A stretch of DNA of 64,000 nt from Methanosphaera sp. (GTDB lineage Archaea; Methanobacteriota; Methanobacteria; Methanobacteriales; Methanobacteriaceae). Positions 1 to 64,000 of this stretch are shown here, piece after piece. Numbering within the stretch: the stretch's first letter is position 1; the number at the start of each line of letters is the position of its first letter. The DNA lies in the NCBI RefSeq assembly GCF_022768985.1, contig NZ_JALEKL010000009.1:186001-250000 (forward strand), in the 5' to 3' direction. Below the pieces are notes generated by a model. The model saw only the letters and a program-made list of their open reading frames with translations, was not told where the DNA came from and ran no database searches. The position numbers and the translations under genes were made by a program.

Positions 1-2
1 TT

Positions 3-536
3 TTCAATAAAACAATAGATTCAATAGAAGATCCTGACTTATCTTTAGTTCTTAGTCAATTCTTTGATGATGAAGAATTTAAAGAACAATTTATAAATGC
101 ACCAGCTGCAAAAATGCATCATCATAACTATCGTGGAGGATTACTTGTTCATACAAATGAAGTTATAAAACTTGCAGATGCAATAGCAAGTATTTACTCA
201 AAGATAGATCGTGACTTACTTATTGTTGGTGCAATTCTTCATGATATAGGAAAGACAAAAACATACACCTTTAACGATGAAATTATTGATATTAACTATG
301 AAGGACGTATGCATGATCACCTCTATATTGGTGCAAATATGGTAGACAATAAAATTAAAGATCTTAATATTGATGATGATCTTAAAGTTAAACTTGTTCA
401 TATGATACTTTCACATCATGGTGATGCATCACTTGGATGGGGTTCTACTGTAAGTCCTCAAATTCCTGAAGCTATAGCACTTCATTATGCTGATGATATG
501 AGTGCAAAGCTTACTAAGGCTGTTGAAAATATATAA
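3..536 (+). CDS. YhaM-like HD-domain phosphohydrolase/exoribonuclease (5' end cut off)
   Basis: The reading frame is open from the window edge, so the N-terminus is missing; about 177 C-terminal residues are visible. The sequence has the HD hallmarks: a HHNYRGGLLVHT segment, then AILHDIGKT (the metal-binding His-Asp pair), then a late SHHGD. The wording APAAKMHHHNYRGGLLVHT resembles the YhaM family of 3'-5' exoribonucleases, which in full length carry an N-terminal OB-fold domain followed by this HD domain. The OB part would lie upstream of the window and cannot be checked. An internal ATG at 114 is not the start, because the conserved family sequence continues upstream in frame. A C-rich tract and T-run follow the stop. 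The HD assignment is secure; the exact RNase activity is inferred from the family. Confidence 0.75.
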   Translation, partial: FNKTIDSIEDPDLSLVLSQFFDDEEFKEQFINAPAAKMHHHNYRGGLLVHTNEVIKLADAIASIYSKIDRDLLIVGAILHDIGKTKTYTFNDEIIDINYEGRMHDHLYIGANMVDNKIKDLNIDDDLKVKLVHMILSHHGDASLGWGSTVSPQIPEAIALHYADDMSAKLTKAVENI

Positions 537-540
537 TATA

Positions 541-564
541 AACCCCCTTAATTTACTTTTTTTT
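541..564 (+). terminator. C-rich/T-run 3' element after the HD gene
   Basis: A run of five C at 543-547 is followed by a T8 run at 557-564, directly after the stop codon at 536. Archaeal transcription can end on T-runs without a hairpin. The C-rich lead-in recurs after many genes in this window. Confidence 0.45.
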
Positions 565-621
565 ATAATTAAATTTATTATGAAATAAAATCAAAGTAAT
601 ATATATTAAACTTTTATAATA

Positions 622-634
622 AGAAAATTTATAC
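622..634 (+). promoter_or_regulatory. Box-A (TATA) promoter for inositol-phosphate synthase
   Basis: GAAAATTTATAC fits the archaeal AAANNTTTATATA box A with its upstream purine-rich element. It lies about 70 nt before the TTG start at 704, which would give a leader of roughly 45 nt. It is a sequence match only. Confidence 0.45.
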
Positions 635-703
635 ACTTACAATTATTATAAAAACTAAGAGATAAAATTTTTTTATAAAATCAAACTTTTAAAGGTGTAG
701 AGA

Positions 704-1807
704 TTGGAGAAAATCAAAATCGCAATTGTTGGACTAGGAAACTGTGCTAGTTCACTAATTCAAGGAATATACTATTATGCTAATAAAACAGAAGATGACG
801 TAGATGGACTAATGCATTGGAGTATCGAAGGATACAAGCCATCAGACATAGAAGTTGTAGCAGCTATTGATATCGATGAAAGAAAAGTAGGTAAAGATGT
901 AAGTGAAGCTATCTTTGCAAAACCTAACTGTACAACAGTATTCTGCCCTGATATAGATGAAATGGGAGTAGAAGTTACCATGGGAAAAGTTCTTGATGGT
1001 GTAGCTCCTCATATGGAAAATTATAAGGATGATTCAACATTTATTATTTCAAAAGAAGCTGAAAAATCAAAAGAAGAGATTGTTGAAGTTCTTAAAGAAA
1101 GTGGAGCAGAAATGCTCGTTAACTATCTTCCTGTAGGTTCTGATAAAGCAGGAAAATTCTATGCAGACTGTGCACTTGATGCTGGAATTGCATTTATTAA
1201 CTGTGTTCCAATATTTATTGTAAGTGACCCTGAATATGAAGCTAAATTTAGAGAAAAATCAATACCATGTATTGGTGATGATATAAAAGCACAAATTGGT
1301 GCAACAATAACTCACAGAACACTTGCAAGTCTATTTAAAGATAGAGGTGTTCGTCTTGATAAAACATACCAACTTAACACTGGTGGAAATACAGACTTCC
1401 TTAACATGTTAAATCATGATCGTCTTGCATCAAAAAGAGAATCAAAAACAGAAGCTGTACAATCAGTACTTGCACACCGTCTTGATGATGATGACATACA
1501 CATAGGTCCTAGTGATTATGTACCATGGCAAAAAGATAACAAGCTCTGTTTCCTACGTATGGAAGGACGTACATTTGGTGATGTGCCAATGAATATTGAA
1601 CTTAGATTAAGTGTAGAAGACAGTCCTAACAGTGCAGGATGTGTAATTGATGCAATTAGATGTTGTAAAGTTGCACTTGAACGTAAAATTGGAGGAGCAC
1701 TTACATCAATTTCATCATATACAATGAAACATCCACCAATACAATATACAGATGATATTGCACGTGAAAAAGTTGAATCCTTCATTAAAGGAGAACTTGA
1801 AAGATAA
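704..1807 (+). CDS. Inositol-1-phosphate (myo-inositol-3-phosphate) synthase, archaeal type
   Basis: 367 aa. It converts glucose 6-phosphate to inositol phosphate with NAD as internal redox cofactor. In methanogens the product feeds archaetidylinositol lipids and related head groups. The N-terminal Rossmann motif AIVGLGNCASS (about residues 7-17) binds NAD; the region around YLPVGSD and the QLNTGGNTDF segment match the archaeal synthase family, and the length is typical. The start is TTG, preceded by AAAGGTG at about 691-697; no upstream in-frame ATG fits better. It is monocistronic, with a box-A promoter upstream and a convergent neighbour downstream. Confidence 0.88.
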   Translation: MEKIKIAIVGLGNCASSLIQGIYYYANKTEDDVDGLMHWSIEGYKPSDIEVVAAIDIDERKVGKDVSEAIFAKPNCTTVFCPDIDEMGVEVTMGKVLDGVAPHMENYKDDSTFIISKEAEKSKEEIVEVLKESGAEMLVNYLPVGSDKAGKFYADCALDAGIAFINCVPIFIVSDPEYEAKFREKSIPCIGDDIKAQIGATITHRTLASLFKDRGVRLDKTYQLNTGGNTDFLNMLNHDRLASKRESKTEAVQSVLAHRLDDDDIHIGPSDYVPWQKDNKLCFLRMEGRTFGDVPMNIELRLSVEDSPNSAGCVIDAIRCCKVALERKIGGALTSISSYTMKHPPIQYTDDIAREKVESFIKGELER

Positions 1808-1837
1808 GAATGTGAAAATTATCTTTTAAATTTTATT

Positions 1838-1866
1838 TACTCTCCACCTTATATTCTTTTTTTTTT
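1838..1866 (+). terminator. C-rich/T-run 3' element after inositol-phosphate synthase
   Basis: ACTCTCCACCTT (1838-1849) is followed by an 11-nt T-run at 1856-1866 in the convergent gap. It is the same arrangement as after the HD gene. Confidence 0.45.
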
Positions 1867-1934
1867 AACTCATTTTTTTAAAATTAAATTACTAGGATAA
1901 ATATTATATTCATAAAAATAAAAAATAGCTCTAT

Positions 1935-1959
1935 AAAAAAAATTTATGGGGGATGAGGA
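1935..1959 (-). terminator. C-rich/T-run 3' element after aTrm56
   Basis: Read on the minus strand, TCCTCATCCCCC is followed by a T-rich run (plus-strand A-run at about 1935-1942). It lies about 20 nt beyond the aTrm56 stop at 1979 and mirrors the plus-strand elements. Confidence 0.45.
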
Positions 1960-1978
1960 TTAGAAATAGTTATTGATT

Positions 1979-2506
1979 TTATTCTTTTTTAACTACTTCT
2001 TTATGTTCATTATTTGGAACAATCTGCATTTTTCCATCAGTATATGTTTTATTTAATTCTTCACCATCCATCATATAATGAAGACACATTGCAAGTGCTG
2101 CAACTTCAGAGTGTGGCTGGTTTGTAACTGATAAGTTCCAATCTGCAAGTTCATATACTTCTGTTGGTACTCTTGATCCACCAACAATTATGAGTTTATC
2201 TCGACCATTATCTCTGATTTCTGGAATTACATCCTCTACATGTTTTCCATACATTGTAAGGTGTATGATTTCATATCCATTTCTTTTATGTTCCTTAATT
2301 ACTTTCATTGCAGCAGGATCATATTCAACTTTAAAGTCTCCTCCCCAGTTTTCAACAACACTTTCTGCAGATTCTATGATATGCTTATCTCTTTCTCCAC
2401 TAAGAATTACCTTATCTGCACCAAATGCACGAGCAGTTAAACAAACATGTGTTGTAATTCTTGTATCTCTTCCTAATCTGTGATCTAATCTTAAAACTGT
2501 TATCAT
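1979..2506 (-). CDS. tRNA (cytidine(56)-2'-O)-methyltransferase, aTrm56
   Basis: 175 aa, close to the usual length of about 180. The archaeal SPOUT-class enzyme methylates the 2'-OH of C56 in the T-loop of tRNAs, using SAM. The N-terminal signature LRLDHRLGRDTRITTHVCL (residues 5-23), the LTARAFGAD stretch and the C-terminal SPOUT knot region LIIVGGSRVP followed by NLSVTNQPHSEVAALA are all present. ATG start. It stands alone, 157 nt from the cobS stop on the same strand, so it may follow cobS in transcription, although a T-run lies between. Confidence 0.88.
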   Translation of the reverse strand: MITVLRLDHRLGRDTRITTHVCLTARAFGADKVILSGERDKHIIESAESVVENWGGDFKVEYDPAAMKVIKEHKRNGYEIIHLTMYGKHVEDVIPEIRDNGRDKLIIVGGSRVPTEVYELADWNLSVTNQPHSEVAALAMCLHYMMDGEELNKTYTDGKMQIVPNNEHKEVVKKE

Positions 2507-2663
2507 ATAAATAATACCTCAAAATATTATATTTTTCTATTAATTTAGTAAAAAAAAGTTTATTTTCTATCTTAGTTAATATTTATGTATTTTATGTAAT
2601 TTATTATTAATTATAAAAAGTAGACTAAAAAAAATAAGAAGGAGAAGAATAACTTGGAAAATA

Positions 2664-3461
2664 TTAAATCATTAAACTTAGATTTAATACAACAACAACA
2701 AGAAATACTAGACGTCCTATTTCATTTGATGCTCCAAGAATATCACCTGTTACACATCCAAAGTTTTTCTGTGCAACTTTTGACATATAAAGTGCTCCAA
2801 TTACAGTTGCAAATATTGCAATTACACCTATATCTTTAAGAAGAACATAGCCTATTATTAATGCAATTATTAGGTTTACTGTAAGAACTTTATAGTCCAT
2901 TCCTTTTTTAATTTCACGTCCAATTCCTTTTTTATCTGTTGATCCAAATTCCATTGTTGTAATCATTGCAAGTTTTGCTGCAATTTCCATCATAATTACA
3001 ACTGCAACTATCTTACCAGCTGGTATTGATGTTAATGCAGCAATTGTTATTGCGGCAATTATGAAAAATGTTGTTATTCCACCTGTTCCAACGCTTGAAT
3101 CACGCATTACAGATAGTCTTTTTTCACAATCACCATGTACCATTAATCCATCACCCATATCCATAATACCATCGATATGATTATATCCTGTAAACCATAT
3201 TAGGAAACAATATACTAGTGTTGCACTCATAAATGCTGGAATTTTAAGTGTTACATCAAGAATATATGCAACAACTGCTCCAATTACTCCTATTAATGCC
3301 CCAATATATGGCCATAGAAATACATTTCCTGACATGTCCTCTAGTGTTGTAAATCTTTTTATTGGAATTTTTGTTGAAAAACCTATCAGTCCTAGAAATC
3401 CATCAATTGATGGTTTTATCTTTGCATGTTTCTGGTATTGTCCTTTTAAATTATTTGACAT
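2664..3461 (-). CDS. cobS: Adenosylcobinamide-GDP ribazoletransferase (cobalamin synthase) CobS
   Basis: 265 aa, an integral membrane protein. It joins adenosylcobinamide-GDP to alpha-ribazole (phosphate), the last assembly step of the cobamide nucleotide loop. The family motif H-x-D-G-x-x-D-x-x-D-G is at residues 95-105 (NHIDGIMDMGDG), and several long hydrophobic segments follow. The gene lies 41 nt downstream of the cbiS-like gene on the same strand, and the pair probably forms an operon. The C-terminus ends in a hydrophobic helix. On the minus strand a pyrimidine tract plus T-run follows the stop (about 2627-2646). Confidence 0.9.
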   Translation of the reverse strand: MSNNLKGQYQKHAKIKPSIDGFLGLIGFSTKIPIKRFTTLEDMSGNVFLWPYIGALIGVIGAVVAYILDVTLKIPAFMSATLVYCFLIWFTGYNHIDGIMDMGDGLMVHGDCEKRLSVMRDSSVGTGGITTFFIIAAITIAALTSIPAGKIVAVVIMMEIAAKLAMITTMEFGSTDKKGIGREIKKGMDYKVLTVNLIIALIIGYVLLKDIGVIAIFATVIGALYMSKVAQKNFGCVTGDILGASNEIGRLVFLVVVVLNLSLMI

Positions 3462-3502
3462 AATTTATCTTTTATCTCACCATCCCTTTGTTTTATTTAA
3501 AT

Positions 3503-4405
3503 TTAAATTAAATCCCTTGAAAGACATCCTATAATTAATCCTAATATAACATCAGAGGTTTTAGATGTAATATTTGATAGTTGATCTATATTCTGATATT
3601 CATTGAAACTAAATTTAAGATCTCCACCTGCAATATAGCGTGCAAGTATCAATCCTATTGTTTCATTCATTACACCTGCTTTTTTATCAATTGATCTGAT
3701 ACGACTTCGACTAATATCCTCATCAATACATAGTGCTCCATCAATAAGTTGTATAACATTACTATCATCTAATGCATCAAGTAGTATATCTTTAAATTTA
3801 TCAATATCTATGCTTGAATCTATTACTGATGCAACATTACACATATCATCAACTGTTATTCCCTTTAAATTGAGAAAATGTGTAATATCTTTTGGATATC
3901 CAATCTGTTTTAATGATAAACTTATAGCTTCCTGTGTTATCTCTTTAAGTTCATAGAAAAGTGATATGTCAAATGGAATTACCTTTTCAGGCTCACCACG
4001 ACATGCAACAAATACAATATTATAGAAGTTTCCAAGTTCATTATCTATCTTTGATGTTGCAATTGCATTTTCATCCCATTGTGTTGTTGAAATTGTCTGA
4101 AGTATTGCATTATATGCATAAAGCAGTGCCATATTATCAAGCTTTGTATCAAGAATTGCTGATATATTAACAAAGAATTTCTCATTAAAATATTCAACAG
4201 ATGCAATTACTGCAATACCATTTCTTTCAACTTTCACTTGTTTATTTATCGGGTCATTAAGATAATGATTATAAAAACTATGATTTGACTTAAAATCATA
4301 GCCTGTTATGTTTCCAAATATATAAAATGGATCGCTACAACTTTCAATTTTAAGACCATTATCTGCCTGTGATACTTTTATGCCTTCAATATCAATGTCT
4401 ATCAT
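3503..4405 (-). CDS. CbiS-like protein: CbiZ-like N-terminus plus alpha-ribazole phosphatase (CobZ/PgpA-like) C-terminus
   Basis: 300 aa. The C-terminal half (about 155-300) resembles the PgpA/CobZ fold, which in archaea includes alpha-ribazole-phosphate phosphatases; it contains SRSRIRSIDKKAGVMNETIG and ends in a hydrophobic GLIIGC helix. The N-terminal half (about 1-150) looks like a diverged CbiZ adenosylcobinamide amidohydrolase. Such a fusion is known in Methanopyrus as CbiS. Location directly upstream of cobS supports the role, since the phosphatase step flanks CobS. ATG start with GGGGAGG about 10 nt upstream. The N-terminal assignment is weaker than the C-terminal one; two unrelated domains remain possible. 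Confidence 0.6.
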   Translation of the reverse strand: MIDIDIEGIKVSQADNGLKIESCSDPFYIFGNITGYDFKSNHSFYNHYLNDPINKQVKVERNGIAVIASVEYFNEKFFVNISAILDTKLDNMALLYAYNAILQTISTTQWDENAIATSKIDNELGNFYNIVFVACRGEPEKVIPFDISLFYELKEITQEAISLSLKQIGYPKDITHFLNLKGITVDDMCNVASVIDSSIDIDKFKDILLDALDDSNVIQLIDGALCIDEDISRSRIRSIDKKAGVMNETIGLILARYIAGGDLKFSFNEYQNIDQLSNITSKTSDVILGLIIGCLSRDLI

Positions 4406-4748
4406 TAGCTATTTTCCTCCCCGTGAAGATATTATTTAAGAAAAATTAAATTCAAAATCTTTATGAAAATTAATTATACTAATATTTTATTTATAGATTA
4501 ATATAAGTCTTACAGCCAATTAAAGCCACCTAAAACAAGTTTACTTAAATTATTAATCTATATTATTCATAAAATTTTAATAATTCACAGATCATGAAAT
4601 ATGTTTTAGATCTAAAATTTAGAAACTTAAAACTAAAAAAAATTAAAATATGAATAAAAATAAAATTTAATGATATACTATAAAAGAAAATACAATACAT
4701 AATGAAAAGAAAAATAACTAGAAAAAAACAATATAGGAGTAAATTATA
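4406..4748. other. Divergent intergenic region, 343 bp
   Basis: AT-rich gap between the divergent cbiS-like gene and larC. It must hold both promoters. The larC ribosome site AGGAG is at 4735-4739. No RNA gene or strong repeat was seen. Confidence 0.5.
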
Positions 4749-5972
4749 ATGGTTTTAATTATTGACCCACAAGTATCAGGACTTGCAGGAAACATGTTTA
4801 TTGGAGCATTTATTGACATTGGGGCAGATAAAGATAAAATTATAGATGTTATGAAGACATACTCTGAAGACTTTGGTGATGTAAAAATAGATATAAAAAA
4901 ACAGCCAAAAAATGGTATAATGTCAACATATGCAGAAATTATAGCAGAAGATAACAATAAGGCACGACACTACAAAGATATCATAGAAAAACTTGACATG
5001 ATAACTGAAGAAAAATATCCTGATGATGAAACAATAGCAAAAACAATAGCACTTACAAAGAAGATCTTTAAAACAATAGCAGATGCAGAATGTAAGGCAC
5101 ATGGAATGAGTATTGATGAAATTCACTTCCATGAAGTGGGAAATACAGATGCAATATGTGATGTAATAGGTGCCTCATATGCATACCACCTACTAGGACT
5201 TGATAAAGAAAAAGTATACTCTCTTCCTATTGCAACAGGATATGGAACAGTAAATACACAACATGGACTACTACCTGTTCCTGCACCTGCTGTAATAAAT
5301 ATACTTGGTGATGTACCAACACAGGGAGGAGTTGCTAAAACAGAACTTACCACTCCAACAGGTGCTGCAATTGCAGTTAATATTGTTGATGAATTTATAA
5401 CAACATACCCACAACTTGGATATAAAAAGGTTGGATATGGTGCAGGACGAAAAGACCTAGAAATACTTAATGCATTACGTCTTATTCATGCAGAAAGTAT
5501 AACACCAAAAGATACAATTACAACACTTGAAACAAATGTTGACACACTACCTGGTGAAGTACTTGGAAGCTTATATGATGTACTACTTAATGAGGGTGCA
5601 TCAGATGTAAGTATAACACCTACATTTATGAAGAAAAACAGGCCAGGATACATAATTAAGGTAATATGTCGCAATCATAATGCAGCACACCTTTGTGATG
5701 TATTAATTAAACATACAGGAACACTTGGTGTACGTATGATTCCAACAATGCATCGTGCAGCTGTTGTACGTAAAAATGTAATACAACAAGTTGAAGTTGA
5801 AGGAATTAAAGAAGATGTAAGATTTAAGATAGGATATTCAGATGACATGGTAGTTAAATGTTCACCAGAATATGATGATATTAAAAAATTAGCTGATAAA
5901 ACAGATATTCCAATTAAAGATTTGATGGAAATTGTAAAAATACAATACCTGGAAAATAATAAAGGAGAATAG
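4749..5972 (+). CDS. larC: LarC-like nickel-pincer cofactor nickel insertase
   Basis: 407 aa. In bacteria LarC inserts nickel into the pyridinium-bisthiocarboxylate mononucleotide in a CTP-dependent step; methanogens keep homologues whose client enzymes are mostly unknown. The sequence has the N-terminal DPQVSGLAGNM segment, the hallmark IHFHEVGNTDAI (about 125-136) and the TPTGAAIAV region (about 198-206). The usual GDM of the N-terminal motif reads GNM here. It is read through from one frame with no frameshift, unlike the LarC1/C2 form of Lactobacillus. AGGAG lies 10 nt upstream of the ATG. It heads a tight run with queC and a DUF2284 gene. No larB or larE is visible in the window. Confidence 0.82.
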   Translation: MVLIIDPQVSGLAGNMFIGAFIDIGADKDKIIDVMKTYSEDFGDVKIDIKKQPKNGIMSTYAEIIAEDNNKARHYKDIIEKLDMITEEKYPDDETIAKTIALTKKIFKTIADAECKAHGMSIDEIHFHEVGNTDAICDVIGASYAYHLLGLDKEKVYSLPIATGYGTVNTQHGLLPVPAPAVINILGDVPTQGGVAKTELTTPTGAAIAVNIVDEFITTYPQLGYKKVGYGAGRKDLEILNALRLIHAESITPKDTITTLETNVDTLPGEVLGSLYDVLLNEGASDVSITPTFMKKNRPGYIIKVICRNHNAAHLCDVLIKHTGTLGVRMIPTMHRAAVVRKNVIQQVEVEGIKEDVRFKIGYSDDMVVKCSPEYDDIKKLADKTDIPIKDLMEIVKIQYLENNKGE

Positions 5973-5979
5973 TGAAAAT

Positions 5980-6669
5980 ATGACAAACTCTAAACCTAAA
6001 GCAATAGCAGTACTATCAGGAGGACTTGATTGTTGCGTTGCATCATCAATATATGCAGATGACTATGATATTCATGCAATAACATTTAATTATGGACAAA
6101 AAAGTGCAGATATGGAAATTAAACATGCAAAGATGGTGGCAGATAAACTTAACATGACACATGAAGTAATAGATCTTATGTGGCTTAAAAATATCAGTAA
6201 TTCATCACTTACAACAGATGAAGATGTAGTAGATGTAGGTGTTGATGATCTTGATGATCTTGAAAAATCTAACCAAACAGCTAAATCTGTATGGGTTCCG
6301 GCACGAAATACTGTATTTTGTAGTATTGCACTAGCATATGCAGAGGCAATGGGTGCTGAAATTATCATTGTAGGATGGGATTATGAGGAAGCTGTAACAT
6401 TCCCTGATAATTCAAAAGAGTACCTTGAAAGCTTTAATAAAACAATTGAATATGGATCATTTGATGATATCCAAATTAAAGCACCACTTATTGATATGAA
6501 TAAGGATGATATCATAGCAAAAGGTATCAAAATAGATGCTCCAATAAATGATGCATACTCCTGCTATAAAGGTGGAGAACTTCACTGTGGAGTTTGTGAA
6601 TCATGTATGAGACGAAAAAGAGGATTTGAAAAACTTGGACTTATAGATGAAATAGAATATGAAAACTAA
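5980..6669 (+). CDS. queC: 7-cyano-7-deazaguanine synthase QueC
   Basis: 229 aa. It makes preQ0 from 7-carboxy-7-deazaguanine, ammonia and ATP; in archaea preQ0 is the precursor of archaeosine at tRNA position 15. The PP-loop SGGLD is at residues 13-17. The C-terminal zinc site is four cysteines at about 195, 203, 206 and 209 (SCYKGGELHCGVCESC). It starts 7 nt after larC with AAAGGAG inside the end of larC, so it is translationally linked to it. Confidence 0.92.
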   Translation: MTNSKPKAIAVLSGGLDCCVASSIYADDYDIHAITFNYGQKSADMEIKHAKMVADKLNMTHEVIDLMWLKNISNSSLTTDEDVVDVGVDDLDDLEKSNQTAKSVWVPARNTVFCSIALAYAEAMGAEIIIVGWDYEEAVTFPDNSKEYLESFNKTIEYGSFDDIQIKAPLIDMNKDDIIAKGIKIDAPINDAYSCYKGGELHCGVCESCMRRKRGFEKLGLIDEIEYEN

Positions 6670-6708
6670 ATAAATAATTATACTATGTTTTTTGTGGGAT
6701 GATTTAAT

Positions 6709-7272
6709 ATGGATGATATAGACTTTAAATTAACAATGTATGAAAAAACAATGAAAACAGACCAGTTCTATGAACAATTTAATAACTATGATGAGGTACA
6801 ATCACACTGTCGTAACTGTTTTAATTATGAGAAGAATTTTACATGTTCACCTGTAGATATTGATATTAAAAAATATATTACATCGTATGAATATGTTGAT
6901 ATTATTGTCTCAAAGCTTGACTTTAAGCCAGAGGTATATGAAAAAACGTATTCAAGAGATGAACTTAATAGTATTATAAACAATACCTTTATGAAACAGA
7001 AAGATAAAATCAAAGAACAATTACGCAGTGATGAGGCAAACCACACCCGTGCTGTTAGTATAACAGGTCCATGTGATTATTGTGGTATACATTGTCGTGA
7101 AAAATATGATATATGTCCACATCCTGAAAAACTAAGATATTCTCTTGCATCTCTTGGTATTGAATCATCAAAAATACTTAAAGATCTCTTTGATATTGAT
7201 CTTATATTAATTGAGAAGGGAAAACTTCCACGTTATATGAATAATGTATCAGCAATACTATATACTGACTAA
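6709..7272 (+). CDS. DUF2284-like cysteine-rich metal-binding protein
   Basis: 187 aa, function unknown. The cysteines fall in two groups: an N-terminal HCRNCFNY...FTCSP cluster (about residues 28-45) and a GPCDYCGIHCREKYDICPHP cluster (about 119-138). The pattern and the C-terminal form match the DUF2284 family, described as predicted metal-binding proteins and often found near corrinoid methyltransferases. It begins 39 nt after queC in the same direction and closes the run. A link to larC or nickel is only suggested by position. Confidence 0.6.
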   Translation: MDDIDFKLTMYEKTMKTDQFYEQFNNYDEVQSHCRNCFNYEKNFTCSPVDIDIKKYITSYEYVDIIVSKLDFKPEVYEKTYSRDELNSIINNTFMKQKDKIKEQLRSDEANHTRAVSITGPCDYCGIHCREKYDICPHPEKLRYSLASLGIESSKILKDLFDIDLILIEKGKLPRYMNNVSAILYTD

Positions 7273-7347
7273 GAAAATTAGTTGTTAAATAAAAATAAGT
7301 TAATAAAAAAAAATATAAAAAAAAGTCAGGTAAAGAAATTAATGGTC

Positions 7348-9054
7348 TTATTTAATAACCATTAATACTTCATCTTTATCTACTGTATCTCCTTCTGCTA
7401 TGAAAATATCTGTTACTTTTCCAGCTTTATCTGATTTTACATCATTTTCCATTTTCATTGCTTCAAGAACAGCTACTGTATCACCTATTTCTACATTGTC
7501 TCCAACATTTACTTTAAGTTTTACAATCATACCCTGCATTGATGCTGTAAGTCCACCTTCAACAGATTCTTTAATTTTCTGTGATGCAGGTTCCATTTCC
7601 ATGTATCCTGATGGTAGAACTTTTACATTGAATGTTTCACCATCTACTTCTACATCGTATGATGTTGGAATACTTGATGCTGTATATTCAACTTTAGGTT
7701 CTGGAATTTCTTCAGCTACAGCTTCTCCTTTAAGGAATTTTTCTGCAACTGTTGGATACATTGCATATGTAAGTACATCTTCAGGTTTCTTAATAAGACC
7801 TTTTTCTTGAGCTTCAGCTTCTGCTTTTTCAAGTTCTGGTTCTATTAAATCTGCTGGTCTGCAGGTGATACGTTCTTCATCACCATTAGCTTTTTTATAG
7901 AGTTCTTCATCTATTTCTGCAGGTGGTCTTCCATATTCACCTTTAAGGTAATCTTTTACTTCTTTTGTAATGTTACTGTATCTTTCACCAGATAATACAT
8001 TCATTACAGATTGTACTCCTACAATTTGACTTGTTGGTGTTACAAGTGGAGGATATCCAAGATCACGTCTTACTTCTGGAATTTCTTTAAGTACTTCATC
8101 GTATTTATCAATTGCATCTTGTTGTTTTAGTTGTGATACAAGATTTGATAACATTCCACCAGGTACTTGGTATCTAAGTACATCTGCATCTACTTTTGCT
8201 GATAATGGATCAAATAGTGCATTGTATTTTTCATTTAATTCTTCAAAGTAAACTTTCACTGGATTTAAATCTTCAAGATCTATACCTGTATCATATTTTC
8301 CACCAGCAAGTGCTGCTACTACACTTTCTGTTGGAGGTTGTGATGTTCCACCTGAAAATGGTGAAATTGCTGTATCGAGCATGTCAACACCAGCTTCTAC
8401 TGCTGCTTCATAACTCATAAGAGTCATTCCACTGGTACAGTGACTGTGTAAGTTTACTTCTAAGTCATATTCATCTTTAATTGCACTTACAAGATCATGT
8501 GCCATACCTGGTGTTATTAATCCTGCCATATCTTTGATTGTTATTGCGTCACATTCAAGTTCTGCAAGTTTTCCTGCAAAGTCAACGTATGATTCTATTG
8601 TATGTACAGGACTTATTGTATAACTTATTGTTCCTAGAACATAAGCTCCCTGATCTTTTGCTGATTTTATAGCTGTTTCCATGTTACGTACATCATTTAA
8701 TGCATCAAATATTCTGAAAACATCTACTCCATTTTCATATGATTTTTCAACAAAAGATTCTACCATATCATCTGCGTAGTGTTTATATCCTACTAAGTTT
8801 TGTCCTCTTAGTAACATTTGAATTGGAGTTTTTGATAGGTTATCTTTGAATGTTCTTAGCCTTTCCCATGGATCTTCATTTAAAAATCTGATACATGTAT
8901 CAAAAGTTGCTCCTCCCCATGCTTCAAGTGAGAAGTAGCCCACTTTATCCATGTCCTCTAAAATTGGAACCATGTCTTCTGTTCTCATTCTTGTAGCAAT
9001 TAATGATTGATGAGCATCACGTAAGGCTGTTTCTATTATTTTTACTCTTGCCAT
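7348..9054 (-). CDS. pycB: Pyruvate carboxylase subunit B (carboxyltransferase plus biotin carrier)
   Basis: 568 aa. This is the carboxyltransferase half of the two-subunit archaeal pyruvate carboxylase, which makes oxaloacetate from pyruvate for biosynthesis. Residues 1-300 form the TIM barrel: ALRDAHQSLIATRMRTEDM near the N-terminus, the TIKDMAGL lysine region and the NLHSHCTSG metal ligands. A conserved carboxylase domain follows, then a biotinyl domain with EAMKMEND near the C-terminus (biotinylated Lys about 534). It could be confused with oxaloacetate decarboxylase alpha, which has the same architecture; the methanogen context favours PycB. No subunit A is next to it. ATG start with GGTGTTG just upstream. 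Confidence 0.85.
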   Translation of the reverse strand: MARVKIIETALRDAHQSLIATRMRTEDMVPILEDMDKVGYFSLEAWGGATFDTCIRFLNEDPWERLRTFKDNLSKTPIQMLLRGQNLVGYKHYADDMVESFVEKSYENGVDVFRIFDALNDVRNMETAIKSAKDQGAYVLGTISYTISPVHTIESYVDFAGKLAELECDAITIKDMAGLITPGMAHDLVSAIKDEYDLEVNLHSHCTSGMTLMSYEAAVEAGVDMLDTAISPFSGGTSQPPTESVVAALAGGKYDTGIDLEDLNPVKVYFEELNEKYNALFDPLSAKVDADVLRYQVPGGMLSNLVSQLKQQDAIDKYDEVLKEIPEVRRDLGYPPLVTPTSQIVGVQSVMNVLSGERYSNITKEVKDYLKGEYGRPPAEIDEELYKKANGDEERITCRPADLIEPELEKAEAEAQEKGLIKKPEDVLTYAMYPTVAEKFLKGEAVAEEIPEPKVEYTASSIPTSYDVEVDGETFNVKVLPSGYMEMEPASQKIKESVEGGLTASMQGMIVKLKVNVGDNVEIGDTVAVLEAMKMENDVKSDKAGKVTDIFIAEGDTVDKDEVLMVIK

Positions 9055-9397
9055 TACAACACCTACTTTTAGTTTAGTTAATAAAAATTATTTTTCTTAA
9101 TGGTTTTTAGTTAAGTATTTAATTATAAAAATAATTCTTTCATTATTTAATTCATATACTATATATGTTTATTTTAATATACCTAATTTTCTATTTTTAT
9201 TTAATAATTTTAGATTTTCAAGATAATGTTGTTTAAAATTATAGAAAATTGATTATGTTTAATAAATTAATTAAAAATAAAAAAAGTAAATAAAAAAAAT
9301 TGTAGGTTTATAAAATAAATAGTTAAAGACCTTTAAAGACCTTTAATGATCTTAAAAAGATAAGAGAAAGGTTTTTTATATATTGTAAAAAACTTTC
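9055..9397. other. Intergenic region, 343 bp, with 3' hairpin of the L37e gene
   Basis: AT-rich spacer holding the pycB promoter (minus strand). Directly below the L37e stop is an imperfect hairpin (9366-9377 with 9387-9397, one bulged G), a possible 3' end of that transcript. A short tandem CTTTAAAGAC repeat lies at about 9325-9345. Nothing else was recognised. Confidence 0.4.
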
Positions 9398-9583
9398 CTA
9401 TTTTAATCTTTTACCTGTTACAGGTTTTTTATTTTGCCAGCTGTAGCTTCTTAATCTTTTGGATCTTCCAAATCCACATGAAGCACAGTATTTTTTGGTA
9501 GGGTTGTAAGCGTTTCTACCACATCTTCTACATCTGGTGTGGTTTTTCTTATTACGTTTACCAAATGATGGTGTTCCTTTCAT
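9398..9583 (-). CDS. rpl37e: Large ribosomal subunit protein eL37 (L37e)
   Basis: 61 aa. A small basic zinc protein of the archaeal/eukaryotic 50S/60S subunit. The zinc ribbon is CRRCG (about residues 18-22) paired with CASCG (about 33-37). N-terminal [20 protein letters not shown] is diagnostic. The ribosome site AAAGGAGGTAAT is nearly the full complement of the 16S tail, 4 nt before the ATG. It lies downstream of the LSm gene on the same strand, a common archaeal pairing, but 243 nt separate them and it seems to have its own TATA-like element near 9640. Confidence 0.95.
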
Positions 9584-9782
9584 TGATATTACCTCCTTTG
9601 GGACTTAATTGTTAAAAAATAAACACTCAGTTTTTTATTTAAACATACTAAAAAAGTGAGTAAAAAAAAGTAAGAAAATAAGAAAAAAGTGTTTCTTATT
9701 TAATTTTTAGATATACGATCGTTTATATCTCCAAATTTAACCTCATTCTAATAAAAAAAAATAAGGATTAGTTCTTGAATAA

Positions 9783-9817
9783 GGACGATTAATAATAAGA
9801 ATATTCTACTAATGTCC
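9783..9817 (-). terminator. Hairpin after the LSm gene
   Basis: GGAC(G)ATTA at 9783-9791 can pair with TAATGTCC at 9810-9817, leaving one bulge. It begins 10 nt past the LSm stop. T-rich sequence follows on the minus strand. Weak evidence, from position and pairing only. Confidence 0.3.
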
Positions 9818-9826
9818 TGTATTTAA

Positions 9827-10078
<252 letters not shown>

Positions 10079-10315
10079 TCACCTTATCAATAATATATAT
10101 TTATTATATATTTTAAATTATATTTAAATGTATCTATTTAATTAAATTTTATATGAAAAAATACAACTCATATATTGACTTAAATAATAGATTCAAGGCT
10201 AGTAATTATATATGTTTAAATAATATAATAAACTTTTACTATTATAAATAAAAGATATATTATAACAAAAATAAATTATATTCACAGATACAAAAAAATA
10301 ATGGGATGAAAAGCT

Positions 10316-10795
10316 TTGAAAACTAAAAAAAGAAATTTCCTAAAAAATAAGAAAATTAAAGAAATAAAAAGTCAACTTGGAGTATATGACTACATAATAC
10401 CAAAAAAATCACAAGTTGAATATATTAAAGTTGAAGACATGCCAGACATCTATCTTATCGATGGAAAACCATTACTTATGGAAGCAGAAGGTCATATCAT
10501 ACCAACACTAAAAGCTATGAATGAAATTGAAACAATAGAAAAAAAAGTAGTTGTTGATATGGGAGCAATAAACTTTGTAATAAAAGGTGCAGATATCATG
10601 TCACCTGGAATTGTAGATGCAGATAGTGACATAGTTGAAGATGAAATTGTAGTTATTGTTGATGAAACACACAACAAGCCACTTGCAATTGGAATGAGTC
10701 TTATTACAGGTCCTGAAATGGTTGAAAATTCTAAAGGTAAAGCTATTAAAAATCTTCACTTTGTAGGAGATGCAATCTGGAATCTTGAAATTTAA
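10316..10795 (+). CDS. PUA-domain RNA-binding protein, MCT-1/Tma20-like
   Basis: 159 aa. The N-terminal part (1-70) has the pre-PUA form seen in archaeal MCT-1-like proteins and the C-terminal part (about 75-155) is a PUA domain (VVVDMGAINFVIKGADIMSPGIV, then DETHNKPLAIGMS). Eukaryotic relatives act with DENR in translation; the archaeal role is not settled. TTG start with GGGATGA about 7 nt upstream; the ATG at 10301 in the same frame runs into TGA at once. The gene lies 24 nt upstream of arfB and is probably cotranscribed with it. Confidence 0.75.
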   Translation: MKTKKRNFLKNKKIKEIKSQLGVYDYIIPKKSQVEYIKVEDMPDIYLIDGKPLLMEAEGHIIPTLKAMNEIETIEKKVVVDMGAINFVIKGADIMSPGIVDADSDIVEDEIVVIVDETHNKPLAIGMSLITGPEMVENSKGKAIKNLHFVGDAIWNLEI

Positions 10796-10819
10796 ACAGA
10801 GGAGTGTTTTAGTATTTCA

Positions 10820-11527
10820 GTGGATGAATTTAAATTAAAATATGATTCAGGAAATGTAATATCAAATGATGTTCATAAAATTGGCATTATTGCCCTTGGA
10901 TCATACCTTGAAAATCATGGAGCAGCACTTCCTATTGATACAGATTCAAAGATTGCAGCAAATGTAGCATTAAATGTTGCAACAAAAACTGGAGCTGTAT
11001 ATCTTGGTATATTTTATGGTGCAACAGAGTATGATTATGTTAAACATGGAATTCATCTAAGTTGTGATGATTTAATAAATAATGAAATAATACCACAACT
11101 AAAACATATAAAAAATTCACTTAATCTTGAATATGTAATTATTGTTAATGGTCATGGTGGAAACAATCTTATCATGGACTCTATTGATATGATCTCAGAA
11201 AATATTGGCATGAATGTTATATTTAACAATTCAATCATTGAAAATGAAGGTCCTCATGCTACAACTGGTGAATTATCAATGGGTGCAGCACTTGGAATAA
11301 TAGATATTGAAAGATTAAAAGAACATGAAAACTATACACTTCACCCTGAAGTTGCAATGATAGGACTTACTGATGCAAGAGAAAATAATGAGATAATAAA
11401 TCAAGAAGCTGAAACTATAAAAAAAGAAGGCTTTAGTGTTGATGTTGAATATGGACATAAATTATTATCTGATGCACAAGATGCAATAATTGCACAAATT
11501 AAACAATTACTAAAAATAAAAGATTAA
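10820..11527 (+). CDS. arfB: ArfB: formamide hydrolase of archaeal riboflavin/F420 synthesis
   Basis: 235 aa, creatininase family. ArfB removes the formyl group from 2-amino-5-formylamino-6-ribosylaminopyrimidinone 5'-phosphate, the second step of archaeal flavin and deazaflavin synthesis after the GTP cyclohydrolase III step. Metal ligands are visible: E31 and H33 in GSYLENHGAALP, D42, and the NGHGGN loop near residue 113. GTG start; the GAGGAG at 10799-10804 is unusually far (about 15 nt), so the true start could be slightly different. The next enzyme, ArfC, is encoded at 26446. Confidence 0.85.
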   Translation: MDEFKLKYDSGNVISNDVHKIGIIALGSYLENHGAALPIDTDSKIAANVALNVATKTGAVYLGIFYGATEYDYVKHGIHLSCDDLINNEIIPQLKHIKNSLNLEYVIIVNGHGGNNLIMDSIDMISENIGMNVIFNNSIIENEGPHATTGELSMGAALGIIDIERLKEHENYTLHPEVAMIGLTDARENNEIINQEAETIKKEGFSVDVEYGHKLLSDAQDAIIAQIKQLLKIKD

Positions 11528-11615
11528 AAAAAAAGAGATGAAAAAAATAGTGTAAAAAATAAAATCTTTTATTTTTTTTTCTTATCACTACCTTTTTTTA
11601 GCAAATATTTTTTAC

Positions 11616-14117
11616 TTATTTTCCTAGTTCTATTTTTCTAATTAACTTTTTACATTCATTTGAGGTTTTCTTATTGTTAAATGCAAGACTTATTCTTGAT
11701 ATTGCCTCAAGTGTACGTATAATCTGGTCAAGCCATGTGAATATATCACCAGGATAGATGTGAATATCATAGTTTGTCATGAAATACTTACTTATTGCAT
11801 TTGGTGACCATCCATGTATTCTTTGTTTTATTATCTTATCTGAAATATTCATTTCAAAACACCTGCAGAATGGCTTTTCTTTACATCTACATGACATAAA
11901 ATCAACTTGCAATGCAATAAGCTTATCTACATATTGTGGGTCAAGTTTTGCAATTACATCAGCTGATGTTATAATATCACGTGTTGAATCTGCAAATAGT
12001 CTTGAACTTACATTTGTCTTAAGTGCAGCAGATAGTCTGCTTGCAAGTCTGTTACTTATATATGCACTTTCAAATGGTTCTATGAATTCAGCAATATTAA
12101 GTGGTGGCTGCTTTAGGTGTTTTCTTATATATTCTGCCTTATATATTTCAAGGAATGATATTGATACAGCACGACCATAACGTGTTGTGTGATACTTACC
12201 AGTGTTCTTATTTCTCTGAATAAGTTTAAGGTCATATAATTTATCAACCACTTCATCAAAAAGCAGTGGTATTTCAAGAGTATTATAATGCTTATCTAGT
12301 TTTTCAATATCACAGTTTCCCATAGCTGAAATATCAGCAAGTACTTGTTCGTATGTATCATCCTCTGAATATTCAACATTAATATTGTCAACATCACTAT
12401 CAAGCAAGTCAATTGCTGTTTGCTCATCGCTTTGTCCATCAAATTCCTTGTCAAGTTCTGCTATAAGATATACCTTTCCCATATCATGGTATGTTGGCCT
12501 ACCTGCACGTCCTATCATCTGTGAAAATTCATTGTTTGTAAGCCATTTATTTCCCATACGTAGTGTTTCAAATAGTACCTGTGATGCTGGGAAATCCACA
12601 CCTGCTGCAAGTGCTGCTGTTGTTACAACTGTTGAAATCTTCTGTTCTGCAAAGTCTTTTTCTATCTTTAATTTCTTTGAATAAGAAAGACCTGCATGGT
12701 ATGCTGCAGCTGTAATATTATGTTTTGATATACTTTGTGCTATCTGGTGTGTTTTACGTCTTGAATTTGTAAAGATTATTGTCTGTCCATGATATCCCTT
12801 AGATGATTTTGTATTATATTCTTTCTTTGCAAGCTTTCCTAGAAGATCTCTTTTTTCATATTCACTTTTTGCAAAGATAAGATGACGCTCAAGTGGTACA
12901 GGACGTTGTTTATATTCAACAAGCTTCATATTAAAGTCATGTGCAATTCGTTTTGGATTTTTAATTGTTGCTGAAAGTCCAATAAGCTGTACTTTTGGAA
13001 ACATGCTAATTATACGATGTACAAGACCATTAAGTCTTGGACCTCTTTGTTCCTCATCAAGCATGTGAATTTCATCAATTACAACACATCCAAGATTACG
13101 TAGTTGATCATACTGTCCAGATCTTAGCATAAAGTCAAGTCCTTCATATGTTGCAACAATAATATCTGCATCTTTTACTGACTTATTTTGTAGTGTTAAT
13201 TCACCTTTTACTTTAAGACGATTTGAACCTACCTTTATTGCAACTTTAAGTCCAAGCTTTGAATATTGACGTTTAAAATCACGGTACTTCTGGTTTGCAA
13301 GAGCAACAAGAGGTGTTATGTAGATGAACTTCTGATGTCTCATTGCCTTTGGAATACCGGCTAGTTCACCAATTAATGTTTTACCAGATGCTGTGGCAGA
13401 TACTACAAGCATATTTTCACCTTCTAGTACTCCTGCTTTAAGTGCAAGAAGCTGTACAGGAAGGAAGTGTTTAAGGCGTTTTGCTAGTATGTTTTTAAAT
13501 TTATTTGGAATATTAATTTTCTTTGGTGAAATCTTTGGATAATTAGTCTTTTTAACCTCTATTTTATCGTATACTGTTAGTTTATCATGCTTTATTGGAT
13601 TAAATTTAGGGTCAAGTACACTGAGTGTTTTTTCAAGATTATGTGTTTCATCAAGAAGTTTTATAAATCTTGGATATGATACATCAGAATATCCACGAAG
13701 ATGCATTATTCTTTTTATTTCACTTCTTGCACATAGCTTACAGATATATTCATCATAGAGTTTATATGCTGATGACTTTTTAAGTAATGTAATATCTCCA
13801 CTAAATGTACAATGTCGACATATTGTTGTATATTCATATGGGATATTTAGTGAATTAAGCATTTCCTCTAGTTTTTCATCTTTTGTTGCAATGAGAATTT
13901 TCTGTTTTCTTAGAATCTTTATTAGCTCTTTTGGTGATTTGAATGTTTCAACATTATCTTGTTGTATTATAAATCGTTGTGGTCTTATCTTTCCATCTGT
14001 TTCATGAAGCTTAAAATTACCAAAAAATATTGGCTTTCGTCTATTATTTAAAGCTCCCTTTGCAGGACCTATTGGATATAATTCTATTACTTTCTTATTA
14101 CGTCTTAAAATTATCAT
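11616..14117 (-). CDS. Ski2-like DEAD/DEAH-box helicase with N-terminal zinc finger
   Basis: 833 aa. Motifs in order: N-terminal CxxC (C100, C103) and CxxC (C126, C129), a likely zinc finger; ATASGKT (about 241-247); DEIH (about 348-351); SAT (about 383-385); IGRAGRP in motif VI (about 535-541); and a late Cys group CRCKEKPFCRCFE (about 765-777). The helicase core is closest to the Hel308/Ski2 branch; the extra Cys modules resemble a methanogen-specific helicase family (DUF5814-type). Substrate is unknown; RNA decay or DNA repair are both possible. It is divergent to the Mrr island, with 462 bp between, and has no close operon partner. Confidence 0.7.
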   Translation of the reverse strand: MIILRRNKKVIELYPIGPAKGALNNRRKPIFFGNFKLHETDGKIRPQRFIIQQDNVETFKSPKELIKILRKQKILIATKDEKLEEMLNSLNIPYEYTTICRHCTFSGDITLLKKSSAYKLYDEYICKLCARSEIKRIMHLRGYSDVSYPRFIKLLDETHNLEKTLSVLDPKFNPIKHDKLTVYDKIEVKKTNYPKISPKKINIPNKFKNILAKRLKHFLPVQLLALKAGVLEGENMLVVSATASGKTLIGELAGIPKAMRHQKFIYITPLVALANQKYRDFKRQYSKLGLKVAIKVGSNRLKVKGELTLQNKSVKDADIIVATYEGLDFMLRSGQYDQLRNLGCVVIDEIHMLDEEQRGPRLNGLVHRIISMFPKVQLIGLSATIKNPKRIAHDFNMKLVEYKQRPVPLERHLIFAKSEYEKRDLLGKLAKKEYNTKSSKGYHGQTIIFTNSRRKTHQIAQSISKHNITAAAYHAGLSYSKKLKIEKDFAEQKISTVVTTAALAAGVDFPASQVLFETLRMGNKWLTNNEFSQMIGRAGRPTYHDMGKVYLIAELDKEFDGQSDEQTAIDLLDSDVDNINVEYSEDDTYEQVLADISAMGNCDIEKLDKHYNTLEIPLLFDEVVDKLYDLKLIQRNKNTGKYHTTRYGRAVSISFLEIYKAEYIRKHLKQPPLNIAEFIEPFESAYISNRLASRLSAALKTNVSSRLFADSTRDIITSADVIAKLDPQYVDKLIALQVDFMSCRCKEKPFCRCFEMNISDKIIKQRIHGWSPNAISKYFMTNYDIHIYPGDIFTWLDQIIRTLEAISRISLAFNNKKTSNECKKLIRKIELGK

Positions 14118-14579
14118 GTTATCTTGTGATTTATATTAAAAATTATTCTATTGTCTTTTCATTTATTTTATTATCTTTATTTAAATCAATGTTATATTAT
14201 GTTTATAGATATATTTTTCATATCTTATTATTTTTTAGAAGAAAAATTAATAACAACACTTAATGTTGTATAGATTTTCAAGTATTTACATAAATCATAC
14301 CATAAAATACCAACAGTTGAGATAATTTTTTATGCTTTTCATAATTTGTTAGTATTAAAAATATATACTTTTAAATAAAAAGATAATATCATATAAAAAG
14401 CTGATTTTTTAATTAAAATCAAATAAAAGGGAATTAAATGCATATACATACTAAAAACTTTTAATATGTATTTAAAATTAAATATGGAAGATAATATGAG
14501 ATAAATCATGAAATTAAACAATTAAATAAACTTTCTAGATGAAAAATACCATGTAATTTTATATAAGAAGGGAATTAAA
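14118..14579. other. Divergent intergenic region, 462 bp
   Basis: AT-rich gap between the helicase and the island's first gene. It contains a small palindrome ACAACA-N5-TGTTGT (14253-14269) and a TATA-like AAAACTTTTAATAT at about 14454-14467. Short reading frames here look like chance frames in AT-rich DNA. No RNA gene was seen. Confidence 0.4.
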
Positions 14580-15278
14580 ATGAGCAACAATAAATTACCC
14601 TACACTGTCTTTGTAGTACCAATACTTCAAATTCTTCAAAAAGCTCCATTTAACATGATAGATTATGATATTGTAGAGCCAATCTATAAAAACTATCCAT
14701 TTACAATCGAACAAATTGATGAAAATGAAGCACAAATAGAACTTGCAATAAAATATCTTAAACTTGCAGGATTTATTGAAGAAATAAAAGATGAAAATAA
14801 TGAATTTCTAAAAAATACACCAGAAGGTAGCAAACTACTAAGTGAATCAAAAACAACAAAACAACTACTATCAAAACTAACAGATAAGCTGATGGACGAT
14901 GTATTTGATCTGCCAAAATATAAACAATCACTATACTATCACATAATAACACTACAATTCCTAAAAAATATTGGAAACATACCACAAACAGAAACAGAAA
15001 TGGTACGACGTATCATGAGTACTGAAGGATTTATGCAACATGAAAAAGAGACAATGAATGTAAAATCTGGAAGCTCAACATACTGGAGATTCCACTCAGC
15101 AATATCACACCTATGTAGTGGAAACTTAATTGAATACACACAATATAAGAAATACAAACTAACAGATGAAGGATACAAGGTACTTGAAAATAGAGAAAAC
15201 ATAGAACAAAACGTGGCAGAAGTACTAAGAAAACATGAACATAAAATTAAGCCAAGAAAGATACCAAAAAAGACATAG
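14580..15278 (+). CDS. Stand-alone paired winged-helix protein related to the N-termini of the Mrr proteins
   Basis: 232 aa, not a recognised named protein. Residues about 8-85 and 120-205 look like two winged-helix domains of the Mrr-N type: each has an IDENEAQIELAIKYLKLAGFI-like or AISHLCSGNLIEYTQYKKY-like recognition part followed by a T(P/D)EG(S/Y)K wing. The same two-domain unit opens both nuclease proteins downstream (DDNQI...YL...FI, then YxLTxxGxKILE). No nuclease domain follows; the C-terminus is a short basic tail HKIKPRKIPKKT. It may be a regulator of the island or a decoy/partner subunit. ATG start with AAGAAGGGA about 6 nt upstream. Confidence 0.55.
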   Translation: MSNNKLPYTVFVVPILQILQKAPFNMIDYDIVEPIYKNYPFTIEQIDENEAQIELAIKYLKLAGFIEEIKDENNEFLKNTPEGSKLLSESKTTKQLLSKLTDKLMDDVFDLPKYKQSLYYHIITLQFLKNIGNIPQTETEMVRRIMSTEGFMQHEKETMNVKSGSSTYWRFHSAISHLCSGNLIEYTQYKKYKLTDEGYKVLENRENIEQNVAEVLRKHEHKIKPRKIPKKT

Positions 15279-15392
15279 CAGATAATATAATTTACAAAGT
15301 ATCTAGAATAATGAACAAAAAGGATGTAAAATCCGATAAAATAGGGAGATAATAACCAAAAATTAATAGTTTTAAATATGAGGAGAATTAAT

Positions 15393-17879
15393 ATGAAAAG
15401 AAAACCTGCATACATTGATTTTACAAAAGCTGTACTTGAAACAATAGAGGAAAATCCACAAAAAACACAACAAGAAATACAAGATATCATACTTGAAAAA
15501 TATGACCAATTCACACAAGATGATATAAATGAAGATGACAACCAAATACAAAGAGTAATAAGATATCTTACACTAGCTGAATTTACAACACAAGATGATG
15601 ATGGAAGATGTGTTAATACATCTAAAGGATCACAACAACTAGAATTTAGTAATCTTCAAATTAACAAAATAATAAAAAAAATACTCACAATTCAATTCAA
15701 AATACCTAAAGAACGTGACCTCTGTTATATATGTCTTAATTACTTTAAAGACTATCCTTCACATCCTATAGGTTCAGGCGAAATGTTATGGGATATGCTT
15801 AAGAAAACATCAAAGTATGCAGAAAATAAGGATATATGTGAATTAAGAGCAGCAAAAGGAACACCTATATTATATTCAAAATATGATTTTTCAAATTACC
15901 ATCTTAAAAAACTAGATTTAGTTAAAAAAACAGAAGATAAAGGATATCAAATAACACAAAAAGGACTTGATATATTAAATAAATATGAAACTGAAGAAGA
16001 AGTCAATGAATATATTGATACTCTTTTTCAACAATCTTTAAAAAATAAGGATGAACCAATAAATAAGATTCTTGCATCTGATGATGGACATATCAAAGTA
16101 TTCTATTATGACTATGAACTTACATATCTTGAAGTATTAATTCCTCTCCTTAAAATTATTGACTCAAAATATTATACAAATCAAGAAGAAAAAATAAAAG
16201 ATATTATTATAAAAATGGATGAATTTGAATCATATGATAAAGAAGATATCATTAAAGCAATAGATACTGCACTTCATTATCTTTATGATGGAGAATACAT
16301 AACAATTGAGTCAGGTGAAATCCTAAAAACAGCTAAATTAGCAGCTATTGTTTATAAACTTGATTATAGAATGAAATATGTTGATAGTCTTGATATTGAG
16401 GAATCTGAAAAAGATAAAAAAAGACAAAAAAGACTGAATAATATTTGTAGAGAAATAAATAAAAGTCTTTTCAAAGTATATGATGTTCCAACAAAAGAAG
16501 ATTTATACCAAGATATCTTAAAATATCTGAAAGATGATGATAATAGACCTGTAAATCATCAAAAACTTCCAAGTATAAATTTATTAATAGTACAAGACTT
16601 CCTTGAAAAACACAAGACATACTCAGATAATATAATGAGTATAATCGATCCTGAATCAAGAAGACTTTCAATTAATCTAATAATTGAAGATGCATTTAAA
16701 GAATTAAAACAAAATAAACTAATTAGAAATACTAAAAAATACGGATACTTAATAGAAGAAAAAGGAATAAGATATTTAGAAAAATTAGAAAATGAAAATA
16801 AAACTGAAGACATAAAAAAATCATCCATAGAAGAAGAGAACATAAAACCTGAATTAGTTGATGAAGATAATAATAAAATTGTAAGTACTATTGAACCTAT
16901 TGAATCTAAAACTTCAGAATTTAAAAATCGTGATATGACAACAGATAATATTTATGAAAGATTAGTATTTGATATTTTATGTGACAATGAAGAACATGAA
17001 AAAGTTGACATTATTGATAAAATTGAAGAAACACTAATACCTGGCGTTGTTATACCTAAAGAAATTAAAAATGTTATAAAAGATAATATCCAAGATGCAC
17101 TTGATAAATTTGCACAATATAATATAATTGAACCTGGTGAAAGATTTGGATACTGGAAGATAACACAAAAAGCTATGACAATTGCACATACTATTGATAG
17201 TGAAACACCTACAGTTAATATTGTTAGTGAAACTCCAACTGATGTAGATAATGAAATTGACATTATTGATGAAGATATTATTGAAAGTCCTCTTGAAGAT
17301 GAAATAGAAAATGAAACAATAGAAGATGTTGAAGTAATTGATAAACAAGAAGAAACTACTGAATTTATTGAAATAAATCCTGTTGATACATTTAAAAAGG
17401 CATATGGTGCTATTAATAAAGATCTTAAAAGACGTCTTCTTAATAAAGTTAAATCATGTTCACCATACTTCTTTGAAAAACTTGTACTTGACTTATTTAT
17501 GAAAATGGATTATAACCATGTAAAACCTAAATATGGTGAAGTAACCAAGAAATCAAATGATGGTGGAATTGATGGAGTAATACAACTAGGATACTTAAAT
17601 ACAAACCCAATATACTACCAGGCAAAACGATATGATAGTAACATTCAAAGACCAGCAATACATCAATTCATTGGAGCTCTTCGAGAAATAAAATCAGATA
17701 CAGGAATATTTATAACAACATCAGGATTTTCAAAAGGAGCAATAAAAGCAGCAAAATCTGAGAACATCTCAATGATAGATGGGGATGAACTTGTAAGTTT
17801 AATGATAGAATTTAAAATAGGAGTTAAAGTTAAAAATTATGATATAAAACTTATAGATGATGAATACTTTGAAGATTAA
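15393..17879 (+). CDS. Multi-winged-helix Mrr-type restriction endonuclease (long form)
   Basis: 828 aa from the chosen start. An in-frame ATG at 15378 exists, but GAGGAG lies between the two, so 15393 is the better start. Order: winged-helix pair (about 5-90, 105-200), a second pair (about 235-325, 365-465), a fifth winged-helix-like unit (about 518-600), a very acidic linker (about 605-660) and an Mrr-type PD-(D/E)xK domain (about 680-790). The catalytic signature is complete: E695 in FFEKLV, D723 and D727 in NDGGIDG, and Q743-A-K745 in YYQAKRY. Mrr enzymes cut DNA carrying methylated bases. No methyltransferase gene is nearby, which fits a type IV role. Target and partners are unknown. Confidence 0.75.
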   Translation: MKRKPAYIDFTKAVLETIEENPQKTQQEIQDIILEKYDQFTQDDINEDDNQIQRVIRYLTLAEFTTQDDDGRCVNTSKGSQQLEFSNLQINKIIKKILTIQFKIPKERDLCYICLNYFKDYPSHPIGSGEMLWDMLKKTSKYAENKDICELRAAKGTPILYSKYDFSNYHLKKLDLVKKTEDKGYQITQKGLDILNKYETEEEVNEYIDTLFQQSLKNKDEPINKILASDDGHIKVFYYDYELTYLEVLIPLLKIIDSKYYTNQEEKIKDIIIKMDEFESYDKEDIIKAIDTALHYLYDGEYITIESGEILKTAKLAAIVYKLDYRMKYVDSLDIEESEKDKKRQKRLNNICREINKSLFKVYDVPTKEDLYQDILKYLKDDDNRPVNHQKLPSINLLIVQDFLEKHKTYSDNIMSIIDPESRRLSINLIIEDAFKELKQNKLIRNTKKYGYLIEEKGIRYLEKLENENKTEDIKKSSIEEENIKPELVDEDNNKIVSTIEPIESKTSEFKNRDMTTDNIYERLVFDILCDNEEHEKVDIIDKIEETLIPGVVIPKEIKNVIKDNIQDALDKFAQYNIIEPGERFGYWKITQKAMTIAHTIDSETPTVNIVSETPTDVDNEIDIIDEDIIESPLEDEIENETIEDVEVIDKQEETTEFIEINPVDTFKKAYGAINKDLKRRLLNKVKSCSPYFFEKLVLDLFMKMDYNHVKPKYGEVTKKSNDGGIDGVIQLGYLNTNPIYYQAKRYDSNIQRPAIHQFIGALREIKSDTGIFITTSGFSKGAIKAAKSENISMIDGDELVSLMIEFKIGVKVKNYDIKLIDDEYFED

Positions 17880-17880
17880 C

Positions 17881-17904
17881 TTCCACATCATCCTACTTTT
17901 TTTT
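17881..17904 (+). terminator. C-rich/T-run element between the two Mrr genes
   Basis: TTCCACATCATCCTAC followed by a T8 run at 17897-17904, starting 2 nt after the stop of the long Mrr gene. It suggests that the two nuclease genes can be separate transcripts or that read-through is partial. Confidence 0.4.
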
Positions 17905-17927
17905 ATAAATAATAAGGAATAATTAAA

Positions 17928-19517
17928 ATGACCAAACTAAGTAAAAAACCAACAAACATAGTCTTTCTTTTGCCAGTTCTTAGAATACTTGATAAAACAT
18001 CATATTATCTAGATGATGATGAAATTCAGCAAATAATCCTTGAAAACTCTGAATATACTACTAATGATATAAGAGAAGATGACAACCAGATAAAAAGAGC
18101 TATTCTTTACTTAAATCATGTAGGATTTATTAAAGAAGATCATCATGGAAATTATCAAATTACAAAAGATGGACGCACTTTATTTAATGATTCTAAAAAA
18201 ACAGAAGAACAAAAAGAAAGAGTGATAGTTAATAAGCTTTCAAAAGATGTCTACAATATACCAAGTACTGATGATGTTTATTCAACATTCCTTATTTATC
18301 TTCGAGATAATCCAAATCATCCAATAAGACGTAAAGATTCAATATATGATGCAATAGAAAAGAACACTAACTTTTATAATAATAAAGATGTTATGGAACT
18401 TAGATCACCTAAGAAGAGAACATTTAAAGGAGAAAATATTATTTACTCCAGATTTGACTATGCAATTTCTGATCTTAGCAGAGTTAACTTAATTGAAAAA
18501 TCTGATAATAAAGGATATCAACTAACACAGAAAGGTTTTAAAATACTTGAAGATGAAGAAAATATTAAAACTAATGTATCTAAACTACTAAAGAATACAA
18601 AACCAAAATCAAAGAAAAAGAAAAAGAAAAAACAAGTTGTAGCTGATATTAAAATAGAAAATAATCCACCTGTAAGTATATCTGCTGATGAAGTTTATGA
18701 AAAACTATTTCTTGAAGTTTTAAGTGATAGAAAAGAACATAAAAAGAGAAGTATATTTAAGGCAATTGAGGAAGCTCTTATCCCAGATGTTGAAATTCCA
18801 GATAATATTAAAAAGGCTGTAGATAAGAATATTGAAAAAGTGAAACTAAAACTTGAAAAAGAAGATATTATTATACAAGCTACTAAGAAGGGATACTGGA
18901 AACTAACAGATCATGGTATTAAATTACTCAATGAAGATAATAGTCATAAAGTTGAAGTTCCAATTGAAGTTAAAAAAAATGATAATATAAATCCTATTGA
19001 TACATTTAAAAAGTCATATCATGATATTAAGAATTCATTTGATAAACAATTACTTGATAAAATTACATCATGTTCACCTGAGTTTTTTGAAAATCTTGTA
19101 CTTGATTTACTACTCAAAGAAGATAAGATTGATGGATTAAAACCAATAGATGGTTATGTTACACCTTTATCACGAGATGGTGGTATTGATGGTAAAATTT
19201 ATTTTGATGGTTTAAAATTCCCTATGTGTTTTCAGGCAAAACGTTATCAGATAAAAAGTAATGTTCAAAGACCTGAAATTCAGAGTTTTATTGGAGCTCT
19301 AAGAGATTATGAAAATAGAACTAATGAAGAAACCTTCAAAGGTATATTTGTTACAACATCAGACTTTTCAACCGGTGCAAAAGAAACTGCAAAATCCAAT
19401 GATATTATCCTAAAAAATGGTGACGATATTGTAAAATTAATGAAAAAACACAAAGTTGGAATTAAGAAAGAAACATATAAAGTAGATCTTATTGATGATA
19501 AATACTTTGAAGAATAA
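17928..19517 (+). CDS. Winged-helix Mrr-type restriction endonuclease (short form)
   Basis: 529 aa. Two N-terminal winged-helix domains (about 10-90 and 115-210), a lysine-rich linker (KPKSKKKKKKK, 225-235), a third winged-helix-like unit (about 255-337) that closely matches the fifth unit of the preceding protein, then an Mrr catalytic domain (about 375-485). The catalytic residues are intact: E389 in FFENLV, D417 and D421 in RDGGIDG, Q436-A-K438 in FQAKRY. Compared with the long paralogue it lacks the middle winged-helix pair. Base and codon use look like the neighbours, so any transfer is old or from a similar genome. It starts with ATG after AAGGAAT. Confidence 0.75.
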   Translation: MTKLSKKPTNIVFLLPVLRILDKTSYYLDDDEIQQIILENSEYTTNDIREDDNQIKRAILYLNHVGFIKEDHHGNYQITKDGRTLFNDSKKTEEQKERVIVNKLSKDVYNIPSTDDVYSTFLIYLRDNPNHPIRRKDSIYDAIEKNTNFYNNKDVMELRSPKKRTFKGENIIYSRFDYAISDLSRVNLIEKSDNKGYQLTQKGFKILEDEENIKTNVSKLLKNTKPKSKKKKKKKQVVADIKIENNPPVSISADEVYEKLFLEVLSDRKEHKKRSIFKAIEEALIPDVEIPDNIKKAVDKNIEKVKLKLEKEDIIIQATKKGYWKLTDHGIKLLNEDNSHKVEVPIEVKKNDNINPIDTFKKSYHDIKNSFDKQLLDKITSCSPEFFENLVLDLLLKEDKIDGLKPIDGYVTPLSRDGGIDGKIYFDGLKFPMCFQAKRYQIKSNVQRPEIQSFIGALRDYENRTNEETFKGIFVTTSDFSTGAKETAKSNDIILKNGDDIVKLMKKHKVGIKKETYKVDLIDDKYFEE

Positions 19518-19555
19518 TCCCATTAATGAAAACTATTTTAAGAGTTGATTAAGCT

Positions 19556-20104
19556 ATGAATAAGAATTCAAAAATTATAATAGGTATCATAGTTGTTATC
19601 TGTGTTGTTCTTACAGCTGGTGTGCTTTATGGTTATGTTGGATCTTCAAGCTTCTATGCTAACATGGCAAATATATCAGCTGAGGAGAAGTTAGCATATA
19701 TTTCAGTAGATGATGCTGTAAGTGAAAATGTTACAAATCCTGTTGATATAATAGAAGAAGAAAATGATTATATTATCTCACTTAATGAATCTATCAAAAA
19801 ACTTGATGGTAGTAAGTGGATGATTCAAAATGAAACAATAAAGCAATACATTGATCTTGAAATTACACAACGTCAAAATCAGATAAAGCTTTGTAAAGAC
19901 ATTATAGAATTAAACAATATAAAACAGGAATATAATGCTGATCACTTTGGATATGGACAATATAAACTACAAGTTGATACAGCAATGGATAAAATTAATG
20001 AAACTAAAAAATCAGTTGATACAACTAAAGATATGAAAAAACAATTACTAAATGCACATAGTGACATTAAAAGTCAACTAAAAAGTGCAGGTGTTGATGT
20101 ATAA
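19556..20104 (+). CDS. Small membrane-anchored protein, paralogue 1 of 3
   Basis: 182 aa, function unknown. One N-terminal hydrophobic helix (about residues 6-28) is followed by a helical, probably outside-facing domain with N-glycosylation-type sequons (NIS, NVT, NES, NET). The central SLNESIKKL...NETIKQYIDLEI and the late AHSDIKSQL recur in the next two proteins. No lipobox or C-terminal anchor is seen. It begins 38 nt after the short Mrr gene and overlaps the next gene by one base (TAATG), so the three are an operon that may continue from the nuclease gene. Confidence 0.5.
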   Translation: MNKNSKIIIGIIVVICVVLTAGVLYGYVGSSSFYANMANISAEEKLAYISVDDAVSENVTNPVDIIEEENDYIISLNESIKKLDGSKWMIQNETIKQYIDLEITQRQNQIKLCKDIIELNNIKQEYNADHFGYGQYKLQVDTAMDKINETKKSVDTTKDMKKQLLNAHSDIKSQLKSAGVDV

Positions 20105-20703
20105 TGAAGAAAAACATTAAAATTCTTGCAATACTTCTAGTTATTATTATAATCCCTGTAGCATATTATGGAATAACAACAGCTATGAACAACATGGAAC
20201 AGGAGAACTTCTATAATACAATAAAAAATGTAAGTGATAATGAAAATATAACAGATAAACCTATATCCCAATACATAGAAGATGATAAACTTAATACAAC
20301 AAGACTAATAGAACTTGAAGTTGAAAATTCAAAAACACTCAATACATCTATCGCAACACTGAAAGAACTTAATAAATCACTTCGTAATGAAACTCTAAAA
20401 GAATATGTAAATATTGAAATTATACGTATGGAAAATGAAGTTGAAAGTTCTGATGCTCTTATAAAATTTGCACAAAAAGCAAGAGATTACTATGATGGTA
20501 AATTAGGTGCAAATGAAATGTTATCATATCTAGATAATCATAAAAAACAGACAGATAAGATAGATACTAGAGTTGATGATGCTAAAACTGATGCTATGGA
20601 GTTTCTAACAGCACATCCTGATATAAAAGAGAAATTTGATGAACTGAAAATTGATGAAGACTTTATGATACTGGAATTTGGTCCTAAATCTAAGAAGAAT
20701 TAA
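20104..20703 (+). CDS. Small membrane-anchored protein, paralogue 2 of 3
   Basis: 199 aa, function unknown. N-terminal transmembrane helix about 5-25, then MEQENFYNTIKNVSDNENITD and a long helical region. It shares LKELNxSLRNxTLKEYVNIE and DDAKTDAMEFLTAHPD with the next gene nearly word for word, so the pair is a recent tandem duplication; paralogue 1 is more distant. Start overlaps the previous stop. Sequons NVS, NIT, NTT, NTS and NKS suggest exposure outside the cell. No enzyme motif seen. Confidence 0.5.
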   Translation: MKKNIKILAILLVIIIIPVAYYGITTAMNNMEQENFYNTIKNVSDNENITDKPISQYIEDDKLNTTRLIELEVENSKTLNTSIATLKELNKSLRNETLKEYVNIEIIRMENEVESSDALIKFAQKARDYYDGKLGANEMLSYLDNHKKQTDKIDTRVDDAKTDAMEFLTAHPDIKEKFDELKIDEDFMILEFGPKSKKN

Positions 20704-20718
20704 AGTGGTGAATATATT

Positions 20719-21318
20719 ATGCGACAAAAATATAAGATTCTTATTATTGTATTAATTGTTATATTGATTCCTGCAGGATTTTATGGATTAATGACACTTA
20801 TGAATAATATGGAGCAGGAGAACTTCTATAATACAATTAAAAATGTTAGTGATAATGAAAATATTACAGATGGTCCTATATCTGAAACTATTATGGATAA
20901 GAATTTAAATATTACAAAAGCTATTGATGCTGAAGTTGGCAATTCAAAGACTCTTAATAGTTCAATTGCAACACTTAAAGAACTTAATGAATCACTTCGC
21001 AATGATACACTAAAGGAGTATGTGAACATTGAAATTAGGCGTATGCAAGAGGAAGTTAAAGTTGCAGATAAAGTTATAAAGTATGCATATGAACTTAGAG
21101 ATTATAATAATGGTAAGATAAGTTCATCTGAGATGTTATCATATTATAATCAGTATGAAAAAGATATTGCTAAACTTGGAACTCGTGTTGATGATGCAAA
21201 AACTGATGCTATGGAGTTTTTAACAGCACATCCTGATATGAAAGAGAAGTTTGATGAACTAGGAATTGATGAGGATTTCATGATTCTTGAACAAGGTCCT
21301 AAATCTAGCAAAACATAA
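20719..21318 (+). CDS. Small membrane-anchored protein, paralogue 3 of 3
   Basis: 199 aa, function unknown. Same length and layout as paralogue 2: transmembrane helix at about 5-26, NNMEQENFYNTIKNVSDNEN, then the shared helical domain ending DEDFMILEQGPKSSKT. It differs mainly in the loop around IMDKNLNITKAIDAEV and in the middle. Spacing to the previous stop is 15 nt with GGTGAA before the ATG. A C-rich/T-run element follows, so the operon ends here. Confidence 0.5.
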   Translation: MRQKYKILIIVLIVILIPAGFYGLMTLMNNMEQENFYNTIKNVSDNENITDGPISETIMDKNLNITKAIDAEVGNSKTLNSSIATLKELNESLRNDTLKEYVNIEIRRMQEEVKVADKVIKYAYELRDYNNGKISSSEMLSYYNQYEKDIAKLGTRVDDAKTDAMEFLTAHPDMKEKFDELGIDEDFMILEQGPKSSKT

Positions 21319-21338
21319 CCACCCCTATACTTTTTTTT
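21319..21338 (+). terminator. C-rich/T-run 3' element ending the island
   Basis: CCACCCC immediately after the stop codon, then a T8 run at 21331-21338, followed by a second T-run near 21343. Confidence 0.45.
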
Positions 21339-21544
21339 ATACTTTTTTTATCATGATTATTTTAAGATTTAGTTTAGGTTTTTCTAGTAAATTTAAATTT
21401 AGTGTTGTATTTTTTTATTTAAATTTAACTTTAAGGGCTTAAATAATAATATATAGAGTTATAAAATATTATTATAGTTAAAACTAAAATATGAAAAAAT
21501 AAATTTTTAGAAAAAATGAAAAACTTTTTTAATTAAATTATAGG

Positions 21545-22180
21545 ATGTATGATATTTTGTATAATATGGGAGCATCAACCAAACCTGGATATGATATTGC
21601 AAATAAAAGTCGTGAAATTATTAAAGAATTAATTGATGATCAAACTAAAGATCTTACATATGAAGAACGTGACATTGTTGAACGTGTTGTTCATTCAACA
21701 GCAGATCCTGAATATGCAAAGCTTGTTAAAATTTCACCTGACTTTGTTGACACAGCACTTAAATGCTTTGATGATGGTAAAGATATATTAACTGATATTA
21801 ACATGGTAAAATCTGGAATTACAAGATATGAAGGAGATGTAATGTGTTATATTCGTGATGAACGTGCTGTTAAACTTGCAAAAAAAGAGGAAATTACACG
21901 TTCTGCAGCTGCTATGAGAGTTGCAGCTGAGGATGGATTTAGTGGTGTTGTTGCAATTGGTAATGCACCTACTGCATTATTTGAAGTTATGGATCTTGTA
22001 GAAGAAGGTATTATGGATGCTAAAGCTGTTGTTGGTGTACCTGTTGGATTTGTTGGAGCTGCTGATTCTAAAGAAGCTCTTAGTTTAACTGAAATTCCAC
22101 ATGTTATAACAACAGGTCCTAAAGGTGGAACACCTATTGCTGTTGCTGTAATTAACTCACTTCTTAACATAAGAAAATAG
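21545..22180 (+). CDS. cbiC: Cobalt-precorrin-8 methylmutase CbiC
   Basis: 211 aa. It moves a methyl group from C-11 to C-12 to give cobyrinate in anaerobic cobamide synthesis. The family features are PGYDIANKSREII near the N-terminus, ERVVHSTADPEYA with the probable catalytic His, and the glycine-rich AIGNAPTALFEVMDLV plus VVGVPVGFVGAADSKEAL. The start is uncertain: AGG of the only ribosome-site-like stretch abuts the ATG at 21545, so a TTG at 21557 or the ATG at 21566 may be used. A C-rich/T-run element follows the stop. Confidence 0.88.
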   Translation: MYDILYNMGASTKPGYDIANKSREIIKELIDDQTKDLTYEERDIVERVVHSTADPEYAKLVKISPDFVDTALKCFDDGKDILTDINMVKSGITRYEGDVMCYIRDERAVKLAKKEEITRSAAAMRVAAEDGFSGVVAIGNAPTALFEVMDLVEEGIMDAKAVVGVPVGFVGAADSKEALSLTEIPHVITTGPKGGTPIAVAVINSLLNIRK

Positions 22181-22190
22181 ATACACTTAA

Positions 22191-22206
22191 ACACCCCTTC
22201 TTTTTT
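22191..22206 (+). terminator. C-rich/T-run 3' element after cbiC
   Basis: ACACCCCTTC at 22191-22200 followed by T6 at 22201-22206 and a further T-run a few bases on. Confidence 0.4.
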
Positions 22207-22259
22207 ACTTTTTTAAAAGAAAATAAATAAAAATAAATTTTTATAGGAATTAGATAATT

Positions 22260-23525
22260 ATGAATAATGATATATCAAAGAAATTATATGAAGAATCTGT
22301 TAACTACCTTCCTGGTGGTGTAAATTCACCTGTACGTGCATATAAGCCTTACCCATTTTTTGCAACTAAAGCTAAAGATTCAAAACTTTATGATGTAGAT
22401 GGTAATGAATACATAGACTACTGTCTTGGATATGGTCCTATTATCTTTGGTCATGCAAATGATGATATTGTTGCAGATTCAATTGAACAACTTAAACTTG
22501 GAACAGATTATGGTGTTCCATCTGAAAAAGAATTACTTCTTGCAAAAGAAGTTGTTAAACGTGTACCATGTGCAGAGATGGTAAGATTTACAAACTCTGG
22601 TACTGAAGCTACAATGAGTGCTATTAGACTTGCACGTGGTGTAACTGGTCGTAAGAAAATTATTAAATTTGAAGGAGCATATCATGGAGCTCACGATGCA
22701 GTACTTGTAAAATCAGGTTCTGGAGCTGCAGGTCAGCCAGATTCTCCTGGTGTTCCTGAGGAAGCTACACGTAACACAATTCTTGTTCCATACAATGATG
22801 TTGATGCTCTTAAAGCTACAATTGAAGATCATAAAGATGAAATTGCATGTGTTATTGTTGAACCTGTAATGGGTAACATTGGATGTGTACCTCCTAAAGA
22901 TGGATATCTTCAATTTATGCGTGAAATTACAGAAGAAAACGACATTATCTTAATATTTGATGAGGTTATCACAGGTTTCCGTCTAAGTTATGGTGGAGCA
23001 CAAGAGTATTTTGGCATTACACCTGATCTTGCAACATTTGGTAAAATTGTTGGTGGAGGATTCCCAATTGGTGCTATTGCAGGTCCTGTTGAACTTATGA
23101 GTCAATTTACACCTAGTGGTAAAATCTACCAGGCTGGTACATTTAGTGGAAATCCAATGTCTATTAATGGTGGACTTTCTGCATTTAAAGTACTAGATAA
23201 AGATGCATATAAACAACTTGGAAATACTGGTGATTACTTACGTAGTGGTATTGCTGATATTCTTGATAGACTTGACTTCAACTACCAGATAAATGGTGTT
23301 GAATCAATGACTCAGGTATACTTTACAGATAAAGAAGTATATGATTATGAAACAGCACAAACATCAGATCTTGAAGGATTCCTCAAATACTTCCACACAT
23401 TACTTGAAAATGGTGTATTTGTTGCTCCATCACAGTATGAATGTGCATTCCTTTCAATTAAACATACAAAAGAAGATATTGACAATACTCTTGCAGCAAT
23501 TGAAGTTGCACTTAAAAACTTATAG
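22260..23525 (+). CDS. hemL: Glutamate-1-semialdehyde 2,1-aminomutase HemL
   Basis: 421 aa. A pyridoxal-phosphate enzyme that makes 5-aminolevulinate in the C5 route; it supplies haem-type precursors, cobamide and F430. N-terminal [13 protein letters not shown], the phosphate-binding [16 protein letters not shown] and the PLP lysine (about K262) in [14 protein letters not shown] are present. Length is typical. It follows cbiC by 79 nt in the same direction with a terminator-like element between. Confidence 0.93.
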
Positions 23526-23554
23526 AATTGAATTTAAAATTACACAGATAAAAT

Positions 23555-23579
23555 ACCCTTCCCCACCCCATTTTTTTTT
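23555..23579 (+). terminator. C-rich/T-run 3' element after hemL
   Basis: CCCTTCCCCACCCCA then T9 at 23571-23579. This is among the strongest C-rich examples in the window. Confidence 0.5.
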
Positions 23580-23650
23580 ATCTTAAATATTTTTTTTATA
23601 AAATAATTATACTTATTAACTTTAATATTTAGAAATTATATAAGAATACG

Positions 23651-23680
23651 AACTACCATAAATTAGAAAAATTGGTAGTT
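23651..23680. promoter_or_regulatory. Inverted repeat upstream of mtxX
   Basis: AACTACCA (23651-23658) and TGGTAGTT (23673-23680), a perfect 8-bp inverted repeat with a 14-nt spacer, ending 28 nt before the mtxX ATG. It could be a protein-binding site or a leader hairpin. Confidence 0.4.
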
Positions 23681-23708
23681 AAATTATAAATTTAGGGAAT
23701 TAATAATT

Positions 23709-24410
23709 ATGAAAATTGCAATTGGTCTTGGTGAAAATAAAAATGTAGTTGAAGCTATTGAAAGATTTCCATTTGATGATATAGTTATTGCAAAGACAAA
23801 TAAAGAACTTCTAGACTATATTGAAGATCCAACAGTTGATGGTGTTATACGTGGATCTCTTGAATCAAATATTATTAAGGATTTAAGATGTAAATATCCA
23901 CACATATTCAGGGCATCTGTTCTTCAAAAAGATGGACATGTATTTCTTCTAACACCTGTAGGAATTGATGAATGTGACACAAAAAAGGCAAAACGTGTTA
24001 TAATTGAAGAATCAGCAAAAGTTATTGAAATGATGGGAATTGAGCCTAAGATTGCATTAATATCAGGTGGACGAAGACAAGATAAAGGACGAAGTAGTAA
24101 GATTGATCAGTCAATTGATGAATGTGAAGAGCTAACACATGAATTTGAAGATAAATATGATATTAAACACTACTATATTCTAATTGAAGAGGCAATAAAA
24201 GATCAGGCAAATATTATTATTGCACCAGATGGTATTATTGGAAATATAATCTTTAGAAGTCTTGTTCTTGTATCTGGAATTACAAGTTATGGAGCATTAA
24301 CTCTTAGACAGCCAAACTTATTTATTGACACATCACGTTCACAAACAACACAGGGATATGTTAATGCTATTGAACTTATAAGTCATCTTATTGATAGTAA
24401 GAATAAATAA
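23709..24410 (+). CDS. mtxX: MtxX (methanogenesis marker protein 4)
   Basis: 233 aa. MtxX is a methanogen-restricted protein with a fold related to phosphate acetyl/butyryltransferases; its role is not established. The sequence shows the family layout: MKIAIGLGENKNVVEAI at the start, VDGVIRGSLESN, the EMMGIEPKIALISGGRRQDKG core and DGIIGNIIFRSLVLVSG near the end. ATG start with TAGGGA about 8 nt upstream. It is 71 nt upstream of uppS. Family call from memory of the conserved text; no catalytic residue can be named. Confidence 0.78.
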   Translation: MKIAIGLGENKNVVEAIERFPFDDIVIAKTNKELLDYIEDPTVDGVIRGSLESNIIKDLRCKYPHIFRASVLQKDGHVFLLTPVGIDECDTKKAKRVIIEESAKVIEMMGIEPKIALISGGRRQDKGRSSKIDQSIDECEELTHEFEDKYDIKHYYILIEEAIKDQANIIIAPDGIIGNIIFRSLVLVSGITSYGALTLRQPNLFIDTSRSQTTQGYVNAIELISHLIDSKNK

Positions 24411-24481
24411 GAAAAATACATATTAATTTAAAATTATATAACTATTAGATATGTTAAATTTTTAAAGGGAATTTTGAGAAT

Positions 24482-25249
24482 ATGAGATTATTACAGCCAC
24501 TATACTCCTTATATGAATGGTATATAACACGAAATCTTGATGCATCTAAGATGCCTAATCATGTTGCTATTATTATGGATGGTAATAGACGCTATTCTAA
24601 ACTTCAGGGAAATATGAAAGTTATTGAAGGTCATAAAAGAGGAGTTAATACACTAGAAAACGTACTTGAATGGTGCGTTGATCTTGGAATTGACATAGTT
24701 ACAGTTTATGCTTTTTCTACTGAAAACTTTAATAGAGAAGAAAATGAAGTTCATGATTTAATGGATCTTTTCTCTGAAACATTTAGAAATATAAGTGAAA
24801 ATAAGAAGATTCATAAAAATGAGGTACGTATTAATGCTGTAGGTAAACTTGAAATGTTTCCAGAAGATGTACGTGAAGCAATTACAATTGCAGAGAATGC
24901 AACAAGTAAATATCAGAAACGATTAATTAACATAGCATTAGGATATGATGGTCGTGCTGAAATTGTAGATGCATTTAAAAAGATTGCAACAGATGTTCGT
25001 GATGGAAAAATAGAACCTGAAGATATAGATGAAGATATGATAAATGATAACCTCTACACAGCAGGTCTTGAAGATCCAAACCTTGTAATACGTACAAGTG
25101 GAGAAGAACGTCTTAGTGGATTTCTTCTATGGCAATCATCATATTCAGAGTTATACTTCACAGACAGCCTATGGCCAGAACTACGTAAGGTAGACTTCCT
25201 ACGTGCAATACGTTCATATACACAAAGAGATAGAAGATTTGGAAAATAA
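24482..25249 (+). CDS. uppS: cis-Prenyltransferase (undecaprenyl diphosphate synthase type) UppS
   Basis: 255 aa. It extends farnesyl or geranylgeranyl diphosphate with isopentenyl units in cis to make the polyprenyl carrier for cell-wall and glycan precursors. The catalytic [10 protein letters not shown] (Asp at about residue 33), the [10 protein letters not shown] block and the C-terminal [26 protein letters not shown] (about 200-225) are intact. The usual GNGRWA reads GNRRYS, a common archaeal form. It starts the run uppS-tatD-hypothetical-arfC. In this organism the likely user is the pseudomurein pathway encoded at 53855-60976. Confidence 0.9.
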
Positions 25250-25284
25250 AATAAAATAAAAAAAAATAAATTGGTGATAATAAA

Positions 25285-26040
25285 ATGATTGATGTACACT
25301 GCCACCTAAATTGTCGCAACTTCGATGACAAACGTGACGAACTTATAGAAAATACACAAAAAAGATTCAAATACGTAATAGATTCAGGAGCTTCATATAA
25401 AAGCAATCCTAAATCACTAGCACTAAGTGAAAAATACGACCTAATAAAAACAACAATGGGATATCACCCAGAATATGCAGGATGTGATGATGAAGAAACA
25501 ATCAAAAAAACAGAAAAACAGATTGAAGAAAACATTGACAACATCCAAGCAATAGGAGAAATAGGACTAGACTTTTCACAAAAGCGAAGTGAAGATGAAC
25601 TAAAACGTCAACACAGAGTATTTGAAGACTTACTTAACATGGCAGAAGAATATGATGTACCAGTAGTTCTTCATGTACGTGATGCAGAATCACATGCTCT
25701 TGAAATAATAAAAAAACACACAAATCTTCCAGATGTAGTTTTCCACTGCTTTAGTGGATCAAAACAAACAGCAATAGATGCAGTAGATTGTGGATACTAC
25801 ATATCATTTGCAACAAATGTACTACATTCAAAAAATCATAAAAAAAATATCAAAGCAACACCACTTGAAAACATACTAACAGAAACTGACAGTCCATATC
25901 TTTCACCACAAAGAGGAGAAGACAACCAGCCACTAAATATTGTTGAAACAATTAAGAAAATTGAAAGATATAAACAAATAGACTTTGATGAAATTGAAAA
26001 ACAAACAGAAAAAAATGCAATAAAAGTATTTAACTTATAA
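25285..26040 (+). CDS. TatD-family metal-dependent hydrolase
   Basis: 251 aa, a TIM-barrel metallohydrolase of the TatD DNase family. Metal ligands are in order: H-x-H in DVHCHLN (about residues 3-9), E in AIGEIGLDF, H in VVLHVRDAE, H in VFHCFSG and D in TETDSPYL. Bacterial relatives are 3'-5' exonucleases linked to DNA repair; the archaeal substrate is unproven. It begins 35 nt after uppS with TTGGTGAT upstream. Confidence 0.85.
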   Translation: MIDVHCHLNCRNFDDKRDELIENTQKRFKYVIDSGASYKSNPKSLALSEKYDLIKTTMGYHPEYAGCDDEETIKKTEKQIEENIDNIQAIGEIGLDFSQKRSEDELKRQHRVFEDLLNMAEEYDVPVVLHVRDAESHALEIIKKHTNLPDVVFHCFSGSKQTAIDAVDCGYYISFATNVLHSKNHKKNIKATPLENILTETDSPYLSPQRGEDNQPLNIVETIKKIERYKQIDFDEIEKQTEKNAIKVFNL

Positions 26041-26065
26041 AACTAAAGGGGAGATGGATTTTCAT

Positions 26066-26449
26066 ATGGATGATATGCTAAAATTATATGTAGAAAAAAG
26101 AAGTCAATATGAAGAAAAGATACAAGGTGATCTTCTAAAAATAGAAGAAGCAGTATCAGGCATTACAAAAGTTGGCGACTATTTTAGTGTAGGCTATGAT
26201 GAGATGATCATAACAATTAAAGCAATAGAAATTGATGGAGAAAAACACCTAGGTGTATATACAGATAAAAATCCTACACTAGTACCATTTTGTGAACTTA
26301 CACTTCTTGAACATCCAGACTTAATACTTTGGATTATTCAAAATACAAAACTAATAGAAGATGCATTTCGTGAAGTTCTAATAAATGTTGTAAGAAATGG
26401 TGAAAATATCATCAATACCCTACGTCAACTTAACCTTAACTATGAATGA
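26066..26449 (+). CDS. Conserved hypothetical protein between tatD and arfC
   Basis: 127 aa from the chosen start; not recognised. An in-frame ATG at 26054 has GGGGAG abutting it, so 26066, with normal spacing, is preferred. It is an acidic soluble protein with an N-terminal helix (MLKLYVEKRSQYEEKIQGDLLKI-like), a beta-rich middle and a helical C-terminus; no Cys, no membrane segment. The stop overlaps the arfC start (ATGA at 26446-26449), so the two are translationally coupled, but a role in flavin synthesis is only a guess. Confidence 0.6.
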   Translation: MDDMLKLYVEKRSQYEEKIQGDLLKIEEAVSGITKVGDYFSVGYDEMIITIKAIEIDGEKHLGVYTDKNPTLVPFCELTLLEHPDLILWIIQNTKLIEDAFREVLINVVRNGENIINTLRQLNLNYE

Positions 26450-27108
26450 TTACTATGAAGCCATATGTTTATCTTAATGCTGCAATGACAGCAGATGGTA
26501 AGATTGCAACAAAAGATTCATCACTTAAAATATCAGGTGAGGATGATCTTATACGTGTACATCAGATACGAAAAGATGTAGATGCAATAATGGTTGGAAT
26601 TAACACAGTAATTATTGATGATCCAAAACTTACAATACATAAAATTGATGCAGAAAAATCAGACAATCCAATACGTGTTATAATTGACTCAAATGGTCGA
26701 ATACCACCAACATCACGTCTTTTAAATGATGATGCAGCAAAAACCATAGTTGTAATAGCAGAAGATGCACCACAAGAAAATATAGAAAAACTAGAAGGTA
26801 TATGTGATATTATCATTGCAGGTAAAGGTCATGTCAACTTAAAAGTTGCACTTGAAATATTATATGAAAAATATAATGTTAAGTCAATTCTTCTTGAGGG
26901 TGGATCTACTCTTAATTTTTCAATGTTTAAAGAACACCTAATAGATAAGCTATCAATATGTATAGGATCTAAGATTCTTGGTGGGTGTGAGTCAAAAACT
27001 CTTGTTGATGGTGAAGGATTTAATGCAAGTGAATGTGTTGATCTTAAAATATCAGATGTTAAAAAAATAGATGATGATATTTTAATTGAATATGATGTAG
27101 TTTACTAA
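26446..27108 (+). CDS. arfC: ArfC: 2,5-diamino-6-ribosylaminopyrimidinone 5'-phosphate reductase
   Basis: 220 aa, RibD C-terminal/DHFR-like fold. It reduces the ribosyl side chain to ribityl in archaeal riboflavin and F420 synthesis, using NAD(P)H. NAAMTADGKIAT at the N-terminus, GINTVIIDDPKLT, and LLEGGSTLNF are the family motifs. The ATG at 26446 overlaps the previous stop; the ATG three codons on (26455) is equally likely and begins nearer the conserved PYVYLNAAM text. Works after ArfB (10820). Confidence 0.88.
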   Translation: MITMKPYVYLNAAMTADGKIATKDSSLKISGEDDLIRVHQIRKDVDAIMVGINTVIIDDPKLTIHKIDAEKSDNPIRVIIDSNGRIPPTSRLLNDDAAKTIVVIAEDAPQENIEKLEGICDIIIAGKGHVNLKVALEILYEKYNVKSILLEGGSTLNFSMFKEHLIDKLSICIGSKILGGCESKTLVDGEGFNASECVDLKISDVKKIDDDILIEYDVVY

Positions 27109-27123
27109 AAAAAATAATAGTTA

Positions 27124-27168
27124 AGATTGTGAAAATTCACACAATCTCTCATTTTTTCTTACTTTTTT
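27124..27168 (+). terminator. Hairpin plus T-run between arfC and the convergent PHP gene
   Basis: AGATTGTG (27124-27131) pairs exactly with CACAATCT (27140-27147) around an 8-nt loop. Mixed T-runs follow at 27151-27168. It is a classic stem-and-T-run layout for the plus-strand transcript. Confidence 0.55.
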
Positions 27169-27843
27169 TTATAATTTAATTCCATGTTTTTTAAGTACTT
27201 TTTCAGGATTTGTTTTTAGAACATCAACTACTTTATCTTCTGGAATTCCTGCACCAAGTGCTACTCTTTCTGCAAGTTTATAGTCGATAAGATCTCCTGG
27301 TGCATGTGTATCTGTATCTACTACGAGGTTTGCTCCAAGTTCTAATCCTAATTCTGCAACATGTCCATTTCCAAGACAGTGTCCGCCACGATAACTTATC
27401 TCAAGTGATACATCGTTATCTATTGCCATTTGTACTTCTTCTTCTGTTATAAGTCCTGGATGTCCAATAATATCTACAGATGGTGATTGTGCTGCCATCA
27501 TGTTTGTTCCAGGTTTTACTGGTTCTACTATTGTTTCACCGTGTACTACTACAATTTCAGCACCAAAGCTTCTTGCCTTATTTGCAAGTTTATCAATTAC
27601 TTCAATTGGAGTGTGTGTTATTTCAACACCTGGTATTACTTCAATATCCCAGTTGTCACGTATATCATTTACTGCTTCTGCTATTTTTCCTGCAACTTCT
27701 ATATTTGATGCATCTACATGGTCTGTTATTGCTATTGCTTTGTGTCCTAGCACATCTGCTCGTCTTACAAGTTCTGATGGTAATAATTCTCCGTCACTAA
27801 ATAAACTGTGTGTATGTAAATCTATTCTCTTATTTTCAGACAT
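27169..27843 (-). CDS. PHP-domain phosphoesterase (histidinol-phosphatase-like)
   Basis: 224 aa. PHP metal ligands appear in order: [12 protein letters not shown] (8-19), [31 protein letters not shown] and DTDTHAPGD. The short length and lack of extra domains place it with the YcdX/HisK-like small PHP proteins rather than polymerase PHP domains. It may serve as histidinol phosphatase, but no his gene is near. ATG start with GGAGAG about 14 nt upstream. It is divergent from pantoate kinase. Confidence 0.75.
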
Positions 27844-27937
27844 TTTAAATTAAGCTCTCCTGTGAATGTATGGTATTATATATTTATTTTTTAATATAAT
27901 AAGATTTTATGAATAAGTTAGTATATAAATAGTTATT

Positions 27938-28816
27938 ATGATTAAAGAACTTAAAGTTTTCATACCCGCAAATATTACAGGCTTTTTTGAAATTATTGAT
28001 GATCCTAACCCAGCCCTTAAGGGATCAAAGGGTGCAGGTATTACACTCGATAGTGGTGTAACTACACATACTAAAATAAAAGATGGATGTGGTCGTGTTT
28101 GTATTTCAACTAATGGTGAGATTAATGATCTTAATACTGTTACATCTGCTGCTGTTGATATTATATGTGAGAAATTTAATGTTGATTTGTCATGTTATGA
28201 TATTTTAATTGAACATGTGCATGATTTTCCAATTAGTGCTGGTTTTGGTAGTAGTGCTGGTTTTGCTCTTGGTGTTAGTTTTACACTTCCAAAGCTTCTT
28301 GGTATTAATCTTTCATATAATCAGGCAGGGGAGATTGCTCATCTTGCAGAAATTAGACTTTCATCTGGTCTTGGTGATGTTATTGCATCTCTTAATGGTG
28401 GATGTGTTATGCGCTTAAAGCCTGGATCACCTGTTAATGGTATAATTGATAAAATTCCAACCACTCAACCTATATATGTTATATCAAAAACTATTGGTTT
28501 ACTTCAAACAGGTGATATTATTGATGATCCAGTTTATAAAAAATGTATTAATGAAAATGCAAGCCATTTACTTAACTGTCTAATTAAAGATCCTTGTATT
28601 GAAAATTATATTAAATTATCAAGAAGATTTGCTGAAAACACAAAACTAATAACACCACAACTGCATGAAATTCTTGAAATAATGGATGATGAAACAATAG
28701 GCTCATCAATGGCAATGCTTGGAAATACTGCATATGCACTATCATATACACCAGACATATCAATTGAGGACTGCCATATAACAACACTAAATACAACAGG
28801 AATCAAATATCTCTAA
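27938..28816 (+). CDS. Pantoate kinase (PoK, GHMP family)
   Basis: 292 aa. It phosphorylates pantoate in the archaeal CoA route, before phosphopantothenate synthetase. The features are VFIPANITGFFEII near the N-terminus, KGSKGAGITLDSGV, and the GHMP ATP loop FPISAGFGSSAGFALG (about 90-105). No partner gene is adjacent. The TATA-like TTAGTATATAAAT lies about 15-25 nt before the ATG, so the message may have a very short leader or none. Confidence 0.85.
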   Translation: MIKELKVFIPANITGFFEIIDDPNPALKGSKGAGITLDSGVTTHTKIKDGCGRVCISTNGEINDLNTVTSAAVDIICEKFNVDLSCYDILIEHVHDFPISAGFGSSAGFALGVSFTLPKLLGINLSYNQAGEIAHLAEIRLSSGLGDVIASLNGGCVMRLKPGSPVNGIIDKIPTTQPIYVISKTIGLLQTGDIIDDPVYKKCINENASHLLNCLIKDPCIENYIKLSRRFAENTKLITPQLHEILEIMDDETIGSSMAMLGNTAYALSYTPDISIEDCHITTLNTTGIKYL

Positions 28817-28830
28817 AAAAAAATAATTAT

Positions 28831-28854
28831 AAAAAAAAAGTTTTGGTGGGGATG
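28831..28854 (-). terminator. C-rich/T-run 3' element after the winged-helix regulator
   Basis: On the minus strand CATCCCCACC is followed by a T9 run (plus A-run at 28831-28839). Confidence 0.4.
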
Positions 28855-28896
28855 TATAAGGATTAATTTATAAAAGGGAAAGAGTTTAATATATAT

Positions 28897-29688
28897 TTAA
28901 ACTTTTTTAACATCTTCAATACAATAAATAATTCCTTTTTCTTCAAGTCTTGATGTTACCCTATTTGTCATTTTTCCCACAGCAAATACAAGTACTCTTA
29001 AACCTTTTTCAGCAGCACTACATGTAGCTTCTGCTGTTGCAAATTCAAAGTCAGGGTAAACATTTAAGTGGTTTGTAATAGCTCTAGCACTTGTACCTAG
29101 AACTCCAATTCTATCGAATTCCTGGCTGTATATTTCTTCTATTTTTTCCATATCACATGCACGTGATCCACCTTCTGCAATAGGAGGTATTTTTACAATA
29201 ACTACATCTTTAGGAACAAGGTCAATTTCTCCACCAAGGTTGATGAGTGTTACATCTTCCCCTTCAAGTACATCATTAAATACTTCAGCATATGCATTAG
29301 ATTTATCTTCAGTATCAGCATATAAGATACCATCTTCCATATTTAACCATACCTGTTCACCTTGATGTAAATCTTCTGCTGCTATTGCAGGCCAGATGGA
29401 TTTATAACCATTCATTGTAGCTAGTACCATGTCAGAGTAGGATTTAAGATTTACAGCTTCAGTTTTTACTTTATCGATACCATATTTTGTTATTTTATAT
29501 CTGTAGTTTGAACTACCAGTTTCTACATAACCTTCTTTAACTAAAGCTTTAATATTTTCTGAAACAGCCTGTACTGTTATTCCAAGCTCATCAGCAATAT
29601 CTTTCTGTTTTAAGTGAGGCTCTTGTTGTGCAATTTTTGCAAGTATTTGAAATTTAGTAAATTCCCCTTTATTTTTAAAAATTCTCAT
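28897..29688 (-). CDS. Winged-helix transcriptional regulator with conserved archaeal C-terminal domain
   Basis: 263 aa. The N-terminal 70 residues form a MarR/ArsR-like winged helix: [25 protein letters not shown], then the recognition helix [19 protein letters not shown] and a wing. The long C-terminal part (75-263) is unfamiliar as a ligand-binding fold; it has [35 protein letters not shown] and a [20 protein letters not shown] end, suggesting a nucleotide or small-ligand pocket. Homologues appear in other methanogens as far as I recall. It is a single gene with divergent upstream space of 236 bp. Targets unknown. Confidence 0.6.
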
Positions 29689-29924
29689 AATTTTATTCCT
29701 CTGCCTTTTAATTGTTTGGTCATAAACTCTAAAATAATTTCCTTAATATCATAATATATTGAAAAAATTAATTCTTGAAATTATAAGTCTCTAGTAATTA
29801 TTTATAAGTATAATTTTATTTAAATATTTACAAAAATAAGAAGATTTATTCAACTCAAATAGAAAATTTTAGTCATAATATATATACTTATTTCTTTAAA
29901 TTAAAAAAAAATAAAAAAAAATAA

Positions 29925-31370
29925 TTAAATTACTTTTACTGTATCATTAAGTAAACTAATAAATTTTTCTATATTATCCTCTGGTATGTATGCACCACAT
30001 GCAACACTGTGACCTCCACCAGATCCACCACATTTCTGTGCAACTTTTGAGACAATATTACCATAATGAGTATTATCAACATATGAAAGAAGCTTTGAAC
30101 ATCTAAGAGATACCTTATATGATGGATTTTCATCATCAGTATGAGTGTAGGCAACCATAGGTTTTTGCCAATCATACTGTCCAATTAACATTCCACAAAT
30201 TGTTCCAACAACATTTGCACGAATATCTCCACCATCAAAGAATTGGATATTGTCAAGAATTTCAACATCACGAGCTCCACTATTAAAACTACCCATAGTC
30301 TGTGCAATATACCTTTTATGTGCCTTTGTAACATCATCAAGTTCACCCATAACAGATATACGATCCTTTATTGCCATCATACCAAGATGATACTTCTTAT
30401 TTCGTCCACATGCATTAACAGCTGATGAATACTCTGATGCATCACGAAAAGTTGTATGGAAAGGTTCATTTGGAAATTCATAGTATTCACCCATCAAAAG
30501 CTTTGGAACATGCACAGTATACTTACTTGGAACAGTTCTTGAAAGCATACTTGTTAGTTTTCTAAATAATACTCCTTTTTCATCAAATGTAAGATCACAA
30601 AGATTTCTATTACATCCAAAATCATCTTGTACTGGAATTCCAAGATCATTAAGGAAATATATAGCCTCATTTTTATCCCCTGTAAATGGAAGTTTTACAT
30701 CATTAAAATATGATAAAGCAACAAAAAGTGGTCTTGTTTGACGTCCATAGAGTATTAAGTCATTATCATAATCTACAGCTCCAATAGATGCAGCATCAGA
30801 AAGTATTTCACGATTTACTTCACATAACTTTCCATTATTGCGTGTATTTTGTACATCACCGATAGCACTTAAAATTCCCATCCAGCTAAGATCATTATAT
30901 CCAAATTCACGTGCAAAAAGATATGAAAGACCTCCACCTGAAACTGTGTATGATCCATCAAGTCCATAGTTACAAGGATTTATCTCAATTAAAGTAGCAC
31001 CACAATCTAGTTGATATCCTACTTTGCGTATTGATGGGTGATGATCAAGTATAATAACTGTTTGATTTGAATTTGAAACAACATTTGAAATATCCTGTCC
31101 TGATCCTAGATCTGAAAATAGTGCAATTTCACTATCACATCTTATTGATTCAACTGTATTAATTTCACGAAATTCAATATCATAGTCAATTTCAAGTCTG
31201 TCAAGAACTGTTGTAAGAATACTTCCTGCTGTTATTCCATCACAATCTGTGTGTGTATAGACTGTAACATTTTCAGCATCTAGAAGTTTATCTTTAGCTT
31301 TTTTAAATAGCATATTCATTTGACTTGTTGCATTTATATATTCTGTCGAATCGTTACTTAGTATATTCAA
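29925..31370 (-). CDS. RecJ-like DHH-family phosphoesterase/exonuclease
   Basis: 481 aa. DHH motifs: HTDCDGITAGSIL (about 39-51), ALFSDLGSG, ILDHHPS (about 106-112), and the DHHA1 signature GGSGGGHSVACGAYIP near residue 455. Archaeal RecJ-like proteins are single-strand nucleases acting in replication or repair (the GAN group binds GINS); which group this belongs to cannot be decided here. TTG start with GGAG about 8 nt upstream; no in-frame ATG lies nearby upstream. Confidence 0.75.
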   Translation of the reverse strand: MNILSNDSTEYINATSQMNMLFKKAKDKLLDAENVTVYTHTDCDGITAGSILTTVLDRLEIDYDIEFREINTVESIRCDSEIALFSDLGSGQDISNVVSNSNQTVIILDHHPSIRKVGYQLDCGATLIEINPCNYGLDGSYTVSGGGLSYLFAREFGYNDLSWMGILSAIGDVQNTRNNGKLCEVNREILSDAASIGAVDYDNDLILYGRQTRPLFVALSYFNDVKLPFTGDKNEAIYFLNDLGIPVQDDFGCNRNLCDLTFDEKGVLFRKLTSMLSRTVPSKYTVHVPKLLMGEYYEFPNEPFHTTFRDASEYSSAVNACGRNKKYHLGMMAIKDRISVMGELDDVTKAHKRYIAQTMGSFNSGARDVEILDNIQFFDGGDIRANVVGTICGMLIGQYDWQKPMVAYTHTDDENPSYKVSLRCSKLLSYVDNTHYGNIVSKVAQKCGGSGGGHSVACGAYIPEDNIEKFISLLNDTVKVI

Positions 31371-31447
31371 TTTTAAAACTCCAAAAAATAAATAATATAT
31401 TTTAATTTTCTAAAAAAAATAAGAAAAAAGGTTAAAGTTGTGGGAGT

Positions 31448-31726
31448 TTAGTTTTCTCGTGATTTATTAATATTTCTAGCAATTACACGAAGAAGTTCAA
31501 GTTTTGTTCTTTTATCTTGACTTACAACAACACGTCCTGATCTTTCCCACCATGATCCAGGATATGCTTTACTATGATCTACATTATAGCTTATTCTAAG
31601 TTTTTTTAGTGCTTGTGTTATTTCACGAATTTTAGGTTCACTTACTGCTTCATCAAGTGAGATCTTACGACCTTCACTGCGTGTATGTTCTGCATCTATA
31701 TATACAGGCCAAATTATTGTTTCCAT
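31448..31726 (-). CDS. srp19: Signal recognition particle protein SRP19
   Basis: 92 aa. It binds helices 6 and 8 of SRP RNA and helps SRP54 bind. TIIWPVYIDAEHTRSEGRKI at the N-terminus and the SYNVDHSKAYPGSWWERSGRVVV core are diagnostic. It is the third gene of the cobA-hemD-srp19 run, starting 13 nt after hemD. ATG start preceded by AGGGTGAC. Confidence 0.93.
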   Translation of the reverse strand: METIIWPVYIDAEHTRSEGRKISLDEAVSEPKIREITQALKKLRISYNVDHSKAYPGSWWERSGRVVVSQDKRTKLELLRVIARNINKSREN

Positions 31727-31739
31727 CTTAATGTCACCC

Positions 31740-32516
31740 TTAGTTTATATTTTTAACTACTGCATCTATCATATCTTTTGTTGTATATTTATCAGGTTCA
31801 ATATATTTAACATCTACATCTTTAAGTACTTGTCCTGTTATTGGACCTATTGATGCAACTGTAATATTTTCACTTAGTGATGTGATTAATTTATCATAGA
31901 TTCCATCATCCATTTCCTTTGCAACACTAAAGAGATTACTTACAGTTAAAGGACTTGTAAATGTTATAATGTCAACTTTTGAATCTATTATATCACATAC
32001 TAACTTTTTAATATCTGTTGTATCATCTGGTATTGCAGATGTATATGCTTCTGCAATAAATACATTAGCACCAAATTCCTTTAGTGTATCTGGTAGAACT
32101 TTACGTGCACTTAATGTACGTGGAAGTGCAATTTTCATACCTTTTATGTCAAGCTTGCTAAATTCTTCAATTAAACCTTCAGCTGTGAACACATCAGGTA
32201 TCATATCACATGTTATATTATATTCATTTAGAATTTCCTCAGTTTTAATTCCTATTGCTGCAACTTTAGCTGGTATTGTGTCTTTATCATACACATCAAA
32301 GAATGATTTTACACCAGCAGGTGATGTAAATATGATCCAATCAAATGTTTCAATATTTTCTGCAATATATACTAGTTCATCAGATTTTACATATTTTAAT
32401 TCAAGTGTTGGAACAACAACAGCATCTCCACCATAATCTTTGATGATATCAACAAGTGCTTGTGCTCTGTGAATTGGACGTGTAACTACTACTTTTTTAT
32501 CCTTAAGAGTTAACAT
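31740..32516 (-). CDS. hemD: Uroporphyrinogen-III synthase HemD
   Basis: 258 aa. It closes hydroxymethylbilane with inversion of ring D. Family conservation is low, but VVVTRPIHRAQALVDIIKDYGGDAVVVPTLEL at the N-terminus, the FDWIIFTSPAGVKSFFD block and ITFTSPLTVSNL plus ASIGPITGQVLKD near the C-terminus are typical. The start overlaps the cobA stop by one base (TAATG), so the order of synthesis steps and the gene order agree. Confidence 0.88.
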   Translation of the reverse strand: MLTLKDKKVVVTRPIHRAQALVDIIKDYGGDAVVVPTLELKYVKSDELVYIAENIETFDWIIFTSPAGVKSFFDVYDKDTIPAKVAAIGIKTEEILNEYNITCDMIPDVFTAEGLIEEFSKLDIKGMKIALPRTLSARKVLPDTLKEFGANVFIAEAYTSAIPDDTTDIKKLVCDIIDSKVDIITFTSPLTVSNLFSVAKEMDDGIYDKLITSLSENITVASIGPITGQVLKDVDVKYIEPDKYTTKDMIDAVVKNIN

Positions 32517-33241
32517 TATTCTAGTTTACTCCTTAGTTTTTGACTTTCAAGGTAAATATTTACAACTTCTCCAATAATTACAAGTGCTGGTGGGTTAATT
32601 TTTTTCTCTACAATATCACCAAGTGTACCTGTGATAACTCTCTGTTCTGGAAGTGTTCCATTTTCAATTACACATACAGGTGTTTCAGGTGATCTGTATT
32701 CAAGTATTTTTGGAACATATTTTTTAAGAAGTCCTACACCCATAAATACAACGAGTGTATCTGCTGTATAATCCCAGTTTACTTGTTTTTCTGATTTTTC
32801 AGGATCTTCGTGTCCTGTAATTAATGTAAGACTTGTTGATACTGCACGGTGTGTAAGTGGTAATCCTATCATTGCAGATGATCCAAGTGCTGAGTTAATA
32901 CCAGGTACAACTTGTACATCAATACCTTCTTCTAGTAGTGCAAGTTCTTCTTCTCCTCCACGACCAAAGATAAATGGATCTCCACCTTTAAGACGTACTA
33001 CAATATCGTGTTGTTTACCTTCTTCAATTAATAATTGATTTATTTCAGGCTGTTTTCTGTAGTGTTCTCCTGCTCTTTTACCAACAAATATTAGTTTTGC
33101 ATCATCAGGTGCATATTCTAATAATTCATCGTTTGCAAGACTATCATAAAGTACTACTTCTGCTTTCTTTAATATGTTAATTGCTTTGAGTGTTATTAAT
33201 TCAGGATCTCCAGGTCCTGCTCCTAACATGTATACTGTCAT
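32516..33241 (-). CDS. cobA: Uroporphyrinogen-III C-methyltransferase CobA (SUMT)
   Basis: 241 aa. SAM-dependent methylation at C-2 and C-7 makes precorrin-2, the branch point to cobamides, F430 and sirohaem. N-terminal [33 protein letters not shown] and the [10 protein letters not shown] region are the standard motifs. It is a single-function form without a fused HemD or CysG. First gene of the run with hemD and srp19. Confidence 0.93.
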
Positions 33242-33368
33242 AATTATTCACTTTAATTTTATTTTATTTTAATATTATAATTTATCTTTGTTAGTTTTAA
33301 TTATTAAAAAATTTGTCAAATTTATGTGAAATAAACTCCAAAATAAGTAAAATATGCTTTAAAAAGTT

Positions 33369-33404
33369 AAAAAAAATTAGTGAAGGTGAGGTATTAGGAT
33401 GTGG
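33369..33404 (-). terminator. C-rich/T-run 3' element after purQ
   Basis: On the minus strand CCACATCCTAATACCTCACC precedes a T8 run (plus A-run at 33369-33376), about 20-50 nt past the purQ stop. Confidence 0.35.
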
Positions 33405-33422
33405 AAATATTAATATTTACAC

Positions 33423-34085
33423 TTAATCCATGAAGCTTTCAAAGAATTTAAGACCATCAACTGATCTGAGTAACTCTTCTACTGCACGTTCAGGGTGTGG
33501 CATTACAGCTACAACATTTCCTTCCTTATTACATACACCTGTGATGTTATCCATTGATCCATTAGGATTTTCATCAGAAAATGCAAGTACAATCTGGTCA
33601 TCATCATATAGTTGCTCAATATCATCTGTGTAGAATCTTCCTTCTTTATGTGCAATTGGAAGATCTATGATGTCATCTTTTTTATATAATTTTGTAAATG
33701 GAGTTCTTGTTGTTTTAACTTGTAATTTCATGTTTTCACAAATGAATTTTGCATTTTCATTTTCAATAAATACACCAGGTACAAGGTCAATTTCACCAAG
33801 AATCTGTGCACCATTACAAATACCAAGTACAGGATTTCCTTCTTTTGCAAAGTCTTTAATTGCATCAATAATTGGAGTGTTACCAGCAATAGCACCTGCT
33901 CTTAGATAATCCCCATATGAAAATCCACCAGGAATTATCACAACATCAATATCTGATAAGTCCTTTCTATTCCAGTTAATATATTCAGATTTTGCTCCTA
34001 CAAGATTTACTGCATATTCAATGTCACGATCACAGTTTGTTCCAGGAAATCTGATTATACCAACATTTACATCTTTATCTGTCAA
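33423..34085 (-). CDS. purQ: Phosphoribosylformylglycinamidine synthase subunit PurQ
   Basis: 220 aa. The glutaminase subunit gives ammonia to PurL. The triad is visible: Cys in [11 protein letters not shown] (about 91) and the C-terminal His-x-Glu in [15 protein letters not shown] start with GAGGAA inside the end of purS, and only 2 nt separate the two genes, so they are coupled. purL is not in the window. Confidence 0.94.
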
Positions 34086-34087
34086 TA

Positions 34088-34336
34088 TTATTCCTCACAT
34101 ACAGTTATTTCATAATCATGTATTACAGGGTTACATAATAGTTTTTGACACATTTCATCAACTTGTGCTTCTACATCTTCTTTACTTTCTGCATCCATCT
34201 TAAATTTGATGATATTGCTAGTTTGTGCATCATATACATCAAAGTTTAATAATGCTAATGCTTTTTGAATTGTAGATGCTTCTGGATTTAACATTCCTTT
34301 TTTTAGACTTGTTTTTACTTCAACTAAATAACTCAT
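34088..34336 (-). CDS. purS: Phosphoribosylformylglycinamidine synthase subunit PurS
   Basis: 82 aa. The small dimeric subunit bridges PurL and Pur[26 protein letters not shown] at the start and the [27 protein letters not shown] end are typical. It precedes purQ and lies 83 nt after purC on the same strand. Confidence 0.93.
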
Positions 34337-34419
34337 ATTAATTACTTCCCAAATTTCATATTTTGTAAAAAAAATTATATTAAAAAAAAATAGAATTAAA
34401 AAGAAAAAATTCTAGATTC

Positions 34420-35175
34420 TTATAAATCTAGTTTTTCAACGTTCCATTTTTCTTTTTCTTCATCAGTTAATACTAAGTTAACTACTACATGGTATGCATC
34501 TACTACTCCTTCTTCTCCTTTTCTGAAGATATCTTTATCGAAGTTTTCATAGGTTTCAGCATCCCATAATCTTGTTGTATCAGGACTTATTTCATCACCT
34601 AATACGATGTTTCCTTCTTTGTCGAATCCAAATTCAATTTTGAAGTCTACAAGAATTAATCCTCTTTCTTTAAGGAAGTTGGATAGTATTTCATTTATTT
34701 TTAATGTAATTCTACGGATTTCAGCTAATTGTTCTTCTGTTGCAATTTTTAATGCTATGATGATACTATCATTTAACATTGGATCATGATATACATCATT
34801 TTTATAATCAAATTGTAATACAGGTGGTTGTAATTCCTGATTTTTGTGGAAAGGATATTTTCTAAGAAGACTTCCTGTTGCAATATTACGACAAATTACT
34901 TCAAGTGGAATCATATCAAGTGATTTAGATATCATTTCATCTTCATTAACTAACTTTACATACTGAGTTAAAATACCCTCTTCTTCTAAAATTTTGAAAA
35001 ATTTAGCAGAAATTAAAGCATTGTATGCTCCTTTTTTGCTTAAAGTATCTTTTTTACCACCATCAAGTGCAGTAATATCATCTCTGAACTTGATTAATAC
35101 TTCGTCATCATTTTCTATTTTATAAACGTTTTTAGCTTTTCCTGTGTATAGTAACTCTTTTTTTATTTCAGTCAT
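34420..35175 (-). CDS. purC: SAICAR synthetase PurC
   Basis: 251 aa from ATG 35175. An in-frame GTG at 35187 forms part of the ribosome-site-like GTGGTA and is rejected. The enzyme joins CAIR and aspartate using [31 protein letters not shown], the [13 protein letters not shown] loop and [21 protein letters not shown] are the SAICAR synthetase signatures. First of the purC-purS-purQ run; divergent from glmS over 198 bp. Confidence 0.95.
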
Positions 35176-35373
35176 ATTAAATACCACAATATTATTTTTT
35201 CATCAAAATATATTTTAAGATAAAATAATAATTTAATTTTATTATAATATAATATATGTTTATGATAAGTATTATAATATATGAATTAAATATAGTATAA
35301 TTAATATAGAAATGAAATAAATAAGAATAATTATTAATTATTTATTACTATAAAATTCCCAGGTGATTAGATA

Positions 35374-37146
35374 ATGTGTGGAATAGTCGGATGTGTATTA
35401 AATAAAACAGCAGCCCCTACCTTACTTAATTCAATAAGGAAATTAGAATACAGAGGTTATGATTCAGTAGGAATATCAACAGTTACAGACACTATCAATA
35501 TAAAAAAGGGTAGTGGAAAGATAAATGAAGTAGATTCAAGAATTAATCTTACAGACCTAGAAGGAACTACTGGAATTGCTCATGTAAGATGGGCAACACA
35601 TGGAAACCCAACAGAGGAAAATGCACACCCACACAATGACTGCGAAGATAAAATTAGTGTTGTACATAATGGAATAATTGAAAACTATAAACAATTACGT
35701 CAAGAACTAATAGATGAAGGACATGAATTTAAGTCAATGACAGATACAGAAGTAATACCACATCTAATTGAAAAATATATGAAAGATGGATGTGATCTTC
35801 TTTGTGCAGTACAAAAAACAGTAAAAAGACTTGAAGGATCATATGCAATAGCTGCAATATCAACAAGTGAACCAGATAGAATTGTTGGAGCAAGAAATGA
35901 AAGTCCACTAATAATTGGAGTTTCAGAAGATGGTAACTATCTTGCATCTGATGTTCCTGCAATTCTTAATGAAACAAATCAAATCATATATCTTGAAGAT
36001 AAAGAACTTATTGTTGTTGAAAATGATAATGTTGAAGTTCTAGATTATGATTTAAATAAGATAGAAAAAGAAGTTACAACAATTACATGGGATCCTGAAA
36101 TGGCAGAAAAATGTGGTTATGATCATTTCATGATAAAAGAAATCTATGAAGAACCACAAGTTATTAAAGACACATTATCTGAATCAGAATCTATACATGA
36201 AATTGTTAAGAAATTTAAGAAATTCAATAGAATCTGCTTTGTTGCATGTGGAACATCATATCATGCATCACTTGTTGGTGAATACTTAATTGAATCTCAA
36301 ATAGGAATACCAACTGAGGTAATTCTTGCATCTGAATTTGAATACTTCCAGAAAACAACAGATGATCATACACTAGTAATTTTCCTAACACAATCAGGAG
36401 AAACAGCAGATACAATTAAAGCACTTAAAATTGCAAAACAGAAATCTGAAACTCTTGCTATTGTAAATGTTGTTGGAAGTTCAATAACACGTGAAGCAGA
36501 TCATGTAATATATACAAGAGCAGGACCTGAAATAAGTGTTGCTGCAACAAAAACATATATTAGTCAACTTATATGTATCTATCTTCTTGTTGCATATCTT
36601 GGTGAAAATCAGGAAATTCTTGATAAACTTGAAAAAATCCCAGAATATGCAGAAGAACTTCTTAAAGATGAAGATAAAATACATACAATTGCAAAAAAAT
36701 ATAAAGATGCAAAAGACTTCTTCTATATAGGTCGTGGATTTAACTATCCTACAGCACTTGAAGGAGCTCTTAAACTTAAAGAGATTACATATATTCATGG
36801 TGAAGGTTATCCAGCTGGAGAACTTAAACATGGACCTTTAGCTCTTATTGATAAAAACATTCCTGTTGTTGGAATTCTTCCACCAGGACCAAGTTATATG
36901 AAGACATACAATAACCTTGAAGAGATCAGAGCACGTGGAGCTGACATGATAATTCTTGGATCTAAAGATGATCAAATGATATCTGAAATTGAAGATAAGA
37001 TTTTATTTGACCCTGAAATTGATGAAATTATCGCACCACTACTTTACATCATAAACTTACAACTACTATCATATCATATAAGTGTAGAAAAAGGAATTGA
37101 CCCAGATAAGCCTAAAAACTTGGCAAAATCTGTAACAGTAGAATAG
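35374..37146 (+). CDS. glmS: Glutamine-fructose-6-phosphate aminotransferase GlmS
   Basis: 590 aa. It makes glucosamine 6-phosphate, the entry to UDP-N-acetylglucosamine and the pseudomurein sugars. MCGIVGC gives the N-terminal nucleophile Cys; the class II glutaminase domain covers about 1-215 and two SIS domains follow (around 265-400 and 440-575) with [21 protein letters not shown] and the C-terminal [20 protein letters not shown] lies 7 nt before the ATG. No riboswitch or ribozyme leader is seen. Confidence 0.95.
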
Positions 37147-37193
37147 AATAAAAATAAAATAATATAATAAAGTAAATCATTTAGGTGGTTTTA

Positions 37194-37613
37194 TTGAAGG
37201 ATAAACTTAAAGGAAAAGTCCTTATTGTCCTAATAGTAGCACTAAATGCAATGCTTCTAGGCTGTGTTTGTGGTATGACAAATATTGTTGAAAAAAGCAG
37301 CAATATAATACAACCAATATCATTAACTGATGAAAATAATAAAACAAACATAACAAATCATAGTAGTGTTGAAACAAACAACATGACACATACAAATTTA
37401 ACTAAAACAAATACAACTAACATAACACAAAACAACACTACAACAAATAATACAAACAATACAACAACAAACAACACCAACACAACAAATAATACACATA
37501 ACAATATTATTGAAGAAATTCTTAATAGAAATCTTACAATAGTAGAAAATAATACAACACAAATTATACCAGAAAGCACACAAGAAGATGTAAATGATAC
37601 CTACTTTAACTAG
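37194..37613 (+). CDS. Small secreted or membrane-anchored Asn/Thr-rich protein
   Basis: 139 aa from TTG 37194. AGGTGG at 37183-37188 fits as its ribosome site and contains a rejected in-frame GTG at 37185. An N-terminal hydrophobic segment (about 8-27, GKVLIVLIVALNAMLLGCVCG) could be a signal peptide or anchor and holds LLGC, a lipobox-like end. The rest is dominated by Asn and Thr with about twenty N-x-S/T sequons, mostly between residues 40 and 100 in NTTNNT-like repeats. It is probably a heavily glycosylated surface protein. It follows glmS by 47 nt. No homologue recognised. Confidence 0.55.
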   Translation: MKDKLKGKVLIVLIVALNAMLLGCVCGMTNIVEKSSNIIQPISLTDENNKTNITNHSSVETNNMTHTNLTKTNTTNITQNNTTTNNTNNTTTNNTNTTNNTHNNIIEEILNRNLTIVENNTTQIIPESTQEDVNDTYFN

Positions 37614-37652
37614 AACTCAAACGGACTTTAAAAAAAAATATAACAAATACTT

Positions 37653-37667
37653 CCCCCCCCCTTTTTT
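37653..37667 (+). terminator. C9/T-run 3' element
   Basis: Nine consecutive C (37653-37661) followed by T6 (37662-37667), about 40 nt after the stop of the Asn/Thr-rich gene. It is the most extreme C-tract of the set. Confidence 0.5.
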
Positions 37668-37755
37668 ATAACTTTAGAGATAAATCTTATTTAAATTATA
37701 AAAAATAAATTTATATCTATACATAAAATAAAAATTAAAATGAGGTAAAAATAGA

Positions 37756-38241
37756 ATGTTTAAAACAACAATTACACCACGTATTGGAGATACAGACGGA
37801 TTAAGACATATAAATAACACAGTACTACCTATATGGTTTGAAACAGCACGTAATCCTATATTTGAAATCTTTGTTCCAAACTATGAATTAACATATAAAA
37901 AATGGAATCTTATAATGGTACGTACAGAATTTAACTACTTCGACCAGATATACTTTGGATATGACGTTGAAATAAGAACATATGTAACAAAAATAGGAAA
38001 TTCCTCATTTACAGTTCATCATGAAGCATGGCAAAATGGAACACTAAGAGCAGATGGAAAAGCAATAATGGTATACTTTGACTTTATAAAACAAGAAAGC
38101 ATAACAATACCAGAAAACATCAGAGAAGAACTTAAAAAACACCTAGTTTCACTTGATGACCTAGAAAAAGAAAATAAAAAGGAAATGAAAGAAAATGAAA
38201 AGAAAGTTGATGAATTAGATTATATTAACTCTGATTTATAA
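37756..38241 (+). CDS. Acyl-CoA thioesterase, 4-hydroxybenzoyl-CoA thioesterase-like (hotdog fold)
   Basis: 161 aa. ITPRIGDTDGLRHINNTVLPIWFETARN at the N-terminus is the hotdog active-site loop of the YbgC/FadM group (Asp and His-x-Asn-Asn). A charged tail (KENKKEMKENEKKVDELD, about 136-153) extends past the fold. The physiological thioester is unknown; methanogens make few acyl-CoAs. ATG start after GAGGT. Single gene. Confidence 0.75.
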   Translation: MFKTTITPRIGDTDGLRHINNTVLPIWFETARNPIFEIFVPNYELTYKKWNLIMVRTEFNYFDQIYFGYDVEIRTYVTKIGNSSFTVHHEAWQNGTLRADGKAIMVYFDFIKQESITIPENIREELKKHLVSLDDLEKENKKEMKENEKKVDELDYINSDL

Positions 38242-38250
38242 TTAAAACAT

Positions 38251-38277
38251 CAACTCTCCTCTCCCCTAATTTTTTTT
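38251..38277 (+). terminator. C-rich/T-run 3' element after the thioesterase
   Basis: CAACTCTCCTCTCCCC (38251-38266) then T8 at 38270-38277. Confidence 0.45.
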
Positions 38278-38294
38278 ATGAATACTGATTTTTT

Positions 38295-39437
38295 TTACAT
38301 CTGATTTGACATTATGAAATTCATAATATCCTCAGGTGATGAACGATTTACAACAGATAAGTATGGATCATCAGATTTCTGGCGTATAATAAGAATATCT
38401 GAAACATTACCCTCCATGATACTAATATCTTTTCCAAGAATTTTAAATCCATTAATTGTTGCCATTTTAAGTATGTCATGTGCTGTTATCTTATTTTTAT
38501 ATGCTCCTCTTGATGATTTAAGTGCATATTCCATTTCACGAAACATGTCAGGGGAGTTAAACATTACATTATCACTTCCAAGTGCAACATCAATACCTTC
38601 CTCATTATATGCTGCAATTGGTGGCATACCAGATGAGAGCATTCCATTTGATCTTGGACATGATACAACTGTTGCAGCTGAAGCTGAGAGAAGATCAAGA
38701 TCTGTAAGTATTGGTGATGTTACATGTACAAGATTACTTATTCCTGCTTTAAGTGAAAGTTCTACTTCTGTTTGATTTGTAAGTTGTACAGCTTTTTCTT
38801 GCAGGTCATAATATTCTGCTGCATGAATCATTATAAGTTTATCTTCTTGATTACAAATATCTGCAATTTGAAGTATTCTTTCATAGTCCATATCTGCAAT
38901 TCCACTAAGTCCTATTCCATCACAGTTTCGTAGAAGTTCACGTGTTTCCATTGCAATTTCATCAGCTGATACTTCTGGATCATAGAATTTATCACTACGA
39001 CCAAGAATACATGCATTTATTGGAAGATCATATATTGCCTCTTTTAGGAGTTTTATTCCATGAAGTCCTCCTTCTCTGAAGTCTATAAATGTTGATATTC
39101 CATTATACATCATTTCTTTTGCAGCTTCATGCATTGCATCTACAAGTTGTGCATCTGTTGCACTGTTTAGTAGTTGATGTTTAAGTCCATTTGGTGGTGC
39201 TACAAGTTCATCTAATGAAAGTCCATCTCCTACATCTTTTGCTATAGCATCTCCAATGTGAGTATGTGCATTTATAAATGCAGGCATCACAATACAGCCT
39301 GTAGCATCAATTATTTCACCTGCTTCATCATGAGGTGATAGTTTAATTATAGTTCCTTCATCATTTATTATAACATTTGTTTTTTTAGCTTCTAAGTTAA
39401 AGCCTACAAGTACCAAACCATTTTTAATTGTTATCAT
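38295..39437 (-). CDS. Amidohydrolase-family metal-dependent deaminase/hydrolase
   Basis: 380 aa from ATG 39437; the in-frame GTG at 39446 lies inside the AGGTG ribosome site and is rejected. The amidohydrolase core shows NAHTHIGDA (metal His-x-His), MIHAAE (metal His), LVHVTS (metal His) and ALGSDN (metal Asp), as in cytosine, chlorohydrolase or 5'-deoxyadenosine deaminases. It is shorter than DadD-type enzymes and the C-terminal composite domain looks partial. Substrate cannot be named from sequence. Not obviously in an operon. Confidence 0.6.
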   Translation of the reverse strand: MITIKNGLVLVGFNLEAKKTNVIINDEGTIIKLSPHDEAGEIIDATGCIVMPAFINAHTHIGDAIAKDVGDGLSLDELVAPPNGLKHQLLNSATDAQLVDAMHEAAKEMMYNGISTFIDFREGGLHGIKLLKEAIYDLPINACILGRSDKFYDPEVSADEIAMETRELLRNCDGIGLSGIADMDYERILQIADICNQEDKLIMIHAAEYYDLQEKAVQLTNQTEVELSLKAGISNLVHVTSPILTDLDLLSASAATVVSCPRSNGMLSSGMPPIAAYNEEGIDVALGSDNVMFNSPDMFREMEYALKSSRGAYKNKITAHDILKMATINGFKILGKDISIMEGNVSDILIIRQKSDDPYLSVVNRSSPEDIMNFIMSNQM

Positions 39438-39580
39438 AATATTCACCTATAAGTTTTTAATCTATAAAAAAGATTCAATAAAAGATTCTCTATAAAATAA
39501 TAAAATAAATACTCAAAAAATAAATTTTCTAAAAAAAATAAAAGATGGTTAAAAAAAAGAAAAGTGAAAGTGTATTAAGC

Positions 39581-42500
39581 TTATAATACACTGTATTCAT
39601 TTAATGATTTAACATTAATTTCACCAGATGCTGCCTCTTCAATAGCTTTAAGTACAGCATTTGCACCAGCAATAGTTGTTACATATGGAATACCAAGTTC
39701 TATTGCAAGTCTACGTATAATGTATCCATCATCAGCTGACTGTTTACCAGATGGTGTGTTAATTACAAATGCAACTTCACCATTAATCATAGCATCACGA
39801 ATATTTGGTGATCCTTGACTTACTTTTCTAATTACTTCAACATCAACATCTTCTGCTGCTTTTGCAGTTCCACGTGTAGCAATAAGATCAAATCCTAAAT
39901 CTTTAGCTTTACGAGCAATAGCTGCAATTTCAGGTTTATCACTATCACGTACACTTAGGAATATTTTACCTTCTGTAGGTAAGTTCATATTTGCTGCAAG
40001 TTGAGCTTTATAATATGCAAGTCCAAAGTTTTTATCAATACCCATACTTTCTCCAGTAGATTTCATCTCAGGTCCTAGTACTGAGTCTGCATCTGGGATT
40101 TTAAGGAATGGGAATACAGATTCTTTAACTGATACATGATCAATATCAGCATAACTTACAAGATCAAAGTCTTTAAGTTTAGCTCCATTCATAAGTTTTG
40201 CTGCAATTTTAGCAATAGGTATTCCTATTGATTTACTTACAAATGGTACTGTACGACTTGCTCTTGGGTTTGCTTCAATAATGTAAAGTTTTGGTTCTGG
40301 ATCCATTTTAATTGCATATTGTATGTTAATTAAACCTTTTACACCAATTTTAAGTGCAAGTTTTGTTGTGTATTCTTCTACCTGTTTTATAATATCTTCA
40401 GGTACACTTTGTGGTGGAATTACACATGCTGAATCTCCAGAGTGAATACCAGCCTCTTCAATGTGTTCCATAATACCACATACAAATACTTCTTCACCAT
40501 CAGATAAAGCATCCACATCAAGTTCTATTGAATCTTCAAGGAATTTATCAACAAGTATAGGATGTTCTTTTGATACTTTTACAGCTTCTTTCATGTAGCT
40601 TTCAAGTTCATCATCATCGTATACAATTTCCATTGCACGTCCACCAAGAACATATGATGGTCTTACAAGTACAGGGAATCCAATTCTATGTGCTGCTTCT
40701 CTTGCATCATCAAGTGAATTTGTAATACCATATTCTGCCTGTGGAATTTCAAGTTCATTTAATACTTCTGTAAATCTTTCACGATCTTCTACCATATCAA
40801 TACTTTCAAATGGTGTACCAAGTATTTTATATCCTGCTTTATCAATTGCTTCTGCAAGGTTAATTGATGTTTGTCCACCAAATTGTACAATTACTCCATC
40901 AGGATCTTCTTTACGTAAAACTTCAAGTACATCTTCTTTTGTTAATGGTTCAAAGTATAGTTTATCTGAAATATCATAATCAGTACTTACTGTTTCGGGG
41001 TTATTGTTTATAAGTATTGTTTCAATATCATCATCTTTAAGTGCTAATGCTGCATGTACACAACAGTAATCAAACTCAATACCTTGACCAATTCTTATAG
41101 GTCCTGCTCCAAGAACAACAACTTTCTTCTTATCTGATTTTTCTGGTGTTGATTTTGAATCGTATGTTCCATAGTAGTATGGTGTTTTTGCTTCAAATTC
41201 AGCAGCACATGTATCTACCATTTTATATTCTGCGTGAAGATCAAGTTTTTCACGAGCAGCTGTTACTTCATCTTCATCAATATCAAGTATTGATGCTATT
41301 GTTTTATCAGCAAATCCATACTGTTTAATTTTTCTAAATAGTTTTTCATCATCAAAGATTGCTGTTGATTTTTCACGAATAACATCTTCCATATCAATGA
41401 TGTTTTTAATTTTATTTAAGAAAAATGGACTGATTTTTGTAATTTCAGATAACTCATCAATGTCACGTCCATCTTTAAGTGCTGAGTATATCTGGAAGAA
41501 TCTTTGATCTGTTGCATGTTCAAGATCATAATCAGTATAATCTGAGTATTCAAATGCAAACTGGTCAATATCAAGTGAACGAATAGCTTTTTGAAGTGCT
41601 TCTTCAATTGTTCTTCCTATTGCCATTACTTCTCCTGTTGATTGCATCTGTACACCAAGTTCTCCAGTGTTACCTTTAAACTTGTCAAATGGCCATCTTG
41701 GGATTTTTACAATTACATAGTCAACTGCAGGTTCAAATGATGCAGGTGTTTCTTTTGTAATGTCGTTTTTAATTTCATCAAGTGTCATTCCAAGAGCTAT
41801 TTTTGATGATACTTTAGCAATTGAATATCCTGTAGCTTTTGATGCAAGTGCACTACTTCTACTTACACGTGGATTTACTTCAATTACTTTGTATTCACGA
41901 GTTTCAGGATGTACAGCAAATTGTATGTTACATCCTCCTTCAATTCCAAGAGCTCTTATGATTTTTATTGATGCATCACGAAGTCTTTGATTATCATCAT
42001 TTGAAAATGTTTGTGTTGGTGCAACTACTACACTTTCACCTGTGTGAATTCCCATAGCATCGATGTTTTCCATGTTACATACAATGATACATGAATCATT
42101 TTTATCACGCATTACTTCGTATTCAAATTCTTCCCATCCAAGAACTGATTCATCAATTAATACTTGGTTGATGAAACTCATTTCAAGACCATGAGTTACA
42201 ATTTCTTCAAGTTCTTTTTTATTGTTTGCAATTCCTCCACCTGTTCCACCAAGTGTGAATGCTGGTCTTACAATTACAGGATAACCAATGTCATCTACAG
42301 CTTTATATGCTTCATCTAATGAATTTACTGCATGACATTTTGGTATAGGTTCATTTAATTTATCCATAAATTCTGCAAATAAGTCACGATCTTCTACATT
42401 ATTAATTGTTTCAATTGGAGATCCTAAAACTTTTATATCGTCAAGTACTCCCATTTTATCAAGATCTATTGCAATATTTAATCCTGTTTGTCCACCCATT

Positions 42501-42766
42501 GTTGGAAGGATAGCATCTACTTTTTCTTTTTCTATGATTTTTGCTACCATTTCTGCTGTTAATGGTTCTACATATACTTTATCTGCTGATTCTATATCTG
42601 TCTGAATTGTTGCAGGATTACTATTTACAAGTACTGTTTCAATATTTTCTTCTCTTAATGATTTACATGCTTGTGATCCTGAATAATCAAATTCTGCAGC
42701 TTGACCTATCTGAATCGGTCCTGAACCAATAATTAATACTTTTTTAATATCTTCATTCTTTGGCAT
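39581..42766 (-). CDS. carB: Carbamoyl-phosphate synthase large subunit CarB
   Basis: 1061 aa, a single uninterrupted chain. It makes carbamoyl phosphate for pyrimidines and arginine. Two ATP-grasp halves are visible: VLIIGSGPIQIGQAAEFDYSG with GGTGGGIANN (first half) and VVVLGAGPIRIGQGIEFDYC with GGRAMEIVYD (second half), then a C-terminal MGS-like regulatory domain. Some other methanogens have carB split into two genes. It lies 55 nt downstream of carA on the same strand. Confidence 0.97.
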   Translation of the reverse strand: MPKNEDIKKVLIIGSGPIQIGQAAEFDYSGSQACKSLREENIETVLVNSNPATIQTDIESADKVYVEPLTAEMVAKIIEKEKVDAILPTMGGQTGLNIAIDLDKMGVLDDIKVLGSPIETINNVEDRDLFAEFMDKLNEPIPKCHAVNSLDEAYKAVDDIGYPVIVRPAFTLGGTGGGIANNKKELEEIVTHGLEMSFINQVLIDESVLGWEEFEYEVMRDKNDSCIIVCNMENIDAMGIHTGESVVVAPTQTFSNDDNQRLRDASIKIIRALGIEGGCNIQFAVHPETREYKVIEVNPRVSRSSALASKATGYSIAKVSSKIALGMTLDEIKNDITKETPASFEPAVDYVIVKIPRWPFDKFKGNTGELGVQMQSTGEVMAIGRTIEEALQKAIRSLDIDQFAFEYSDYTDYDLEHATDQRFFQIYSALKDGRDIDELSEITKISPFFLNKIKNIIDMEDVIREKSTAIFDDEKLFRKIKQYGFADKTIASILDIDEDEVTAAREKLDLHAEYKMVDTCAAEFEAKTPYYYGTYDSKSTPEKSDKKKVVVLGAGPIRIGQGIEFDYCCVHAALALKDDDIETILINNNPETVSTDYDISDKLYFEPLTKEDVLEVLRKEDPDGVIVQFGGQTSINLAEAIDKAGYKILGTPFESIDMVEDRERFTEVLNELEIPQAEYGITNSLDDAREAAHRIGFPVLVRPSYVLGGRAMEIVYDDDELESYMKEAVKVSKEHPILVDKFLEDSIELDVDALSDGEEVFVCGIMEHIEEAGIHSGDSACVIPPQSVPEDIIKQVEEYTTKLALKIGVKGLINIQYAIKMDPEPKLYIIEANPRASRTVPFVSKSIGIPIAKIAAKLMNGAKLKDFDLVSYADIDHVSVKESVFPFLKIPDADSVLGPEMKSTGESMGIDKNFGLAYYKAQLAANMNLPTEGKIFLSVRDSDKPEIAAIARKAKDLGFDLIATRGTAKAAEDVDVEVIRKVSQGSPNIRDAMINGEVAFVINTPSGKQSADDGYIIRRLAIELGIPYVTTIAGANAVLKAIEEAASGEINVKSLNEYSVL

Positions 42767-42821
42767 ATCTATTTAACTCCTACTAATAAAAAAATTCTTT
42801 TTTAAATTAATTGCATTTCCC

Positions 42822-43901
42822 TTAATAATTTTTAACAACTTCTAGGAATTCATCAAAGAATTCACTTGAATCGTGTGGTCCAGGTCCTGCTTCTGGGTGA
42901 TATTGTATTCCAGATACTGGAAGTTTTGTGTGTTTTATTGCTTCTGGTGTGTTATCATTTAGGTTAATTTGTGTTATTTCAAGATCTGTGTTTTCTATTG
43001 AATTTTTATCTATTGCAAAGCTGTGGTTTTGTGATGTCATGTAAACTTTTTTAGTTTTAAGATCTTGTACTGGTTGATTTAATCCTCTGTGTCCAAATTT
43101 CATTTTATATATATCTGCACCATATGTAAGTGCAATGATCTGTTGACCAAGACAGATTCCAGCTACTGGCATATTCTGAGCTAATGTTTTTATTGTATCT
43201 TGTATTTTTTCAACATTTTCTGGATTTCCAGGTCCACTTGATATGAGAACTCCATCTGCTCCTGAATCTATAATTTCCTGTGCATCTACTGATGCTGGAT
43301 ATATTGTTACACCTACATCACGTTGTAGAAGGTTGTCTATGATGTTTTTCTTTACACCACAATCTATTACTGCAATGTTTGTTTCTTTTTGTGCAAGTGT
43401 TTTAGGTTCTGCTATTGTGATTTTTTCAACAAGTGATTGTTCTTCAATTGGTGTTTGATTTCTTGTAATTTCAAGAAGTTCTTCATCAGAAATATCCACA
43501 TTTGCAACAGCAGCTTTCATTGAACCGCGTTCTCTTATTTTAAGTGTTAATGCTCGTGTATCTATATTACTTATTCCAGGTACACCATTTTCTTCTAAAA
43601 ATTCAGATAAACTTTTCTCAGATTTTGGGTGATATGGTTGTGTACAGAGTTGTCTTACAACGTATGCTTCTGTTTTTATGTCATCGGATTGGTACCATTC
43701 TTTTGATACTCCATAGTTTCCCTCAAGAGGGTATGTTGACATAAGTATTTGTCCTTTGAATGATGGATCTGTAAGTGCTTCTACATATCCTACCATTGCT
43801 GTGGAAAATACAAGCTCTCCAGTTTTCACACATTCTGCACCGAATCCTTCACCTTCAAGTATTGTACCATCTTCTAATGCTAATTTTGCAGTTTTTACCA
43901 A
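42822..43901 (-). CDS. carA: Carbamoyl-phosphate synthase small subunit CarA
   Basis: 359 aa. The glutaminase subunit: Cys in VAGICLGQQII (about 245) and the late His-Glu in GIQYHPEAGPGPHD. The N-terminal half (1-150) is the CarA-specific domain, LEDGTILEGEGFGAE. TTG start at 43901 (LVKTAKL) with GGGGT upstream. First gene of the carAB pair; a 554-bp spacer lies before it. Confidence 0.96.
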   Translation of the reverse strand: MVKTAKLALEDGTILEGEGFGAECVKTGELVFSTAMVGYVEALTDPSFKGQILMSTYPLEGNYGVSKEWYQSDDIKTEAYVVRQLCTQPYHPKSEKSLSEFLEENGVPGISNIDTRALTLKIRERGSMKAAVANVDISDEELLEITRNQTPIEEQSLVEKITIAEPKTLAQKETNIAVIDCGVKKNIIDNLLQRDVGVTIYPASVDAQEIIDSGADGVLISSGPGNPENVEKIQDTIKTLAQNMPVAGICLGQQIIALTYGADIYKMKFGHRGLNQPVQDLKTKKVYMTSQNHSFAIDKNSIENTDLEITQINLNDNTPEAIKHTKLPVSGIQYHPEAGPGPHDSSEFFDEFLEVVKNY

Positions 43902-44455
43902 ATTTAAAACCCCGATTTATGATTATAATAATAAGAAAAAAATATTATTATATGTACATTTATTTTATATAATGTAGTAATTTTTTCTACTACAACTTTA
44001 AAATCAATATTAATTATTTTCTTTATAGCTAAAAAGAGATTGTTATTTTAAATACATTAATAATTTCTATTAAATATTTTATCAATATTTACTAGGATAT
44101 AGGAATTATTTTATTTATATTTAAAAATTTTTTAAGTAATTATTTTTTACTTAACTTTAAAATAGTATGAAAAATTATTTTATTAATAAAAATTATTTAT
44201 AGTATAACAATTAAAAATAAACTTTTCTATAACTATTTATGTCTTTTTTTACTAGAAAAAAATTTAATATTCATTCCTAATATTTATATATTGTTTTTAA
44301 TACTAAAAAAAAGTAACGGTAAAAAAGTGGATTTTTATTTAAAAAATATTGGTATTTATTTTCATTTTAGGGTTCTATTTTTATGTTATATTTTAAAAAA
44401 ATTAATTAAAAGAAAAATTACTATTTTTATGGAAAATTTTTATTTAATGAAAAAA
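43902..44455. other. Long AT-rich intergenic region, 554 bp
   Basis: The largest gap in the window, between carA and the GNAT gene (both minus strand). It holds the carA promoter region and a perfect 8-bp inverted repeat, TTAAGTAA-N7-TTACTTAA, at 44132-44154. No convincing protein or structured RNA was found. Confidence 0.4.
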
Positions 44456-44899
44456 TTATAAATCTTCATGTGTATATAGCATGATGACTGCAGTTTCTCC
44501 ATCTTCATAATAATTTTCTTCTTCCCCTATATGTTTGAAGTTATTTTCCTGGTAGAAATGTATTGCACCTATATTTGTCTTTTTTACTTCAAGTTTTATG
44601 TCTTTTATTCCATTAAGTTTAAAAATTTGAAGTGCATTTTGAAGTAAAAGTGAGCCTATTGACATACCTCTATATCTTGAGTCAACTGCTATAACAATAA
44701 TATGTCCAATATTATCCTTAAGCCAGAAAATAATATAACCTAAAATATTTGATGAATCCTCAGCTACAAGAAAACCTGCACCTGCTTCATATAACTGTAA
44801 TATTATATCAATAGGATAAGGATGTCTGAAACTTTCATATTCAATTCTTATTATATCATTAATATCTGCTGGCTTAAAATCACGAATTATCATCAGCAA
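44456..44899 (-). CDS. GNAT-family N-acetyltransferase (RimI-like)
   Basis: 147 aa. The acetyl-CoA loop is in VIAVDSRYRGMSIGSLLLQNAL (about 72-93) and the C-terminal FYQENNFKHIGEEENYYEDGETAVIM is typical of RimI/NAA10-like N-terminal acetyltransferases. Archaeal members acetylate protein N-termini. The start is TTG 44899 or ATG 44893; GTGGAG lies 5 or 11 nt upstream. Single gene. Confidence 0.8.
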   Translation of the reverse strand: MLMIIRDFKPADINDIIRIEYESFRHPYPIDIILQLYEAGAGFLVAEDSSNILGYIIFWLKDNIGHIIVIAVDSRYRGMSIGSLLLQNALQIFKLNGIKDIKLEVKKTNIGAIHFYQENNFKHIGEEENYYEDGETAVIMLYTHEDL

Positions 44900-45031
44900 A
44901 TCAACTCCACTATTTTTATAAATTTAAACATCTTACTTAATTATATTTATTAGGAACATTCAAATATATTTTTAATAAAAAAAAAATTTTTTTATTCAAA
45001 TCAAAAAATAAAATCTTCTAGATGATAAAAT

Positions 45032-45436
45032 ATGATAAAAGCATGGAAAGATTTCTCAGACTATATAGTTGAAAATTATAAAAAAAGTAGTAAAATCATA
45101 GAAGTAGGAGTGGGTAAAATACTTGATGTAGGATGCCTACTTAAAGAAAAGATGCCAGATACAGATGTGAAACTTGTTGATTTATATCCTGCAAATGAAC
45201 ATGTAATATGTGATGATATAACAAATCCAACAGATGTGATATATCAAGATGCAGATTTAATCTATTCAATAAGACCACCTGAAGAGTTACAACCAGATAT
45301 AATGAATCTAGCAGATAAATATGAAACAGATGTAATAATAAAGCCATTATTTACAGAAGAAATTAACTATAAATATAAGGCAAGATTAAAGCTTGTAAAT
45401 TACAAGCGATTATCCTTCTATCACTATAAAAGGTGA
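45032..45436 (+). CDS. UPF0146 family protein (Rossmann-like)
   Basis: 134 aa. KIIEVGVGKILDVGCLLKEKMP and VKLVDLYPANEHVICDDITNP, then DLIYSIRPPEELQ, match the archaeal UPF0146 family, which looks like a trimmed SAM-binding Rossmann fold with no known activity. ATG start; only a weak TAGATGAT site upstream. Its stop lies inside the palindrome 45432-45445, right before the ATPase gene, so the two may be coupled. Confidence 0.75.
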   Translation: MIKAWKDFSDYIVENYKKSSKIIEVGVGKILDVGCLLKEKMPDTDVKLVDLYPANEHVICDDITNPTDVIYQDADLIYSIRPPEELQPDIMNLADKYETDVIIKPLFTEEINYKYKARLKLVNYKRLSFYHYKR

Positions 45437-45445
45437 TATATCACC
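45432..45445. repeat. Perfect palindrome at the UPF0146 stop
   Basis: GGTGATATATCACC reads the same on both strands and contains the stop codon TGA of UPF0146. A second AAGGTGAT copy 13 nt on acts as the ATPase ribosome site. Confidence 0.4.
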
Positions 45446-45469
45446 ACACACCATAAAAAGGTGATGATA

Positions 45470-47986
45470 TTGACAAACTGGGAAGAAAAATCAATTGATG
45501 ATATATTTAAAGAGCTTAATACAAAAAGTAGTGGACTGAATAAAAAACAGGTAGATGAAAACATACAAAAGTATGGAAAAAACATTCTTAAAGAAGAAAG
45601 TAAGGATTCTACAATAAAGAAAATATTAATGCAATTTAGTGAACCATTAACAATACTTCTCATAATTGCCGCAGTAATATCAGCATTAATTAACAATATA
45701 ATAGATGCAGCTGTAATAATACTAGTTGTAATAATAAATGCATATCTTGGATATTCACAAGAAAAAAAAGCAGAAGATGCAATTGAAAAACTAAAATCAA
45801 TAAGTAAAAATCATGCAGTTGTCATGCGTGATAATAAAAAACAACAGATAGATGCAGAAGATGTCACAGTAGGTGATATTTTAGTAGTTGAAGAAGGTGA
45901 TTGTTGTGCTGCTGATATACGATTAATTGAAGAGTATGATCTTAAAGTTGATGAATCAGCACTTAGTGGTGAATCACTCCCAATAAAGAAATATACAGAG
46001 CAAGACTTAGAAAATAAGCATTCAAACATTGTTTTCATGGATACATATATAACAACAGGTCGTGGAGTTGGTGTTGTTGTTGCAACTGGTATGGATACAG
46101 AAATTGGTAAGATTGCAACACTTATTCAAGAAGATGAAGGTAGCAAAACTCCACTTGAAATAAAAATTGCAAATCTCAGCAAAACACTTGGTCTTCTTTC
46201 AATTATAATATGTGTTGTAATTGTAGCTGTTGAACTTCTACATAATACACCACTTAATGATACATTTATGATTGCAGTATCACTTGCTGTTGCTGCAATT
46301 CCTGAGGGTCTTCCTGCAATACTTACACTTACTCTTGCTCTTGGTATGCAGAAGATGGCACGAAATAATGTTATTATACGAAAGCTTCTTGCTGTTGAAA
46401 CTCTTGGATCATGTAGTGTTGTATGTACAGATAAAACAGGAACATTAACAGAAAATAAATTAACAGTAACAGATTCATACATATCAAATGAAAAAATGGC
46501 ATATATGATATGTTATCTTTGTAATAATGCAAAAGTTGAAGATAATACTAAAATTGGTGATCCAACAGACATATCAGCACTTGAATTTGCACAGAAAAAC
46601 ACAGAAATTAACAACAAAGACTATGAAAGAGTTCATGAAATTCCACTAAGTAGTATACGAAAAAGAATGACAACAGTAAATATTATTGATAATAAACAAT
46701 ATGTTCTAATTAAAGGTGCACCTGAAATTATACTACCAATGTGTAAATATACAGATAATAATGGAAAAATAGAAAAACTTGACACACAACAACTTGAAAC
46801 AATAAATAAACAAGTAACAAACTACACACAAGATGCACTAAGAGTACTTATGCTTGCATATCGATGTGTTGATAACTATGAGAACTATTCAAATGAAGAA
46901 CTTGAAGATGAACTAGTATTTTGTGGTATAATTGGAATGATGGATCCACCACGAAGCAGTGTATGTGATTCAATTGCTACTTGTCATGATGCAGGAATTA
47001 CTGTTAAAATGATAACAGGAGATCATAGAAATACAGCATCAAAGATAGCACAAAATGTAGGAATTAAAAATCCAGAAAATACACTAACAGGATCTGAACT
47101 TTCTAAATTATCAGATAATGAATTATGTGAAAAAATAGATGATATTAATGTATTTGCACGTGTATTTCCAGAACAAAAGGTACGTATCATCAAGGCATTG
47201 AAGATGAAAAATGAAGTAGTGTCAATGACAGGTGATGGAATAAACGATGCACCAGCACTAACAAGTGCAGATATTGGTGTTGCAATGGGATCAGGAACAG
47301 ATGTTGCAAAGAATTCATCAGATATGATACTTGAAGATGATAACTTCTCAACAATAGTCTATGCAATTAAAGAAGGTCGTGTAATATATTCAAATATTAA
47401 AAGATTTATCAAATATCAGCTATCAACAAATATTGCAGCAATATTTACAATTCTAATATCATCACTTCTTGCACTACCACTTCCATTTAATGCAATACAA
47501 CTGTTATGGATTAATATTATAATGGATGGACCACCAGCACAATCACTTGGAGTTGAAGGTGCAGATTATAATATTATGAACAATCCACCAAGACGTGAAA
47601 ATATTCTTACAAAAGAAAATATCATACATATTTCAGTTATTGGTATTATGATGTCAGTAGGTACACTACTGTTATATATGTATGAATTAAGTCTTAATGT
47701 TGGACACACTCAAGCTGTAAGTGTTGCATTTACATGCTTTGTGATGTATCAGTTATTTAATGTATTTAATTGTAGATCAAAATCTAAAAAGAAAAATACT
47801 ACACTTATAATATCAGTTATCTGTGCATTTCTGTTACAGTTGTGTGTAATTTATATTCCATTACTTCAGCCAATATTTAAAACAACAGCAATAGATCTAA
47901 GTTCATGGATATTAATTATAATTGTTTCACTTACAATTGTAGTTGTTGAACATATAATTCAGATATTTGAAAAGAAATTAAATTAA
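45470..47986 (+). CDS. P-type calcium-transporting ATPase (type II)
   Basis: 838 aa from TTG 45470. GTG 45461 and ATG 45464 in the same frame lie in AAGGTGATGAT, the ribosome site, so they are rejected. Order: N-terminal cation domain (1-75), actuator domain (about 90-225, DESALSGES), M4 with PEGLPAILTLTLAL (Ca site), phosphorylation motif DKTGTLTE (about 320), KGAPE nucleotide domain, TGDGINDAPAL hinge, then C-terminal helices with NIIMDGPPAQSLGVE (M6 Ca ligands). This pattern fits Ca2+ export (PMR1/PacL type) better than Na+/K+ pumps. The ion is inferred. Confidence 0.85.
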   Translation: MTNWEEKSIDDIFKELNTKSSGLNKKQVDENIQKYGKNILKEESKDSTIKKILMQFSEPLTILLIIAAVISALINNIIDAAVIILVVIINAYLGYSQEKKAEDAIEKLKSISKNHAVVMRDNKKQQIDAEDVTVGDILVVEEGDCCAADIRLIEEYDLKVDESALSGESLPIKKYTEQDLENKHSNIVFMDTYITTGRGVGVVVATGMDTEIGKIATLIQEDEGSKTPLEIKIANLSKTLGLLSIIICVVIVAVELLHNTPLNDTFMIAVSLAVAAIPEGLPAILTLTLALGMQKMARNNVIIRKLLAVETLGSCSVVCTDKTGTLTENKLTVTDSYISNEKMAYMICYLCNNAKVEDNTKIGDPTDISALEFAQKNTEINNKDYERVHEIPLSSIRKRMTTVNIIDNKQYVLIKGAPEIILPMCKYTDNNGKIEKLDTQQLETINKQVTNYTQDALRVLMLAYRCVDNYENYSNEELEDELVFCGIIGMMDPPRSSVCDSIATCHDAGITVKMITGDHRNTASKIAQNVGIKNPENTLTGSELSKLSDNELCEKIDDINVFARVFPEQKVRIIKALKMKNEVVSMTGDGINDAPALTSADIGVAMGSGTDVAKNSSDMILEDDNFSTIVYAIKEGRVIYSNIKRFIKYQLSTNIAAIFTILISSLLALPLPFNAIQLLWINIIMDGPPAQSLGVEGADYNIMNNPPRRENILTKENIIHISVIGIMMSVGTLLLYMYELSLNVGHTQAVSVAFTCFVMYQLFNVFNCRSKSKKKNTTLIISVICAFLLQLCVIYIPLLQPIFKTTAIDLSSWILIIIVSLTIVVVEHIIQIFEKKLN

Positions 47987-47996
47987 ATTTTCAATA

Positions 47997-48023
47997 CCTA
48001 CCCCTCATTTTCCCCCTTTTTTT
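47997..48023 (+). terminator. C-rich/T-run 3' element after the P-type ATPase
   Basis: CCTACCCCTCATTTTCCCCC then T7 at 48017-48023, beginning about 10 nt after the stop. Confidence 0.5.
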
Positions 48024-48165
48024 GATATTTTTTATTTTTTATAAATTTAATTTTATTTCTAAGGTATTTTTGATAAATAATTTTATTAACATATTAAAAA
48101 TAAATGAAATATTAAAGAAGATAGTATATTCAAATAAAAATAAATTTTAGGAGAAATATGATAAA

Positions 48166-48936
48166 ATGAGATATATTGTAATGTCTGGTACATCTGATTC
48201 AACAAAAGTTATTAACTATTTAAGTCAAGATTCAAATAATTTCATTCTTGCAACAACAGTTACAGACTATGGTGCTGAAATTGCAAAAAATGCAGGGGCA
48301 ACTGAAGTTATATCAAAAGCATTAAGATGTGAAGATTTCATTGATGTAATTAAAGAAAATAACATCGACACACTAATTGATGCAACACACCCATTTGCAG
48401 CAGTTGCAACAGAAACAGCAATAGAAAGTGCATCAAAAGCAGGAATTAATTATATAAGATATGAAAGAGCATCAACAGTACTTCCTCAATCAGATCTAAT
48501 ATATAATGCTGATACATTCAATGAAGGTGCAATAAAAGCTAAAGAAATAATAGAAGATGGAAAACTAATGCATCTTGCAGGAGTAACAACACTACCAAAA
48601 ATAACAGAAGTAATAGATCCAAACCAGGTAGTTGTACGTGTACTTCCAAATAATTTCAGCATATCAAATACACAAAAAACAGGAGTTCCAGCAGAAAATA
48701 TTGTAGCAATGCAGGGAACATATACAAAAGAGTTTAACAAAGCATTAATGAAAGAATATAACATTAAAGCAATGCTTACAAAAGAAAGTGGAGAAAGTGG
48801 AGGAGCAGAAGAAAAAATTAATGCTGCTATAGAACTACAAATTCCAGTAATACTAATTAAAAGACCAAAAATTGATGGAATAGAAAATTATCCTATTGTA
48901 CGTTCAATTGAAGAACTTGCAGAAGTTATAGAATAG
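48166..48936 (+). CDS. cbiJ: Precorrin-6A reductase CbiJ/CobK
   Basis: 256 aa. It reduces (cobalt-)precorrin-6A, a mid-pathway corrin ring step. YIVMSGTSDSTKVINYL binds NAD(P)H at the N-terminus; IDATHPFAAVATETAIESA (about 67-86) and the late LTKESGESGGAEEKINAA are family marks. ATG start with GGAGAAA upstream. Single gene. It complements CbiC (21545) and CobA (32516). Confidence 0.88.
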   Translation: MRYIVMSGTSDSTKVINYLSQDSNNFILATTVTDYGAEIAKNAGATEVISKALRCEDFIDVIKENNIDTLIDATHPFAAVATETAIESASKAGINYIRYERASTVLPQSDLIYNADTFNEGAIKAKEIIEDGKLMHLAGVTTLPKITEVIDPNQVVVRVLPNNFSISNTQKTGVPAENIVAMQGTYTKEFNKALMKEYNIKAMLTKESGESGGAEEKINAAIELQIPVILIKRPKIDGIENYPIVRSIEELAEVIE

Positions 48937-48945
48937 ATCAAATTA

Positions 48946-48974
48946 CCATCTTAATCTCCACACTTCCTTTTTTT
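48946..48974 (+). terminator. C-rich/T-run 3' element after cbiJ
   Basis: CCATC...CTCCACACTTCC followed by T7 at 48968-48974. Confidence 0.4.
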
Positions 48975-49083
48975 ATATTTAAATTTTGAAAAAATAAATT
49001 TTGTAAATATCCTTTATAAAAAATTAGTTTTATCATGTCTTATTTGGTGGTTATCTTTTTTTTCATGAAAATTTATATGAAAA

Positions 49084-49147
49084 GTTAGTCTCAGATCGCC
49101 CATCATTCATCATCATATCAGAGCTCATAGGGTTCATCATAGACTAC
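49084..49147 (-). ncRNA. Archaeal C/D box sRNA (2'-O-methylation guide)
   Basis: On the minus strand the boxes fall in the exact archaeal order: C box ATGATGA (49134-49140), 12-nt guide, D' box CTGA (49118-49121), 4-nt spacer, C' box ATGATGA (49107-49113), 12-nt guide, D box CTGA (49091-49094). The flanks TAGTC and GACTA can form a closing stem, as a K-turn for L7Ae needs. The D' guide reads ACCCTATGAGCT and the D guide ATGATGGGCGAT; by the N+5 rule both would direct methylation of a C. The stretch is clearly richer in G+C than the surrounding gap. The targets are not proved. Part of the D guide could pair with the conserved UCGCCCAUU stretch of 23S rRNA as I remember it. A box-A promoter sits at the right distance upstream. 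Confidence 0.85.
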
Positions 49148-49158
49148 TAATATTTTTC

Positions 49159-49171
49159 AATATAAACTTTT
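49159..49171 (-). promoter_or_regulatory. Box-A promoter of the C/D sRNA
   Basis: On the minus strand AAAAGTTTATATT fits AAANNTTTATATA. Its centre is about 22-25 nt upstream of the predicted sRNA 5' end, the normal box-A to start distance. Confidence 0.65.
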
Positions 49172-49242
49172 AATCTTTTAATCTCATATTCCAATCATTG
49201 ACTAGAAGATATTAAATTATAGAAGTATTTATGTAAATACTC

Positions 49243-50538
49243 CTATACAAACATTACTGTTTCTTGTTTTTCTTGTTGTTTTGATGTTTTATTCATAATT
49301 TTTTCTACAGCTTCATTGAAGTCGTCAACTGAAATTTTACTTCTTTCTTCACGAATTGCAAACATACCAGCTTCTGTACAGATAGCTTTAAGATCTGCAC
49401 CAGATGCACCTTTTGCTTTAAGTGCAATTTCTTTTAAGTTAACATTTGCTTCAAGTGACATATTTTTTGTGTGTATTTTAAGAATTTCAACTTTACCTTC
49501 ATCATCAGGTACAGGAACTTCTATGATACGATCAAATCTTCCTGGTCTTAGAAGTGCAGGGTCAAGTATGTCAGGTCTGTTTGTTGCTGCAATAATTCCA
49601 ATGTTTCCTCGTGATTCAAATCCATCCATTTCAGCAAGAAGTTGCATTAATGTTCTTTGAACTTCACGATCTCCACTTGTGGAGCTTTGTAATCTTTTAC
49701 CTGCAATAGCATCAATTTCATCAATAAATATGATTGAAGGTGCTTTTTCTTTTGCAAGTTGGAATACTTCACGTACAAGACGTGATCCTTCACCTATGTA
49801 TTTTTTAACAAATTCTGATGCTACAATTTTAATAAATGTTGCATTTGTTTCTTTTGCAACTGCTTTTGCAAGAAGTGTTTTACCAGTTCCTGGAGGTCCA
49901 TAGAACAGTACTCCTTTAGGTGGGGTAATACCAACATCTTTGAATATTTCAGGGTTTTTAAGTGGTAATTCTACAGTTTCAATTGTTTCTTTTACTTGTT
50001 CTGATAATCCACCAATACTATCATAGCTAATGTCAGGTTTTTCATCAACTTCCATTCCAGCTACATTTGGATCTTTTTCTGATGATATTACATCAACAAT
50101 TGCAAAGGTTTGTTGATTTAATGCTACTCTTGCATCAATTTCCATTTTCTTTGCATCCTTATCTGAGTATCTTATAAGGAATGATGGTCCTGTTGAGCTT
50201 TTTACTACGGCTTCATTATTACCAAGTATTTCTGTAACTGTTGCAATTACAAGTGGAGGTGCTCTATATCTACTAATTTCATTTTTTAGAGATTTTACTT
50301 CACGATCTAATCTTAGGTTTTCATTTTCTAGTAATACTTTGTCTTTTTCTAGTTTTCTGATTTCCCAGGTTAGATTTCTTTCCATTACATCGAATTTCTT
50401 CTGCATATCTGATAATTCACTGTCTTGTTGTGGCATCTCATCTATGAGAAAATCTTCATCTAGAATGCTAGGTTCTTTTGGTTCTTCATTAATGAGATTT
50501 TCTATTGTTTTATCTGTGTTAAATTCATTTTCATCCAT
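49243..50538 (-). CDS. pan: Proteasome-activating nucleotidase PAN
   Basis: 431 aa. The hexameric AAA+ unfoldase that feeds the archaeal 20S proteasome. An N-terminal coiled coil (about 43-93), an OB-like domain (about 95-165), Walker A GPPGTGKT (about 213-220), Walker B IIFIDEID (about 272-279) and the arginine-finger region RPGRFDR are in order. The last three residues, Met-Phe-Val, fit the gate-opening HbYX motif but with Phe in the Tyr place. ATG start with AGGAGG just upstream. Single gene, with the sRNA downstream. Confidence 0.95.
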
Positions 50539-50804
50539 TTTTTATACCTCCTTTATTTATAATAATTATATAAAAAAAACTTAATTTTTTTAATTTATCT
50601 TTATTTTATATTTTTATTCAATTTCATTCTATTACTACATATAAAGTTTTAACTTTTTTTATTATATAAATTATTTGTTTTATACTTCGTTATATCTTAA
50701 TAAATACGATATATTAAAACATAAATAGAGATAAAAATATAATTATAAAACATTAAAACTAAAAAATACAATTTAATTAGAAAAATTTTATTAAGTGAAT
50801 AAAA

Positions 50805-51296
50805 ATGAACTGTGAAATATGTGGAACAGAAATTAAAGGACAACCTTATAAAACAAAAATTGACAACTCATTAATGATAACATGTAAAGAATGTTCAAGT
50901 TATGGTAAAGTACAACAAGCACCACAAAATCCTAGAAACAGAAACAACAAAAAAGGATCAAACAACAGAAGATCACAACAGAAAAGATCATACTCAAGAC
51001 CATCAAAACCAGAATATGAACTTGTAGATGACTATGCAAAAATTGTAAGACAAGCAAGAGAGAAAAAACATCTCACACAAAAACAGCTTGGAGAAAAACT
51101 CTATGAAAGAGAATCAGTAATTGCACACATTGAATCATCCAAGATGGTACCAGAAACAAAGCTTGCTAAAAAACTTGAAAAAATACTTAACATAAAAATT
51201 ATTGAAAAAGTAGAAGATGCAGAACAACAAATGAAAGATGCATTTAAATTCAGAGAAGCAACAATTGGTGACATTGCTAAAATTACAAGAAAATAA
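50805..51296 (+). CDS. MBF1-like multiprotein bridging factor (zinc ribbon + HTH)
   Basis: 163 aa. The archaeal MBF1 form: an N-terminal zinc ribbon (CEICG at 3-7 and CKEC at about 27-30), a basic Asn/Arg-rich linker (about 42-68) and a Cro-like helix-turn-helix (about 80-135, RQAREKKHLTQKQLGEKLYE-type). The eukaryotic relative bridges TBP and activators; archaeal MBF1 is linked to translation and ribosome binding. ATG start, weak upstream site AAGTGAAT. Single gene. Confidence 0.88.
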   Translation: MNCEICGTEIKGQPYKTKIDNSLMITCKECSSYGKVQQAPQNPRNRNNKKGSNNRRSQQKRSYSRPSKPEYELVDDYAKIVRQAREKKHLTQKQLGEKLYERESVIAHIESSKMVPETKLAKKLEKILNIKIIEKVEDAEQQMKDAFKFREATIGDIAKITRK

Positions 51297-51315
51297 GTTT
51301 TAAAAAAAGGATTAT

Positions 51316-51345
51316 ATAGGAAGTAAAAATTACTTTATTTCCTAT
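51316..51345. terminator. Convergent hairpin between MBF1 and DUF356 genes
   Basis: ATAGGAA (51316-51322) pairs with TTCCTAT (51339-51345); inside it GTAA/TTAC can extend the stem. It fills the 50-bp gap between two convergent stops, with T-rich sequence on both sides. Confidence 0.5.
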
Positions 51346-51346
51346 T

Positions 51347-51742
51347 TTAATTTTTATCTTCATCTTTAGATTCATCATCAGATTTTGATGATTTTCTTTT
51401 AGATGAATAATAACCATCAAATATTCTAGATTTATTATACTCTTTTTTAATATCACTATATTCAGGATATTCCTCACTAATAACAATTAGATGTGCTGGA
51501 GGATGTATCTTTCTGAGATTCATGATACTTTGTGTTGTTGATTCTTTAACTTTTACAACAACAGCCTGTTTTATATCGCCTCTTGGCTCTTTTTTAAGTA
51601 TTGCTTTTGTAACTTCATGTGCTTTTTTAGTATTAATAGACTTAGGTTTTCCAACTATTGTAAGTTTTGCATGTCTTTCAATATCTGCAAGACTATTTAA
51701 TGCTTTTTTCTTATTTGCTGCTCGAACTAGTATAAATGCCAT
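51347..51742 (-). CDS. DUF356 family protein
   Basis: 131 aa, function unknown. AFILVRAANKKKALNSLADIERHAKLTIVGKP at the N-terminus and NLRKIHPPAHLIVISEEYPEY match the methanogen DUF356 family. The last 25 residues are a charged Lys/Ser/Asp tail (YYSSKRKSSKSDDESKDEDKN) that looks disordered. ATG start, with the ribosome site GGAGC about 10 nt upstream. It faces MBF1 across a shared hairpin. Confidence 0.7.
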   Translation of the reverse strand: MAFILVRAANKKKALNSLADIERHAKLTIVGKPKSINTKKAHEVTKAILKKEPRGDIKQAVVVKVKESTTQSIMNLRKIHPPAHLIVISEEYPEYSDIKKEYNKSRIFDGYYSSKRKSSKSDDESKDEDKN

Positions 51743-51883
51743 AATTAATCTTTAGCTCCTTAAAATTAAAAAAAATTGCTCCTAATTTTTTTTGAATATA
51801 TTTTAATTAAAAAAAATTTTTATTATAAAATTTCATTAAAAAAAAGTTAATAAAAAAAAAAGATGATAAAAAGATAATTTTAT

Positions 51884-53146
51884 TTATCGTCTTTTAAAGT
51901 ATGATTTTATTAAAGTGCTTCTAAATACTGCAAGAAGTATTAATAAAACACCAATTACAGTTTGAACATTACCAAGTAAATCAAATATAGATGAACTTAT
52001 AGGTAATTTCCATACTGGTGCACTTCTACCATTTGATGCTGCTGTATAATATACACCAACAGCTTTAATATTTTCTTTTACATTTATATCTGATGCATCA
52101 ACGTATTCAACACCAACAATTGTACCAGAATTAATAGCACTGTTAATTGATTTTGCAATTTTTACAGGGTCATATCCATTCTTTTTAACTGATGATGTAA
52201 CAACACTACTTGTTGCCTCACCAATACCTTTTTTATCACAACCATATGATGATACAGTTGGATTATCATTAGATACTGTTATTGCATTTCCTAGTGTTTC
52301 ATATGCATAGACTGTTTTTAATGGTGATCCATCAATTGGTGATACTTCATAGTTTTCAGCTTCAGGATAACCTACACTCCAACCATTTTCACTTACTTTT
52401 GCATATGGATCACTCATATTGTATCCATAAGTGTTAAGTTGTTGTGGTGTAAACATGTCACCTGTTGTAACACCTGATATTAGGTTTATTGCACCACCAC
52501 CGTGTTTTTCACCAGAGTCTCTTGCAACTTCTCCAAATGCTTGTGCAACGATTTCAGTTGCAGGATATCCATCTCTTATCATTTTTCCAATGTTCATAGC
52601 TGTTTGTAATCTTACAGTTTGTGCAGTACCTGCTTGAGGGTTTCCTTCAGAGTTACGAAGGTGTATAATAGCTCCTTTTGTACCTGCTGGTACTGATGCT
52701 ATTCCACCACTTGCAGCTTTTACAGAAACTGTACTGTTATTATCTACAGTAACTACATATACATCAAAATCCCCACCTACAGCAATACCCTGTGTAGGAT
52801 TTACAGCCATTAGACGAATACCTGAATATGATGAAGCTACACTAACAACTTCCTGTGGACTTCCACCTTTTTGTAGCTGTGTTAAAGCATTAATAATTGC
52901 TGTTACACGAACATCAGAGGTACCTTCACCCCCTGATAGTAGAGCCATTTTATGTTCTTGTGAAAATATAAAAGTTGACTGGAACATGTTAGGTGCAAAT
53001 GACTGACTTCCAGCAGCACAACCATTAGGATCCTTACCTGTTGGATCTGTTATAACTGCCACGTTCATTGTTGCTGATGCAGTAGTTGAAAAAGCAATAA
53101 CAACTAGTAAGAATAATGCTATCTTTGTTATATTAGATTTTCTCAT
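51884..53146 (-). CDS. Secreted or membrane-anchored conserved protein (signal peptide and C-terminal helix)
   Basis: 420 aa, not identified. N-terminal signal peptide (about 1-25, LFLLVVIAFSTTASA then TMNVAV) and one C-terminal membrane helix (about 388-410, LLGNVQTVIGVLLILLAVF) followed by the basic tail STLIKSYFKRR. The outside domain has VAVITDPTGKDPNGCAAGS and two glycine-rich stretches (GGDFDVYVVTVDN, GGGAINLISGVTTGD). I recall similar proteins only in related methanogens. It lies 21 nt after the single-helix gene 53168 on the same strand, and next to the pseudomurein genes, so a wall-related role is possible but unproven. Confidence 0.5.
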   Translation of the reverse strand: MRKSNITKIALFLLVVIAFSTTASATMNVAVITDPTGKDPNGCAAGSQSFAPNMFQSTFIFSQEHKMALLSGGEGTSDVRVTAIINALTQLQKGGSPQEVVSVASSYSGIRLMAVNPTQGIAVGGDFDVYVVTVDNNSTVSVKAASGGIASVPAGTKGAIIHLRNSEGNPQAGTAQTVRLQTAMNIGKMIRDGYPATEIVAQAFGEVARDSGEKHGGGAINLISGVTTGDMFTPQQLNTYGYNMSDPYAKVSENGWSVGYPEAENYEVSPIDGSPLKTVYAYETLGNAITVSNDNPTVSSYGCDKKGIGEATSSVVTSSVKKNGYDPVKIAKSINSAINSGTIVGVEYVDASDINVKENIKAVGVYYTAASNGRSAPVWKLPISSSIFDLLGNVQTVIGVLLILLAVFRSTLIKSYFKRR

Positions 53147-53167
53147 TGTTATTTCTCCCTTATTAAT

Positions 53168-53647
53168 TTATACTCCTGCTTTTGTAGAATTTGTTGAATT
53201 TGTTGAATTTTTAGGTATACTTGACATATTTTTTTGTAATACTGAGAAGTCCTCAACAACTGTAACTACAACATTTCCTGTTTTTGTATCAACTTGAACA
53301 TCCACAGCATTAATAGGTGCTATAGAAGTACCTGGTATAGTTGATTTTTTAACCATCTCTGCCGCGTTTTGTTGGGCATCAGATAAAAGCAGCTGCCTTT
53401 GTGATGTTATAAGAGTATTACCATTAATAGTACTGTTTGATCTGAAACCTGCAGCTTCCACATTTGCCTTAATTGTACTTGTTGGAATAATATCGTTACC
53501 TTTTACCATAATTCCTGCAATAGGAACATCATCTCCTGTACTTTCAGATGAAGCAAAAGCAACATATGTCATAAGTCTTCCAGATAAAATTAAGATAAAT
53601 GCTAAAATTAAGATAACAAGTGTATCTCTTCTAACTTTTATATACAA
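53168..53647 (-). CDS. Single-helix membrane protein with NST-repeat tail
   Basis: 159 aa from TTG 53647; an in-frame GTG at 53656 overlaps GAGGTG, the ribosome site, and is rejected. One transmembrane helix (about 10-32), then an outside domain with IAGIMVKGNDIIPTSTIKANVEAAGF, which looks a little like a POTRA strand-helix unit, and a VDVQVDTKTGNVVVTVVEDF segment. The C-terminus repeats Asn-Ser-Thr three times (a 12-bp DNA triplet repeat at 53182-53208), giving N-glycosylation sites. It forms a two-gene run with 51884. Function unknown. Confidence 0.5.
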   Translation of the reverse strand: MYIKVRRDTLVILILAFILILSGRLMTYVAFASSESTGDDVPIAGIMVKGNDIIPTSTIKANVEAAGFRSNSTINGNTLITSQRQLLLSDAQQNAAEMVKKSTIPGTSIAPINAVDVQVDTKTGNVVVTVVEDFSVLQKNMSSIPKNSTNSTNSTKAGV

Positions 53648-53854
53648 AAATTTCACCTCTAATTATAAAAGATTATATATTTTTTCTCACTCTTTTTTGG
53701 AATATACAAAAAATAAAATAGAAAAAAATTAATCTTAGAAAAAAAATGTTGTAATGTATATATTTACAACTTTTTTATACAATATATCTAGTTATATTTT
53801 TAATATTAATAGTATTTAATTATATCAAAAAAATAGAAAAGAAACTAGAAAAAT

Positions 53855-55417
53855 CTAGTTATTATTAATGGAGTTTATTTTATCAGATATTACATCCTCA
53901 TACTTAAATGCTGCTTCACCTGTACATATTATAAGATCACAGTCAATGTCTAATGCACGCATAAATCCAACAATTACCTGGTGTTGTGATGCTCCTGTTG
54001 TACCTTCTTTTTGGAAGTTTGACATTTCATCAGGAAGTATGATTTTACCCTCACCAATTCCATTTTTAAGTGCTTCTTTTGCACAAAGATATGAATTATA
54101 TGATGCAGGAACTATGAAATCAGCATATTCTAGTGCATTTTCAAGTATTTCATGATCTCCTTCCATACCAGATTCAGATTCTGTTGTAATTACATTAACT
54201 ACACAACCATAACTATTTTTAACCTCTGATAGTACTGTTGAAATACCAGCAGGATTATGTGCATAGTCAATCATAATATCTTTACCATCAACAACTCCAA
54301 GTTTTTGCATACGTCCAGCAACACCACCAAAGGATGCAACAGCATCAGCAATTACCTCATAGTTAAGATCAAGCACTTCAATTGCTGCAATTATTGCACC
54401 TGTTGCATTGTAGATGTTATGAAGTCCACTAATTGATAGACTAAATTCTAGTTTTTCACCACTAGGTGTAAGAAGTGTAAACTTATTATGTTCATCATTT
54501 ATATCACATGCTACATAGTCTGGTTTTTCATATTTAATACCACAACTACATTCATATCTTCCACTACCTGATATAAATTCATCAACTTCAACATCACATC
54601 CACAGAAGCATTGCTTGGTTGATTTAGATGAAGTTTCATAATCTACTCCAAATGTTATTAGATTTCCCTGATAGTTGAGTTTATTAATTAATGATTTTAT
54701 TGTTGGATCATCACTATTTACAATAAGTGTTTTATCATCAAGAAGTCTTATAAGCTCTCCTTTTACCATTGCATAGTCGAGAAATGTTGAATCTTCTGCT
54801 ATATGATCGGGTGTAATATTTGTTATTATTCCAACATCAGGATCACATGGTTTTGCAAGATTATAAAGACTATCTTTAACTCCAAATGTTCCTGTTTCAA
54901 GAATATTTAAATCTCCTGCAAGTCTTGATTGTAGTGCTGGAATATCATTTGTATTTCCCTGCATATCTTTAAGATTATGCTCACATGGCTTCATATCTGC
55001 TGCATATGCAATATGTTTTAGTAGATTTGTTGTTGTTGACTTTCCATTTGTACCTGTTATACATATTACAGGATGTTTTGGCTCAAACATTTCAAATATA
55101 TCATTTGGTGTTAAAACTGGAATATTATGTTTTTTTACTTTCTGATATATCATTGATTTAGACTCAATAAGTGCCATTGGAAGTACCATATAGTCACTTT
55201 CTGTGAAAAATGTCTGTGGTATTTTTCCATAGTAAACTTTCATGTCAGGATAATCAGCAAGTGCTCCTTTAAAACGACAATCCTCTTCATTTACCATGTC
55301 ATTTGCCTGTACTTTAAAGCCATGATCCATGAGAACACGACTTATCAAGTTACCATTTATTCCACATACACCTATAACACCAAATGTTGCATCTTTGTCA
55401 ATATCATCAATCTGCAT
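53855..55417 (-). CDS. Mur-ligase-family protein of pseudomurein synthesis, with cysteine cluster
   Basis: 520 aa. An ATP-dependent amide ligase of the Mur superfamily: Rossmann-like N-domain, GTNGKSTTTNLL (about 122-133), the ITNITPDHIAED metal region (about 198-208) and a MurC-like C-domain (GGVAGRMQKLG, DYAHNPAG). A Cys insert at residues 270-292 (C270, C272, C274, C290, C292) suggests a zinc ribbon like that of MurT. It overlaps the end of the next ligase by 11 nt, so they are coupled. Probable role: adding or joining residues of the pseudomurein peptide on a UDP or lipid carrier; the exact substrate is not known. Confidence 0.75.
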   Translation of the reverse strand: MQIDDIDKDATFGVIGVCGINGNLISRVLMDHGFKVQANDMVNEEDCRFKGALADYPDMKVYYGKIPQTFFTESDYMVLPMALIESKSMIYQKVKKHNIPVLTPNDIFEMFEPKHPVICITGTNGKSTTTNLLKHIAYAADMKPCEHNLKDMQGNTNDIPALQSRLAGDLNILETGTFGVKDSLYNLAKPCDPDVGIITNITPDHIAEDSTFLDYAMVKGELIRLLDDKTLIVNSDDPTIKSLINKLNYQGNLITFGVDYETSSKSTKQCFCGCDVEVDEFISGSGRYECSCGIKYEKPDYVACDINDEHNKFTLLTPSGEKLEFSLSISGLHNIYNATGAIIAAIEVLDLNYEVIADAVASFGGVAGRMQKLGVVDGKDIMIDYAHNPAGISTVLSEVKNSYGCVVNVITTESESGMEGDHEILENALEYADFIVPASYNSYLCAKEALKNGIGEGKIILPDEMSNFQKEGTTGASQHQVIVGFMRALDIDCDLIICTGEAAFKYEDVISDKINSINNN

Positions 55418-56837
55418 ATCTTTTACTTCCTATTTCTAAACCTTTTATCATTCTTTCTTTTGCAAGTTCATATGAATTTGATGCATCAGGACCAAGGTGT
55501 ACAATTATATCACCAGGTTTTGCATATTTCATTGCAAGTTCTGCTGCCTCATCAAGTGTACATACAGCAATTTTAAGTACATCATCATTTTCTATTGCGC
55601 CAAGAAGTTCTAATGCTGCATCCATGTTAAGTGTATTTGTTACCTCAACATATCCTGATGCTATTACAATATTTGCATAATCTCCAATTACACGTCCACT
55701 TTCCTTTTTATCACGTACTGTTGTTGAATCAACATTATCATATAATATTATTAGATTTTCATCTTTTATTGCTTCAAGTGCTTGACGTACACTTTGATCT
55801 CCATATGATGCATCATAGTATGCATCTACACCATTATATTTTCCAATATATTCCATACGTCCTCCAACACCTGTGAAGTTTGCAATACCCTTTTTAATAT
55901 CATCAAGACTTACACCATATGTCATAGCAGTTGCAATTGCTGCTGTTAAATTTTCATATGTATAATGTGCTATTGTATCAATATCTATTATATCATCACT
56001 ACCATTTTCTGATAGTTTTATATGATATTTTCCATCATCATCAACTAATCCTTCATATAATGGAGCATATTTTTCAAGATCAAGTTCTTCATTATCCTGG
56101 AAATTAAAGTAGATTGTATCATCACGTTTATATGTCATAATATCTCCACACTGGGAGTTTGCAACAAGAGTTTTTGAAGCATCAAGCATACATGCTTTTC
56201 TATCCACATATTTCTGGAATGATCCACCAAATTCACATAAATGTTCTGGACGTAGATTTGTAATTACTCCAATGTCAAGATCTAATTCTCCAAGAAGTCC
56301 TAATGTTCCATGTGGAAGTTCAACTATTGCAACATCAGCACCTTTTGGTTCTCCACGTATTATATCATCTACTACTGCTTCACTTACAAGATTCCATTTC
56401 ATTGATGAACACTGATAAAGGTTGTATCCTGCAGCTTTAAAGATATGTGTTAGCATATCTGTTGTTGTTGTTTTACCAAATGATCCTGTTATTCCAATTT
56501 TAGGCATTGGAAGTTCTTCATTTACAATATCACTTATTGTTTTTCTTGTAACAATTTCCTTTTTCTGATCTAGTACTTGTTGATATATTGGTGCTGTTTC
56601 TGGTATTGTTGGTGCTAGAAATACAGCATCAAATTCATCAATACAAGGCTGTTTTACTCCTAGTTGTAGTTTAACTCCCTCATCTTCTAGTAGTTTAAGT
56701 CTTCCTTGTCTTCTTGTTGTAAATTCATCAAATTTTTTAGCATCAGATATTGTTACATCAACACCCCTGTAATTTAATAATCTTGCAACTGGACGTCCAG
56801 CATTTCCTGCACCTACAACTAAACATGATTTAAACAT
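55407..56837 (-). CDS. Mur-ligase-family protein (MurC/MurD-like) of pseudomurein synthesis
   Basis: 476 aa. An N-terminal Rossmann domain (LVVGAGNAGRPVARLLNYRGV, about 6-26) as in MurC/MurD, then the ATP loop GITGSFGKTTTTDML (about 114-128; Ser-Phe replaces the usual Thr-Asn of GTNGKT), ITNLRPEHLCEFG and GGRMEYIGKYNG. It is the first gene of a two-ligase unit with 53855. An ATG start follows AGGAGTG by 11 nt. It acts in the pseudomurein peptide pathway by context; the amino acid is not identifiable from sequence. Confidence 0.75.
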   Translation of the reverse strand: MFKSCLVVGAGNAGRPVARLLNYRGVDVTISDAKKFDEFTTRRQGRLKLLEDEGVKLQLGVKQPCIDEFDAVFLAPTIPETAPIYQQVLDQKKEIVTRKTISDIVNEELPMPKIGITGSFGKTTTTDMLTHIFKAAGYNLYQCSSMKWNLVSEAVVDDIIRGEPKGADVAIVELPHGTLGLLGELDLDIGVITNLRPEHLCEFGGSFQKYVDRKACMLDASKTLVANSQCGDIMTYKRDDTIYFNFQDNEELDLEKYAPLYEGLVDDDGKYHIKLSENGSDDIIDIDTIAHYTYENLTAAIATAMTYGVSLDDIKKGIANFTGVGGRMEYIGKYNGVDAYYDASYGDQSVRQALEAIKDENLIILYDNVDSTTVRDKKESGRVIGDYANIVIASGYVEVTNTLNMDAALELLGAIENDDVLKIAVCTLDEAAELAMKYAKPGDIIVHLGPDASNSYELAKERMIKGLEIGSKRYAD

Positions 56838-57069
56838 TATGATAAAACACTCCTGTATTATTTTTTTTTATTATATAATTTTTCTTTAATGTTAAATGGT
56901 GATAAAAAAATAAAAATTATTAATTTTTTATTCTACTAATTTATTATTTCTATAAACTATATGATAAATTATTTTTTAATTAAATATACTCAAAAATTGT
57001 ATAAATTTAAAAGAAATTTCTAAAAAAAGTAAGAAAGAAAATTTTTTCTATTTGGTGGTTAGGATTTTA

Positions 57070-58545
57070 TTATTCTATTATGTCATGTTTTTTAAGTATT
57101 CCTGCTGCTGGATCCATTCCTTGTGCTCCAAGAAGAAGTATTACATCATCATCTTCTGCAAGAGAATATGCTTTAAGTAAGCTTTCTTCAAGTGTTTCAA
57201 TATGTGTATATTTGATATTTTCACTCTTTAGTGTATCTTCAAATACTTCAAGTTCTGAATCACAAACCCAGTTTAGATGATCTACAACATCAATACTTGA
57301 TGTAATAAAGAGAGTATAATTATCTTTATCTTTAAGAACTTCTGCTAATGCTTCGGCTATTTCATGGTTTATATCATCGCCACGACTTCCACGTATTGCA
57401 TCAACTACAAATACATTACATCCTAGATCATAACCATTTTCTATTGTAAGTTTTATTCCTGATGGATTATGTGCAAAATCATCAATAATTACAGGATCAT
57501 CTCGTAGTTTTATGAAACGTCTTGCAAGTGGTTTATAGTTTTTTAGTGATTTTATAACACCATCTTGTGGAAGATCATAATATATACATACACAGATTGC
57601 TGCCATTATATCTTGTATAAAATGCATTGATGTAAATGGAAGATCTTCATATTTAATATATAGTTCATCTTCTACATAGATTCCAACATTCTTTTTGTAA
57701 CTTACAGCTAGAATATCATCGTTATCTTGATAGTTTCCAAAATACATTACATGTACATTGCTATTTTCTTGAACTATTGAATTCATAGGACGTATATTTT
57801 CATCATCATAATTAAGAATAAGTAATGATTCTTTATCATCATAATCTATTGCTCTTGCTGCTCCTGATATTTCATCAAGAAGATGATCAAATGAACGAAG
57901 TAAGTTTATATGATCCATTGAAGCATTTGTTATGATACTTACATCACTCATCATAGCTGAAATCATTTCATATGCATGATTTTCCATAATTCTATCGTCC
58001 CATCCTTGAACTTCTGATACTTCAAGTGAAACCACATCTATTTTTCCATTTTCTTGTGTGAACTCTGCAAGTTCTGATGCAACTTTAGGATCTATTAGTG
58101 TATTTCCCTCAGATTCAGCATCAGTATTTGTATAAGTATTATATCCTAAATCTGAAAAAATAGTATAAAGAAGATGGGTGGTGGTAGATTTACCATTAGT
58201 ACCAGTAATGGAAATCTTATAAGCATCTGAAGCATACATCCTTGAGGCACAGTTAAGTGCATATGCTGTTGCATATTCAATATAATCTGTAACAATTAAT
58301 GATATATCTAACTTTTGTGCTGTTTTTATTGTATCATCTTGTGGATCTTGTGTAATTATACATGATACTTTTCTATCTTTTGCAATTTCTACACCTTTAT
58401 CATTGATCCAGTGTCTTATTACAATATCATCCTCTTGTGCTTTATTTAAAAAAGTATATTTTCCTGATAATGTATGATCAGGACCATATAATTTACCTTT
58501 AATAATATCAGCTAATTTTGATGCTTTTATGCTTAATTTATCCAT
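57070..58545 (-). CDS. Mur-ligase-family protein (MurE-like) of pseudomurein synthesis
   Basis: 491 aa from ATG 58545; an in-frame GTG at 58557 lies within the ribosome site AAGGTGGAG and is rejected. The MurE-like layout has an N-domain with LADIIKGKLYGP, the ATP loop ITGTNGKSTTTHLL (about 111-124), an IITNASMDHINLL metal region and the late DDFAHNPSGI plus VVDAIRGSRGDD, with RGD-type residues of the MurE C-domain. It starts 46 nt after the MraY-like gene. In Methanothermobacter the matching gene sits in the same neighbourhood as I recall, so the pseudomurein role is well supported. Confidence 0.78.
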   Translation of the reverse strand: MDKLSIKASKLADIIKGKLYGPDHTLSGKYTFLNKAQEDDIVIRHWINDKGVEIAKDRKVSCIITQDPQDDTIKTAQKLDISLIVTDYIEYATAYALNCASRMYASDAYKISITGTNGKSTTTHLLYTIFSDLGYNTYTNTDAESEGNTLIDPKVASELAEFTQENGKIDVVSLEVSEVQGWDDRIMENHAYEMISAMMSDVSIITNASMDHINLLRSFDHLLDEISGAARAIDYDDKESLLILNYDDENIRPMNSIVQENSNVHVMYFGNYQDNDDILAVSYKKNVGIYVEDELYIKYEDLPFTSMHFIQDIMAAICVCIYYDLPQDGVIKSLKNYKPLARRFIKLRDDPVIIDDFAHNPSGIKLTIENGYDLGCNVFVVDAIRGSRGDDINHEIAEALAEVLKDKDNYTLFITSSIDVVDHLNWVCDSELEVFEDTLKSENIKYTHIETLEESLLKAYSLAEDDDVILLLGAQGMDPAAGILKKHDIIE

Positions 58546-58590
58546 TAATAACTCCACCTTTTTTATAAAATTTTTATTAGTTTATTAATA

Positions 58591-59682
58591 TTATATTACA
58601 CCAAATGCTATTAAAGCTACTACTGAAACTATTAAAGTTACAGCCCAGTATAATATAACAATTTTTTGTTCTGACATTCCATGATAGTTAAGTGTATGAT
58701 GTAATGGTTCAACAGGTAATGTAATAATATGTGCTCTGTGAAGAAGACTTATTATTACAGATATTATAGGTACAGCAAGTGCTATTACAGAAAATACAAA
58801 TGTATTTCCAATAAGTGCTGCTGCCATATAACCTGCACCTAATGCATATGATCCTGTATCTCCCATAAATACCTTTGCAGGATAATGGTTTAATACTAAA
58901 AATCCTACAGATGCACCTGCAATTACAACAAATGGTAATGATGCAACAGATCCAGTTGTCACTGATGCATATAATGCTGATGCAATAGAAGCTATTGCAA
59001 TAATACCAGCTGCAAGTCCATCCATACCATCTATCAGATTAACAGAGTTTATAGATCCAATAATTGCAAATATTGCAACAGGTATTATTAAAAGACCAAT
59101 GTCAAATCCGAATATTGTTGATGGTATAAATCCTGGAAGAATTAAGAAACATGCTAGAATTATTTGAGTAATAATTTTTTCAGTTTCTGTTGTTTCACTT
59201 TTAATTGGTATTTCATCAATTAATGTAAGTTTATGTTCTTCTTCAACAATTTTTGCATAGTCAGCTTTTGCTTTTTCTGATGCAATTCTTGCTTCTTCTC
59301 CAGGTTGTAGTGATAATAATCCTATCTGAACAGCTTCAGATCCATCGTTACGTACAACTTTTTGGTATTCTTTTACTTTAAAACCAAGTAAATCATCAAA
59401 TATACCAAAGATTCCTGCAACGACCATGAAAATAGTAACTACCATAAGATAACTATTTGAAAAAGTGAAAGTTGCCTGTGAAAGAAGTAGTGCTATAAAA
59501 CAAACCCCTAATAGAATTCCTAATCCTCCCATAGTAGGTGTTCCACTTTTTTGTCTATGTTCTGATACTATTGGATTGTCTCTAATATCTGCTTCAAGAA
59601 GTTCACGTCTTACAAATGCAGTAAATACTGCTGATGCAACGAGAGTTATGAAGAATATTAGTACGTCAACTTGACTAATCAC
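58591..59682 (-). CDS. MraY-like glycosyltransferase family 4 phospho-sugar transferase
   Basis: 363 aa, a polytopic membrane protein of about ten helices. It transfers a phospho-sugar(-peptide) from UDP to the polyprenyl carrier made by UppS, starting pseudomurein lipid precursors. Signatures: SGTPTMGGLG (about 46-55), SVNLIDGMDGLAAG (the Asp/Asn catalytic region, about 211-224), FMGDTGSYALGA and the HTLNYHGMSEQKIV loop. There is an insert of about 80 residues (95-175, VKEYQKVVRNDGSEAV...) between helices, unusual for bacterial MraY. GTG start with GGAGGT 9 nt upstream. Confidence 0.82.
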   Translation of the reverse strand: MISQVDVLIFFITLVASAVFTAFVRRELLEADIRDNPIVSEHRQKSGTPTMGGLGILLGVCFIALLLSQATFTFSNSYLMVVTIFMVVAGIFGIFDDLLGFKVKEYQKVVRNDGSEAVQIGLLSLQPGEEARIASEKAKADYAKIVEEEHKLTLIDEIPIKSETTETEKIITQIILACFLILPGFIPSTIFGFDIGLLIIPVAIFAIIGSINSVNLIDGMDGLAAGIIAIASIASALYASVTTGSVASLPFVVIAGASVGFLVLNHYPAKVFMGDTGSYALGAGYMAAALIGNTFVFSVIALAVPIISVIISLLHRAHIITLPVEPLHHTLNYHGMSEQKIVILYWAVTLIVSVVALIAFGVI

Positions 59683-59809
59683 CTATCTCTAACCTCCATT
59701 TTATTTCTAAAAAAATAAAATAATTTATTAATAATATATCTATGTTCATTTTAGTATTAAAATAAGTATGTTAAAAAAAAGTTAAGTGAAAGATTAAGGA
59801 GGAATAAAA

Positions 59810-60976
59810 TTAATATTCATCCTTAAAATCTAGGTCATTTTCATTTGCATAATCATATGCTACATCATATGCAAGATCTGTGAGTTTTGACTTACTTTGA
59901 GCACGTAGTGTTACTCTCTGATAATTTGCAGGTCCATGTACAACATAACAGTTTTCATCTTTGAAGTATTTTATGTTAGGATTTTTATTATCATCTACAA
60001 CTCCAACTGGAAGTTCTGCTGCATAATAGTTTTTCATAGACTTTTTAACATCACATGCATCCCATTGACCTTTTGCCATATCAACAAGTTGACATAATGG
60101 ATAGATATTAGTTGATGCTGCTGTCATATAACGTGTACCACTTGGTCTGGTGTTAAGTTCTATTATATAATCATTTTCAGAATTTACATCATGGAGTATG
60201 TCAATATCCATTGTTCCTGATAAATCCACCATTTCTGCAAGTTTAACTGCTAGATTTTGCAATTTTTTGTTATGTTTTTCATTATCTATACCTGCAATAT
60301 TTAGTGGTGCTTGTTTTATCTTTGCAAGTGGATGTACACCTTTGAGTGTTGTAACTCCCTTATATACAGGAACAAGTGGTACTGTTTGATTGTTATATCG
60401 TAGTACTTCAATTGATGCTTCATATCCTTCCACATATTCTTCTGTAAAGATGTCAGAGTCTATATTTGCATCTATAAATTCATCACAATCACTACTATTT
60501 AATGCTATTTTTACACCACATCCTCCCTGTCCTGCTGGTGTTTTAATTACTAATGGAAGATTATTATAGATATTTTCACGATTTGTTTTATCTTCTATTT
60601 TTTCATATTTTGGTGTTTTAATATTATTTTTATCAAGTAATTGTTTTGTATCATACTTATCTGCTGCAATTGTTGCAGTCATTTCACTTGCTGCAATTAC
60701 TGGAATATTATAATCTTTTTCTAGTTTATCTTTTAGTGCTCCAACATCTATAAGTGGTGGATCTATACCAATTAGTGGAATTACAGCATCAACATCTTCA
60801 TCTATTGCTATTTTCATTGGTTCATCCATTCCACGTGGTACAATATATTTTTTATCTGCAAGATCTAAATTTGCTGCATTTTCATTTGATTCTGTTATTA
60901 TTGATGTTATACCTTCACTCTTAAGATACCAATCTACATCATCAAATAGTCTTGATCCTATAAATAATATTTTCAT
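59810..60976 (-). CDS. ATP-grasp (CarB-like) ligase of the pseudomurein cluster
   Basis: 388 aa from ATG 60976, with GGAGGA 11 nt upstream; the frame stays open up to 61009 but the upstream codons overlap the previous gene. ATP-grasp features: N-terminal LFIGSRLFDDVDWYL, the LPLVIKTPAGQGGCGVKIAL loop (about 136-155), MDIDILHDV and the metal-binding IIELNTRPSGTRY (about 299-311). It resembles a single half of the CarB fold and sits in front of the MraY-like gene, as in other pseudomurein loci. It probably makes an amide bond, possibly an isopeptide link; substrate unknown. Confidence 0.7.
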   Translation of the reverse strand: MKILFIGSRLFDDVDWYLKSEGITSIITESNENAANLDLADKKYIVPRGMDEPMKIAIDEDVDAVIPLIGIDPPLIDVGALKDKLEKDYNIPVIAASEMTATIAADKYDTKQLLDKNNIKTPKYEKIEDKTNRENIYNNLPLVIKTPAGQGGCGVKIALNSSDCDEFIDANIDSDIFTEEYVEGYEASIEVLRYNNQTVPLVPVYKGVTTLKGVHPLAKIKQAPLNIAGIDNEKHNKKLQNLAVKLAEMVDLSGTMDIDILHDVNSENDYIIELNTRPSGTRYMTAASTNIYPLCQLVDMAKGQWDACDVKKSMKNYYAAELPVGVVDDNKNPNIKYFKDENCYVVHGPANYQRVTLRAQSKSKLTDLAYDVAYDYANENDLDFKDEY

Positions 60977-60995
60977 AAAAATTAATCCTCCATTA

Positions 60996-61505
60996 TTAAA
61001 TTGTTTCAACTATCATTTCTGCAAGTTCACCTACACTTTCATCTACTACATCTGATATTGTATTTACAAGTGTCATACTTTCAGGTTGTATTCCTATTAT
61101 CATTGATTTACTTCCAATTGTTGTTTCTATATAGTTTATTAGAAATGATATTGGCATTGAATGTGTTGAAAATGAAAATTCATCGATTTGTTCTTTATTT
61201 ATTAATACTATTTCACCTGGTGTTGTGTCAAATTCTACTGCATCTACAATTATTATGTGTGATGGATTTATTTGACGTATTGTTGTCATCTGATTTTCAG
61301 GTGCTGCTTCTGCATTTAGAAGAAATATATTATCTGTATTTTTTGTTGTTTTTGTTAGTTTATCATATACTACATCTATAAACAATGGTCCTAGACCATC
61401 ATCTCCTCGTAGTATGTTTCCTATTCCTAGAATTAGGAGTTTATCATAGTCTTCTATAAATTCTTTAATTTCGCATGATAGTTGTTTGGATGGTATTAAG
61501 TCCAC
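60996..61505 (-). CDS. Hydrogenase maturation protease (HycI/HoxM family)
   Basis: 169 aa. The nickel-checking endopeptidase trims hydrogenase large subunits after Ni insertion. LLILGIGNILRGDDGLGPLFIDVV (about 29-52) holds the first Asp/Glu metal ligand, IIIVDAVEF the second and the FSTHSMPISFLI segment the His. GTG start; its ribosome site is poor, and the gene starts 41 nt inside the upstream methyltransferase gene, so it is probably made by coupled translation. The client is likely one of the methanogenic hydrogenases; none is in the window. Confidence 0.8.
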   Translation of the reverse strand: MDLIPSKQLSCEIKEFIEDYDKLLILGIGNILRGDDGLGPLFIDVVYDKLTKTTKNTDNIFLLNAEAAPENQMTTIRQINPSHIIIVDAVEFDTTPGEIVLINKEQIDEFSFSTHSMPISFLINYIETTIGSKSMIIGIQPESMTLVNTISDVVDESVGELAEMIVETI

Positions 61506-62223
61506 CCCCCATTATATATTTAAGATGTACATCTATAACATCATCTTTTTTAACATCAATATGATTTACTGGTATGATAAGTGGAGGATTTAGCATTGGT
61601 GTTGGTTCTATTGTTAAATCATCACATAGATGTGTATATGTTGTTATCATTACTGAATTTATAATTCCATCTTTTGTTGCTTTTAATTTAACTGTTATAT
61701 CAACATTTTCATCATTTATTTGTGTGAAATCTATGGTGCTATATTCTACTTCATCAGATAATACTTCATGTTTTGGATATCCATCTTCATAGTATTGTAT
61801 GTAGTTTATCTTTGAATTTGTTAGCTTTATTGTATTTTTAACACCTTGTGGTATGAAGATTGTTTTATTATTTGAATATTTATGTGCATTGTTAATTACT
61901 GGTATTTGTTCTTCATCAATTAATGCTGTATCAAGCATCTCACAAATTATTGTATCTGGAATTTCTCTAAATTCATAGCATGTTGCATCTGTTTTAATTA
62001 AGTTAATATTGTCATAATCTTTAAAATTTGATCTTGTCTTTTTTAAAATTAGTGGATTTGACTCAATTGCATATACAATATCTGCATTTTCTGATGCTAT
62101 TGTTGCAAGTATTCCTGATCCTGTTCCAAGATCGTATGTTATACCGTTTGCTTTTGCATCAATTGCCTTTTTAAATGCTGATACTCTTTTTTTATCATTT
62201 ACTAGATCGTCATAATATGTCAT
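61465..62223 (-). CDS. SAM-dependent methyltransferase, PRMT-like layout
   Basis: 252 aa. A class I Rossmann fold with TYDLGTGSGILATIAS (motif I, about 29-44), VYAIESNPLI and the loop TIICEMLDTALIDEEQIPVINNA (about 92-114), which resembles the paired Glu loop of protein arginine methyltransferases; the second half (about 120-250) is beta-rich, as in the PRMT barrel. The substrate is unknown. It overlaps the hydrogenase protease gene by 41 nt and heads the run that goes on to the ATP-grasp gene. Confidence 0.6.
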   Translation of the reverse strand: MTYYDDLVNDKKRVSAFKKAIDAKANGITYDLGTGSGILATIASENADIVYAIESNPLILKKTRSNFKDYDNINLIKTDATCYEFREIPDTIICEMLDTALIDEEQIPVINNAHKYSNNKTIFIPQGVKNTIKLTNSKINYIQYYEDGYPKHEVLSDEVEYSTIDFTQINDENVDITVKLKATKDGIINSVMITTYTHLCDDLTIEPTPMLNPPLIIPVNHIDVKKDDVIDVHLKYIMGGGLNTIQTTIMRN

Positions 62224-62443
62224 TATAAGATAGTTATGTAAGTACTAATTATAAAATAATTATATTAAAAAAAAAATTAGTGTGCTGTGTTGTTTTTATT
62301 AAATATTTAAAAAAAGTAGATTTTGTGAAAATATAACTAATCACTAGAATTCATTTATTATCTATGTATGAATGATGTATGTGTGGTGATTTTTAAGAAT
62401 AAATAAGATGTATGTGGGTATTTTTCTTATTTTTTCAAATTAT

Positions 62444-62869
62444 TTATTCTTCTTCACTTAATTGTTCAATTTCGCCTGTTCCAGCACTAGTGAGTTTTAC
62501 ATGTTCTACGCCTTTGAGTCTCATTAATTTTTCAGTTAACTCACGTATATATTTAACATCACCTTTTACAATGATAACTTCTAAACAATACTTTTCATTC
62601 ATGTGAATGTGTAAACTTGCATCAATTTGATCTCTATAATGGTGTTGAATATCAGTCATTGACTCCATTACACCTACGTAGTTATGATCATATATAACAG
62701 CTAGTACTCCAACACGTTCTCCTTCCATCTCATTCATCCATTGATACCTGAGAATATAATCTTTTAGAGCATCACGAATTCCTTTTGAACGAGATTGGTA
62801 ACCTCTATCCCTAAGAACATCATCAAATTCTGTTAATAACTTGTTAGGGAGAGACATACTTATTCTCAT
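62444..62869 (-). CDS. nikR: Nickel-responsive transcriptional regulator NikR
   Basis: 141 aa. Ribbon-helix-helix DNA-binding N-terminus (RISMSLPNKLLTEFDDVL, about 2-19) and an ACT-like C-domain with the nickel ligands: His in DIQHHY (about 76-77), His-x-His in SLHIHMN (about 87-89) and Cys in KYCLEVI (about 95). ATG start with GGAG 9 nt upstream. A perfect inverted repeat lies about 25 nt before the start, a likely autoregulatory site. Targets would be nickel uptake or Ni-enzyme genes, not visible here. Confidence 0.93.
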   Translation of the reverse strand: MRISMSLPNKLLTEFDDVLRDRGYQSRSKGIRDALKDYILRYQWMNEMEGERVGVLAVIYDHNYVGVMESMTDIQHHYRDQIDASLHIHMNEKYCLEVIIVKGDVKYIRELTEKLMRLKGVEHVKLTSAGTGEIEQLSEEE

Positions 62870-62893
62870 AATAACTACTCCAGGATACTTTTA

Positions 62894-62914
62894 ATACAAT
62901 TTTTATTATTGTAT
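62894..62914. promoter_or_regulatory. Candidate NikR operator upstream of nikR
   Basis: ATACAAT-N7-ATTGTAT, a perfect 7-bp inverted repeat, 25-45 nt before the nikR start, near the expected transcription start. The dyad suits a ribbon-helix-helix tetramer. Confidence 0.45.
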
Positions 62915-63151
62915 CTGTTGTGTAAATAATTTATTGAAATATAATAAATAATTTAATCCTTAAATAGTCTAAAAAAATTAAAATTTCCAGTATGAAAATA
63001 ATAATAATTCTAGTATTAATATTAAATTAGTTATATAATATATATTATTGAAAATAATATGTTTAATAATTTATGTTAAAAAATTTTACAATTAAGTAAT
63101 TTTTTATTAAACTTTTAAATTTAATTTAATTTATGGCGTGCGTGATTAGTT

Positions 63152-63547
63152 ATGATCATAAAAGATGTTATGAATAATACAATTTATTCAATAAAATCTA
63201 ATGAAAAAGTTAGAGAAGCAATAAGGCTATTGCAGGAATATAATATTAATAGATTATTTGTAGTTAATGATAATGACAGTATTATTGGATCTATAGGTTA
63301 TATTGATTTATTTGAAATTATAAAACCTGCAGAAAAATTAAATATTGATGATATATCAGTATCTGAGTTAATGGATGTTAATATTAATTTTATTGATGTT
63401 AATGAAGTTGTAGAAAATGCTGCTAATCTTATACTTAGATCTGAAACTTCAGCATTAATAGTAACAGAAGACAATAAAAATGTTGGTGTTATAACTAAAA
63501 CTGATATTTGTCGTTGTGTTGCAATGTCAAAATTGATTGGAAAATAG
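63152..63547 (+). CDS. Two-CBS-domain protein
   Basis: 131 aa made only of a CBS pair: IKDVMNNTIYSIKSNEKVREAIRLLQEYNINRLFVVND (1-40) and VSELMDVNINFIDVNEVVENAANLILRSETSALIVTED (70-108). CBS pairs bind adenosine nucleotides and act as energy sensors for a partner. No partner domain is present. ATG start; the upstream sequence TTATGGCGTGCGTGATTAG has a short overlapping ATG frame but no clear ribosome site. Confidence 0.85.
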   Translation: MIIKDVMNNTIYSIKSNEKVREAIRLLQEYNINRLFVVNDNDSIIGSIGYIDLFEIIKPAEKLNIDDISVSELMDVNINFIDVNEVVENAANLILRSETSALIVTEDNKNVGVITKTDICRCVAMSKLIGK

Positions 63548-63569
63548 TTTTAGTTAAAAGTTTAGACCA

Positions 63570-63584
63570 AAATCTTTATATATA
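63570..63584 (+). promoter_or_regulatory. Box-A promoter of the tRNA-Gly cluster
   Basis: AAATCTTTATATATA matches AAANNTTTATATA exactly. Transcription would start near 63605, about 37 nt before the first tRNA. All three tRNAs may share this promoter. Confidence 0.7.
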
Positions 63585-63641
63585 ACATAGGATAAAGTTT
63601 ATAATAGTTGCTAGTAATGACACTTGTAACTATTATCATAT

Positions 63642-63715
63642 GCAGCGATAGTCCAGTCTGGCTAAGACTCTACCCTGCCACGGTAGTGACCCGGGTTCGA
63701 ATCCCGGTCGTTGCA
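63642..63715 (+). tRNA. tRNA-Gly (anticodon GCC)
   Basis: 74 nt with acceptor GCAGCGA/TCGTTGC, an anticodon stem CTACC/GGTAG around CTGCCAC (anticodon GCC), T-arm with CGGGTTCGAATCCCG and discriminator A. No encoded CCA. Confidence 0.95.
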
Positions 63716-63720
63716 TCATT

Positions 63721-63814
<94 letters not shown>

Positions 63815-63850
63815 AAAAAAACTATTTCTAAATAAATTAAAAAATTCATA

Positions 63851-63944
<94 letters not shown>

Positions 63945-64000
63945 TACAAAAATTATTTCTATTAAATTCTACTTTTTATATTAATTTATTATTTATATTG

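What the first reader, a model, noticed from the sequence alone, without database searches (positions are those of the whole stretch)
14580..21318. Candidate lineage-specific defence island: winged-helix/Mrr nucleases with membrane-anchored partners
Six consecutive plus-strand genes: a nuclease-less winged-helix protein, two Mrr-type endonucleases with intact catalytic residues, and three small N-terminally anchored paralogues that start 38 nt after the second nuclease. No DNA methyltransferase is present, as expected for a modification-dependent (type IV) restriction locus. Mrr proteins are known; a pairing with a set of tandem, probably outside-facing membrane proteins is one I do not know. 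One reading is that the membrane proteins sense phage or incoming DNA and the nucleases act on it; another is chance adjacency.
Basis: partly seen in the sequence, partly recalled or inferred. Interest (0 to 1): 0.7.

Follow-up and report, generated by a model that had tools for sequence, protein, structure and literature searches.

The report
Mrr restriction island with surface-protein genes
A methanogen carries a young gene island encoding two DNA-cutting enzymes of a known restriction family (Mrr), with unusually many DNA-reading modules, followed in what looks like the same transcript by three surface proteins from a family found throughout the genus; the enzymes are probably antiviral, but nothing here shows that the surface proteins work with them.

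Summary
All six genes are present at the stated coordinates. The island (14580-21318) occurs in 2 of 20 genus genomes, G000 (the window) and its sister G108, at the same place between a helicase gene and a cbiC-like gene. In 13 other genomes these two genes are only 151-273 bp apart; two more carry unrelated cargo there. So it is a lineage-specific insertion. Its five Mrr catalytic domains form one clade (98/98), with an intact D-GxDG-QxK motif. Each enzyme carries 1-3 copies of a ~230-aa double winged-helix module that I found complete nowhere else in the phylum. Gene 1 is a nuclease-less member.

The pairing is only partly supported. Mrr529 and the three membrane genes look co-transcribed (terminator T-runs lie before and after, none between), and G108 has a homologue 29 nt behind its last Mrr. 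However, this is one shared inheritance, the G108 copy is frameshifted, and the membrane family is genus-wide (33 of 37 members tested lie elsewhere). The proteins are predicted outward-facing, with about 6 cytoplasmic residues, so direct signalling to a cytosolic nuclease is unlikely.

Best reading: an Mrr (type IV-like) restriction locus with multiplied reader modules and co-transcribed surface-protein passengers.

The parts
14580..15278 (+). nuclease-less double winged-helix protein (232 aa): one copy of the reader module
   Evidence: Mrr_N 5e-9; blastp to the N-terminal modules of Mrr529 (31%, 3e-25) and Mrr833 (25%, 1e-11); in G108 the first gene of the island has the module plus a nuclease (428 aa)
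15378..17879 (+). Mrr833: two reader modules + canonical winged helix + Mrr_cat PD-(D/E)XK nuclease
   Evidence: Mrr_cat 1.2e-29, residues 692-809; module duplication; PADLOC mREase_IV 1e-34
17897..17904 (+). T8 run after the Mrr833 stop: probable transcription terminator separating gene 2 from gene 3
   Evidence: T7+ runs: none on the coding strand of 57 ORFs, within 60 nt after the stop of 22 of them
17928..19517 (+). Mrr529: one reader module (two winged helices) + third winged helix + Mrr_cat nuclease
   Evidence: Mrr_cat 5.1e-21, Mrr_N 7.8e-18; three winged-helix units in a low-confidence model, pLDDT 60; residues 257-529 align with canonical ~300-aa Mrr proteins of bacteria and archaea
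19556..20104 (+). m1: N-anchored extracytoplasmic protein, distant member of the genus-wide family
   Evidence: E=1e-10 to m3; unresolved long branch in the tree; 5 sequons vs 1.7 expected
20104..20703 (+). m2: N-anchored extracytoplasmic four-helix protein
   Evidence: AlphaFold2 model pLDDT 76, helices 65-92, 96-130, 136-170 plus the anchor helix 4-46; 6 sequons vs 2.1 expected
20719..21318 (+). m3: close paralogue of m2
   Evidence: 68% identical to m2; dN 0.22, dS 0.84; clade with m2 and the G108 copy, 97/86
21331..21349 (+). double T-run after m3: probable terminator of the Mrr529-m1-m2-m3 unit
11616..14117 (-). left flank: conserved DEAD/DEAH helicase with DUF5814 (not part of the island; marks the insertion site)
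   Evidence: present in all 20 genus genomes; Pfam
21545..22180 (+). right flank: conserved CbiC-like gene (name is my own reading), followed by a conserved HemL-like gene (marks the insertion site)
   Evidence: present in 19 of 20 genus genomes, next to the helicase in 13

Best explanation
A 7-kb lineage-specific island was acquired or assembled once, in the common ancestor of the window species and its sister G108, between a divergently transcribed helicase and a cbiC-like gene. Its core is a set of Mrr-family endonucleases in which the DNA-reading part has been multiplied: one to three ~230-aa modules of two winged helices each sit in front of the Mrr PD-(D/E)XK nuclease (and, in four of the five nucleases, the canonical Mrr winged helix). 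A nuclease-less copy (gene 1) may bind the same DNA as a regulator or extra subunit. Most likely the modules read a modification or sequence context found on incoming viral or plasmid DNA and not on the host's own methylated DNA, and the nuclease domain then cuts. That is type IV-like restriction, with duplication and divergence of modules changing specificity. The three membrane proteins are most likely co-transcribed with Mrr529 but act separately at the cell surface, as members of a genus-wide outward-facing four-helix family. Shown by sequence: the domains, catalytic motif, module duplications, insertion polymorphism, shared ancestry with G108, and terminator layout. Inferred: restriction function, modification dependence, co-transcription, and independence of the membrane proteins.
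For: Mrr_cat, Mrr_N and PADLOC mREase_IV hits; motif residues invariant in five copies. Module counts 1+2+1 in G000 and 1+3+1 in G108, the complete module found only in these two of 152 phylum genomes. Island in 2 of 20 genomes, empty site of 151-273 bp in 13, other cargo in 2. G000 and G108 sister by flank genes (100/99), island Mrr clade 98/98. Mrr proteins only 29-32% identical between the two species over long alignments while flanks are 60-96% identical, a pattern common for defence genes. Membrane family genus-wide with 33 of 37 members elsewhere. Membrane proteins: anchor after ~6 residues (sequence), four-helix model, N-glycosylation sequons enriched about 2-4 fold while the Mrr proteins show no excess. 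Terminator pattern.
Against: No cleavage, methylation or expression data. The genome has at least four HsdM-type N6 methyltransferases and three C5 methyltransferases, so an enzyme as broad as E. coli Mrr would attack the host; specificity must differ, or the enzymes are tightly controlled or do something else. A PF04471 nuclease of about 300 aa is nearly universal in this family of archaea (127 of 139 genomes), so Mrr_cat alone does not mean defence.
Confidence: 0.55

Rival explanations
1. One integrated defence system: m1-m3 sense virus attachment or DNA entry at the envelope and switch on or recruit the Mrr nucleases, functionally like Zorya, Kiwa or SNIPE.
For: Probable single transcript Mrr529-m1-m2-m3. 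A membrane gene lies 29 nt after the last Mrr in sister species G108 although the Mrr genes there have been reshuffled. The m2/m3/G108 subclade is found only with the Mrrs. m2/m3 are under purifying selection. Membrane-sensor plus nuclease systems exist (PMC12904381).
Against: Only ~6 cytoplasmic residues per protein (sequence), so no cytosolic signalling part. No match to Zorya or Kiwa membrane proteins. The family is otherwise free of these nucleases. The G108 membrane gene is split by a frameshift while its three Mrrs are intact, though assembly error is possible. Co-occurrence counts once, because the two genomes share the island by descent. Mrr homologues elsewhere show no small membrane partner as a rule.
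Confidence: 0.15
2. Chance accretion: the helicase/cbiC-like intergenic site collects foreign genes, and the membrane genes landed beside the Mrr genes with no functional or transcriptional link.
For: Two other species carry unrelated single genes at the same site (L071, L072). The membrane family is dispersed over the genomes. Short gaps are common in this genome (17 of 40 pairs are 40 nt or less).
Against: No terminator-like T-run between Mrr529, m1, m2 and m3, while there is one on each side of this unit. The order was kept while the island Mrr proteins diverged to about 30% identity.
Confidence: 0.2
3. The multi-winged-helix Mrr proteins are not restriction enzymes but DNA-repair or chromosome-handling nucleases, or regulators.
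For: A ~300-aa Mrr_cat gene is near-universal in these archaea, so the fold has housekeeping uses. The genome is methylase-rich. The reader modules match winged-helix regulator families weakly.
Against: Sporadic presence (2 of 20 species), fast divergence and tandem paralogues are not typical of housekeeping genes. The best specific library match is type IV mREase.
Confidence: 0.1

Closest known systems
Mrr type IV restriction endonuclease (E. coli K-12 Mrr; Pfam Mrr_N + Mrr_cat; PADLOC mREase_IV)
   Same: C-terminal ~270 aa (winged helix + PD-(D/E)XK with QxK) align with canonical ~300-aa Mrr proteins; no linked methyltransferase
   Different: one to three extra ~230-aa double winged-helix modules in front; two or three paralogues in tandem plus, in the window, a nuclease-less copy; modification dependence untested
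Winged-helix fusion endonucleases that read N6-methyladenine (PMC11037411)
   Same: winged helices as DNA or modification readers fused to a nuclease, usually without a neighbouring methyltransferase
   Different: those characterised there carry other nuclease types (DpnI-like PD-(D/E)XK, HNH, GIY-YIG, PLD); here several winged helices are stacked before an Mrr_cat domain, and reading of m6A is not shown
Zorya / Kiwa / SNIPE (membrane-linked DNA-targeting defence)
   Same: membrane protein genes next to a DNA-cutting or DNA-binding effector; Mrr529 matches the Mrr-like nuclease region of ZorD (9.8e-9)
   Different: no ZorA/ZorB motor, no SNF2 helicase, no KwaA/KwaB; single-pass anchors with outward domains and almost no cytosolic part

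Membership tests
Mrr-type (type IV) restriction endonuclease | Mrr_cat PD-(D/E)XK nuclease with intact D...(E/Q)xK motif | tested here: met
   D417, G419, D421, Q436, K438 (Mrr529 numbering) invariant in five copies
Mrr-type (type IV) restriction endonuclease | N-terminal Mrr_N winged helix | tested here: met
   above the curated cut-off in all three proteins; winged-helix topology repeated three times in a low-confidence model
Mrr-type (type IV) restriction endonuclease | no cognate modification enzyme in the locus | tested here: met
   none between the helicase and cbiC-like genes; several methyltransferases elsewhere in the genome
Mrr-type (type IV) restriction endonuclease | cleaves modified DNA and not the host's own DNA | not testable with these tools
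   needs biochemistry or transformation assays
Zorya | ZorA/ZorB membrane motor proteins | tested here: not met
   m1-m3 match no PADLOC family and no Pfam family above cut-off
Zorya | ZorD SNF2 helicase + Mrr-like nuclease | tested here: not met
   only the nuclease region (941-1067 of 1071) is matched
Kiwa | KwaA membrane protein and KwaB DNA-binding protein | tested here: not met
   no Kwa family among the matches
Defence island / variable locus | presence-absence between close relatives at a fixed site | tested here: met
   island in 2, empty site in 13, other cargo in 2, not assessable in 3 of 20 genomes

The most novel reading that the evidence does not exclude
A two-layer antiviral operon: surface-displayed, probably glycosylated four-helix proteins that act at virus attachment or DNA entry, encoded in one transcript with an Mrr nuclease whose reader modules are duplicated and diversified, so that surface and cytosolic defence are deployed together.
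Probability: 0.15. Interest if true: 0.6.

Novelty: new variant of a known kind. Interest (0 to 1): 0.36.

Why it matters
Defence in gut methanogens is little studied (my own judgement), and this gives a clear case of a restriction locus gained by one small lineage, with an empty-site comparison in 13 relatives. The variable number of winged-helix reader modules before a conserved nuclease offers a natural series for asking how Mrr enzymes choose DNA, a question left open for E. coli Mrr (PMC3874153). The surface-protein link, if it proved functional, would be a new kind of pairing, but present evidence does not show it.

Tried and rejected
Looked for a general Mrr + small membrane protein pairing in about 50 Mrr-containing loci (bacteria and other Methanobacteriaceae): no consistent small single-pass partner. 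Searched the membrane family in viral contigs and phage records: nothing. Reader module on plasmids: nothing. Fold search of the m2 model against PDB and viral structures: no match at E<=0.001, only generic helical bundles. PDB sequence search of Mrr529: no hit; of the membrane alignment: only coiled-coil noise. Considered a link between the membrane family and a second helicase paralogue in G112, G113 and G115, because both lie within a few kb; the loci look like ordinary chromosomal gene order, so rejected. The AlphaFold model of Mrr529 is low-confidence (pLDDT 60, pTM 0.32) and is used only for winged-helix topology.

Full report
What is there. Six plus-strand genes fill 14580-21318, exactly as described. 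Gene 1 (232 aa) carries Mrr_N but no nuclease. Gene 2 (833 aa) and gene 3 (529 aa) carry Mrr_N and Mrr_cat far above Pfam cut-offs and match the PADLOC type IV mREase model. The active-site motif (D-GxDG...QxK) is invariant among the five island nucleases of two genomes. Genes 4-6 (m1, m2, m3) start 38 nt after gene 3, m1 and m2 overlap by one base, and none matches a family above cut-off. m2 and m3 are 68% identical; m1 is only a distant relative.

Modular nucleases. Self-comparison shows a ~230-aa module at the N-terminus: once in the 232-aa protein, twice in Mrr833, once in Mrr529. The Mrr529 model, though of low confidence, shows helix-helix-helix-strand-strand units at about 10-78, 114-199 and 253-326, i.e. 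two winged helices per module plus the canonical Mrr winged helix. Residues 257-529 of Mrr529 align with ordinary ~300-aa Mrr proteins across bacteria and archaea. A profile of the module finds the whole module only in the window genome and G108 among 152 genomes of the phylum; elsewhere it touches only the Mrr_N half in smaller proteins. A search of plasmid records with the Mrr529 module found nothing.

A lineage-specific island. In the sister genome G108 the same site holds three Mrr genes (428 aa with one module, 1045 aa with three, 519 aa with one) and one membrane gene. In 13 other genus genomes the helicase and the cbiC-like gene are separated by 151-273 bp only. G122 and G125 have about 1.2-1.3 kb there with unrelated genes, and three genomes could not be assessed. 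Flanking genes place G000 and G108 as sisters (100/99). The five nuclease domains form one clade (98/98), with Mrr833 pairing with the G108 428-aa protein and the 519- and 1045-aa proteins pairing with each other. So there was one ancestral island, then reshuffling and module gain or loss. Island nucleases are only 29-32% identical between the two species over long alignments, while flanking proteins are 60-96% identical.

The membrane proteins. They belong to a family present in 19 of the 20 genus genomes (25 of 139 in the taxonomic family). In a tree of 37 members, 17 form a conserved orthologue group outside the island, and others are scattered; m2, m3 and the G108 island copy form a supported clade (97/86) found only with the Mrr genes, whereas m1 sits on an unresolved long branch. 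For that tree the two reading-frame fragments of the G108 copy were joined as one row. Each protein starts with about six residues including lysines, then a hydrophobic anchor, then ~150-170 outward residues. N-glycosylation sequons exceed shuffled expectation (5-8 against 1.7-2.5 in the island copies), while the Mrr proteins show no excess. The m2 model is a helical bundle (pLDDT 76) with no convincing structural relative. m2 and m3 differ under purifying selection (dN 0.22, dS 0.84).

Are they linked? For: in this window T7+ runs never occur on the coding strand of 57 ORFs but follow the stop of 22, so they mark transcript ends well. Such runs follow Mrr833 and m3 and are absent after Mrr529, m1 and m2, which predicts a unit Mrr529-m1-m2-m3. 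In G108 the membrane gene starts 29 nt after the last Mrr, again without a T-run, and a T-run follows the membrane gene. Against: this is one shared inheritance, not independent recurrence. The G108 gene is split by a frameshift (63 + 160 aa, both halves still similar to m2), either decay or assembly error. 33 of 37 family members have no such nuclease beside them. Mrr relatives elsewhere have no consistent membrane partner. Short gaps are common (17 of 40 pairs at 40 nt or less). The anchors leave about six residues in the cytosol, so direct signalling to a cytosolic nuclease is hard to picture without an unknown third protein.

How it most likely works. Mrr enzymes pair a winged-helix reader with a PD-(D/E)XK cutter and act on modified DNA in E. 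coli (PMC3874153); winged-helix readers of N6-methyladenine are widespread in such stand-alone nucleases (PMC11037411). I infer that the stacked modules recognise incoming DNA carrying a mark or context that the host lacks, and that the duplicated, fast-evolving modules alter specificity. The host carries several DNA methyltransferases (at least four HsdM-type N6, three C5), so the enzymes must spare those marks or be tightly controlled. m1-m3 are best read as co-transcribed surface proteins with their own role; a surface barrier to viruses is possible but unshown.

Comparison with the known. By tested features the nucleases are Mrr family members; modification dependence was not testable. The locus is not Zorya or Kiwa by the components tested, although a membrane-plus-nuclease plan has precedents (PMC12904381). 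Verdict: a real, lineage-specific Mrr island with an unusual reader architecture; the two-part 'system' is possible but weakly supported.

Noticed in passing
L071:1550-2086 (-) and L072:1566-2630 (-): In G122 and G125 the same helicase/cbiC-like intergenic site carries other single genes (a 178-aa hydrophobic protein; a 354-aa DUF6270 protein), so the site takes up different cargo.
   Followed up: partly
L064:6191-7511 (-) and L065:6780-7412 (+): The window genome has another tandem pair of the membrane family and one conserved orthologue present in 17 genus genomes, both away from any Mrr gene found.
   Followed up: partly
window 1-64000: T7+ runs never occur on the coding strand of 57 ORFs but follow the stop codon of 22 within 60 nt, in the island and at cbiC after a C-rich stretch such as CACCCCT; a simple and apparently reliable terminator mark for this genome.
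   Followed up: partly
G000:C4:30812-31147 (outside the window): A separate ~300-aa Mrr_cat protein is near-universal in this taxonomic family (Mrr_cat in 127 of 139 genomes), suggesting a conserved, perhaps non-defence role for this nuclease fold.
   Followed up: no
G000:C9:176621-177529 (about 9 kb before the window start): A strong HsdM-type N6 methyltransferase lies close to the window; the genome has at least four such genes and three C5 methyltransferases, which limits what the Mrr enzymes may cut.
   Followed up: partly
L063:9172-9787 (-): The island membrane gene of G108 is split into two overlapping frames (63 and 160 aa) near an AT-rich, slippage-prone AATAATAAT stretch; real frameshift or assembly error is undecided.
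   Followed up: partly
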